Positions 1 to 36,810 of a DNA stretch of 36,810 nucleotides are shown piece by piece. Positions within the stretch are counted from its first letter, which is position 1, and the number at the start of each line of letters is the position of its first letter. Position numbers and translations under genes: made by a program. The DNA is from Oligoflexia bacterium (GTDB lineage: Bacteria; Bdellovibrionota; Bdellovibrionia; JABDDW01). Below the pieces are notes generated by a model. It did not search any database, had not been told where the DNA came from, and was given only the letters and a program-made list of their open reading frames with translations. The stretch spans positions 1 through 36,810 of the forward strand of contig JADLCR010000015.1 in NCBI GenBank assembly GCA_020847095.1, read 5' to 3'.

Positions 1-44
1 CCTTGAGGCGGCGGCTGGCCGTCCTTGGCCAGAGCCTCCCCTTC

Positions 45-131
45 GCCAAAGTCTGCAAGCCCGCTACTTTGAGATGCAGTAAGTTCTCAGTGTAAGCAAT
101 TGAGCACTTGGCAGAGCAAGCTTGTCGCAGG
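45..131. repeat. 87-bp direct repeat, copy 1
   Basis: This 87-bp sequence recurs in the same orientation at 718-804 with only two base differences, so the two are recent copies or are kept alike by gene conversion. A more divergent version of its second half is seen around 4017-4085. No reading frame or known element was recognised in it. Confidence 0.85.
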
Positions 132-155
132 AGTGCCGCGAAACTGAGTTGCTAT

Positions 156-275
156 TTTGGCATCAGGAGGATCGGGCTATTTCGTTGGCGGGCTCTCGTG
201 GGCAGGATGCCCGAGTTACGAGCCGAGCCCGGAGGGCGTCCCGCCAGAGAAAGAGCTCGAACTCCTTAGGTCAAG
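156..275. repeat. 120-bp palindromic repeat, copy 1 (decayed 3' end)
   Basis: This is a 120-bp unit that begins TTTGGCATCAGGAG. In the other copies it ends in the inverse, CTCCTGATGCCAAA. Here the 3' arm has decayed to CTCCTTAGGTCAAG. The interior contains nested inverted segments, including GGGCA-GGA-TGCCC and CTCGTG/CACGAG, so the whole unit can fold into one long imperfect hairpin or cruciform. Near-identical copies lie at 4109-4228 and 4811-4930. Confidence 0.85.
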
Positions 276-276
276 A

Positions 277-337
277 TGGAGGGCGTCTTGCTCGCAGTAG
301 AATTGCAACCCAGCTTTACTAAAAGGACCTGTGTCTC
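277..337. repeat. Inverted half-copy of 122-bp palindromic repeat
   Basis: This segment is close to the reverse complement of the left half of the second palindromic family (seen at 3865-3986 and 4642-4758), including the arm CCAGCTTTACTAAAAGGACC. It abuts the decayed end of the 120-bp unit at 156-275, suggesting rearrangement between repeats. Confidence 0.7.
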
Positions 338-432
338 AAAGTAGGTCTGTTTAGCAAAGTCGCGGTTGCATTTCTTGAAGACCAACCGGACGCGCCTAAT
401 CAGTTAATGGGTTCCTCAGATTTGGCACTGCT

Positions 433-464
433 TGAAAAGCAAAATGCCGGGCGAGGCCGGCATT
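433..464 (-). terminator. Rho-independent terminator (minus strand)
   Basis: On the minus strand an 8-bp GC-rich stem, AATGCCGG/CCGGCATT with a six-base loop, is followed by a T-rich tail (TTTTGCTTTTC). It would end transcripts coming from the minus-strand gene pair 2284-3681 and 974-2269, leaving a 3' region of about 500 nt. The plus strand has no matching T tract, so it appears to act in one direction. Confidence 0.65.
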
Positions 465-675
465 GAGTGATCTCCTTTTTGAAGGGAGGTCGATATGAAA
501 AAAACACCCTACTTTTCATATCGGAATAAACGAGCCAAACTTAAGTATTTCATAAACCTTCAATACTTAATGACCTTATTAAGGCTTATCGAAATACTCT
601 TGCGGTTCATCTTTTTCAAACTGGGCTAAGCGGAGTTTACCCAAGCCATCTGAGATCTTAGATGTCACCTCGCCC
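443..675. repeat. 233-bp structured duplicated unit, copy 1
   Basis: A 233-nt segment with an equal-length, highly similar copy at 4356-4588. Similarity continues more weakly for about 100 bp to the left of both. It contains several inverted repeats: AATGCCGG/CCGGCATT (443-464); a hairpin pairing a CTCC stretch with GGAGG; CGATATGAAAA/TTTTCATATCG; and GTATTTC/GAAATAC flanked by GAGCC/GGTTC. Differences between the copies cluster in the predicted loops. The final 45 or so bases are nearly invariant. Read on the minus strand it ends in a terminator; read on the plus strand it carries a 44-codon frame (495-629). It could be a structured RNA, a small protein gene, or both. Confidence 0.75.
495..629 (+). 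CDS. Candidate 44-aa small protein, copy 1
   Basis: ATG at 495 follows a perfect GGAGG (485-489) by five bases, and the frame runs 44 codons to TAA. The peptide starts MKKTPYFSYRNKR, so it is basic at the N-terminus, and then becomes a hydrophobic, probably helical stretch ending RFIFFKLG. The second copy at 4408-4542 keeps the same start, stop and length with no indels. Of 13 differing codons, five changes are synonymous. The Shine-Dalgarno sequence is paired in a hairpin with an upstream CTCC stretch, and the ATG lies in a second hairpin, as in translationally silenced small toxins. Against coding: conservation continues past the stop and differences sit in RNA loops. I do not recognise the family. 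Confidence 0.4.
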   Translation: MKKTPYFSYRNKRAKLKYFINLQYLMTLLRLIEILLRFIFFKLG

Positions 676-686
676 CCTATCAATCG

Positions 687-701
687 GCCGCCGCCTCAAG
701 G
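687..701. repeat. 15-bp inverted repeat partner of positions 1-15
   Basis: GCCGCCGCCTCAAGG here is the exact reverse complement of bases 1-15. The two arms bracket most of repeat island 1, including the 120-bp unit and the 233-bp unit. Confidence 0.7.
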
Positions 702-717
702 ATGAGTTTTCCCCGGA

Positions 718-804
718 GCCAAAGTCTGCAAGCCCGCTACTTTGAGATGCAGTAAGTTCTCAGTGTAAGCAATTGAGCCCTTGGCAGAACAAGCTTGTCG
801 CAGG
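718..804. repeat. 87-bp direct repeat, copy 2
   Basis: Second copy of the 87-bp repeat at 45-131, differing by two bases. Each copy lies a short distance after one arm of a 15-bp inverted pair (1-15 and 687-701), so the repeat may belong to a larger unit that is cut by the left edge of the window. Confidence 0.85.
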
Positions 805-973
805 GGAGCCTCTGACCATGGATGGGAAGCGGCATCTACGGATGGATTTTCCCCGAAGACAAGGTTGGCTGCCAAGGGATCAAAAGCAACGTCTTCCGCA
901 AGAAAAATAGCACGAACTCCTGATGCCAAAGTATGAAAGCCCGACCTAGTTTGAGGGTTGAAAGTGTTGTGGA

Positions 974-2269
974 TTAATTGCGCCGAGTTGATGAGGCCGG
1001 CGCATTAGGAGGTAAGAAAGACCCGGCCCGGTGTCGCGTTTGATAGCGCCTAGAAACCATTCCGAAAAGGTCATCACCAGCCACTCCGACCGACTCGCCG
1101 GAGGCCAAGGTGCGCGTTAGTCCATTGACGTTACCTTCTTCTCTCTTCTCGTTTCCAAAAAGCCCATCAAGTGGATTTCCCGATCCGCCGCCGCTACGGC
1201 CAAATCCACCGCCCCCTCCACCGCCATCTTCAAAGTCAACGCCTGAAACGCCGAATTTGTCTTGCAGGCCACGTCGGATCCTGCCAAGACCCGCATCTAC
1301 TTGCGGTATTCCGGTGTTAAATCCTGATGAACCACGACTACCGCCCGCTCCACCGCCCAACACTCGATTAGCATTTTCGGCTAATTCGGGATTATTCAAA
1401 AGGGAATTAACCTGCCCTTGATCGGAAAAATCTATCCCCGCCCCATTTGCTGCATTGGCTAAATCAGGAATATAGTTTTGTAAATCGGGCGGCAATTGAG
1501 AAGCAAATTCGGGAGTCAGCGCATTGTTACTTCCAAACACATCATCCATAGTAGGCGTTGCTGCGGGGGACACTTGAGGATTTTCACCTAATTCCGGAAT
1601 TTCAAATGAAGCAAGATTGGGCTGTTGACCTGCAATTAGACCCTCATTGGCATTACGATTGGTAAGAAATGAGTAAACATGAAAAGCGGCGCCAACTAAG
1701 CAAGCCTTGCCAACCATGCAGAGAGTGGAACCCATGGGCGAAGCTTGACATGCAGGAACAGGTGGAATCGCCGCAGTTACGGCATCGGCTCCTGGAGCCG
1801 GCGCCGGAGGAGGTGCCGATGCTGCTCCTGGGGGACAGCACATTCTTGTTAACCCTACACCCACTCCAATTTCGGCCACAATCGCAATGATATTTTTTCG
1901 CACTTCCGCCTTATGAGTGTCTCTGAGACTCTCACTTTCGCGGCGATTGGCATCGGCCACACGTCGGCACTCCGCCAAATTTAATTCAAGGTTTTCTTGC
2001 GCACGTTGCTTACATGTTTCTAAGTACTCGGAATTAGGTGTTGCACCTTCTCTGCCATATCGATCTTCGCATTGGCGCAAGGCTTCTGTATGCCGACGAG
2101 TGACTTCGGCTGTGCATGTGGGATCCACATTACCTGACGGTCGTGCGGGCGCTCCACCACCGGGCCGTTGAGGGGTGGTGGACTCACCGTCATTTTCTAA
2201 AACAGCAAAAGCCTGTGATGGTGCCACCAACGACAGAATCAAAATCACTTTTAAAAACTTATGGCCCAT
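974..2269 (-). CDS. Exported glycine-rich protein, function unknown
   Basis: This 431-residue protein begins with a basic residue, a hydrophobic stretch and a cleavage-like SQAFA, which together read as a Sec signal peptide. A charged, helix-prone part with spaced cysteines follows (about residues 50-110), then a hydrophobic stretch with paired Cys and Ala/Pro residues (about 125-200). A central section rich in Asn/Pro/Leu comes next. The final part is strongly glycine-rich (about 300-375). AAGGAAGAG upstream of the ATG is a fair ribosome site. It starts 14 bases after the stop of the 465-residue gene at 2284-3681, so the two form an operon and share a signal peptide/Cys/Gly-rich plan. I do not recognise a family. 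A surface or periplasmic role is inference only. Confidence 0.8.
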   Translation of the reverse strand: MGHKFLKVILILSLVAPSQAFAVLENDGESTTPQRPGGGAPARPSGNVDPTCTAEVTRRHTEALRQCEDRYGREGATPNSEYLETCKQRAQENLELNLAECRRVADANRRESESLRDTHKAEVRKNIIAIVAEIGVGVGLTRMCCPPGAASAPPPAPAPGADAVTAAIPPVPACQASPMGSTLCMVGKACLVGAAFHVYSFLTNRNANEGLIAGQQPNLASFEIPELGENPQVSPAATPTMDDVFGSNNALTPEFASQLPPDLQNYIPDLANAANGAGIDFSDQGQVNSLLNNPELAENANRVLGGGAGGSRGSSGFNTGIPQVDAGLGRIRRGLQDKFGVSGVDFEDGGGGGGGFGRSGGGSGNPLDGLFGNEKREEGNVNGLTRTLASGESVGVAGDDLFGMVSRRYQTRHRAGSFLPPNAPASSTRRN

Positions 2270-2283
2270 TACAAATCTCTTCC

Positions 2284-3681
2284 TTACGATCCAGGTTTTA
2301 GCGCAGGACGCTTTTTATTCATCATGCGATTGATTTTTTCAAAGTTGCTAAGTCCATCAGCTGCCGTGATTCCATTGGCCGAAGCCAAAGCCGCAGGATC
2401 GCGCTTGGCCGGATCAAGTTCTCCGCCCGGGAGATATTTTGATAGATCCGCACCGGCTTCTGCACCGCCAGCGCCACCAGCACCTGGAAATCCCGCACCG
2501 CCGGGGCCAAAGCCTCCGCCCATGCCGCCGCCACTAGCGCCGGTTAATCCTTTTTCAATATCGGTTTTGTAGCCGCCCTTGCCGTCGCCTTCTTTTCCAG
2601 CGCTGCCCGGTCCACCAGGATAAGCGCCAAGACCACCAAAGCCTCCGCCACCACCGCCATCGTCGTTAGATAAAAATGGAGAGCCTTTGCCTTCTGATCC
2701 AACACCGGCAAACTCTCCGTTTTTGGGCTCATTCAACAAGTCATCGGGAATAAAATCTGACGGATTAAAACCCGGCTCCGAAAGATCGCCAGGCATTCCA
2801 TCAGAGTTGGCAACGCCACCTCCATCGATACCACCGGGATCAAGCGGAGGAATTTCCCCGCCGGGACAGGTTTTATTATAGTCGGGCTTTTTTTGATTTA
2901 AGGGATTCGCGCAATAGGCCGGACATCGGGGATTATTTTCCGCGTCGGGCTGCATACACTCCACGCATGTCGGTTCAAATTTATGAACGGGATTTAAACA
3001 ATAGTCTTTACAGCGAGGATTGTCTCTTGCGCCTGCCGTGCCTGGCTTACAGTTGTCATAATCATTCACATATTGTTCGCAGCGCCGCCCTTCGTTAGAT
3101 GCCGCTTGTGCCTGCGCGTACGCCGCAGCAGCTCCACCAACCCCAACGGCCGCTAAGGCACCTGTGCTACACGATCGAGAAATCTGTTGCCCCTTGGTAT
3201 TAGTTTCAACATCAACGCCGGCAGCACTCAATCGACTGGCATTACAAACCGAACGGCATCGCATAACCGCACCGACGCAAGCCGCTGCAGCAAGTCCTGA
3301 AGTAATTTTGGCAACCTTAGCGCCCGAAATCATTGCCCTACAATGAGCGAGCATAGAATTTTCTTGCCCGACAACTTCGCGACCAGCAGCGGCTCCGGCA
3401 AGTTGGCCACCAACATTTGCGATTACTCCACCGCTAACACAAGCTCTTTCAGCCGTTGAGTACGCTGACTCACAAGCATTAATAGCATCTTGCCTTTTTT
3501 GCGCCTCAGTTCTCTCTCTACTATCCGCTCTTAACGCATTCACGACATCTTCGGGCGAAACTTGCGGTGATCCCGCAGGTGACGGTGTGGGAGATGGATC
3601 GGCATTCAACGTAGGACTTTGGAGAAACATTAATGCCTCAATAACGATTAGGAATATGAGGAATGTTGATCTAACATTCAT
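2284..3681 (-). CDS. Exported Cys- and Gly-rich protein, function unknown
   Basis: A 465-residue protein with an N-terminal hydrophobic segment consistent with a signal peptide or anchor. A Pro/Ser-rich linker follows (PSPTPSPAGSP), then an Ala/Cys-containing helical part (about 60-195). Two tandem cysteine motifs lie at about 195-270, each reading NPRCxxYCxNP followed by further cysteines. The last 200 residues are dominated by Gly, Asp and Pro, with several poly-Gly runs. GGAGG nine bases before the ATG is a good ribosome site. It is first in an operon with 974-2269, and the pair lies between two repeat islands. The exported, disulfide-capable, low-complexity make-up suggests a cell-envelope or secreted protein, but no known family was recognised. 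Confidence 0.8.
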   Translation of the reverse strand: MNVRSTFLIFLIVIEALMFLQSPTLNADPSPTPSPAGSPQVSPEDVVNALRADSRERTEAQKRQDAINACESAYSTAERACVSGGVIANVGGQLAGAAAGREVVGQENSMLAHCRAMISGAKVAKITSGLAAAACVGAVMRCRSVCNASRLSAAGVDVETNTKGQQISRSCSTGALAAVGVGGAAAAYAQAQAASNEGRRCEQYVNDYDNCKPGTAGARDNPRCKDYCLNPVHKFEPTCVECMQPDAENNPRCPAYCANPLNQKKPDYNKTCPGGEIPPLDPGGIDGGGVANSDGMPGDLSEPGFNPSDFIPDDLLNEPKNGEFAGVGSEGKGSPFLSNDDGGGGGGFGGLGAYPGGPGSAGKEGDGKGGYKTDIEKGLTGASGGGMGGGFGPGGAGFPGAGGAGGAEAGADLSKYLPGGELDPAKRDPAALASANGITAADGLSNFEKINRMMNKKRPALKPGS

Positions 3682-3864
3682 GTTCGGTAGCCTCCGCCTA
3701 TTTACCCAATCATTTGATCGGTAGGCGGGGCTTTGGTCTTAAGACCTAATGCTGGTTTTTTTGATCAAAAATCGTCTAAAACTTCGACAGCCCCGCTCTC
3801 AAATCCATCCAATTCCTCTCAAAGCGGACGAGCCTGCAATCCCGCTGCTTTGAAAGCTATTTCA

Positions 3865-3986
3865 TTTTAGTAAAGCAGGTTTGCAATTCTCTCCGAGCAA
3901 GACGCCCTCCATGGCTCGACCGATTCGGAGGCCCTCCTGGCATCGGAGCTTGCTCTTCGAGAACCGCAACTCCTGCTTTACTAAAA
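3865..3986. repeat. 122-bp palindromic repeat, copy 1
   Basis: The ends TTTTAGTAAAGCAGG and CCTGCTTTACTAAAA are perfect 15-bp inverted repeats. The interior has further paired segments such as GAGCAAG/CTTGCTC. The copy at 4642-4758 has AGCTGG/CCAGCT where this one has AGCAGG/CCTGCT, a double change that preserves pairing. Confidence 0.85.
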
Positions 3987-4108
3987 GGACCTGTGTCTTA
4001 AAGCAGACGGGCTTTTAGACTTTGAGACGCAGCAACTTCTCGGGGTGAGAATTTTAGCCCTTGGCAGAGCAAGCTTGTCGCAGAGGAGCCTTCGAAGTGT
4101 GTTGCTAT

Positions 4109-4228
4109 TTTGGCATCAGGAGGATCGGGCTTTTTCGTCGGCGGGCTCTCGTGGGCAGGATGCCCGAGTCACGAGCCGAGCCCGGAGGGCGTCCCGCCAG
4201 AGAAAGAGCACGAACTCCTGATGCCAAA
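4109..4228. repeat. 120-bp palindromic repeat, copy 2 (intact ends)
   Basis: This copy has perfect 14-bp inverted ends, TTTGGCATCAGGAG and CTCCTGATGCCAAA. Its 92-bp interior is identical to that of the copy at 4811-4930. Size and ends resemble a small non-autonomous mobile or REP-type element. No target-site duplication was established. Confidence 0.85.
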
Positions 4229-4345
4229 GTTTGCAAGCCCGTCTGCTTTGAGAGTAAGTCTGTTTAACGAAGTCACAATTGCCTCTCTCGAATACCATCC
4301 GGACGCGAAGAATTAGTTTAGGGGCTCATTAGACTTGGCACTACT

Positions 4346-4377
4346 TGAAAAGAAAAATGCCGGGCGAGGCCGGCATT
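4346..4377 (-). terminator. Rho-independent terminator (minus strand)
   Basis: The same 8-bp stem as at 433-464, AATGCCGG/CCGGCATT, is followed on the minus strand by TTTTTCTTTTC. It would end transcripts from the Tad-like gene at 4969-7026, leaving about 600 nt of repeat-filled 3' region that runs antisense to the small frame at 4408-4542. Confidence 0.7.
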
Positions 4378-4588
4378 GAGTGATCTCCTTTTTGAAAGGA
4401 GGTCGATATGAAAAAACAACACTATTTTTCATATCGGAACAAACGAGCCAAACTTAAGTATTTCATAAGCCTTCAAAACCTTATGACTGCAATGCGGCTT
4501 TTTGAAATACTCGTGCGGTTCATCTTTTTCAAACTGGGCTAAGCGGAGTTTACCCAAGCCATCTGAGATCTAAGATGTCGCCTCGCCC
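4356..4588. repeat. 233-bp structured duplicated unit, copy 2
   Basis: This is the second copy of the unit at 443-675, identical in length. All main stems are retained. In the GTATTTC/GAAATAC stem, one A-C mismatch of copy 1 is replaced by a G-C pair, and the CTCC/GGAGG hairpin has an A-U pair where copy 1 has a wobble. Both copies lie in the downstream region of a minus-strand gene, here the Tad-like gene ending at 4969. Confidence 0.75.
4408..4542 (+). CDS. Candidate 44-aa small protein, copy 2
   Basis: ATG at 4408 lies five bases after GGAGG (4398-4402) and the frame has 44 codons. The peptide starts MKKQHYFSYRNKR and ends RFIFFKLG, matching the frame at 495-629 except for eight substitutions. 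In RNA, bases 4383-4391 can pair with 4395-4403 (nine pairs, three-base loop) and would hide the whole Shine-Dalgarno site. The start codon is in a second stem closed by CGATATGAAAA/TTTTCATATCG. A basic head with a hydrophobic helical tail would fit a small membrane-active peptide. The alternative is that the frame is fortuitous within a structured minus-strand RNA. Confidence 0.4.
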   Translation: MKKQHYFSYRNKRAKLKYFISLQNLMTAMRLFEILVRFIFFKLG

Positions 4589-4641
4589 TTCATTAAGACG
4601 CCCTGTCTTCGGGGAAAATCCTTGCTATAAGACACAGGTCC

Positions 4642-4758
4642 TTTTAGTAAAGCTGGGTTGCAATTCTCTCCGAGCAAGACGCCCTCCATGGCTCGACCGA
4701 TTCGGAGGCCCTCCTGGCATCGGAGCTTGCTCTTCGAGAATCACAACTCCAGCTTTAC
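4642..4758. repeat. 122-bp palindromic repeat, copy 2
   Basis: The left arm is TTTTAGTAAAGCTGG and the right arm starts CCAGCTTTAC. The outer part of the right arm has decayed. To the left, GACACAGGTCC extends the unit and matches the inverse of what follows copy 1 at 3987-3997, so the full palindrome was probably longer. Confidence 0.8.
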
Positions 4759-4810
4759 AAATAAACTAAGTCTCAAAGCAAAAGGGCCTGCTTCTGAAGT
4801 GTTTTGCTGT

Positions 4811-4930
4811 TTTGGCATCAGGAGGATCGGGCTTTTTCGTCGGCGGGCTCTCGTGGGCAGGATGCCCGAGTCACGAGCCGAGCCCGGAGGGCGTCCCGCC
4901 AGAGAAAGAGCACGAACTCCTGATGCCAGA
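4811..4930. repeat. 120-bp palindromic repeat, copy 3
   Basis: The ends are TTTGGCATCAGGAG and CTCCTGATGCCAGA, with one mismatch against a perfect inverted pair. The interior is identical to the copy at 4109-4228. It lies 38 bp beyond the stop of the Tad-like gene. Confidence 0.85.
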
Positions 4931-4968
4931 GTTTGCAAGCCCGTCTGCTTTGAGAGGAAGTCTCTTTA

Positions 4969-7026
4969 TCACTGAGGGGGATTACGAATGGAGCCGGTAA
5001 CGCTTCCGCCACCGAGAGGCAAATTACCTTTTGTGAGAAAGCGCCTTGAAACAATTTTCACCGAATAGCCCGAACGCCCGCCTTTTGCCGACTCTTCACC
5101 AATTCCTTCAAAGGTGTTGTAGGTTCCGGGATTAGCCAATCCCTCCGACCAACTGGTGTGAATATTTTCGGGATTGCGGATAAACCAATAAGCGTCGGCA
5201 GGAATGGTCGGGTTACCGGCGCCGCGAAAGTTAAATAAGATTTGATTGCGCACTGTAAAAAACGTTCGGCTTTGAATGGCCTGACGATTTGTTCCGAAGT
5301 CAAAACACTTTTCATTGCAAACATTCTGCGTCACAAAGCTGGCCTGAGGGCCACCACGATCTTCTATCCAACGATTGAACTCGGGGTGAATCGAATAGTA
5401 AGCAGCATCAAAAAGATCCGGACTGATCGCCGCAATCTCTGCCATTCGCACTGGGTAGTTTTGTCTTCCCGAACTGTTGTACACAATTAAATCTTCTTTT
5501 GGATCGCCATCGGATTCTAAAAGTAAGCCGTAATCATCGATCATGTGTTTGGGCATATCGCGATCGTTGGGCCCTCGGCGCGAGTGAACGGCAAAAAGCC
5601 CTGCGGATCTAGAAATTCTTGAGCTCGCGCCATAACGATCACCCGGAAATCGTGAGTAATTGGGATGATTACCGTTGAGACTCGGAATCCCCGAGCCCAT
5701 GCGAATGGGTAAAAGGGGATCTACGCGATCCGCGGTCCCTTGACCTGAGCTTTGCCCGTCGCCGGGCCCCCAAGTTTTTCCGTACCACGGGCCCACGCGC
5801 CCGCCAAATGGCATGGCGTAACTTTCAGCCAAAAGCTCGACGGTTCCAGAACCTAAAGGACTAAAGATCATCCGCGGCTTTGATTTAGCCCGCACATGCA
5901 CGTAAGCCAAGATCCACGGATTTTTTTCAAATCCCACAAGACTTTTAATGGGAGTGTTTCCCGAAGTGGTTTCAAGCGCAAACGCTTGTGCCGATGTGGG
6001 CTGCGCATTGGAATAGTCGGTGGCCGCGTAAAAAGTTGCCGCTTGCACAATTTGATTAGTGGCCGGTGTGTCACGAGGTTTAATAATAATGTCTTGAGGC
6101 TGCCCGTCGCACGTTCCAGTGCCTCCGCGCAAGTCCATGTATTTAACAAAGGCGCGCACTTCAATGGGAGTTAAAAACGGTTGCGTCAGCGAGTGCGAAA
6201 ATTCAAACTCGACTCCAGGCGCATTGGTGCTAGTGAGATTGTTTCTAAATGTTTTCTCCACCGTGGCTCTAACCGAGTTTCCAAATAGATCGGTGAAATC
6301 ATCGGCGCGCCTCGAGGCCAAAAACAAGTTTTGAAGCCTTCTCATAGCTGCCCGTCTATCGCGCACGGCATTTTTGTAGCTCGCCAAAATTTTGAAGGCC
6401 ATCACGTAGTTGTCATAGCCCGCGCGATCGCACTGCCCGGTAATTCGATTGGCGGACTCTCGGCTAAATCGAAAAAGGGGGCCAAGGATTTGACCGACAA
6501 TGGGCAAACGATCCAATCCAAAACTTGGAATCACGGGCAAGCGGTAGTTGATGTTTGAGTTCTTGCACAAATTCTGCAGACTCGTCCGTCGACTCACCGG
6601 GCGGTTGTTTCTGATTTCCCAATTGTTCTCAAACCAAAAAGGGTTTTGAAGACAAACAAGCGGCCCCGTAAAACTCGAATTGACATAGGTCGGCGGCCCA
6701 TCTGACAAAGGGGGCCTCCTGCCGCCTTGATTCGTTGAGTAGGAATCAAAATCACGATTGCGTCCCGCATCAGCAAGAGTCCAAAGGCGCCAGGCCATCA
6801 ACTTCCAAGCCTGGCGAATTTGATAATTCACATGAGCCATGGCATTAAAAATTTCAGCTTGCTTCATGGCTCCGTAGTAAGCGGCAATGTCTGTCGAGTT
6901 TTGCAAATTGATTTTGTCATGGACCAGCACGCCCACATTGATGACCATCGCAAAAAACACGAATAGCACCTGAAACAAAATGGCGATCAAAATCGAAATC
7001 TGTCCTCGAGAATTTCTGCCTTCCAT
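4969..7026 (-). CDS. Tad-like (TadE/TadG-type) membrane-anchored protein
   Basis: This 685-residue protein has a short basic N-terminus (MEGRNSRGQ) followed by a single strong membrane segment (about 10-35). It continues into VLVHDKINLQNSTDIAAYYG, the layout of the Tad/TadG-like N-terminal domain in proteins linked to Flp-type pili. In such proteins the N-terminal helix anchors a large part outside the cytoplasm. The remaining roughly 600 residues (many Arg, Asn, Gly and Pro, scattered cysteines) were not assigned to a domain. No other tad gene (tadA, tadB, rcpA, flp) is in the window, so a pilus role is uncertain. Its 3' region runs into repeat island 2. It is divergent from the gene at 7135. 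Confidence 0.7.
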   Translation of the reverse strand: MEGRNSRGQISILIAILFQVLFVFFAMVINVGVLVHDKINLQNSTDIAAYYGAMKQAEIFNAMAHVNYQIRQAWKLMAWRLWTLADAGRNRDFDSYSTNQGGRRPPLSDGPPTYVNSSFTGPLVCLQNPFWFENNWEIRNNRPVSRRTSLQNLCKNSNINYRLPVIPSFGLDRLPIVGQILGPLFRFSRESANRITGQCDRAGYDNYVMAFKILASYKNAVRDRRAAMRRLQNLFLASRRADDFTDLFGNSVRATVEKTFRNNLTSTNAPGVEFEFSHSLTQPFLTPIEVRAFVKYMDLRGGTGTCDGQPQDIIIKPRDTPATNQIVQAATFYAATDYSNAQPTSAQAFALETTSGNTPIKSLVGFEKNPWILAYVHVRAKSKPRMIFSPLGSGTVELLAESYAMPFGGRVGPWYGKTWGPGDGQSSGQGTADRVDPLLPIRMGSGIPSLNGNHPNYSRFPGDRYGASSRISRSAGLFAVHSRRGPNDRDMPKHMIDDYGLLLESDGDPKEDLIVYNSSGRQNYPVRMAEIAAISPDLFDAAYYSIHPEFNRWIEDRGGPQASFVTQNVCNEKCFDFGTNRQAIQSRTFFTVRNQILFNFRGAGNPTIPADAYWFIRNPENIHTSWSEGLANPGTYNTFEGIGEESAKGGRSGYSVKIVSRRFLTKGNLPLGGGSVTGSIRNPPQ

Positions 7027-7065
7027 GGCTGCTGGACCTCAGTTTTTTATTTTACCGCATCGCCA

Positions 7066-7085
7066 CTTGGTTGACATCAACCAAG
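7066..7085. promoter_or_regulatory. Perfect 20-bp palindrome in divergent intergenic region
   Basis: CTTGGTTGA and TCAACCAAG, separated by CA, form a perfect inverted repeat in the 108-bp gap between the divergent genes at 7026 and 7135. Extra CCAAG/CTTGG pieces follow at 7089-7108. A TTGACA hexamer (7071-7076) lies within it, but no convincing -10 was found at 17 bp. It could be an operator for a dimeric repressor. Confidence 0.4.
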
Positions 7086-7134
7086 CACCAAGGGCAAGCT
7101 TGTACTTGGGCTCACGTATGCGGAAAGGATTCTC

Positions 7135-7911
7135 ATGAAGCGCCTCGGCTTAGGTCTTATTCTCAGTCTTTTTTCATACACGGCATCGGGTAAAGTTTTA
7201 TTTGAAGGTTGGTTTGACGTTTATTTAGGTGCCAAAAAAGTCGGCTACTCCGTTCAGCGTTACGAATTTGGTGACGGTAAATTTAAGGCCGTCACTTATC
7301 TTAAGACCAATGCCGAGGGCGGCAATATTACAGAAAGCTTAAAAGCCTTTTCAGCCCCAGACCTAAAGCCCATTAGTTACTCGTACACCTCGAAAGCAGG
7401 CGACGCCGTCAAACTGGTTGATGCCACCTTCAAAGGCGAGTCGATGACTTTAAAAATCAACGATGGCAAAGCCGAGAAGAAAGAAGCAAAGAAAATCAAA
7501 AAGGGCACCTTTCTTTCGACCTTTTTACTCTACCTCATGATGAGCCAAGAAAATGGTCTTTCTGTTGGCAAGAACTATGCTTACTACGCCATCGCCGAGG
7601 AAGACGGAACCACACAAAACGGAAAAGCCTTGGTGTCAGGAAAAGAAAAAGTTAAAGGCAAAGAGGCTTTAAAAGTTCTTAACGAGTTTAAAGGTGATCG
7701 CTTTTTTTCGTTTGTGACTCCGACCGGAGAATTTTTGCTCACTCGCAATCCAACAAACAATATCGAAATGAGACGCGCTGATTCTCAAGAAGCGGCCACA
7801 AAAGATTTTACCGTCGACAAATCCAGTTTGAAACTTCTCTTTGGAACACTTCCTGGTGACCAGGCCACGGCACCAGAGCCCAAACCCGCTCCAACCGAGG
7901 AGAAAAAATAA
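7135..7911 (+). CDS. Exported protein, function unknown
   Basis: A 258-residue protein with a classical signal peptide (MKRLGLGLILSLFSYTASG). The mature part alternates short charged and aromatic stretches that look beta-rich (about 25-210), for example GWFDVYLGAKKVGYSVQRYE. A Lys-rich patch lies around 118-127, and a Pro/Glu/Lys tail ends the protein. GGAAAGGA upstream of the ATG is a good ribosome site. The stop overlaps the ATG of nagZ by one base (TAATG), so the two are cotranscribed. No family was recognised with confidence. A periplasmic or envelope role is likely from the signal peptide only. Confidence 0.75.
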   Translation: MKRLGLGLILSLFSYTASGKVLFEGWFDVYLGAKKVGYSVQRYEFGDGKFKAVTYLKTNAEGGNITESLKAFSAPDLKPISYSYTSKAGDAVKLVDATFKGESMTLKINDGKAEKKEAKKIKKGTFLSTFLLYLMMSQENGLSVGKNYAYYAIAEEDGTTQNGKALVSGKEKVKGKEALKVLNEFKGDRFFSFVTPTGEFLLTRNPTNNIEMRRADSQEAATKDFTVDKSSLKLLFGTLPGDQATAPEPKPAPTEEKK

Positions 7912-9041
7912 TGGACCTCAAAGATCTTCGCCAAAAAATCGGCCAAACCATGATTGTCGGTTTTGATGGACCTGAGCCAAAAGACGAGGTCCGAAAATTC
8001 ATTCACGAGAATAATGTGGGTGGCGTGATTCTTTTTACTCGCAATATCGAATCACCGGTTCAGTTGGCCAATCTCAACAACGACCTGCAAACACTTTCAG
8101 CCAAACGTGCCGACATGCCCGCGGTGGCGCAGCAACTCATCATCAGCATCGACATGGAAGGCGGACGGGTGGCAAGACTTAAAGCGCCATTTACCCAATG
8201 GCCTCCCATGCAAATCTTGGGAGAAATCGGTTCAGCAGCTTTGGGATTCAAGTTTGCCGAAACCATGGGAAAAGAACTCACCGCCGTTGGAATTAATCTC
8301 GATTACAGCCCTTGCGTTGACGTGTTGACCAATCCGCAAAACACCGTCATCGGAGATCGTGCCTTCGGAACCGAACCCGAAATCGTTGCCAAAATGGCGT
8401 CGGCATTAGTTCGCGGATTCATCAAGGCCGGAGTCATCCCGTGCGTAAAGCACTTTCCTGGCCATGGCGACACCTTGGTGGATAGCCATGAAGACTTGCC
8501 GGTGGTCAAACATGAACTTTCGCGATTAGAGCTTGTTGAATTTGTTCCGTTTAAAAAATCTTTTCGAGCTCGAGCCGAACTGCTCATGACTGCGCATCTG
8601 GTTCTAGATAAGGTTGATCCTGGAGTTCCAGCCACCTTATCTAAAAAAATTCTTCAAGATATTTTGCGTGGAAGTCTTGGGTATCGAAACGCCATTATGA
8701 CCGATGATATGGAGATGAAAGCCATTACCAAAAACTTTGCCGTTGGCGATGCGGCCATTCGAGCCGTTCAAGCAGGATGCAACATCTTACTTTATTGCCA
8801 CTCCCTTGATATCCACAAAGAGGCTCTCGAGGCTTTGGTCAAAGCGGTGAGCGATGGAAAAATTTCCGAGTCGATTATTGAAAATAATTATCAAATGATG
8901 ATTAAGCTCAAAAAAGACAACCTCAAACCTTACAAACCGGTAGATGTGACAAAAGTTTCAAAAGAAATTGGTCACCCCGAACACCTCACATTAGCAAAAC
9001 AGATTGCGCGTAAAGAAATCCCCGCCGGGCTAACCACATAG
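7911..9041 (+). CDS. nagZ: Beta-N-acetylhexosaminidase NagZ (GH3)
   Basis: This glycoside hydrolase family 3 enzyme removes beta-linked N-acetylglucosamine from muropeptides during cell-wall recycling. The 376 residues carry the family hallmarks: SIDMEGGRVARL (about 80-90), DYSPCVDV (about 131-138), the loop KHFPGHGDT at 180-188 that carries the catalytic-assist His, and TDDMEMKAI with the nucleophile Asp at about 265. There is no signal peptide, consistent with a cytoplasmic NagZ, and the length is only slightly above the usual 330-350. It is translationally coupled to the exported protein gene before it. A broader GH3 glucosidase is less likely because the short single-domain form and motifs match NagZ. 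Confidence 0.92.
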   Translation: MDLKDLRQKIGQTMIVGFDGPEPKDEVRKFIHENNVGGVILFTRNIESPVQLANLNNDLQTLSAKRADMPAVAQQLIISIDMEGGRVARLKAPFTQWPPMQILGEIGSAALGFKFAETMGKELTAVGINLDYSPCVDVLTNPQNTVIGDRAFGTEPEIVAKMASALVRGFIKAGVIPCVKHFPGHGDTLVDSHEDLPVVKHELSRLELVEFVPFKKSFRARAELLMTAHLVLDKVDPGVPATLSKKILQDILRGSLGYRNAIMTDDMEMKAITKNFAVGDAAIRAVQAGCNILLYCHSLDIHKEALEALVKAVSDGKISESIIENNYQMMIKLKKDNLKPYKPVDVTKVSKEIGHPEHLTLAKQIARKEIPAGLTT

Positions 9042-9045
9042 TCCT

Positions 9046-9074
9046 TGACGCCAACAATCATTTGCCGTTAGTTA
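9046..9074 (+). promoter_or_regulatory. Possible promoter of the B12 uptake operon
   Basis: TTGACG (9046-9051) is a good -35. At 17 bp TAGTTA (9069-9074) is a weak -10; TAGACT at 9073-9078 is a better hexamer but wider spaced. Either would start transcription just before the riboswitch stem at 9093. Confidence 0.35.
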
Positions 9075-9092
9075 GACTCACAATTTGATACC

Positions 9093-9218
9093 CGATGGCG
9101 CGCCCGCGGCAAAGCCGCAAGGGCACACTGGAAAAGGGTTTTAAGACCAAATCCAGAGGGAAGCGGAGTGAAATTCTCCCACGGACCCGCCACTGTAAAG
9201 TCAGGAGACCGGCCATCG
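9093..9218 (+). promoter_or_regulatory. Cobalamin riboswitch
   Basis: The conserved core is clear: GGGAAGCGGAGTGAAATTC, then GGACCCGCCACTGT, then the B12-box segment AGTCAGGAGACCGGCC (9199-9214). The closing stem pairs CGATGGC (9093-9099) with GCCATCG (9212-9218). It lies immediately before the BtuB-type receptor, the classical target. Just downstream GAG-TTA (9218-9224) can pair with TAACTC (9235-9240) around the AAGG ribosome site, and no terminator is visible, so control is probably at translation. Confidence 0.95.
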
Positions 9219-9243
9219 AGGTTAAATAGAAAGGTAACTCTTC

Positions 9244-10992
9244 GTGGACCTAAGAGTTCTGGCTCTTCTCATTTTTTCGTCTCTGACCCATGCTCAAACT
9301 GTGTTTGAGCCGCCAATGCAAGTATCGGGCGACGCCGTCGATCGATTTCAGTTTCGTCAAACCCATCGGCCCGTCGAAACAATCAAGCGTGAACAATTGC
9401 GGCTTGATACAAAAACTCAGTTAAGTGACAGCCTCAATCAGCTGCCCGGAGTGCAATCGCGATTTGAAGGAAGCCCTCTCATCAGTATTCGCGGCTCCCA
9501 AAGCTCATTTCGAAATCTAGTTCTTCAAGACGGAGTTCCTTTAAGTTTTGCAGATGGCATCGGATTTAACCCGCTTTTCATTGCCGATGAATCACTAGAA
9601 TCAATGACCATTCTCAAGGGTCCGGGATCTTCAGAGCTGGGTCGAGATGCCATGCATGGAGCCGTGGCGTTTCGTTCAAAGATTTTGCAAAGTCCAGAGG
9701 TTCGACTCAGCGCGGGCTCTTTTGAAAGTAAGAAGGTTTATTTAGCCACGCCTCTTACTCAAGGTCCCGTTCGCTCTCAAGCAACTTTGTATCACACCAC
9801 TGCTTCGGGCTATCGCCCACGGTCGGATAAGGATTTAAAACGCGCCACCTTACGAGTTTTTCAAAACGCTGATTCATACCGCTGGTCAGTTTTTTCTCTT
9901 GGAGCCCAAGAGATCGGATCAGCGCCCGGATCCACTTATTTTTCTTCTGCCGACAGCTTCAATAATTGGGGAATCATGTCCGGAGCTTCGGCGCAAATTC
10001 AAATCTTTGAATCCCTTGAGGTGCAGCCTCATATTGGATTTAAGAAAATTGACCAACGACCCGGGAGTACAGCACCCAACATCACAACCGGCGGAAACTT
10101 CGGCCTGGGAATAAAAAAGACCTTAGAAAATTACTCCGTCGATGGCTTCTACGAAGGCTACAACGAGACTTTTACAGCCAGTTACTTTCCCGGCGGTGCG
10201 CTTAGCCAGCAAACCCATGATTTTGGCGGAGGCCTCCGATGGGACTTCAATGAAAGCCTCACGCTTCTTGCTTCGGCTCGCTACTCAGGTTCCGAACAAG
10301 GCGCGCTTAGCCCCGCCATCGGACTTGTGGGCATGAGTTCATCAGAAGAAAAATTTTTCGCCTCCTACGCCGAGGGTCACCACCCCCCAAGTTTATCGCA
10401 AAAATTTGGCGAGTCTTTGGGCTTTCGTGGAAATCCCGCGCTAGTGGGCGAAAAAAGCCGAGAGCTCAGTTTAGGTTTTGAAAAATCTTGGTCCGAAGTC
10501 ACCACTTACTTTGAGGCTTTTTCCAGAGACAGCCTAAACCTCATTGAAAATCAAAATTTTTCCGGCACCTACATCCCACAGAATATTTCAAGCGCCCGGG
10601 CCACCGGTTTTGAATCGACAACCCGTTGGAATCCCAATTCATGGATCTTGATGGGATCCCTGAGTTACCTCAAAAATGAAAACACCCAAACCAAAGAAGC
10701 CTTGACCTACTCTCCCGCCATTCAGGCCAGTCTCAGCATCGGACAAGTTCTTGATCGATGGAGCTGGACTCTGAGCGAAACCTATTGGGGCGATTACTTC
10801 GCCCGCAACACCAATAATCAATTGGCTAATCTAGGGCAATGGAACACGCTGGATTTGCAGCTTGGCTATCAGGTCGACAAAATTCAGCTTCTCTTCGCCA
10901 TTAACAATATTTTTAATCAACCTAGAGAGCTCACATTGGGTTATCCTGAGGCTCCAAGAAATTTTCAACTCACGGTCTCGGGGGTGTTTTAA
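9244..10992 (+). CDS. btuB: TonB-dependent outer-membrane receptor, BtuB type
   Basis: This is the outer-membrane vitamin B12 receptor, as judged by the cobalamin riboswitch before it and the B12 ABC genes after it. The 582 residues begin with a signal peptide (about 1-17). The N-terminal plug follows (about 40-145), with LRLDTKTQLSDSLNQLPGV, ISIRGSQSSFRNLVLQDG and ILKGPGSSELGRDAMHGAV. The 22-strand-type barrel ends in a C-terminal Phe, as expected for assembly by the BAM complex. An obvious TonB box was not identified. The start is GTG at 9244 with AAGG eight bases upstream; this is the only start close to the riboswitch. The stop overlaps the next ATG by one base. Confidence 0.9.
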   Translation: MDLRVLALLIFSSLTHAQTVFEPPMQVSGDAVDRFQFRQTHRPVETIKREQLRLDTKTQLSDSLNQLPGVQSRFEGSPLISIRGSQSSFRNLVLQDGVPLSFADGIGFNPLFIADESLESMTILKGPGSSELGRDAMHGAVAFRSKILQSPEVRLSAGSFESKKVYLATPLTQGPVRSQATLYHTTASGYRPRSDKDLKRATLRVFQNADSYRWSVFSLGAQEIGSAPGSTYFSSADSFNNWGIMSGASAQIQIFESLEVQPHIGFKKIDQRPGSTAPNITTGGNFGLGIKKTLENYSVDGFYEGYNETFTASYFPGGALSQQTHDFGGGLRWDFNESLTLLASARYSGSEQGALSPAIGLVGMSSSEEKFFASYAEGHHPPSLSQKFGESLGFRGNPALVGEKSRELSLGFEKSWSEVTTYFEAFSRDSLNLIENQNFSGTYIPQNISSARATGFESTTRWNPNSWILMGSLSYLKNENTQTKEALTYSPAIQASLSIGQVLDRWSWTLSETYWGDYFARNTNNQLANLGQWNTLDLQLGYQVDKIQLLFAINNIFNQPRELTLGYPEAPRNFQLTVSGVF

Positions 10993-11837
10993 TGATTAAA
11001 CTTTTGCTTTTAGCTGTTATCGCCCAAGGTCAGATTAAATTTGAAGGTTCTGTTAGTGCACCCGTGTTTAGCAAAGTCGAAGGGGCAACACAAAAAGCGA
11101 TTTCTTTAAGCCCCGCCATTACGGAAATCATCTACTACATGGGCCTGCAGGGGATGCTTGTGGGCACAACCGAGCACTCTGATTTTCCGGAAGAGGCCAA
11201 AAAACTCACCACCGTGGGCCCCTACGGTCGACCAGACTACGAAAAAATTCTGTCGCTTAAACCCAATCTCGTTTTAGTTCCTAACGAGGGACCCCAAGAA
11301 ATTCAAAAGCGCTTGAAATCCACCAAACTTCCGCTAGCGGTGGTGCGCATGCGAAGGCTCAACGAGATTCCAGATGCGGGAAAGCTCATTGGCTGGCTAC
11401 TGGGCAATGGTTCAATCGGCGAAAGCTTTCACCGTGCGTGGCACACAAAACTTGAACAAATTAAATCGTCATTGAAAAAGCCCAAAACCAAGCCGATCGT
11501 TTTTGTTCAAATTCAAACTTCGCCTTTGATGGGTGTTGGTCAAAACACATTTATCGATGACATGATCACATTCTGTGGCGGCGAAAATGCTCTTAAAGAA
11601 CAAGAGGGTTACGCAAAATCTTCAGTCGAAAGCACCTTGATTAAAAGAATCACTCACCTTGTTTTGGCCGAACATTTTCAAACACCCGAAATAGAGGCGC
11701 GCACCAAAAATGACTGGCTAAAATTTCGTCCGAAAGGTGATTTAAAAATTATTAAGGTCGACCCAAATACATTCACGCGCCCCGGGCCTCGCCTTATTAA
11801 AAGCATCGAGCAGTTATGCCAAGACTTAAGAAATTAG
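10992..11837 (+). CDS. btuF: Periplasmic B12-binding protein, BtuF type
   Basis: A 281-residue substrate-binding protein of the helical-backbone class used for B12, heme and siderophores. It begins with a short signal peptide (about 1-13), then ISLSPAITEIIYYMGLQGMLVGTT and PYGRPDYEKILSLKPNLVLVPNEG, the standard first-lobe pattern. A long linker helix and a second lobe follow. Operon position after the riboswitch and receptor supports B12 as ligand. The start overlaps the receptor stop (TAATG) and the end overlaps the permease start by 22 bases. The signal sequence is short, so processing is inferred. Confidence 0.87.
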   Translation: MIKLLLLAVIAQGQIKFEGSVSAPVFSKVEGATQKAISLSPAITEIIYYMGLQGMLVGTTEHSDFPEEAKKLTTVGPYGRPDYEKILSLKPNLVLVPNEGPQEIQKRLKSTKLPLAVVRMRRLNEIPDAGKLIGWLLGNGSIGESFHRAWHTKLEQIKSSLKKPKTKPIVFVQIQTSPLMGVGQNTFIDDMITFCGGENALKEQEGYAKSSVESTLIKRITHLVLAEHFQTPEIEARTKNDWLKFRPKGDLKIIKVDPNTFTRPGPRLIKSIEQLCQDLRN

Positions 11838-12814
11838 CCCTCGGGCTGCTTTTTTTGTGTTCGATTTTCGCTTCTCTCAGCGCTGGCTCAATGAGCATTG
11901 AACTCAAAGACTATCTTCAGTGGTTGCTTTCTCCCGAGCTTTTAGACGAACAGGTCATGCTGGTGATCAGCGAGCTTCGCATGCCCAGACTTGTGGCCAC
12001 CATTCTTGTTGGTCTTTCTCTTGGGTCTTGTGGCCTAGTACTTCAATCCGTTCTTCGAAATCCGTTAGGTGAGCCCTATACTTTAGGACTTTCCGGAGGC
12101 GGGGCTCTGGGAGCCGTCATTGCCTTGGGGCTAAACCTAGAACCTTGGTATCTGTGGATTCCGGGGTTTTCTTTTTTGGGCTGTTGCCTTTCGGCGGTCA
12201 TTGTTTTGGGCCTATCAAGTCGCACCTTCGGATTTCAAAGCCGAAGCATTATATTGTTTGGAATCATGGTCAGCTTGTTTTTCGGAGCCTTGGTCGTGAC
12301 AATCATGTCTTTACTCAATCCTGAAAAACTGCAAGCGGCACTAAATTGGTTGTTGGGTGAATTTGGAACCACTCGGGACCGATGGTCTTATGCGCTTTTC
12401 TTACCGATGGTCTTTTTATATTTCATTTTGCTCAAACTCGCGCCCCATTTGGACGCTTTATCCCTTGGTGATTCGCGAGCTCTCTCGCTTGGCACCGGTC
12501 CTAAAACTTATCGTATACGTTTTGTCATTGTGGCCACTCTCATGACTGCAATGTCGGTAACCGTTTCGGGGCTCATTGGATTTATCGGCCTTGTCTCCCC
12601 CCACATGGCCCGACGCTTAACAAAAAGTTCTAAGCACCGCGGACTTTTAATTTATTCGGCACTCATTGGCGCAAGCCTACTCACCTGGGCCGACGCCACC
12701 GGAAGACTCTTGAGTCCTGATCGAGAAATACCCGCGGGAAGTATTGCCGCGCTCTTAGGGGCGCCGCTTTTAGTTTTTTTACTGATGAGGCCTGGCCATG
12801 CTCAAGCTGATTGA
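11816..12814 (+). CDS. btuC: B12 ABC transporter permease, BtuC type
   Basis: A 332-residue integral membrane protein of the FecCD/BtuC family. It has the family sequence RMPRLVATILVGLSLGSCGLVLQSVLRNPLGEPYTLGLSGGGALGA (a run of about 45 residues starting near residue 55). Further membrane helices follow, with GLIGFIGLVSPHMARRL near residue 260, the cytoplasmic coupling region that contacts the ATPase. Roughly ten hydrophobic segments are visible, as expected. It overlaps the binding-protein gene by 22 bases and the ATPase gene by 17, so the three subunits are made together. Confidence 0.9.
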   Translation: MPRLKKLALGLLFLCSIFASLSAGSMSIELKDYLQWLLSPELLDEQVMLVISELRMPRLVATILVGLSLGSCGLVLQSVLRNPLGEPYTLGLSGGGALGAVIALGLNLEPWYLWIPGFSFLGCCLSAVIVLGLSSRTFGFQSRSIILFGIMVSLFFGALVVTIMSLLNPEKLQAALNWLLGEFGTTRDRWSYALFLPMVFLYFILLKLAPHLDALSLGDSRALSLGTGPKTYRIRFVIVATLMTAMSVTVSGLIGFIGLVSPHMARRLTKSSKHRGLLIYSALIGASLLTWADATGRLLSPDREIPAGSIAALLGAPLLVFLLMRPGHAQAD

Positions 12815-13547
12815 CGTCACCGCGGGCTACGGAAAAAATTTTGCCATTAAAAATACTCAATTTGAATTGGGAGCTGGCGAGATTCACGGTCTTATTGGAA
12901 TAAATGGCGCCGGCAAGAGCACTCTTCTCAAGGCGATCCTCGGGACCGTTCCGGTTTTTGGGGGAAAAATTGAATTTCAAAACCAACCTCTTCATCAACA
13001 ATCCCATTTTGAACGGGCACGTTGTGTTGGGCTGCACGATTCGTCACAAGAATTTATATTTTCGTCGTCTGTTCATGAGCTCTTGGAACTGAGTCTTAGA
13101 CTTCATCACGATTCGCAGAAATTAAAAACGGTTGTTAAACTTTTTGGCCTTGAGGACCTACTTGGCCGAGACGTTTTGAGTCTCTCAAGTGGCGAAAGGC
13201 AGCGAGCCCTTCTGGCGCACGCCTTTTGTGCAAACCCGAGACTTCTGATGTTGGACGAGCCCTTTACCCATTTAGATTGGCACCGCCAATTGGATTTAAT
13301 TGAAGTCATCAAAGAATGGCGTCATTTAACCGGTTGTTCATTTTTAATAGCACTTCATGAACTTCAATGGGCCATAAACTTAGCCGATCGTCTAAGTGTG
13401 ATTGATCAAGGTAAGATTCTAGTCTCTGGCCCACCAGATAAAGTGCTTCCCAACCCTCAGGTCGGCGAAACGTTTGCTTTTCAGGCTCTAATTGACGAAA
13501 ATCCTATAGACGGAAGTCGTCGACTGACACTGGGGAGACGCCAATGA
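12798..13547 (+). CDS. btuD: B12 ABC transporter ATPase, BtuD type
   Basis: The 249-residue nucleotide-binding subunit has Walker A GINGAGKST (34-42), the signature LSSGERQRALLAHA (about 128-141), Walker B LLMLDEP (about 148-154) and the switch His in IALHE (about 187). The Q-loop region is less standard, reading CVGLHDSSQEF around residue 72. Family members in FecCD-type systems couple ATP hydrolysis to passage of B12 or iron chelates, and the riboswitch argues for B12. The stop overlaps the tonB start by four bases (ATGA). Confidence 0.88.
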   Translation: MLKLIDVTAGYGKNFAIKNTQFELGAGEIHGLIGINGAGKSTLLKAILGTVPVFGGKIEFQNQPLHQQSHFERARCVGLHDSSQEFIFSSSVHELLELSLRLHHDSQKLKTVVKLFGLEDLLGRDVLSLSSGERQRALLAHAFCANPRLLMLDEPFTHLDWHRQLDLIEVIKEWRHLTGCSFLIALHELQWAINLADRLSVIDQGKILVSGPPDKVLPNPQVGETFAFQALIDENPIDGSRRLTLGRRQ

Positions 13548-14479
13548 AAGATCAAAGCAAGCTGTCATGGTTTTTGTCCGTAGCTTTTCATGCAGGACTT
13601 GCAGCCGCCATCGTTTACACTGGGATCAACATCGCCACCCCAGGGGGCGAAGTGGGCGAACCTCTGACGGTCGATGTGTCGGGCGGAGGCACTGAAGTGC
13701 AAATTCCAAATCCGCCGGCCGGCGCACCAGCCCCAGTGGTTCAAGCCATTGAGCCTCAAAAAGAAGACGCACCAACAATTGCTCAAAAGCTGCCACCAGC
13801 AGCACCTCCGGCCAAGGTGATTCAAGAAGCTCCACCCGCTCAACCGCTGGATGATGACGGCGATATGCCCGTTGCCCGAAAAGAAGTGGCCCCTACTCCT
13901 GACGAAACAACCGAGCAATCAGAACCCGAAGAAACGCCTGAGCCAAAAAAGCCAGATCTTCCGCAACCCGTTCCGGTGGCCCAAAAAGTAGAGCCCGTTC
14001 GTGAACCCGAGCCAGAACCTGAACCCGAGCGACCGGCCGAACCCACAACCAATGCCGTTGTCGAAGACGCCAAACCCACTAACGAACCAATCGGCGTTCC
14101 AGGTGGATCTGGAGGTTCAGAGCAAAAAGCCATGGACACCAGCGGCGGACAAGCTGGCGCCGGAGGGGGCCCAGGCACGGGAGCTCCGCCCGCCATGAAT
14201 CCGGGAAACACTTTGCAGGCCTCACAGGTCCGTGAAATTCCAGGAAACCCAAAACCCGAATACCCGTGGATGGCCAAACTGAAGGGCAAAAAAGGCGCTG
14301 TGGTTGTAAGTGGCTTTTTAAGAGCGAACAATCGCTTTAGTCACATTGCTTTGGTGCGAAGTTCCGGTCATCCCGAATTGGATAAGGCCGCTTTAGATGC
14401 TTTTCAAAAATGGAAATACCAATACCCAGGCAAAGATACCTGGGTCATCAAGCCTTTTAATTTTACGCTAAATCCTTAG
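13544..14479 (+). CDS. TonB-type energy transducer
   Basis: TonB proteins carry energy from the inner membrane to outer-membrane receptors. This 311-residue protein has an N-terminal membrane segment (about 8-30). A long Pro/Glu/Ala/Val-rich spacer follows (about 55-170, with PEPEPEPERP), then a Gly-rich linker (about 180-220). The C-terminal domain (about 233-311) has EYPWMAKLKGKKGAVVVSG and SGHPELDKAALDAFQKWKY, the TonB/TonB-like pattern. It lies last in the B12 operon, so it is probably the dedicated partner of the receptor at 9244. No exbB or exbD is present here. The stop overlaps the convergent small gene at 14476 by four bases. Confidence 0.85.
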   Translation: MKDQSKLSWFLSVAFHAGLAAAIVYTGINIATPGGEVGEPLTVDVSGGGTEVQIPNPPAGAPAPVVQAIEPQKEDAPTIAQKLPPAAPPAKVIQEAPPAQPLDDDGDMPVARKEVAPTPDETTEQSEPEETPEPKKPDLPQPVPVAQKVEPVREPEPEPEPERPAEPTTNAVVEDAKPTNEPIGVPGGSGGSEQKAMDTSGGQAGAGGGPGTGAPPAMNPGNTLQASQVREIPGNPKPEYPWMAKLKGKKGAVVVSGFLRANNRFSHIALVRSSGHPELDKAALDAFQKWKYQYPGKDTWVIKPFNFTLNP

Positions 14480-14604
14480 TCTCCGAAAAGGGTCTTACGT
14501 GATGGCGTAGTGCCCTTTGAACGATAAGCGCGTTTACGGGTTTTACCCATTTTGGTTTTGCGCTTTTTTCTTTTGAGACGGGTAGCTTTTGTTTTCGATG
14601 ACAT
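14476..14604 (-). CDS. Small very basic protein, 42 aa
   Basis: This 42-residue frame reads MSSKTKATRLKRKKRKTKMG and onward to KTLFGD, with about 18 Lys or Arg. ATG at 14604 has a good GGAG site seven bases upstream, and the frame converges on the tonB stop with a four-base overlap. Such composition is typical of ribosome-associated or nucleic-acid-binding small proteins, but this is inference; it does not match bL34 or bTHX as I know them. It lies between tonB and an outer-membrane-type gene on the same strand (14656-15501), 51 bases after that gene's stop. Confidence 0.65.
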   Translation of the reverse strand: MSSKTKATRLKRKKRKTKMGKTRKRAYRSKGTTPSRKTLFGD

Positions 14605-14655
14605 CTTAAAACTCCGAAGGCTTGTGTGTAGCCGCTCTTTAATAAAAGCGCAAGG

Positions 14656-15501
14656 CTAAAAAACAAGCCACGCTTGGAAGGTGTGCGCCGTATCTCCGGT
14701 AACGTTGACATTGTTGCGCACTCCGTAAGCAAGACTCAGATTAGGCCCAATCCAAGCCAATCCGCCGGTCCAATAGGTTTGATTAGCTAATCCATCCCAC
14801 CACCCGCCCGTACGAATTTGAAATCCGTAGCCCGGATCGATTTCCATTCCAATATTCAAGGTGCCTTTTTTCTCTGGGTTTAATTTTTCTTGGCGACTGA
14901 CGTCGGCTCGAAACCGAACAATATCCATAATGATCACATGGGTTCCCAACCCTAAAACCGGAACCATATCGAGAGCGTCATCGTTAATCATGTCATGGGC
15001 CGTAAATGAAAATCCTAGAACGGGAATGGGGACAACCAAAAGCCCAAAGCCCGCATTATGCTTTGCCCAGCTTGGACCGTTTGAGTTTTGCCGAACAAGC
15101 CGCCGGGTGCTCAATCCAAGCCCCACGGTGGGGATAACTTTTGCGGATAAACTTAAAGAAAAGTCCTGATCATTGATAATTCCTGCGGGGCTGGACTGCC
15201 TTTTATTAACGTAACCAAACCCACCACTCACAATCCGCTCGCTTGAAGAATCGGCTATCGTAATGGCGGTTGTTGATTCGGGGTTTGCGATTGAGCCTCG
15301 AAGCGATTGATAGGCGCCACCGACATACATGGATGATTTTAAAAAGGCTACAGCTGCCGGATTTAAATAGTGAGACTCCAGCGGCATCACGGCCGCGCGC
15401 CCGGCCCCACCAAGCGCCTCTGTTGCAGCTCCCGTAAAAACTTGACCCCAAGCAACTGGGGATAACAAGACGAGTAGTCCAAAAACGATACCTTTTCCCA
15501 T
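14656..15501 (-). CDS. Outer-membrane beta-barrel-type protein, function unknown
   Basis: The frame is open further upstream, but I start it at ATG 15501, giving 281 residues. This start places a clean signal peptide first (MGKGIVFGLLVLLSPVAWGQ) and avoids overlap with galU. The mature start EALGGAGRAAVMPLESHYLNPAA resembles the N-terminus of FadL/PorV-like outer-membrane proteins. The rest alternates polar and hydrophobic residues with many Gly, Tyr and Trp, and ends in Phe (FQAWLVF), as outer-membrane barrels do. Substrate and role are unknown. It is divergent from galU with an 88-bp gap. Confidence 0.7.
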   Translation of the reverse strand: MGKGIVFGLLVLLSPVAWGQVFTGAATEALGGAGRAAVMPLESHYLNPAAVAFLKSSMYVGGAYQSLRGSIANPESTTAITIADSSSERIVSGGFGYVNKRQSSPAGIINDQDFSLSLSAKVIPTVGLGLSTRRLVRQNSNGPSWAKHNAGFGLLVVPIPVLGFSFTAHDMINDDALDMVPVLGLGTHVIIMDIVRFRADVSRQEKLNPEKKGTLNIGMEIDPGYGFQIRTGGWWDGLANQTYWTGGLAWIGPNLSLAYGVRNNVNVTGDTAHTFQAWLVF

Positions 15502-15589
15502 GGTCTTATTAGAATCCCGAAGAGCTTTTGCAATCAAGGGCCATTTGCCGACTTGCACCATAGGGATTCGTGGGCTAAGTATTTTAAAT

Positions 15590-16471
15590 ATGTCAAAAAC
15601 GATCAAAAAAGCCGTCATACCTGTAGCCGGATTGGGCACGCGCTTCTTACCTGCCTCAAAAGCTATTCCAAAAGAAATGCTCCCCATTGTGGATCGCCCG
15701 ATCATTTTACACATAGTTGAAGAGGCCGTCGCGGCGGGCGTTGAGGACGTCATTTTTGTGACGGGCCGTAACAAACATTCACTTGAAGATTTCTTTGATC
15801 ATAATTTTGAGCAAGAAGACTCACTCTCTAAACAAAAAAAGGACGACCTCTATCATCTGTCTAAAAAGATTTCGGAAATGGTCAATGTCATCAGCATCCG
15901 ACAAAAAAGCCCCCGCGGGCTTGGTCACGCGGTCTTGGCGGCCAAACCTGCCGTCGGCGACGAACCTTTTGTGGTGTTGTTGGGAGACGAGGTGATGTTC
16001 GGAAAACCTAACGTCACCGAACAACTCGCCCAGGTGTTTCATCACCAAGAGGTTTCTACAATTGCCGTTATGGAAGTCCCGAAATCAGATGTTTCAAAAT
16101 ATGGCATTGCCAAAATTGGCAAAACCATTAGCAAACACACATGGCATATTGATGATCTCGTAGAAAAGCCAAAGCCAAGCGAAGCTCCAAGTTGCTGGGC
16201 ATTGCCAGGACGATATCTTTTTACTTCCGATATTTTTAAGTGCATCGAAGAAACAAAACCCTCTAAAAACGGCGAAATACAATTGACCGATGCGATGGTT
16301 CGATTGATCAAAAAGCACGGTCTGTTGGCCCATCAATTCACCGCTGAACGCTACGATGCCGGAGACAAATTGGGGTACATGAAAATCAATTTCGACGCTG
16401 CCCTTAGGCACCCCGAAATCGGCAGGCAGTTTAAAGAATATGTTTTAGAGCGAGCGAAAACGCTCAAGTAA
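15590..16471 (+). CDS. galU: UTP-glucose-1-phosphate uridylyltransferase GalU
   Basis: GalU makes UDP-glucose for envelope polysaccharides and glycogen-like compounds. The 293-residue protein begins MSKTIKKAVIPVAGLGTRFLP, followed by ASKAIPKEMLPIVDRP, the nucleotide-binding signature. VVLLGDEVMF (about 130) holds the metal-binding Asp and GEIQLTDAM (about 223) is a conserved family stretch. I chose ATG 15590 because the open frame upstream (to 15500) adds sequence unlike any GalU. No strong Shine-Dalgarno sequence is visible before this ATG. Confidence 0.93.
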   Translation: MSKTIKKAVIPVAGLGTRFLPASKAIPKEMLPIVDRPIILHIVEEAVAAGVEDVIFVTGRNKHSLEDFFDHNFEQEDSLSKQKKDDLYHLSKKISEMVNVISIRQKSPRGLGHAVLAAKPAVGDEPFVVLLGDEVMFGKPNVTEQLAQVFHHQEVSTIAVMEVPKSDVSKYGIAKIGKTISKHTWHIDDLVEKPKPSEAPSCWALPGRYLFTSDIFKCIEETKPSKNGEIQLTDAMVRLIKKHGLLAHQFTAERYDAGDKLGYMKINFDAALRHPEIGRQFKEYVLERAKTLK

Positions 16472-16483
16472 GGAACTAGGCCC

Positions 16484-17368
16484 ATGATTTTCTTTTCACC
16501 AGAAGATGCCAAAATGACCATTCTGCTTTTTCTCAGCATGCTCCTGGCCGCTTCACTCATGTCACACTCAGCCCACGGGTACATTCCTACTTCACACTTT
16601 GTTTTTTCAAAAACGGGCACCCAACATGGCGCAGGCGCCTATTCTATTGATCAAGAAGTGGTGTTTACCCAAGGCGCTGATCGCTTCGTCGTTCAAGAGA
16701 ATTGGCTTGTACAAGACGGCTCTGAAATGCGCGTGCTGGCAAAAGGCGATGGCTTTCGCTTGGCCCGCATTTTTAAGCGAAGCAAAATCTATTGGATTGA
16801 TCCCACCGGGGCCGACCGCGCAGAACCCGCCCCTCAAGATTATTTTATGTCGGCTCTGAATACCCGCAACAGCACGGAGCTTCGTCGTATTTTTGTGAAC
16901 TGGGGTGTGCTGCCTTACGAAGCACTGCGCGAGCGCCGAGCCATTCGGGATATGCGAGACATCAAAAATGAAACTGAGCCGTGGGTGAGACTGGGGAGAA
17001 TTGGCGGCGCTGTTCAATATGCTTACGGAAAGCCTGGCGTCGGTGACGGTACTCAGCCTCCGGGCCTCTGGATTGAGCAGGATGCCTTTATTATCAGAAA
17101 AATGCGCTCCCCATCGGGCGCCGAATTTTTTGGCAATGAGTACGCTGAGTACTCTAGAAATTTCTGGTACCCAAAATCTCAAATCTATAATTTTAATGGA
17201 AATCAAGTGACCGTAACCGTTAATCGGGTCGTCGGCTTGACTTTAAAAGGCGAACAATTGCAGCAGTTTAATCTCGAATCCTATCGCGGCAAGCCCGACT
17301 CCCAAACTTTATGGCCCAACTCTGGCCTTGCGCCGATCGTTCAGGAATTCTATAAACGATTCCGATGA
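16484..17368 (+). CDS. Exported protein, function unknown
   Basis: A 294-residue protein with a hydrophobic N-terminal segment (about 12-28) ending in a cleavage-like SAHG. The mature part starts YIPTSHFVFSKTGTQHGAG and looks rich in beta strands, with many Arg, Tyr and Trp. ATG 16484 has AAGGAA upstream; the internal ATG at 16514 would give a shorter, more typical signal peptide but lacks a visible ribosome site. It starts 12 bases after galU and overlaps priA by four bases, so it is in an operon with both. No family was recognised. Confidence 0.72.
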   Translation: MIFFSPEDAKMTILLFLSMLLAASLMSHSAHGYIPTSHFVFSKTGTQHGAGAYSIDQEVVFTQGADRFVVQENWLVQDGSEMRVLAKGDGFRLARIFKRSKIYWIDPTGADRAEPAPQDYFMSALNTRNSTELRRIFVNWGVLPYEALRERRAIRDMRDIKNETEPWVRLGRIGGAVQYAYGKPGVGDGTQPPGLWIEQDAFIIRKMRSPSGAEFFGNEYAEYSRNFWYPKSQIYNFNGNQVTVTVNRVVGLTLKGEQLQQFNLESYRGKPDSQTLWPNSGLAPIVQEFYKRFR

Positions 17369-19410
17369 GCTCATCGGACCTTGTCCAAGTGGCCGTTGAT
17401 GCGCCCATTGGACACTTATTCACGTACAAAGTTCCTGATCACTTAAAAACGGAGCTAACACCTGGCACCAAAGTGATTGTTCCTTTTGGCCGACGCCAGT
17501 TAACTGGTGTGGCTCTAAATCGCGCCCAAGACGTCGACTCAAAAACCTTAGAAAAGCTCAAACCAATATCTGAAATCTATTCCGAACCGCGCCTAGGTCA
17601 AATTCACCAACAATGGCTCACTTGGCTTGCCCACTATTACCTTCACCCGATCGGTCAGGTTTTCGGACTTGCCTTTGCTCCAGGACCTGAAAAAAGAAAA
17701 CGCGCCTCACACAAGATTTCACCAACGGCCGTTGTTTCTCGGTCTCAGAATCAAAAGCACACTCCCAACGAGGATCAAGCCCATGCCATTTCAGAGATTT
17801 TAAAAGCCGCTCATAAAAAGGCGTTTGAAACTTTTTTGCTGTACGGAATTACAGGCAGTGGAAAGACCGAAGTTTATTTACAAGTAATCGAAGGAGTCTT
17901 GGCTCAAGACAAAACGGCCTTGGTGCTTGTTCCAGAAATCAGTCTTACGCCCCAACTGATAGAGCGGTTTGTAACTCGCTTTGGAGATGAGGTTGCTGTT
18001 ATTCACTCTCACCTCACCCCAAGAGAAAAGGCCGACCAATGGTGGAGTGCGGTTAAGGGCGAAAAACGCATTCTAGTGGGGGCGCGCTCGGCACTGTTTT
18101 GTCCGCTCGACAACTTGGGCGTTATCATCATCGACGAAGAACACGATTCCAGCTTTAAGCAAGAAGAGGGGCTTAAGTATCACGCACGCGACTCTTCGAT
18201 CATGAAAGCGCGCCTGTCGCAATGTCCCGTTGTCTTGGGAAGCGCAACCCCGAGCCTTGAAAGTTGGGCCAATATGGAGGCCGGCAAGTTCAAGTTGTTA
18301 GAACTTAAAGGGCGGGTAGAAAATCGAGAACTTCCAGACACGCAAATTGTGGACATGAGACTGGTTCGTGAAAATCGTGACGACCGATTTCCGTCTTGGC
18401 TTAGCCCACAGCTTTATCAAGAACTAGCCGTTTGCCTTGAGCGAGGCGAGCAAAGCGCGCTTTTTCTTAATCGACGTGGTTACGCCCAGTGTCTGATCTG
18501 CCCCGACTGCGGTTACTCAGAAACTTGTCTCAATTGTAGCGTGACGTTGACAGCCCACGATCGCGGCCAAAAGCTACTTTGTCACTACTGTGGGTTTGAA
18601 AAACCCTTGCCCAAAAAATGTATTAAATGTCTGACCGGAGAGTATCGCCCCTTGGGAAATGGGACCGAGCGCGTCGCTGAAGATATCGAGCAACTGTTTA
18701 GCCAACGAGGCGTTACGGTGCGGGTCGCCCGAGCTGATCGTGACGAAATTAACACCCGAGAAAAGTTAGAATCCCTCTTAAATCGCATTCATCAAAAAGA
18801 AATTGATATCATTGTTGGCACTCAAATGATTGCCAAGGGGCATGACTTTCCGGAGTTGACGCTAGTGGGGGTTGTGCTCGCCGATGTCGGTCTGCACATT
18901 CCAGACTTCCGAAGTTCCGAAAGAATTTTTCAACTCCTGACCCAAGTGGCTGGCCGTGCCGGTCGCCATGGCAAGCCCGGAAAGGTTTTGATTCAAACCT
19001 ACGTTCCCGAGCATTTTGCTATTCAACATGCGCTTCGCCATGACTTCAGAGGTTTTGCGCAAGAAGAACTCAAGTGCCGCAAAGAACTGCTCTACCCTCC
19101 ATTTGGAAGATTGGCCGCCTTGCGCATTCAGGGACCTGAACTAGCCGAGGTCGAAAGCACCGCAATGGCAATCATGAAACGACTAAAGAATTTTTCCACC
19201 ATAAAACCTGAGTTTGGATCCGTCGAGCTCTTAGGCCCCACAGAAGCCGTTTTAAGCCGACTGAAGAATAAGTTTCGCTTTCAAATATTGGCCAAAGGCC
19301 CCTCGACTGTGATTTTGAATAATTTGATGCAATTTGGTCTGCAGCTTGGAGAAGAAGTTCCATCTAAGATAGACTTAAGCATCGATATGGATCCGGTAAA
19401 TTTACTGTGA
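17365..19410 (+). CDS. priA: Primosomal helicase PriA
   Basis: PriA restarts stalled replication forks by loading the replicative helicase. The 681-residue protein has the N-terminal DNA-binding domain (about 1-110), Walker A GITGSGKTE (161-169) and the DEEH box (257-260) followed by DSSFKQEEGLKYHARD. GSATPSLE follows at about 292. The zinc-binding insert is complete (about 376-430, CxxC pairs in CLICPDCGYSETCLNC, CHYC and CIKC). Helicase motifs V-VI read VGTQMIAKGHDFP and QVAGRAGRHGKPG. Length is slightly below the usual 730. The ATG overlaps the previous stop. Confidence 0.95.
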   Translation: MSSSDLVQVAVDAPIGHLFTYKVPDHLKTELTPGTKVIVPFGRRQLTGVALNRAQDVDSKTLEKLKPISEIYSEPRLGQIHQQWLTWLAHYYLHPIGQVFGLAFAPGPEKRKRASHKISPTAVVSRSQNQKHTPNEDQAHAISEILKAAHKKAFETFLLYGITGSGKTEVYLQVIEGVLAQDKTALVLVPEISLTPQLIERFVTRFGDEVAVIHSHLTPREKADQWWSAVKGEKRILVGARSALFCPLDNLGVIIIDEEHDSSFKQEEGLKYHARDSSIMKARLSQCPVVLGSATPSLESWANMEAGKFKLLELKGRVENRELPDTQIVDMRLVRENRDDRFPSWLSPQLYQELAVCLERGEQSALFLNRRGYAQCLICPDCGYSETCLNCSVTLTAHDRGQKLLCHYCGFEKPLPKKCIKCLTGEYRPLGNGTERVAEDIEQLFSQRGVTVRVARADRDEINTREKLESLLNRIHQKEIDIIVGTQMIAKGHDFPELTLVGVVLADVGLHIPDFRSSERIFQLLTQVAGRAGRHGKPGKVLIQTYVPEHFAIQHALRHDFRGFAQEELKCRKELLYPPFGRLAALRIQGPELAEVESTAMAIMKRLKNFSTIKPEFGSVELLGPTEAVLSRLKNKFRFQILAKGPSTVILNNLMQFGLQLGEEVPSKIDLSIDMDPVNLL

Positions 19411-20306
19411 AGAAAAAAGCAAAATCGATTTTGGCTATTGACCTGGGCGGAACGCTCACAAAACTGGGACTGTTTTCACCAGAGCTTAAGCTCTTAAAAA
19501 AGACATCCCTCCCCACTGAAGTTGAATGGGGGCCAAAACAAGCCATTCAAAAGTGGATCGAACTAGCACTTAATTGGAGCACTCACTTTCAGATTGCCGC
19601 CATCGGCATTGCAAGCCCAGGCCCCCTTGATACGAAAAAGGGATGCATCCTTGAAACTCCAAATTTGGAAGGCTGGGAAAACGTGTCGTTTACCAAGTCT
19701 TTGTCAAAAGCGCTTCGCACCGAGGCCATCATCGAAAATGATGCGAATTTGGCCGGATATGCCGAATGGAAAAAGTCGCGCCACAATGACGTTGTCACTC
19801 TGACTCTGGGAACGGGCGTTGGAAGCGGAGTCGTCCTTGGTGGCCAACTCCTGCTTGGATGTGGCTTGGCAACCGAGTTGGGGCATATGACGATTGACCA
19901 AAACGGTCCCGTGTGCGCATGCGGAAAACGGGGTTGTTTGGAAGTCTTTGTTGGCGGACGGGGCCTTCTCAAAAATTATTTGGAGCGCGGTGGCCGCGCC
20001 TCATCGGTAAAAGAGGTTTTTGCATCGGCCGCAAGCGACGAAAGTCTAGCTCAAGAGTTGATCGCTCAATGGACCAAAGCCCTAGCCATTGGGGTAGGAA
20101 ACATCTTAAATATTTTCAACCCGCGCGAAGTGGTCCTAGCCGGAGGGCTAAGCGGATCTTTTCCCCAAGTCAAAAATGAATTTCAAAAGATTTTGATAAC
20201 CCAGTCATTCAAAGAAAGTCTAAAATGGTGTGAGGTAAGAAAATCACGCCTAGACGACAACTCCGGTCTTCTGGGCGCAGCAAGCTGGGCCCAAGACAGA
20301 CTATGA
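19407..20306 (+). CDS. ROK-family sugar kinase (glucokinase type)
   Basis: ROK kinases phosphorylate glucose or related sugars with ATP. This 299-residue protein has the N-terminal phosphate-binding loop AIDLGGTLTKLG (about 10-21) and the catalytic Asp in IENDANLAGYAEW (about 111). TLTLGTGVGSGVV follows (about 130), then the ROK signature ELGHM...CACGKRGCLEVFVGGRG (about 157-188), with the metal-binding His and three Cys. There is no HTH domain, so it is an enzyme rather than a ROK repressor. The start is GTG 19407, overlapping the priA stop by four bases. The precise sugar cannot be told from sequence alone. Confidence 0.88.
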   Translation: MKKKAKSILAIDLGGTLTKLGLFSPELKLLKKTSLPTEVEWGPKQAIQKWIELALNWSTHFQIAAIGIASPGPLDTKKGCILETPNLEGWENVSFTKSLSKALRTEAIIENDANLAGYAEWKKSRHNDVVTLTLGTGVGSGVVLGGQLLLGCGLATELGHMTIDQNGPVCACGKRGCLEVFVGGRGLLKNYLERGGRASSVKEVFASAASDESLAQELIAQWTKALAIGVGNILNIFNPREVVLAGGLSGSFPQVKNEFQKILITQSFKESLKWCEVRKSRLDDNSGLLGAASWAQDRL

Positions 20307-21172
20307 GCGAAGCAAAAACTTGTCCGAGCTGTGGCAAACCTTCTCCAGAACTTCTCAGGCTGGATGCCGATTTAAAAGGGCGTCTCGGTTCTGATTTAAA
20401 TATCAAAAATGTTCCCGATGCCGTTTGCCCAAATTGTTACAACAACTTCGGAAGCCGACTGGCAAAAGATGCTGCTAAAAAATCGAAGCGTATCGCAAAA
20501 GAACAACACCGCCTCAATCTCTGGCGAAGCCGGGTGCATTTGGTTCGAGACGCCCGCGAGCGCTTTGCTATCAAAGACTTTCCAGGATCCGTCGTGGCCT
20601 ACGAAAAGTACTTTCGCGTCTTAGAAATCATTTACGAAGTTAAGCCTAACGGAATTACAGCCGCCCACTTTAACAACTCAGCTCGCTCGAAAGAACTTGT
20701 CGTCATCGCAAGCGCGTATTGGGACTTGATGCGCATCTATGACCAATCACCACGATTTGCTAAGCGGCTTGAACAATGCGCCGAAAAGCTTGCCGAGTTT
20801 TTACCCTTAACTCCGGTTTATGCCGAGATTGTGCGAAAGATTGAAGACTATAAAAAAGTTGCCAAAAACAAAGAGCACTTTGACAGAGTCTTACGCATGG
20901 CAAGTCGAGGCAAACGACGCTGCTTTATTGCCTCAGCCGCCTACGAAAATGCCGACGCCTTAGATGTACAAATTCTTGCTGCCTTTAGAGATGAGGTGTT
21001 GCTCCAAACACCCATTGGGCGAACCATGACGTCAGCTTACTATCTTATCAGCCCGGCCATCGCCCATTACCTCGATCGAAGCCCCAAAATCCGTGGCATG
21101 ACCCGCAAAACCCTTGAAGAAATTGCCGTTCACGTCGATCGAAAATACAACTTGAAATCGAAGCTCCAGTAA
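20303..21172 (+). CDS. Zinc-ribbon protein with C-terminal CFI-box domain
   Basis: A 289-residue protein with two CxxC pairs near the N-terminus (C7/C10 and C42/C45) that look like a zinc ribbon. A basic, helical middle part (about 55-200) includes KDFPGSVVAYEKYFRVLEIIYE, somewhat like a TPR unit. A C-terminal segment begins CFIASAAY at about residue 207 and continues LAAFRDEVLLQTPIGRTM and AYYLISPAIAHYL. I know this CFIATAAYG-type pattern as a recurrent C-terminal module of unknown function in bacterial proteins. There is no signal peptide. It overlaps the ROK kinase stop by four bases. No specific function is claimed. Confidence 0.75.
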   Translation: MSEAKTCPSCGKPSPELLRLDADLKGRLGSDLNIKNVPDAVCPNCYNNFGSRLAKDAAKKSKRIAKEQHRLNLWRSRVHLVRDARERFAIKDFPGSVVAYEKYFRVLEIIYEVKPNGITAAHFNNSARSKELVVIASAYWDLMRIYDQSPRFAKRLEQCAEKLAEFLPLTPVYAEIVRKIEDYKKVAKNKEHFDRVLRMASRGKRRCFIASAAYENADALDVQILAAFRDEVLLQTPIGRTMTSAYYLISPAIAHYLDRSPKIRGMTRKTLEEIAVHVDRKYNLKSKLQ

Positions 21173-21190
21173 ACTTACTCTGGTGGCTGT

Positions 21191-22366
21191 ATGGCCACAG
21201 CAAAAATCGCTCAAAAAAAGACATCAGTCGCAATCATCGGAGGGGGACTCTCTGGTCTGACCCTTGCGGCGTCACTTGAGCGCGCTGGCATTGACTATCT
21301 TATCTTCGAAGCTCAGTCTGAATTTGGCGGACTCATCAAGGGTCAATTGGAAAACGGCCTTTGGCTTGATTACGGATTAAAATCTTTGCCCGTTGATGGG
21401 GAAATGGCAAAGCAGCCCCTGGTAAAACTCAAAGAAGCCTTAAACCTTAACATTCCCATTGAAAGCTGGACAGAAGCTCCGCTGACTCAAAATAAATCCG
21501 AATGGATTCCTTTTGTTGGCTTTGGAGCACCTTCAAACAAGACACGGCAGTTGATTGAAGAATTGACCTATTACACCCAATCCCCGCGGGTCACGGTCTC
21601 TGGGGGCTGGAACAGCCTTGTCACCGAGCTCTTAGCGATGATTCCCGAAAAACGCCGCCGAGTGCGCTGCGAAGTTAATCAGATTAAAACAACCGACGGC
21701 AAAGTGAGCTCCATTCTGGTCAACGGCGACACAGAAGTCTCCGCTCGGTATTTTGTTTTCACCCTTTCTCCTTCTTACTTGAAGGATCTCCTTCCCGCAG
21801 GGGCCTTAACCTCCAAGCATGTGCAGAAAATTTCGAAAACCGAGCCCCTTACCGTTGCGAGCCTTGATATCGTCTCACCCCGTCTTCCGATGGCGCCAAA
21901 AAATCTGTTGGTACTTCAAGACGGCGTCGAAGATCCTACTTATGTCATTGGCCAATTTATCAGCCAGGCAGATCCCATGCGCCAGACTCATGGGGGCACC
22001 ATTTCAACTTGGATGACCTTGGTGGCGCCTGAAATCGGCGAAGAAGATGAAGAGGTTTCGAAAGTGATTCGAAACATGAAGCGCGTGGTTAAAAAAGCGT
22101 TTCCTGAGCTTTTCGGCGATTCTTGTTGGGAGCGCATTCTCGTTGCGACTTCTGCTTTAGGTCAATTTGACCAATTGCCCGTTGAAAGGACCCAAGCGCT
22201 CAGTGGATTTTCAAACCTCTTTGTTTGCGGTGGCCAAACTCCAGGAAAATACCGCAACGTTGGGGCCGCCATTGATTCCGCCCTTAGCGTCGCGGCCGAG
22301 CTAGAAACCGCTGCCAAGACCGTCGCCCCGGAAATTCGGGCCTCAGATTCAATTAGTTTGATTTAG
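21191..22366 (+). CDS. FAD-dependent amine-oxidase-like oxidoreductase
   Basis: The 391-residue protein has a dinucleotide-binding motif, VAIIGGGLSGLTLAASLE (about 13-30), then FEAQSEFGGLI. A C-terminal FAD-contact stretch reads LFVCGGQTPGKYRNVGAAIDSALSVAAEL (a run from about 343). This layout fits the flavin amine oxidase / protoporphyrinogen-oxidase-like superfamily, and the shorter length and divergent middle leave the substrate open. No heme-synthesis gene is adjacent. ATG 21191 has GGTGG just upstream. It is the last gene before the rpsB promoter region. Confidence 0.8.
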   Translation: MATAKIAQKKTSVAIIGGGLSGLTLAASLERAGIDYLIFEAQSEFGGLIKGQLENGLWLDYGLKSLPVDGEMAKQPLVKLKEALNLNIPIESWTEAPLTQNKSEWIPFVGFGAPSNKTRQLIEELTYYTQSPRVTVSGGWNSLVTELLAMIPEKRRRVRCEVNQIKTTDGKVSSILVNGDTEVSARYFVFTLSPSYLKDLLPAGALTSKHVQKISKTEPLTVASLDIVSPRLPMAPKNLLVLQDGVEDPTYVIGQFISQADPMRQTHGGTISTWMTLVAPEIGEEDEEVSKVIRNMKRVVKKAFPELFGDSCWERILVATSALGQFDQLPVERTQALSGFSNLFVCGGQTPGKYRNVGAAIDSALSVAAELETAAKTVAPEIRASDSISLI

Positions 22367-22397
22367 TGCAATAAAACCGATTGATCCACCCACTTTG

Positions 22398-22427
22398 TTG
22401 ACTCTTTTTAACTACTTATGCTACTTA
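22398..22427 (+). promoter_or_regulatory. Probable rpsB-operon promoter
   Basis: TTGACT (22398-22403) is followed at 18 bp by TACTTA (22422-22427), with an extended -10 TG at 22419-22420. It lies about 100 bases before rpsB, ahead of a leader with two hairpins. Confidence 0.5.
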
Positions 22428-22461
22428 CAAGCGATTTTTAACGACACACCCTTTGCTAGAA

Positions 22462-22493
22462 GACGGTTGTTGGAAACCGTCGCTCCTTTGAGC
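22462..22493 (+). promoter_or_regulatory. rpsB leader hairpins (possible S2 autoregulation)
   Basis: GACGGTT/AACCGTC (22462-22481) and GCTC/GAGC (22482-22493) form two adjacent hairpins in the 5' leader before rpsB. Many bacteria control rpsB through binding of S2 to its leader; whether this one does is inference. AAGGAGG (22516-22522) lies free downstream. Confidence 0.4.
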
Positions 22494-22529
22494 GCAGAGG
22501 GGAGGACAATTCCATAAGGAGGCACAGTT

Positions 22530-23471
22530 ATGTCCCAAGTGACAATGAAAGAAATGTTGGAGGCCGGAGTTCATTTTGGCCACCAAACCGCTCGGTGGAA
22601 TCCGAAGATGAAGCCGTATGTATTCGGCGCACGAAGTGGGATCTATATCATAGACCTACAAAAAACCGTCGGCCTGGCGCAAAAGGCCGCTGAGTTTGTT
22701 AAGACCATCGCAGCGAACGGCGGAAAAATGATTTTCGTGGGTACAAAAAAACAGGCCCGCGAGACGATCCAAGAAGCCGCTCAAAAATGTGGCCAATTTT
22801 TCATGACCACACGATGGCTCGGCGGAACACTTACAAACTTTGAAACCGTTCGTCAGGGCATTAATCGCCTTAAAAAATTAGAGCAAATGAAAGAAAAGGG
22901 CGAATACGACCTACTTCCTAAAAAAGAAGTCATTCAGCTTGAAAAAGAGAGAGAAAAACTCTTGGCAAGTTTTGAAGGCATCAAAGACATGAAAGAGGTT
23001 CCAGCAGCCCTGTTTGTTGTCGACCTGAAAAAAGAGCACATTGCAGTTGAAGAAGCGCGCCGTTTGGGAATTCCAGTTGTTGGTCTCGCGGATACAAACA
23101 GCGATCCCGATCTCATCGACTACCCAATTCCTTCTAACGACGACGCGATCCGAGCCATTAAACTGTTTTCTAACATGGTGGCCGAGTCTTACAACGAAGG
23201 CGCTGTGGTTTGGGAACAAAAGCTTCGCGCTATGACTGACAAACAAGCAGACGTGGCGAGAGAAGAAAAAGCTCGCGCCGCCGAACGTAAAGCGGCTGCC
23301 ACGCAAGCGGCACAAGCTGCCGGTGATGGCGGACCTGCTGTTGTTAAGCGTGCGAAGAAAAGAACCCTCGTTGCTGCCGGAACTGCTGACGACAAAGAGA
23401 TCGAAGCAGAAACCGAAGCCGAAGTTACTCCCGCTGCTTCAACCGAAGCACCTGAATCAACGGAGGAGTAA
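22530..23471 (+). CDS. rpsB: 30S ribosomal protein S2
   Basis: S2 is a small-subunit ribosomal protein. The 313 residues begin [20 protein letters not shown], typical of S2, followed by [15 protein letters not shown] and [16 protein letters not shown] (about 90-105). [31 protein letters not shown] lies around 155-185. E. coli S2 has 241 residues; here a 70-residue tail rich in Ala, Glu, Lys and Thr (about 240-313) is added, and it looks disordered. AAGGAGG seven bases before the ATG is a strong ribosome site. tsf follows after three bases. Confidence 0.97.
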
Positions 23472-23474
23472 GCC

Positions 23475-24854
<1,380 letters not shown>

Positions 24855-24855
<1 letters not shown>

Positions 24856-25409
24856 TGCAGGAAATGATCAAAGACATGCGCGGAAAAATGGACAAAGCCA
24901 TCAAGAACCTTGAAGGCGAATTGTCGAAGCTTCGAACAGGCCGAGCAAGCTCAGCCATGCTTGATGGCATTAAAGTTGATTATTACGGCACGCTTACCCA
25001 GCTATCACAAATTGCATCCATATCGGTTCCGGAGCCTAGAATGTTAGTGGTCCAGCCATGGGAAGTTCAGTTTCTAAAAGAAATTGAAACAGCGATTAAA
25101 AAGAGCGACCTGGGAATCAATCCCATGAATGACGGAAAGGTCATTCGGATGAAACTCCCTGACTTGACCGAAGAGCGCCGAAAAGATCTCACCAAAGTGG
25201 CAAAGAAAATCGCTGAAGAGGCTCACGTGGCTGTTCGAATGAGCCGTCGCGATGCCAACGACCGATTGAAAGAATTGCTGAAAAAGAAAGAAATCACCGA
25301 AGACGACAACAAAAGAACCATGGAGCAAATCCAAAAAATCACAGACGAGTTTGCAGCCAAGATTGATCAAATTTCAGCTTCAAAAGAAAAAGAAATCCTC
25401 ACCGTTTAA
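24855..25409 (+). CDS. frr: Ribosome recycling factor
   Basis: RRF splits post-termination ribosomes with EF-G. The length of 184 residues is the usual one. Family landmarks are LSKLRTGRASSAMLDGIKVDYYG (about 24-46), PWEVQFLKEIETAIKKSDLGINP (about 72-94) and LTEERRKDLTKVAKKIAEEAHVAVR (about 109-133). These give the long three-helix bundle and the small beta domain. GAGGAAGAA at the end of pyrH precedes the ATG. Confidence 0.97.
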
Positions 25410-25420
25410 GGGGATGATTT

Positions 25421-26131
25421 ATGGCCCCGGCGCATGTGGCAATTATTATGGACGGAAATGGGCGATGGGCCCAGAGCCGCAAGCGCCCCCGACTATTTGG
25501 GCACATCCGCGGCACTAAACGCGTTCGAGAAATAGTTCAGTACGCCGGCGAGTTGGGCATCAAATACCTCACCCTTTACGCCTTTAGCGAAGAAAATTGG
25601 GGTCGCCCCACGCAAGAAGTATCCGTACTCATGAAACTTCTAGAGAAGTATCTAGTACGTGAGCGCGCAACTCTTATGAAAAACAACGTTCGGCTGTTTT
25701 CGATAGGTGATCGTTCTAAATTGCCTGACGGTCCAAGACGAGCTCTCGAAAAAACCATGAGTTTGACTTCACACAACACCGGCCTTCAGTTGACCTTCGC
25801 ACTCAGCTACGGATCTCGCCAAGAAATTGTAAGAGCCATTAACAAATTAAGGGAGACCAAACAGGGAGTCATTTCGGAAGACGAATTGGCCCAAGCTCTG
25901 GACACTTCAGAAATGCCCGATCCGGATTTGATTATCAGAACTAGCGGCGAACATCGATTGAGCAACTTTTTGTTGTGGCAGGGCGCTTATAGCGAGTTTT
26001 ATGTTACCGAAACATTGTGGCCGGATTTTACTAAAGAAGAGCTAGATCTAGCGCTTAATAACTACTCACAACGTGAGCGGCGATTTGGATTGACGAGCCA
26101 ACAAGTCTCGTCAGAGGCTAATGTGCAATGA
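25421..26131 (+). CDS. uppS: Undecaprenyl diphosphate synthase
   Basis: UppS makes the C55 lipid carrier for cell-wall synthesis by cis-prenyl transfer. The 236-residue protein begins HVAIIMDGNGRWAQSR with the catalytic Asp at 11. It continues with GHIRGTKRVREIV (about 28-40), TLYAFSEENWGRP (about 53-65) and, near the C-terminus, PDPDLIIRTSGEHRLSNFLLWQ and the YSEFYVTETLWPDF box. All are classic for the family. The end overlaps cdsA by four bases. Confidence 0.96.
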   Translation: MAPAHVAIIMDGNGRWAQSRKRPRLFGHIRGTKRVREIVQYAGELGIKYLTLYAFSEENWGRPTQEVSVLMKLLEKYLVRERATLMKNNVRLFSIGDRSKLPDGPRRALEKTMSLTSHNTGLQLTFALSYGSRQEIVRAINKLRETKQGVISEDELAQALDTSEMPDPDLIIRTSGEHRLSNFLLWQGAYSEFYVTETLWPDFTKEELDLALNNYSQRERRFGLTSQQVSSEANVQ

Positions 26132-26943
26132 TTAAGACACGCGTTTTGAGTGCCATTATTGCCGTAATCATAGGAATTCTCTTAATTAACTTCGGCAACT
26201 TTGCCATGCTGGCCTTGGCGGCTTTTTTACTTTCATTTTTGGCGCTGAGAGAGTTCGGAAGACTCACTCTGCAGGGCGAGCGTTATAGAGACATCAGAAA
26301 ATATTTCTTGGCCCTTGGACTTGTGTGCTTCACCGTGAGCATTGTTTATCACAACTGGATTTTACACAGCTTCATCATGAGTACCCTTTTGGTTTTTGTT
26401 CTTTTTTTACTTCTGGCAAGAGACTCTCACTATTCTCTCGAAGAAGCCGTGAACAAAGCTGGACTTAGTGTCTTGGGAATCCTTTATGCGGGCGTTTGCC
26501 CGGTTTACCTTTGCTTGCTTGCTGGGCTTCAGCCCGCAAACAAGTGGCTCGTATTAACTCTCTTCATTGTCTTTACGGGCGACACGGTGGCATATCTTGT
26601 GGGCACTCGGTACGGGAAAACCAAACTCTTTCCGCGAATCTCTCCGAAGAAATCCGTTGAAGGCTCCATTGGTTCGTTGTTTGCCAGCGTATTAGTGGCC
26701 ATGATTTTTCGGCACTTTTGGCTCCCCGAGGTGGATCAGCTTATGATGCTCTTATTGAGCGTGGTCACTTCGGTCGTCGCTCAACTCGGCGATCTATCGG
26801 AATCTCTGATTAAGCGCGCCTTTCACGTCAAGGACTCCGGATCCATTATGCCAGGACACGGGGGACTCTTAGATCGCTTTGACGGCGTTTTGTTCGGCGC
26901 CCCAATTGTCTATGTGTTTGCAAAGTTCTTGGTGATGCCGTGA
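26128..26943 (+). CDS. cdsA: Phosphatidate cytidylyltransferase
   Basis: CdsA makes CDP-diacylglycerol, the precursor of all phospholipids. This 271-residue protein has about seven to eight membrane segments. It ends with the family signature SLIKRAFHVKDSGSIMPGHG followed by GLLDRFDGVLFGAP (about 228-262). It is translationally coupled with uppS in front and dxr behind, the usual bacterial order. Confidence 0.95.
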   Translation: MIKTRVLSAIIAVIIGILLINFGNFAMLALAAFLLSFLALREFGRLTLQGERYRDIRKYFLALGLVCFTVSIVYHNWILHSFIMSTLLVFVLFLLLARDSHYSLEEAVNKAGLSVLGILYAGVCPVYLCLLAGLQPANKWLVLTLFIVFTGDTVAYLVGTRYGKTKLFPRISPKKSVEGSIGSLFASVLVAMIFRHFWLPEVDQLMMLLLSVVTSVVAQLGDLSESLIKRAFHVKDSGSIMPGHGGLLDRFDGVLFGAPIVYVFAKFLVMP

Positions 26944-28043
26944 AGATTTCGATATTAGGCTGCACGGGAAGCATTGGAGAAAGCACTCTTGAAGTTGTTC
27001 GAAAATCCAAAGGCTTTATTAAAATCGCATCTCTTGCGGCCCATTCCAATGCCGAAAAACTATCCAGGCACGCCAGCGAGTTTGGTGTTTCAAAAACCGT
27101 ATTAACTTCACAAACGAAAAATCCCGAAGCCCTTGAAGAATTGGCCACTGATCCCGAAATTAAGACTGTGGTCATGGCGATCGTAGGATTTGCCGCTCTT
27201 AAACCGACCATCGCGGCCCTTAAAGCTGGAAAAACTGTGGCTCTTGCCAATAAAGAGGCCTTGGTCACTTGTGGTGAGCTCTTAACAGCACTTGCCGAAA
27301 AGCATGGCGGTAAAATTATTCCGGTAGACAGCGAGCACAATGCACTCTTTCAGGCCCTTCAGGGTCACTCAATAGAACAGGTCGACAAGCTCATTATTAC
27401 CGGCAGTGGCGGGCCTTTCAGAGGGAAAACTCGATCCGAACTTCAATCTGTAACAATTGCCCAAGCTCTCAATCACCCCAAATGGAAAATGGGCCCAAAG
27501 ATTACGATCGATTCGGCGACGCTGATGAATAAAGGCCTTGAATACATTGAAGCGCGCTGGGTTTTTGGCTTGCCCGACGACAAACTCAAAATTCTTATTC
27601 ACCCACAGAGCCTAGTTCACGGAATTGTTCAGTTTATTGATGGCAGCATGCTCGCGCATCTTTCACCGCCTGATATGAAGGCCGCCATTTCTTACGCCCT
27701 ATATTATCCACAACGACAGCCTGGCGCTGTTGAACCCTTGGACTTGGTTAAAGCTCAAAAACTTGAGTTTTTTGAAGTCGACTATGAGAACTTCCCATGC
27801 GTGAATTTGGCCCAAAAGGCGCTAAAAAAAGGGGGCGTCGCTCCCACGGTTTTGAATGCCGCCAATGAAACTGCAGTTCAAGCCTTTTTGGATGAGAAGA
27901 TTTCATTTCTTTCTATTTCAGACATGATTGAAAAGACCCTGGAAAGCGCACCACGTCAAAACCTTGATATCCAATCAATTTTTGCCGCCGACGCCTGGGC
28001 TCGACAGAAGTGCCAGGAAAACATCCTTTCCCTGAGACACTGA
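26940..28043 (+). CDS. dxr: 1-deoxy-D-xylulose 5-phosphate reductoisomerase
   Basis: Dxr carries out the first committed step of the MEP isoprenoid pathway, feeding UppS. The 367 residues start KISILGCTGSIGESTLEVV with the NADPH loop at 7-13. The metal/substrate stretch is IIPVDSEHNALFQAL (about 123-137), then ITGSGGPFRG (about 150-159), IDSATLMNKGLEYIEARWVF (about 181-200) and HPQSLVHGIVQFIDGS (about 213-228). GTG 26940 is the start, overlapping cdsA by four bases. The protein is slightly shorter than the E. coli form (398). Confidence 0.96.
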   Translation: MKISILGCTGSIGESTLEVVRKSKGFIKIASLAAHSNAEKLSRHASEFGVSKTVLTSQTKNPEALEELATDPEIKTVVMAIVGFAALKPTIAALKAGKTVALANKEALVTCGELLTALAEKHGGKIIPVDSEHNALFQALQGHSIEQVDKLIITGSGGPFRGKTRSELQSVTIAQALNHPKWKMGPKITIDSATLMNKGLEYIEARWVFGLPDDKLKILIHPQSLVHGIVQFIDGSMLAHLSPPDMKAAISYALYYPQRQPGAVEPLDLVKAQKLEFFEVDYENFPCVNLAQKALKKGGVAPTVLNAANETAVQAFLDEKISFLSISDMIEKTLESAPRQNLDIQSIFAADAWARQKCQENILSLRH

Positions 28044-28063
28044 TTCTAGTAAACTGTCCCTCT

Positions 28064-29713
28064 ATGGAATACATTATTGGATTCATTAACCAAAGTGCTT
28101 CTTTTATCGTTCCTTTCATCGTCCTTCTTGGCGTACTCATTTTCGTACATGAACTAGGACATTTTAGCGTCGCTAAATACTACGGTGTGCGCGTTGAAGT
28201 GTTTTCTCTAGGGTTTGGGCGAAAACTGTTTCAAAAGAAAGTGGGCGATACCACCTATTGCATTAGCGTGATTCCATTTGGTGGATACGTCAAAATGTTT
28301 GGCGACGAGTTGTCTGCCGAGATTAAACCCGAAGACCGTAAGTATGCTTTCAATCACAAGCCCGTTGGCCAGCGCATTGCCGTCGTCTTGGCAGGGCCTC
28401 TAATGAATGCCATTTTTGCTTTCTTTTTGTTTATCGCCATCGCGGGTATTGGTGAAGAAGTGCTCAAACCCCAATTAGGTGAGATTTATCAAGACAGCGT
28501 CGCCTATCAGTCGGGATTTCGATCGGGCGATTTGATTCTCAGTGTAAACGGAGAATCCATAGAGAAGTGGGAAACTTTTAAAAAGCGTGTCGAAGATTCG
28601 GCCGGAAAAAATATTTCAATCAAAGTTAATCGCGCCGGATCAGAGTTAGAGTTTTCACTCACTCCAAAAGAAATTAAAAATGCCAACATTTTGAGCACTC
28701 AAAGTCATGTGGGCGATGTTGAAGGCCTGACCACTTTAGTTCGCGCCTCTGCAATTGGCGTCGCCGGTCCGCTCACGGCAGCCTACCGTGCGGGCTTGCG
28801 AACTGGCGATCTCGTGCGAAAAGTGAATGGCGAGGAAATCACTCAGTGGCAAGACTTAGAGCAAAGAATTCTTAAGGCTCAAAAAGCAGGATACAATTCG
28901 ATTTTACTCGAAGTTGAACGCAAGGGTGACAAAGGCCTAACCCAAGTCACCATGGAGCTTAGTGAAAAGGATGTTCTTGGCGGTATTGAACCGGGCGAAC
29001 TTTACCTTTCAAACGTGATGCCCGAATCGGCAGCAGCGACGGCAGGAATCCTTGTGGGCGATCGCGTAGTATCGCTAAATGGAAAGCCCATCACTCGATG
29101 GGATCAAGTTGTCAACATGGTGCGCTCTTACAACCCCTCTATGGGACAAATGAAGTTAAGCATCAAGCGCGATGGCCATGAGCAAGAGTTTCAGCTAGCT
29201 CCGAAGCTTGTGAAGCAAACTGATCCCACGGGCCACGAAAAAGAGGCCTATGCTTTAGGTATCGTAACCGGCCTGATGTATGCACCGCCGGAAACTTTCG
29301 TCTATCGCGTTCGCTCCGTACCGGCCATGCTCTCTAAAGGATTTACGGATACTGTTCATTGGACAAAATTAACGGCATTAAGTTTTGTGAAATTAATTAA
29401 GAGAGAAGTTTCTGCCAAAAGCTTGGGCGGCCCACTCATGATCGGCAAGCTCGCAAGTGACACTTGGAAAATTGGAATTTCGCCGTTTCTAAAAATAATG
29501 GCCATTATTTCGATCAACCTGTTTATTTTGAATCTTTTGCCCGTTCCCGTTTTGGATGGCGGCCATCTGGTTTTCTTCTCCATTGAACTTCTAAGAGGGG
29601 CGCCCATTAGTTTTAGAAAGATGGAAATCATGCAACAAGTTGGGATTTTTCTTCTCTTGGGACTAATGGCATTTTCCATGTTCAATGACATTGTTCGGTT
29701 CTTTGCCTCTTGA
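28064..29713 (+). CDS. rseP: Site-2 protease RseP with three PDZ-like domains
   Basis: RseP cleaves anti-sigma factors and remnant signal peptides inside the membrane. I start at ATG 28064 (549 residues), which puts the first membrane helix and the zinc motif HELGH (29-33) where the family has them; the frame open from 28010 overlaps dxr. The second metal site is in PVPVLDGGHL (about 494-503). Three PDZ-like units can be read: about 130-200 (AYQSGFRSGDLILSVNGE), 213-305 (AAYRAGLRTGDLVRKVNGEE) and 305-375 (AATAGILVGDRVVSLNGKP). E. coli RseP has two and is 450 residues, so the extra unit explains the length. The ribosome site is weak. Confidence 0.93.
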   Translation: MEYIIGFINQSASFIVPFIVLLGVLIFVHELGHFSVAKYYGVRVEVFSLGFGRKLFQKKVGDTTYCISVIPFGGYVKMFGDELSAEIKPEDRKYAFNHKPVGQRIAVVLAGPLMNAIFAFFLFIAIAGIGEEVLKPQLGEIYQDSVAYQSGFRSGDLILSVNGESIEKWETFKKRVEDSAGKNISIKVNRAGSELEFSLTPKEIKNANILSTQSHVGDVEGLTTLVRASAIGVAGPLTAAYRAGLRTGDLVRKVNGEEITQWQDLEQRILKAQKAGYNSILLEVERKGDKGLTQVTMELSEKDVLGGIEPGELYLSNVMPESAAATAGILVGDRVVSLNGKPITRWDQVVNMVRSYNPSMGQMKLSIKRDGHEQEFQLAPKLVKQTDPTGHEKEAYALGIVTGLMYAPPETFVYRVRSVPAMLSKGFTDTVHWTKLTALSFVKLIKREVSAKSLGGPLMIGKLASDTWKIGISPFLKIMAIISINLFILNLLPVPVLDGGHLVFFSIELLRGAPISFRKMEIMQQVGIFLLLGLMAFSMFNDIVRFFAS

Positions 29714-30405
29714 GCTATCGCCTCTCACTTAGCACTTCAACTGACCGTGGTAGCGTAGCGCTTTTCAAAGGCGATACGCTTCTCCATGAGAAGTTTTGGG
29801 CCCGAGACCATCAAAGCAGCGAGCTTGTGACTCAACATATTCAACTATTGCTTAAAAAATTTAAATTGCACCCGCCAGATATCGAGTCCATCGTTGTTGA
29901 TCGCGGCCCAGGCAGCTTTACCGGTTCCCGGGTTGGAGTCACGGTGGCGAAGACTCTGGCCTATGCCATCAAAGCCGAGCTCTATTCCGTCACAAGCCTC
30001 GATTTAATTTCAGAGGGTTATTTCTCTCAAAAGCGACCTCCTTCGGGAAGATTGATTGCTATTTTGGATGCTCATAAATCACTTTATTATTTCTCCGTTG
30101 CTGAAGGCGCTAAAGGGAAATGGATTTGCATTGAATCCTCGCAAGTTGCCGCTCAAAAAAAAATTAGTGACTTTATTGAAGACCAAGTCACCGCGATTGC
30201 CGGACTTACTGACCCGGACCAAAGACGAGAATTTGAGCGTAAAAATTCCCTCTTCATCAAGAGAAAGGACCTGCATTTTCCATCGGCCAAGTATGCCTGG
30301 CCTTTAGTCCGAGCCGGCCGATGCGAGAAGACTTCCTGGAGTGACCTCGAGCCCCTGTATATCCGTGACCCCGATGTCCTGACGAAATTCTCTAACCTAG
30401 CGTAA
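29710..30405 (+). CDS. tsaB: tRNA t6A synthesis protein TsaB
   Basis: TsaB is the ASKHA-fold partner of TsaD in making threonylcarbamoyl-adenosine on tRNAs that read ANN codons. The 231-residue protein shows LSTSTDRGSVALFKGD (about 6-21) and the strongly conserved VVDRGPGSFTGSRVGVTVAKTLAYA (from about 62). The C-terminal half is variable, as usual. The start is TTG at 29710, overlapping the rseP stop by four bases; there is no better start nearby that keeps the first strand. Confidence 0.9.
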   Translation: MSYRLSLSTSTDRGSVALFKGDTLLHEKFWARDHQSSELVTQHIQLLLKKFKLHPPDIESIVVDRGPGSFTGSRVGVTVAKTLAYAIKAELYSVTSLDLISEGYFSQKRPPSGRLIAILDAHKSLYYFSVAEGAKGKWICIESSQVAAQKKISDFIEDQVTAIAGLTDPDQRREFERKNSLFIKRKDLHFPSAKYAWPLVRAGRCEKTSWSDLEPLYIRDPDVLTKFSNLA

Positions 30406-30447
30406 AGACATGTAACAAGCCTGCCGAAAAAGGGTTGGGAGAGTTTA

Positions 30448-31413
30448 ATGTCTCAGCCTGTGAAAAAACTAGATCTTCCCCGCTCTCAAAAGAAAATTTG
30501 GGCAATCGGCGGCGGTAAGGGCGGCATCGGTAAGAGCTTTATTATTTCAAGCTTTGCCCTCTCATTGGCCCGTTCTGGCAAAACAGTCACTGTCGTAGAC
30601 TTAGATTTGGGAAGCGCCAATCTTCACACCTGTTTGGGTGCTGAGATTCCAAAGAAAACGTTGGGAGACTTCTTCCATGGCCGTTGTACAAACTTATCTG
30701 AGCTGCTGACCCCAACATCAGTTCCTGGTCTTGCCTTTATCAGCGGCGCTAATGACGCACTTGGTGCTGCAAATATTACTGACGAGGCACAATCGCGTTT
30801 GCTTAAAGAACTGACGACCCTACCCGGCGAGTACCTTTTGATCGATCTAGGTGCCGGCACCCACCAATCAACCTTAGATTTTTTTCTGTTAGCAAATCGT
30901 CCCATCATTGGAGTTACTCCCGAACCCACATCTATAGAAAATGCGTACCGGTTCATTAAAGCCGCCTATTTTAGGTGGATCAAAAACTTAGAGGCTCAAT
31001 ATGGCCTCAAATCGGTTGTGGACGAAGCCATGGACCAAAAAAACAACATGGGTATCAAGACTCCAAATGACCTTATCAAGCACGTCATTTCTAAAAATCC
31101 CCAGCACGCTGACGCCCTTAAAAAAGAGGTCGAAAAGTTTAATTTGTTCTTAATTATGAATCAAATCCGCACCAAAAATGATGTGGACACGGGCTCAGCC
31201 ATCGCAAGTGTTTGCAAGAAATACTTTGGAATAGATGTTCAGTATGTTGGATACTTAGATTACGATAATGCCGTTTGGCAATCGGTAAGAAAACGACGAC
31301 CACTCTTGTTGGAGCACCCGTTTAGCAACTTGGTACAGTCATTCGCACACATGGTAAAGGTTTTAGATAGCGATGAAGGATCTACGAGAACAAACATATT
31401 ACGAGCTGCTTGA
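30448..31413 (+). CDS. MinD/ParA-superfamily ATPase (FlhG-like)
   Basis: This 321-residue P-loop ATPase has the deviant Walker A KGGIGKS (24-30), then VVDLDLGSANLHTCLG (about 50-65) and a Walker B-like LLIDLGAG (about 131). FlhG, MinD and ParA share this fold and work as ATP-dependent dimers in placement of flagella, division sites or DNA. No flagellar, min or parB gene is near, so the cargo is unknown. The gene overlaps the next one by 41 bases. That next product is a J-like/HTH fusion, and this tight pairing suggests they act together. GGGAGAG precedes the ATG. Confidence 0.82.
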   Translation: MSQPVKKLDLPRSQKKIWAIGGGKGGIGKSFIISSFALSLARSGKTVTVVDLDLGSANLHTCLGAEIPKKTLGDFFHGRCTNLSELLTPTSVPGLAFISGANDALGAANITDEAQSRLLKELTTLPGEYLLIDLGAGTHQSTLDFFLLANRPIIGVTPEPTSIENAYRFIKAAYFRWIKNLEAQYGLKSVVDEAMDQKNNMGIKTPNDLIKHVISKNPQHADALKKEVEKFNLFLIMNQIRTKNDVDTGSAIASVCKKYFGIDVQYVGYLDYDNAVWQSVRKRRPLLLEHPFSNLVQSFAHMVKVLDSDEGSTRTNILRAA

Positions 31414-32068
31414 TATTGAACCTTCTGCAACTCAAGAAGAAATTCTCAAGGCTTATAACAAAGCCCGAATTACTTATTCTTCAAACAGCCCAGCTCTTTA
31501 TTCTTTGATGAATAAGGAAGAGGCCCAAGAAATATTAAAACTCATTGATGAGGCTTACTCAGTTCTAAGCAATCACGCCCGCAGAAAGCAATACGATGAA
31601 AATGATCAGGTGGATATTCCCTTGCCATCGGGAACCGAAATGGCCGCACAGTCGTTTCCGTATGCCACTATCTCTACGCCGCAGACACCGCCAGTTTCTA
31701 TGCCCGCTATTCCTCCTTCAGTGACGACTCCTAAGCCGGTTGAGGCCGGGGTGACGGCCACTACAAGATTCGGGTCTTATAAAAAAGATGCCAGTTTTGA
31801 AAATGAAATTAAAAACGCCGAGCTGTTCGATGGCACTTTTTTACAAAAGATTCGACTTTATAAGAATGTGACACTCGATCAACTTTCTGATTCGACCAAG
31901 ATTTCCCGCTCCTACTTAGATGCCCTTGAAGGAAATGAATATGGAAGCTTACCAGCTCCGGTATTCGTGAGAGGCTTTCTTGTTCAATATGCAAAATGCC
32001 TTGGCCTTGATGAAAACCGCATCGCTCAATCTTATATGAAATTAATGAAAGAAAAGATAAAGCGATGA
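31373..32068 (+). CDS. Degenerate J-domain / RodZ-like HTH fusion protein
   Basis: This 231-residue protein has two recognisable parts. The N-terminal part (about 8-75, TYYELLDIEPSATQEEILKAY, then IDEAYSVLSNHARRKQYDE) matches DnaJ J-domains. The HPD tripeptide that stimulates DnaK is missing; the site reads YSSNSP. A Pro/Thr-rich linker (about 80-135) leads to a C-terminal helix-turn-helix (about 155-225, LYKNVTLDQLSDSTKISRSY, then PVFVRGFLVQYAKCLGLD), which resembles the HTH of RodZ. There is no membrane segment. It starts inside the ATPase gene, so the pair is coupled. DNA-binding or scaffold roles are both possible. Confidence 0.82.
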   Translation: MKDLREQTYYELLDIEPSATQEEILKAYNKARITYSSNSPALYSLMNKEEAQEILKLIDEAYSVLSNHARRKQYDENDQVDIPLPSGTEMAAQSFPYATISTPQTPPVSMPAIPPSVTTPKPVEAGVTATTRFGSYKKDASFENEIKNAELFDGTFLQKIRLYKNVTLDQLSDSTKISRSYLDALEGNEYGSLPAPVFVRGFLVQYAKCLGLDENRIAQSYMKLMKEKIKR

Positions 32069-33033
32069 CCACACCGGTGCGATTAAAGTTTCAGGCCGAA
32101 CCAAAAGATGCGGGCCTCAGACTTGATCAATGGTTGGCTAATCAACAAGGAATTGAATCACGAAATCAAATTGCAAGACTCATTGAAAGAGCACTTGTCA
32201 AAGTCAGTGGAGTCGCCACTCTTAAGGTTAAGGCTAGCTACCGGCTCAGAGGAGATGAGGTCGTCGAAGTTGAAATCCCTCCAGCTAATACTTCAGGAAT
32301 AACTCCAGAAGAGATCAGTTTAGAAATTTTGTATCAAGACAACGATTTGGCCGTTATTAACAAGCAGGCGGGACTTGTCACTCATCCGGCGAAAACTCAT
32401 CAGGGTGGAACTCTCGTCAATGCCCTTCTTTTCCACATCAAAGATTTAAGTGATATCGGCGGCGTTGAGCGTCCGGGACTTGTTCATCGTCTTGATAAAG
32501 ACACAAGCGGCACCATTGTGGTTGCCAAGACTAACAAAGCCCATCAAGGTCTTGCGCAAATGTTCAAGAAACATGAGATTCATCGTGTGTATTGGGCGAT
32601 TGTGGCCGGAATACCAAAAAAGAAAAATGGTACTATTGAGTCAAATCTGGCAAGACATCCGAAATTTAGGAAAGCCTTTTGCTCTCAGGAGCATGGGAAA
32701 AGGGCCGTCACTCATTTCGAAGTCATAAAGTCCTATAAAAACCAAGCCAGCCTTATCGAGGTGAGACTTGAGACGGGGCGTACACATCAAATTCGAGTTC
32801 ACCTGAGCGAGATGGGACATCCAGTTTTGGGAGATAAAATCTACGGCATAAAGCGACAATCTCAACTTCTAACAAATTCCAAAATTAAACAGATCACTCA
32901 AAATCTAAAGCGACACGCTCTTCATGCCGCGGAACTCGGATTTGAGCATCCACGAACCTTGGCACCATTAAAATTTAAAACTGATTGGCCTGATGACCTG
33001 AAAGAATTGTTACTGGCCCTTAATTCGTTATGA
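32065..33033 (+). CDS. rluD: RluA/RluD-family pseudouridine synthase
   Basis: The family turns uridine into pseudouridine in rRNA or tRNA; RluD modifies helix 69 of 23S rRNA. The 322-residue protein starts with an S4 RNA-binding domain (about 12-75, LRLDQWLANQQGIESRNQIA). The catalytic domain has INKQAGLVTHPAKTHQGGTLVNAL and HRLDKDTSG (141-149) with the catalytic Asp at 144. The end carries LETGRTHQIRVHLSEMGHPVLGD. Size and S4 domain favour RluD over RluA or RluC, but the exact target is not proven. It overlaps both neighbours by four bases. Confidence 0.87.
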   Translation: MTTPVRLKFQAEPKDAGLRLDQWLANQQGIESRNQIARLIERALVKVSGVATLKVKASYRLRGDEVVEVEIPPANTSGITPEEISLEILYQDNDLAVINKQAGLVTHPAKTHQGGTLVNALLFHIKDLSDIGGVERPGLVHRLDKDTSGTIVVAKTNKAHQGLAQMFKKHEIHRVYWAIVAGIPKKKNGTIESNLARHPKFRKAFCSQEHGKRAVTHFEVIKSYKNQASLIEVRLETGRTHQIRVHLSEMGHPVLGDKIYGIKRQSQLLTNSKIKQITQNLKRHALHAAELGFEHPRTLAPLKFKTDWPDDLKELLLALNSL

Positions 33034-33725
33034 GCTCTAAAAAGTTCAAATTTCGAAAAAGCAGAGCCGTCGCTATCTTTTTTGACAAAAATGAATCCCT
33101 TGCGTCCATAAGAAAACAGCATCCGGAGCTCTCTGCCATTTCGACTCTTAAACAGGTGCATGGAACGGACATCCATGAAGCCATCGAAGGGCAAACAACG
33201 CTACCGCTTGGTGACGGGCTTTGGACAGCAAGAGCTCAAATCGGCTTATGTGTGCATACCGCTGACTGCATCCCGCTGCTTTTGGCTTCGCCCACTCATG
33301 TCATGGCGATCCACGCCGGATGGCGCGGAGTGGCCCAAGGACTGCCCCGATTGGCCGTTGAGAAACTAAAATCCCTCGGTAATGAGATTGAACAAATCGA
33401 ATGCTTTATGGGTCCTTCGATTGGCCCTTGTCACTTTGAAGTCGGCCTTGACGTCGCCGAACAAATTTTAAAGTCAATCGGGGAATCAGTGAGTCAACTA
33501 AGCAAGTCCGAAGTGGTGCGGCCGCATCCTGATTCAAATAAAGTATTTATTGATCTTCCAAAGGTAGCTGAGACGCAACTAATTGGGGCAGGGCTTAGTT
33601 TAGAAAACATCCAAATCATGAGAGACTGCACTTATTGTAAGCCTGAAAAGTATTTCAGTTATAGGCGCGATGGCTCGGCATCAAGACTTGAGAGTTTGGT
33701 ATTTCTTAGCTCTCCAACCAAGTAA
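33030..33725 (+). CDS. pgeF: Peptidoglycan editing factor PgeF (YfiH/laccase-domain)
   Basis: PgeF-type proteins (formerly multicopper polyphenol oxidases) remove wrongly incorporated residues from peptidoglycan precursors. The 231 residues show the metal-site motifs KQVHGTD (about 42), VHTADCIPLLLA (about 75-86), IHAGWRGVAQGL (about 95-106), MGPSIGPCHFEVG (about 130-142) and CTYCKPEKYFSYRRDG (about 203-218). These hold the expected His and Cys ligands. It is coupled to rluD, a common pairing. Its last 20 bases overlap the convergent nitroreductase gene. Confidence 0.9.
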   Translation: MSSKKFKFRKSRAVAIFFDKNESLASIRKQHPELSAISTLKQVHGTDIHEAIEGQTTLPLGDGLWTARAQIGLCVHTADCIPLLLASPTHVMAIHAGWRGVAQGLPRLAVEKLKSLGNEIEQIECFMGPSIGPCHFEVGLDVAEQILKSIGESVSQLSKSEVVRPHPDSNKVFIDLPKVAETQLIGAGLSLENIQIMRDCTYCKPEKYFSYRRDGSASRLESLVFLSSPTK

Positions 33726-34317
33726 CTCGACCCTCGGTTTGCCTGGGAGCCGCCGGCGGAGCATGATCCGGATAGCCCACCGTAACGGCGCACAGAAGCT
33801 CTAACCCCGCCGTTACATCTTTTCCCAAAAAGTTTTTAACCTCTTCACCAATCTCAAGCGGCGCGCCCATAGGGCAAGTGCCCAACCCATGGGCCTCGGC
33901 CGTGAGAATCATATTTTGCAGGGCCATATAGACGCTTCCAACACTTGTTAGATACTTCTCATTTGGATCATTTTTCGAAAGGCAAAAAATAATAACCGGA
34001 GCGTTTCCAAGCGTATAAAAGAATCTTTCGGTAAACTCGTACAGAGAGGGTTTAAGTTTTTTCTCTAGGATTACTTTAATGTTGGCCCAGCTCCGCTGGC
34101 TGTACTTGAGATAAGCGTCGCGCTTACTGCCAGTCACCACAACAAATCGCCAATTTTGAAGGTTTTTTCCTGAAGGCGCCCAGAGTCCCGCTTGAATTAT
34201 TTTTTCAATAAGCTCCTTTGGGACATCATCGGATTTATATTTTCTAATGCTCCGACGTTGCTCAATCAATGATTGAAGCTCTGAAATAAACTCGATCTTG
34301 CGAGGTTCTCCAATCAT
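33706..34317 (-). CDS. Nitroreductase-family FMN oxidoreductase
   Basis: The 203-residue protein begins with LIEQRRSIRKYKSDDVPKEL (about 15-34), the FMN-binding opening of the nitroreductase fold, then AGLWAPSGKNLQNWRFVVVTG (from about 48). A later stretch is ALQNMILTAEAHGLGTCPMGAP (from about 131). Family members reduce nitro compounds, quinones or similar using NAD(P)H. It sits two bases after cobO, which raises BluB (DMB synthase) as an option, but the motifs around the flavin look like a general nitroreductase. Substrate is unknown. Its 3' end overlaps pgeF by 20 bases. Confidence 0.85.
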   Translation of the reverse strand: MIGEPRKIEFISELQSLIEQRRSIRKYKSDDVPKELIEKIIQAGLWAPSGKNLQNWRFVVVTGSKRDAYLKYSQRSWANIKVILEKKLKPSLYEFTERFFYTLGNAPVIIFCLSKNDPNEKYLTSVGSVYMALQNMILTAEAHGLGTCPMGAPLEIGEEVKNFLGKDVTAGLELLCAVTVGYPDHAPPAAPRQTEGRVTWLES

Positions 34318-34319
34318 AA

Positions 34320-34874
34320 CTAAAACTCAATTCCTCTACGAGCCGGAAGCCCTTTATTGAAATAATGCTTAATGGGCTTCATTTCGGTAATAAGGTCCGC
34401 ACGCTCTTTCAAAAATGCGGGAAGCGAGCGCCCGGTTAAAACAAGTTCCGCTTCACAACGAGCTAGATCGAACTCCTTAACGAGGTTCTCTACTTCGCTT
34501 TCCTGCAAAAGCCCCGTCAGCAAACACGAAAGGATCTCATCACATACTATCAGTCCATACTTTCCCGATCGAATAGCCTCCACGGCGATTTTTAGTCCTC
34601 TTTGGGCCTCTTCGAAATCGGGCGGGCTGTTGGTAAACCTAAACTGTCCAGAGGGCATCATTCGAATTTTGCCCGTGGAGTGAATGTCAAAGTTCGATAG
34701 CTTTTGAAGGACTTTTCGTTCTGAATAAAAATCTTCGGCTTCATGTCCCTTGTCGAATTGAATGAAGCAAACTTTTCGACCGGCACCTGAGGCTCGAACC
34801 GCTAATCCCACGGCCGAGGTTGTCTTGCCTTTGCCATCTCCGGTATAAACATGAATCTGACCGTGCTGAGACAT
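34320..34874 (-). CDS. cobO: Cob(I)alamin adenosyltransferase, CobO/BtuR type
   Basis: This enzyme transfers the adenosyl group of ATP to the cobalt of corrinoids, giving coenzyme B12. The 184-residue protein shows the N-terminal P-loop TGDGKGKTTSAVGLAVRASG (about 11-30; loop 12-19) and VCFIQFDKGHEAEDF (about 35-49). LIVCDEILSCLLTGLL (about 109-124) has the Asp-Glu pair, and VLTGRSLP lies at about 145. These are typical of the CobA/CobO/BtuR type and unlike PduO. It complements the B12 uptake operon at 9093-14479. GAGGGG upstream of the ATG is a good ribosome site; no riboswitch is visible in front. Confidence 0.92.
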   Translation of the reverse strand: MSQHGQIHVYTGDGKGKTTSAVGLAVRASGAGRKVCFIQFDKGHEAEDFYSERKVLQKLSNFDIHSTGKIRMMPSGQFRFTNSPPDFEEAQRGLKIAVEAIRSGKYGLIVCDEILSCLLTGLLQESEVENLVKEFDLARCEAELVLTGRSLPAFLKERADLITEMKPIKHYFNKGLPARRGIEF

Positions 34875-35117
34875 AAATCCCCTCTGTTGAAATTCTCGAC
34901 ACCACTAGTGTGGCTCAGTCGCATGGGGTCTATTTAACCCAAAGTTGAGTCATAACAGCAACTTAGTTGATGAGCAACCTTCGCGCGTGTGCAATTGTTG
35001 ATCAGCAAGCCTACGAGAGCAAAAGTGCCCGCTTCCAAGGCATTGAAATAATTAAGCAATTTTTGCTCCCCCCTTGGCCCCTCGCTTGCTCTATGGAGAG
35101 TCAGAGCGGAGGCCTGT

Positions 35118-35585
35118 GTGACTGAAAAAACCATGTCGTTTCCTAATTCGAAATCTAATGGGGCGCATATTGCGGCCATCTTATTCTTGTCGGTGTTGTT
35201 TGTATCCGTACTCAACCCCAACATTCGAGAGGCGATTAGAACTCAATTCACACCGAAGCACCATCGAACGATACTCGCGGTCGCGACGGCTCCACTGGAT
35301 AAATCAACCAAAACCCTTCAAATTCTTAAAGTTAAGACTGAGGTTGGACTTTTCATTGAAGTTTATGACAATCAAAAGCTTCTCTCGTCAGCCCAACTCC
35401 CGGATCATCGTGACGGATTTTTTACTTTTAATGGCCAGGTTACAAACCTCGCTATTGATGACGTCGATAACGATAAAACCAATGAAATTCTCACCACCAG
35501 TTTTGATCAAGATCTCGTTGCTCACCTGAACATCTATCGCTATAACCAGGGCCAAAAGGAGCTCGAACTCGTTCGGCTCAACTAG
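35118..35585 (+). CDS. Membrane-anchored hypothetical protein with FG-GAP-like segment
   Basis: A 155-residue protein with one membrane segment near the N-terminus (about 16-34, HIAAILFLSVLFVSVL) and a remaining part that would lie outside the cytoplasm. Near the C-terminus LAIDDVDNDKTNEILTTSFD (about 117-136) resembles a single FG-GAP/VCBS-type calcium-binding repeat, which is tentative. GTG 35118 is chosen because GGAGG lies five bases upstream; ATG at 35133 would lack that. It is followed by the methyltransferase gene after nine bases. No family is claimed. Confidence 0.65.
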   Translation: MTEKTMSFPNSKSNGAHIAAILFLSVLFVSVLNPNIREAIRTQFTPKHHRTILAVATAPLDKSTKTLQILKVKTEVGLFIEVYDNQKLLSSAQLPDHRDGFFTFNGQVTNLAIDDVDNDKTNEILTTSFDQDLVAHLNIYRYNQGQKELELVRLN

Positions 35586-35594
35586 GAGACTTTC

Positions 35595-36266
35595 GTGTCC
35601 GAAGAAAAGCTATTTGGTCAAGGCGACCCTGCCATTGCGGAATATGCGGTTAAAGTTTTTAAGCCCGAAGATGAACTCTTGGCGACGGTTCGAAAAAACT
35701 GCGCCGAAAATCATCTTCCCATGATTCAAGTCGGTCAAATGGACGGCCTATTGCTGGAGACCTTGACCCGATTGACTGGCGCAAAAAAAATTGTAGAAGT
35801 GGGCACTTTGGGTGGATATTCAGGCATCTGCTTACTCCGAGGAGGTGGCGCGGGTGCGCATCTTTACACTTTTGAGTACAATCCTCTTCACGCAAAGGTC
35901 GCCAAAGACAACTTTCGACTGGCGGGACTCAGCGAACAAGTCAGTCTCTTTGAAGGCTCGGCCCTTGAAAATCTCGCCAAAATCGAAAAGCATGGGCCCT
36001 TTGACGTCGTTTTCATTGATGCGGATAAAAATAATTACGTTAATTACTTTAAATGGGCTTCGAAAAACCTGCGCCTTGGCGGCGCGGTTCTGGCAGATAA
36101 CACCTGCGCTTGGGGCATGATTCATTTAACGAATATTCCAAACGAAGATCGAAACTCCGTTGAAGCACTTCAGAGATATAACAGCTTCGTCGTCGATCAA
36201 AATGAATTTCGATCAACACTGATCCCTACAGCCGAAGGCTTAACAGTTTCGATCAAGATAAAATGA
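35595..36266 (+). CDS. SAM-dependent O-methyltransferase (class I, COMT-like)
   Basis: The 223-residue protein fits the family of catechol/caffeoyl-CoA type O-methyltransferases. It has KIVEVGTLGGYSGICLLRGG (about 61-80, SAM-binding motif I) and YTFEYNPLHAKVAKDNFRLAG (from about 89). The metal-site stretch DVVFIDADKNNYVNYFKWA (from about 137) leads on to GGAVLADNTCAWGMI. Family members methylate catechol-like or other small hydroxyl compounds using a divalent metal; the substrate is unknown. GTG 35595 has AGGAG upstream. It overlaps the next gene by four bases (ATGA). Confidence 0.88.
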   Translation: MSEEKLFGQGDPAIAEYAVKVFKPEDELLATVRKNCAENHLPMIQVGQMDGLLLETLTRLTGAKKIVEVGTLGGYSGICLLRGGGAGAHLYTFEYNPLHAKVAKDNFRLAGLSEQVSLFEGSALENLAKIEKHGPFDVVFIDADKNNYVNYFKWASKNLRLGGAVLADNTCAWGMIHLTNIPNEDRNSVEALQRYNSFVVDQNEFRSTLIPTAEGLTVSIKIK

Positions 36267-36810
36267 TTCGTTTACAGGTCTTATTATTTTTATTTGTCTT
36301 TATCCAAACTTTTGAGACGCAAGCTTTCGTATTGTCAAAACACTACAAGTCAAAGGAGCGCCAAACTTTAGAGAGAGTTTTGTCGCTCCTGTCCCATGAG
36401 AACTTTCCCTCGTTTGAAGATCATTTTTCATTGGGCGATTGGCTTTCTCAAAGAGCGATTTATTTCGTTGCCCCCTTTGAGCCCCTGGCCATGAGCCGAT
36501 CCAATCAACTCATCAATTATCCAAATCTTGAAAATATTATTCCAATGGACGTCGAGGGAAACCAAGGCATTTTGATTTTTATGAAAAATGAGGGGGCCTT
36601 CATTTATCACGCGGGCAAGGCCAGAAGCGTACTTTATACAGTAAGATTTGAAACCGCCTCACGATCAATCAACATTCCGGTCATTTCCCCACGGGCTGGA
36701 ATCATTAGAACGGGGCAAGTATTTTTCGATCGCCCCATAAAAGACGAACTTTCTTTGCGCGGATTTCAAATAAGTCAATTGGTACACGAAGCCCGCCACT
36801 CCGATGGCCA
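36263..36810 (+). CDS. Exported protein with HEARH motif (partial, cut by window end)
   Basis: ATG 36263 overlaps the methyltransferase stop by four bases, and the frame stays open to the end of the window (182 complete codons). The product starts with a signal peptide (MIRLQVLLFLFVFIQTFETQAF, split here as about residues 1-22). The mature part has no recognised domain until the last visible residues, QISQLVHEARHSDG, where HEARH matches the HExxH zinc-peptidase pattern. The catalytic part, if any, lies beyond the window. A periplasmic or secreted metallohydrolase is a reasonable guess only. Confidence 0.65.
   Translation, partial: MIRLQVLLFLFVFIQTFETQAFVLSKHYKSKERQTLERVLSLLSHENFPSFEDHFSLGDWLSQRAIYFVAPFEPLAMSRSNQLINYPNLENIIPMDVEGNQGILIFMKNEGAFIYHAGKARSVLYTVRFETASRSINIPVISPRAGIIRTGQVFFDRPIKDELSLRGFQISQLVHEARHSDG

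Follow-up and report, generated by a model that had tools for sequence, protein, structure and literature searches.

REP/BIME elements are described in the accessible text of PMC3733652 as palindromes of 20–40 bp with a GTAG or CGTC tag; most are found past the end of a coding region and between convergent genes, and pairs in opposite orientation are frequent. The structured RNA TwoAYGGAY (RF01731) carries two hairpins with GGA loops on a long outer stem; binding of this RNA to CsrA is a proposal in the accessible part of PMC4333381. Replication template switching, as set out in the available portion of PMC8794818, is a mutation process studied in RNA genes that predicts perfect stems together with multi-base changes mirrored between the two arms. 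The hairpin family described here is best read as a dispersed, REP-like element of Bdellovibrio and its class with a distinct architecture. Like the REP/BIME elements of that account (PMC3733652, as far as accessible), its members are dispersed palindromes downstream of genes that also occur as opposite pairs; they differ in length (~120–170 bp), in a branched conserved core with locus-specific arms, and in that no conserved GTAG or CGTC tag and no association with RAYT genes was found. MITEs and small intergenic repeats of the enterobacterial type are likewise small, intergenic, palindromic, and present in multiple copies, but in the hairpin family terminal inverted repeats are not conserved, a target duplication cannot be read, and no matching transposase ends were found. 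With TwoAYGGAY, the family shares two hairpins on a long and poorly conserved outer stem, GGA loops, and a single sub-threshold match; it differs in a hairpin hp1 whose loop mostly lacks GGA, in an extra hairpin (hp1b), and in its many copies per genome at gene ends. A literature search, which had most subscription journals outside its reach, found no published description of the family.

The stretch of DNA analyzed here (the window) is the entire contig C15 (36,810 bases), one of the 112 contigs of a 2.71-Mb draft genome. Its intergenic stretches hold a 120-bp unit, designated type X, and two further types of hairpin, A and B. Bit scores refer to two covariance models: R2, which was built from type B and includes the long arms, and R3, which was built from 19 core sequences of other genera only, none of them from the window's genome. 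Strands of complete hairpins are those of the core sense.

1..74, minus strand: part of a type A hairpin, with the remainder on contig C36
66..675, plus strand: block of ~600 bp with a linker repeat, an X hairpin, and a small ORF; duplicate at 4019–4588 (81%)
156..275, plus strand: type X hairpin, right arm fused to half a type B hairpin; core 187–245; R3 42.8 bits
276..336, plus strand: type B hairpin (3' half), fused to the X hairpin at 156; 97% match to 4630–4689 (minus)
896..930, plus strand: X fragment (right arm), 91% over 35 nt, ~44 nt past the stop of gene 974–2269 (minus)
3862..3986, minus strand: type B hairpin; R3 31.7 bits, R2 107.1 bits
4109..4228, plus strand: type X hairpin (the 120-bp unit); core 4140–4198; R3 44.2 bits
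4629..4763, minus strand: type B hairpin; R3 31.7 bits, R2 109.8 bits
4811..4930, plus strand: type X hairpin; core 4842–4900; R3 44.2 bits
4969..7026, minus strand: TadE/G-like gene (PF13400, E 2.7e-6)
Contig C25, 17540–17659 and 20612–20731: full copies of X (blastn)
Contig C25, 24971–25011: fragment of X (blastn)

A blastn search of the 2.71-Mb draft found five near-complete X copies (each at least 118 of 120 bases) and two fragments, which confirms the repeat as dispersed. The near-identity that the initial annotation had reported for the copies at 4109–4228 and 4811–4930 holds, with the first 118 bases the same and a single difference near the 3' end; the 14-base inverted ends that it had called perfect are so in the former copy and match at 13 of 14 positions in the latter. 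The stretch at 156–275 is indeed a third copy (94% identity over 119 bases), but the simple decay of its 3' arm that had been proposed gives way to a fusion: from about position 266, the sequence continues into the 3' half of the other hairpin at 276–336. Nor do the 14-base ends mark the boundaries of the unit, since four of the five copies are conserved ~8 bases further to the left and ~28 further to the right. Because the X flanks are themselves conserved, target-site duplications cannot be read at the 14-bp ends. X folds far beyond chance on either strand (z of −6.65 and −7.29; 0 of 200 shuffles equal it), and the hairpin at 4811–4930 lies 39 nt past the stop of the gene at 4969–7026, the 3' end of which faces it. 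Longer duplicated stretches surround the X copies of the window: one of 610 bp at 81%, one of 178 bp at 97%, and one of 277 bp at 92% that is shared with C25. Duplication accounts for the X copies of the window, but not for the spread of the family.

That spread became apparent with the covariance models. R2 drew 13 loci from ten other genomes, all in one other family of the same class. These loci are long hairpins with shared core motifs and arms of unrelated sequence, the arms being perfectly paired in several of them (up to 41/41 bp); a blastn search with one such locus matched many more sites within its 24-genome genus. Class-wide claims rest on R3, because R2 also rewards unrelated long hairpins, antisense controls scoring 12–25 bits. 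In 131,020 bases of the window's genome, R3 detected all five X copies (42.8–44.9 bits), all eight type B copies (31.7–35.5 bits), and nothing else. Across the class, where no more than 33 candidates per genome were scored and counts are therefore lower bounds, R3 was positive in 37 of 143 genomes and 13 of 68 genera. Genus g7 stands out with 23 of its 24 genomes positive, at least 304 copies among those 23, and at least 30 matches in the richest genome. This genus is probably Bdellovibrio; a 22-base core pattern from it matched two Bdellovibrio sp. contigs. Among the class genomes scanned, the family is absent from both other members of the window's own order. The exact core patterns of the window's genome had no matches in assembled genome contigs and viral contigs, and the stretches tested had no blastn match among phages and plasmids. 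The X, B, and class-wide hairpins almost certainly constitute one family.

Its members follow a common plan, with a strongly conserved branched core seated on a long outer stem, the arms of which match each other and not those of other loci. The core is built of an inner stem, a further stem that bears hairpin hp1 and in many copies also hp1b, and hairpin hp2 with a GGA loop motif. The hp1 loop reads ACGAT in 42 of 60 cores; GGA is present in the majority of hp2 loops and also in some of the hp1 loops. The outer arms (~25–45 bp) are nearly perfectly complementary and differ in sequence by locus. Sequences compared by hand indicate that X and B follow one plan (an inner stem, hp1 with the loop AGGAT, and hp2 of the form GAGCC..GGCGT) with hp1 stems of different sequence. 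In 60 distinct cores, aligned by fitting to the model, both partners vary at 21 of 25 core pairs, in 213 cells where shuffled alignments give 52.5; in a model-free alignment, the same holds for 19 of 25 pairs (88 cells against 25.1).

RNA helices under selection are expected to show G-U pairs well above A-C pairs on the transcribed strand. The 60 distinct cores contain 1340 Watson-Crick, 6 G-U, and 14 A-C pairs. Among the arms of 41 hairpins, each distinct arm being counted once and hairpins without an assignable orientation being left out, there are 1325 Watson-Crick, 13 G-U, 19 A-C, and 44 other pairs; the arm finder favors matches, so that arm perfection is overstated here, though equally for G-U and A-C. 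G-U is not in excess over A-C on either strand.

The type B core is GCTCCGATGCCAGGA..GAGCCATGGAGGGCGTC, and type A reads in the opposite direction. The stem arms of both types vary among copies with pairing kept. R3 did not detect type A hairpins in the 131,020 bases of the window's genome. Against the B model, all seven type A copies score 25.8–40.6 bits on the reverse strand, compared with 12.4–25.1 bits for antisense B among the matches listed. Scores above those of antisense B indicate that type A is probably, though not certainly, of the same kind as type B. Positions 1–101 of the window match the reverse of positions 1–101 of C36 at 99%, and the junction of the two contigs probably falls within a type A hairpin. 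A weak match to the type A model (41.3 bits) lies on the minus strand of contig C70 at 3781–3864 (L094), between a long repetitive ORF and an ORF resembling a flagellar hook gene.

The placement of the hairpins was examined for 44 oriented copies of genus g7 at 40 loci (none from L165 and L170), with mechanically called ORFs of at least 80 aa. The gene on the 3' side of the core strand reads toward the hairpin in 37 of the 44 cases and away from it in 6; one copy has no such gene. For 37 of 43, the binomial test gives p = 1.6e-6, an optimistic value because the ORFs are mechanical calls and some orthologs of genomes G008 and G011 are counted twice. The strand that carries GGA is thus antisense to the associated gene. 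In inverted pairs, the cores point outward, typically so that each of two convergent genes is followed by one hairpin; the window's genome has five outward pairs of A and B (on C14, C25, C27, which has two, and C76). The orientation rule is weaker in that genome, where it holds for 11 of 20 hairpins by script, or 12 if the ORF ending at C27 13924 is restored, and several copies precede genes. An ordinary terminator stands on the gene side of 11 of 41 hairpins and on the far side of 1 of 41. A role at the 3' end is weakened by these 11 cases, because an element beyond an ordinary terminator need not be in the mRNA. The longest T run within 20 nt past the stem is at most 3 in 38 of 41 hairpins; that is, a U-tract is absent. 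The arms in genus g7 have only a short tip at the outer end in common, GATTTG/CAAATC, and that in a subset of copies. By eye, no GTAG tag is seen at the foot of the palindrome, and 6 of 41 hairpins have a gene-side flank that terminates in GACG, which reads CGTC on the opposite strand.

Orthologous gene ends allow filled and unfilled sites to be compared. At the end of rpoN, the family is present in three species. At a second locus, the element occurs in two species; its place is taken by an ordinary terminator in G018 and by a short hairpin in G015 (the latter by eye). The same loci thus exist both filled and unfilled, and divergence is too great to place a junction. The rpoN end also holds other structures. 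In G006, G009, and G029 (L118, L115, and L120), it bears long hairpins with near-perfect arms and a different common core, CAGTCCTCGCT..GGAACTCG, and in G007, G013, and G014 (L133, L119, and L126; G014 by eye) it bears a third type of stem-loop with arms GGCTCATCTG..CTGAACC. The lineage seems to have several such hairpin families. Genome G018 also contains a purine riboswitch aptamer at L100 2212–2309 (52.4 bits).

Ten comparisons between orthologs reveal how the arms change. In L112/L114, there are 6 and 6 arm changes, all of them mirrored and one indel included, and both copies are perfect. L190/L191 has 9 and 8 arm changes with mirrored indels, and L145b/L163b has 3 and 2, two of them mirrored. 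Four pairs show little arm change (0 to 2). The bounds of the L146a, L165, and L113 hairpins were set by hand or by pattern, and pairing is understated there, as it is in two comparisons with L113 that included a shifted arm. In L165/L164, one arm has nine changes, the opposite arm and its flank have none, and one of the two species is perfect at 34/34. This case is no more than suggestive of one arm having been copied from the other, and it is not clean proof of copying, because the flank beside the changed arm differs as well (20/60).

Perfect stems and mirrored multi-base changes, the signature of template switching in the accessible part of PMC8794818, are thus also seen in this family. 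The setting differs from the RNA genes of that account: here it is a dispersed repeat family that appears to be subject to the process, its arms being rewritten and its core kept. The mirrored arm changes, indels included, together with the near-absence of G-U favor template switching over ordinary RNA compensation. We infer that template switching during replication at the hairpin keeps its arms complementary, and we regard maintenance of the arms by this process as likely. We also considered the idea that the arms are inverted copies of old terminators. Only 4 of 41 arms beat 95% of shuffles in folding (median p 0.27), which makes the idea weak. The end of rpoN appeared to fit it, with a single arm in G012 and a hairpin in G006 and G009; however, that hairpin belongs to another family, and a deletion in G012 explains the case equally well.

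How the core reached so many places bears on the initial annotation, which had taken the 120-bp unit for a MITE- or REPtron-like element, that is, a small non-autonomous unit whose inverted ends are fixed and which is mobilized by an IS or RAYT transposase encoded elsewhere. Several features speak for such a unit: near-identical copies with inverted ends, a dispersed family, and Y1-transposase genes in 116 of 143 class genomes, including the window's, which has two matches to this RAYT-type enzyme. Dispersed palindromes, placement at gene ends, and inverted pairs remain valid parts of the description; fixed terminal inverted repeats do not, as relatives keep the core and have arms, and thus ends, that are unrelated between loci, and conserved flanks extend beyond the 14-bp ends. 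The transposase part of the proposal fares no better. Of the two Y1 matches, the one examined is a RAYT-like ORF of 227 aa on C33 (4218–4544, L222), and the 9.5 kb analyzed there contain no family hairpin. Across the class, Y1 genes are not associated with the hairpins (33 of 37 positive against 83 of 106 negative genomes; Fisher p 0.22), and four hairpin-bearing genomes, G007 (at least 15 hairpins), G017, G020, and G032, have no Y1 match. Movement of a fixed-ended unit by such an enzyme is therefore rather unlikely. In the Y1 comparison, the X flanks, and the filled and unfilled loci, we found neither a mobilizing enzyme nor a clear insertion junction; dispersal by some form of transposition is nevertheless somewhat probable. 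Purely local duplication in the window's genome with no wider family, the condition under which the annotation would have withdrawn mobility, agrees with the larger duplicated blocks around the window copies. The recurrence of one core at many unrelated sites across 13 genera makes it extremely improbable.

A structured RNA under selection at the RNA level, for example a CsrA-binding RNA like TwoAYGGAY with copies as RNA genes or parts of 3' UTRs, would explain why the branched core covaries and why GGA stands in most hp2 and some hp1 loops. Indeed, TwoAYGGAY is itself a proposed CsrA binder with a poorly conserved outer stem (accessible text of PMC4333381), and one type B hairpin matches RF01731 with 38.9 bits. 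That match, the best obtained, is below the gathering cut-off of 43; among the matches listed, RF01731 appears at 2 of 25 scanned loci, and in one case the match involves only the stem. With E limits of 10, 5, and 1, no Rfam family reached its cut-off in the scanned loci, and the weak matches comprise long-stem microRNA-type families, the two sub-threshold TwoAYGGAY matches, and unrelated hits. The rarity of G-U with no excess over A-C on either strand, the mirrored indels, the mostly GGA-free hp1 loops, and the antisense position of the GGA strand relative to the associated gene all argue against selection on an RNA, which we consider an unlikely explanation. Large intrinsic terminators of the preceding genes would account for the position past stop codons and for the ordinary terminator or short hairpin that sister species have at the place of the element at one locus. 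That reading is made quite improbable by the missing U-tract, by the ordinary terminators already present on the gene side of 11 of 41 hairpins, and by the copies that precede genes in the window's genome.

Between a gene-end insulator and a CsrA-type RNA, the former is favored. We further infer that the core spreads by a copying route into a sheltered place behind genes, where the hairpin could serve as an insulator of the REP-like kind, blocking read-through or 3' exonucleases. An insulator or 3'-end role taken by itself is a tentative suggestion. The whole account, a dispersed family of gene-end hairpins with template-switched arms, a copied core, and a possible insulator function, seems on balance probable. 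A selfish or domesticated element defined by its branched core alone, which would settle behind genes in one orientation and have its stem rewritten time and again by template switching, so that pairing of the stem would be inherited but not its sequence, is a more doubtful reading.

The family offers a natural laboratory for template switching: its stems diverge between loci and species and stay almost perfectly paired. It also carries a caution, namely that covariation of this kind does not prove RNA function, and it supplies a repeat class that has been missing from the annotation of predatory bacteria at the ends of genes. Inverted repeats of 118,019 genomes were surveyed in 2026 with spacers of up to 8 bp admitted, according to the accessible part of PMC13155455, a limit that would make the family invisible to that survey.

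Two other features of the window deserve mention. A small ORF of 44 aa, basic and with a hydrophobic tail, is duplicated at 495–629 and 4408–4542. In each of the surrounding stretches (340–660 and 4253–4590), an inverted repeat able to cover the ribosome-binding site of the small ORF and a terminator-like hairpin precede the ORF, an arrangement that makes a type I toxin-like module possible. The two ORFs differ at 5 synonymous and 8 non-synonymous codons (8, 4, and 6 differences by codon position) and have no Pfam match. Coding is not claimed, because purifying selection is not evident in this pair. Elsewhere in the window, a cobalamin riboswitch aptamer at 9124–9231 (42.9 bits) lies upstream of an ORF at 9244 that resembles a TonB receptor.

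What the first reader, a model, noticed from the sequence alone, without database searches (positions are those of the whole stretch)
4346..4588. Second copy of the unit, with an antisense layout like a type I toxin-antitoxin locus
In copy 2 the same frame (4408-4542) keeps start, stop, SD site and SD-hiding hairpin, despite 18 base changes. On the opposite strand the unit ends in a strong terminator with a T-rich tail, so a minus-strand RNA covering the whole frame would end just past its 5' side. A hidden SD plus an overlapping antisense RNA, in duplicated repeats, recalls the Ldr/Ibs-type toxin repeats of enterobacteria. No sequence relation to those is claimed.
Basis: partly seen in the sequence, partly recalled or inferred. 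Interest (0 to 1): 0.72.

Follow-up and report, generated by a model that had tools for sequence, protein, structure and literature searches.

The report
Structured small-peptide gene, likely RNA-controlled toxin
The window holds two copies of a tiny gene whose messenger RNA folds to hide its own start signals. Copies of the same design, with almost entirely different letters, occur across the predatory Bdellovibrio lineage, so this looks like an unrecognised family of RNA-controlled membrane peptides, most likely toxins held in check by an antisense RNA.

Summary
The 44-aa frame (4408-4542) is real, and so are its SD hairpin, start-codon hairpin and opposite-strand terminator. It is one of two copies in this genome and a member of a large family that no library I searched describes. 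Protein and covariance models found relatives in about 30 and 47 genomes of Bdellovibrionota, some with up to ten copies.

Across the units:
- The peptide is conserved (dN/dS about 0.25-0.3): 31-47 aa, cationic, one helix.
- The 5' and 3' ends of the mRNA pair with each other by sequences that differ between units but match within each (p about 1e-28).
- The SD and start codon are hidden in covarying hairpins.
- Many units, including the window's, carry an antisense terminator just upstream (33 of 60, against 3.5 in shuffles).
- Most relatives, though not the window copies, carry a sigma-54 promoter (GG-N10-GC) exactly where the mRNA should start.

The anatomy matches type I toxin mRNAs of the AapA/Hok style, but not by homology. 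Toxicity and the antisense RNA itself are inferred, not shown. The antisense promoter was not found. I call it a new, sigma-54-driven type-I-TA-like family.

The parts
4335..4352 (+). promoter-like element TTGGCACT-AC-TTGAAAAG, at the position where relatives have a sigma-54 -24/-12 promoter; here the spacing is 2 nt short and GC is replaced by GA
4348..4377 (-). intrinsic terminator of a predicted antisense RNA (hairpin 4356-4377, T-tract read from 4355 down to 4348)
4362..4370 (+). 5' arm of the 5'-3' closing stem (GGGCGAGGC); the same bases form the local 5' hairpin, so the two are alternatives
4382..4402 (+). SD-hiding hairpin (anti-SD 4382-4391, SD GGAGG 4398-4402)
4403..4437 (+). start-codon hairpin: 4403-4415 pairs with 4425-4437 (codons of the SYR motif pair with the AUG)
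4408..4542 (+). 44-aa peptide gene, copy 2: MKKQHYFSYRNKRAKLKYFISLQNLMTAMRLFEILVRFIFFKLG, net charge +9, predicted single helix
4580..4588 (+). 3' arm of the closing stem (GCCTCGCCC); the outer stem continues inward with interruptions (to GAGATC 4565-4570)
422..439 (+). copy 1 promoter-like element
443..464 (-). copy 1 antisense terminator hairpin
495..629 (+). 44-aa peptide gene, copy 1: MKKTPYFSYRNKRAKLKYFINLQYLMTLLRLIEILLRFIFFKLG
433..675 (+). copy 1 of the whole unit; closing arms 449-456 and 668-675

Best explanation
Each unit is a type-I-toxin-antitoxin-like module. A mRNA of about 230 nt (window copy 2: predicted about 4360-4590) encodes one small cationic membrane-helix peptide. Local hairpins that form as the RNA is made hide first the SD and then the AUG. 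When the 3' end appears it pairs with the 5' end and locks a form that should not be translated (the AapA/Hok strategy). The base pairs of the 5' hairpin double, on the other strand, as the terminator of an antisense RNA that would cover at least the ribosome-binding region and act as antitoxin. In most relatives the sense promoter is of sigma-54 type, with a palindrome (TCCG-N5-CGGA) upstream in some, so toxin synthesis would be switched on by an enhancer-binding activator under some stress. Shown by sequence: coding selection, the three pairing elements, the antisense terminator, the sigma-54 spacing in relatives. Inferred: the antisense RNA itself, release by 3' processing, membrane toxicity, the inducing signal.
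For: Coding: 13 groups of close pairs, dN/dS 0.30 overall and 0.25 beyond codon 12, outside the start hairpin. Closing stem: own 5'/3' arms score 30.5 against 19.4 for mismatched units, p = 4e-28, n = 52; repeated on 35 further units, p = 6e-9. AUG hairpin own vs mismatched p = 1e-12 and SD hairpin p = 6e-8, n = 87. Antisense terminator (score >16) in 33/60 units vs 3.5 in shuffles and 16 in the sense direction; it occurs in units whose next gene is co-directional (G029b, G029d, G029e, G007a, G043, G013c). Sense sigma-54 promoter GG-N10-GC in 34/51 units vs 9.8+-2.5 shuffled, with N10 the only spacing clearly above shuffles among N5-N14. rpoN is present in both G000 and G029. Palindrome TCCG-N5-CGGA exact in 10 of 61 vs 0.2 expected, N5 favoured. 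The peptide is a single helix (residues 4-43, mean pLDDT 82) with charge +2 to +9. Tandem duplicates and decayed copies fit the usual pattern of chromosomal type I toxins (general knowledge). AapA precedent for long-distance interaction plus metastable hairpins: PMC6733600.
Against: No expression or toxicity data exist. A sigma-70-type antisense promoter is not enriched (best score 7.85 vs 7.66 shuffled). About half of the units (including G017/G142 and most units outside the class) have no recognisable antisense terminator. The window copies themselves have GG-N8-GA, not GG-N10-GC, and no palindrome. No similarity to a known toxin family was found.
Confidence: 0.64

Rival explanations
1. A sigma-54-regulated small membrane stress peptide (not a toxin). 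Its mRNA is kept silent by folding until the RNA is processed or a signal opens it; antisense transcription, if any, only tunes it.
For: Sigma-54 promoters and an upstream palindrome point to a regulated response. About half of the units lack an antisense terminator and no antisense promoter is enriched.
Against: Tight multi-layer silencing, tandem duplications and decayed copies are typical of toxins. The antisense terminator is ten times more frequent than chance.
Confidence: 0.23
2. A structured non-coding RNA or small mobile repeat; the frame is incidental.
For: Strong folding (z -5.7), multiple dispersed copies, and local 173-bp repeats next to the window copies.
Against: dN/dS about 0.25 in 13 groups. 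The frame, SD and start are kept while almost every base of the stems changes. Protein models built on some units find others. No common ends or insertion sites were seen.
Confidence: 0.06
3. In the window, the minus-strand terminator is just the end of the convergent upstream transcript (gene 4969-7026), with no dedicated antisense RNA.
For: The neighbouring genes on the right are on the minus strand.
Against: The same element at the same place is kept in relatives where both flanking genes run with the unit, for example G029a/b between proS and an rlmB-like gene.
Confidence: 0.12

Closest known systems
AapA/IsoA type I TA family (Helicobacter/Campylobacter)
   Same: Short cationic helical peptide; 5'-3' long-distance pairing of the mRNA; sequential SD/RBS-hiding hairpins; a Ser codon near codon 8-9 in the hairpin; several chromosomal copies (PMC6733600)
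   Different: No detectable peptide homology (one search lists no AapA chain); most relatives use a sigma-54 promoter; the antisense terminator overlaps the toxin mRNA's own 5' hairpin; different phylum
Hok/Sok
   Same: 5' metastable hairpin that overlaps the 5' arm of a 5'-3' fold-back; antisense RNA over the translation initiation region
   Different: No Hok Pfam match; no overlapping leader frame like mok was looked for or noticed; no plasmid link
Ldr/Rdl and Ibs/Sib repeats of enterobacteria
   Same: Tandem or dispersed chromosomal repeats, each with a small hydrophobic peptide and antisense RNA
   Different: No sequence match; 5'-3' closure is the dominant feature here
MsoT1/MsoA1 of Microcystis
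   Same: Type I TA-like module reported outside the classical phyla (PMC12390103)
   Different: Unrelated organism; no sigma-54 control is mentioned in the passages read

Membership tests
type I toxin-antitoxin (general) | peptide under about 60 aa with a hydrophobic helix | tested here: met
   31-47 aa, single helix 4-43, hydrophobic stretch mean KD 1.4-2.6
type I toxin-antitoxin (general) | antisense RNA encoded opposite the toxin mRNA | tested here: inconclusive
   terminator present in both window copies and 33/60 units; promoter not identified; no RNA data
type I toxin-antitoxin (general) | peptide toxic when overexpressed, relieved by the antisense RNA | not testable with these tools
   needs experiment
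type I toxin-antitoxin (general) | RBS hidden in mRNA structure (common, not universal) | tested here: met
   SD and AUG hairpins covary
AapA/IsoA | 5'-3' long-distance interaction | tested here: met
   p = 4e-28 own vs mismatched arms
AapA/IsoA | AapA peptide homology | tested here: not met
   profile A5 against PDB chains (AapA1 was deposited as 6GIG per PMC10537873) gives no AapA among hits to E = 10
Hok/Sok | Hok protein family | tested here: not met
   no Pfam Hok match for 18 members
Ldr, Ibs, TisB, Fst and other curated type I toxins | match to the curated protein or RNA family | tested here: not met
   Pfam, NCBIfam, PADLOC, PHROGs without significant matches; Rfam without matches in the unit or in 12 related loci
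sigma-54-dependent promoters | GG-N10-GC (-24/-12) | tested here: met
   34/51 relatives vs 9.8 expected; NOT met in the two window copies (GG-N8-GA)

The most novel reading that the evidence does not exclude
A large, previously undescribed class of type I toxin-antitoxin modules in predatory Bdellovibrionota. The toxin mRNA is transcribed by sigma-54 RNA polymerase under an enhancer-binding activator and kept silent by 5'-3' closure. One 5' hairpin serves both as folding intermediate of the sense RNA and as terminator of the antisense RNA.
Probability: 0.55. Interest if true: 0.82.

Novelty: new variant of a known kind. Interest (0 to 1): 0.73.

Why it matters
Type I toxin-antitoxin systems have been reported from few phyla, partly because the peptides are too short to be annotated (PMC12390103). 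This family was found only by combining RNA and peptide models, has up to about ten copies per genome, and lies in a phylum of bacterial predators. Sigma-54 control of a type I toxin mRNA would tie such a switch to a dedicated activator, and the covariance models make the family searchable. The first bench test is simple: does the peptide stop growth, and does an antisense RNA exist?

Tried and rejected
1) Exact-hairpin pattern in GTDB contigs and IMG/VR: 84 and 4 stretches. Screening those with a short reading frame from the hairpin's ATG showed only the UBA3535 copies carry the gene; the rest look like chance. 2) Peptide-based scans of genome and viral contigs, plasmids and phages: none. 3) Weak protein hits of the first profile (L013-L026) have no unit around them and were dropped. 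4) Weak R1 hits (G134, G002, G088, G226, G294, G127) and weak R2 hits (G040, G021b, G062d) have no such gene and count as false. 5) A first terminator scan used only even hairpin lengths and missed clear cases; it was redone. 6) Antisense sigma-70 promoter: no overall enrichment; -10-like sites cluster at ATG+16..+25 in several groups but overlap conserved codons. 7) REP/IS-type mobile element: the unit is not part of the 173-bp repeats that flank it. 8) Coordinates of the neighbours are crude longest-ORF calls.

Full report
1. The observation. Window 4346-4588 is the second of two copies of a 243-bp unit (first at 433-675, 91% identical); the host genome (2.7 Mb, 112 contigs) has no third. 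Both keep a 44-aa frame with ATG, SD and stop despite 18 changes in 132 bases. The predicted fold of copy 2 (-80.5 kcal/mol, z -5.7) shows three layers: an outer stem that joins the two ends of the unit, an SD hairpin and an AUG hairpin. The opposite strand has a strong intrinsic terminator just upstream of the SD.

2. From two copies to a family. A DNA search of 60 relatives found one genome, G029 (UBA3535, Bdellovibrionota, named through identical contigs), with two tandem copies downstream of proS. Its peptide, MKYQKYISYRRYLRVLKSFVDLIMAVGKLIWFACLLFAKIFGP, is a relative (invariant M, K, Y, S, Y, R, L, K...). A covariance model of seven 5' regions (R1) then found units in many genomes of the class. 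A peptide profile of 18 members found about 40 genomes at E <= 0.01; checking the surroundings left clear units in about 30 of them, including the genus that holds Bdellovibrio and families outside the class. A model of Bdellovibrio-type units (R2) gave matches in 47 of 144 genomes of the class, with up to ten per genome. Of 40 strong R2 matches fetched, 35 have a frame of 24-75 aa behind an SD, and most of 17 more do. Some copies are visibly decayed: an early stop in G043c and altered or frameshifted tails in G014, G062a and G028e.

3. It encodes a peptide. Across 13 groups of close relatives dN/dS is 0.30, and 0.25 beyond codon 12, where the start hairpin cannot explain it. Sequences run as M(K/N)xxxxxSYRRxxxxLKxxLxLxLVLLKxLLLxxKL, 31-47 aa, net positive, with one predicted helix (residues 4-43 in the window copy, mean pLDDT 82). 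The SYR codons (TCN TAT CGG) pair with the start codon, which explains why this is the most constant part.

4. The RNA design is conserved by compensation. For each unit I compared the best stem between its own 5' region and its own 3' region with stems between regions of different units: 30.5 against 19.4, p = 4e-28, n = 52; 27.2 against 20.2, p = 6e-9, in 35 further units. Units are related to each other, so these p-values overstate independence, but the effect is plain in the arms themselves: they are completely different sequences in different lineages (for example GGCGCCGGTTCGGCGCC/GGCGCCGAACCGGCGCC in G076, TGCCAGCAC/GTGCTGGCA in G143, GACTCAATAGGTC/GGCCTATTGAGTC in G118), yet mostly start near -60 and lie 45-105 nt after the stop. 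The same test gives p = 1e-12 for the AUG hairpin and 6e-8 for the SD hairpin. In the first seven units 95% of the cells of the three local hairpins pair.

5. Both strands. The antisense terminator scores above 16 in 33 of 60 units, against 3.5 in shuffles and 16 in the sense direction. It is present in units whose downstream neighbour points the same way, so it is not the end of a convergent gene. It is absent in G017/G142, G118 and most units outside the class. No antisense promoter could be named: scores do not exceed shuffles.

6. The sense promoter. In 34 of 51 units GG-N10-GC, the sigma-54 signature, lies upstream of the 5' arm, against 9.8+-2.5 in shuffles; no other spacing from N5 to N14 is clearly enriched. 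With the R2 units it is 67 of 86 against 17, but R2 contains the motif, so that number is biased. The predicted start coincides with the start of the 5' arm. Sigma-54 genes are present in G000 and G029. Some units also have the palindrome TCCG-N5-CGGA about 140 nt upstream of the ATG (or about 120 nt in G130), exact in 10 of 61 against 0.2 expected; it is a candidate activator site. The window copies are exceptions: TTGGCACT-NC-TTGAAAAG, i.e. GG-N8-GA, and no palindrome. Several family-f3 units also have 8-9 nt spacings. I cannot explain this.

7. Mechanism. The best reading is a type I toxin-antitoxin-like module with the logic described for AapA3 (metastable hairpins during transcription, then a 5'-3' locked form, activation by 3' trimming, antisense neutralisation; PMC6733600). 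A neat feature is that the 5' hairpin of the sense RNA is, on the other strand, the terminator of the antisense RNA. Shown: coding selection, covarying structure, terminator, promoter spacing in relatives. Inferred: antisense RNA, toxicity, trimming, the inducing signal.

8. Known or new. No match in Rfam, Pfam, NCBIfam, PADLOC, PHROGs or PDB sequences. Literature searches found no type I TA report for Bdellovibrio or under sigma-54 in the held library, which lacks most subscription papers. A 2025 paper states that type I systems were known only from Proteobacteria, Firmicutes and Tenericutes before a cyanobacterial one; Bdellovibrio was long counted among Proteobacteria, so 'new phylum' is partly taxonomic. 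I therefore file it as a new variant of a known kind, functionally unproven.

Noticed in passing
window 4094-4266, 4796-4968, 142-274, 896-958 and 3862-3984, 4639-4761: Two kinds of non-coding repeats (173 nt and 123 nt, strongly palindromic) flank the peptide units; the 173-nt kind matches nine places in the genome, mostly on contigs C15 and C25. They are not part of the unit.
   Followed up: partly
window 9124-9231 (+): Cobalamin riboswitch (Rfam RF00174, 42.9 bits) just upstream of what reads as a TonB-dependent receptor and ABC-type uptake genes (9244-13547).
   Followed up: no
units in G029, G130, G142, G017, G118, G076: Palindrome TCCG-N5-CGGA about 120-145 nt upstream of the start codon, likely the site of an activator that I could not name.
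   Followed up: partly
3' regions of many units, e.g. G017a (L151), G050 (L207): A short conserved 3'-UTR motif around GGGCTTTAAACCC / ATGGGACTTAAAATCCC, possibly a processing or regulatory site.
   Followed up: no
window 422-439 and 4335-4352; L151, L158, L167: The window copies and several family-f3 units have 8-9 nt instead of 10 nt between the -24-like and -12-like boxes; unexplained.
   Followed up: partly
L009 10314-11705 (-): A sigma-54-type response regulator gene (NtrX-like) lies two genes upstream of the tandem units in G029; a possible but untested activator.
   Followed up: no
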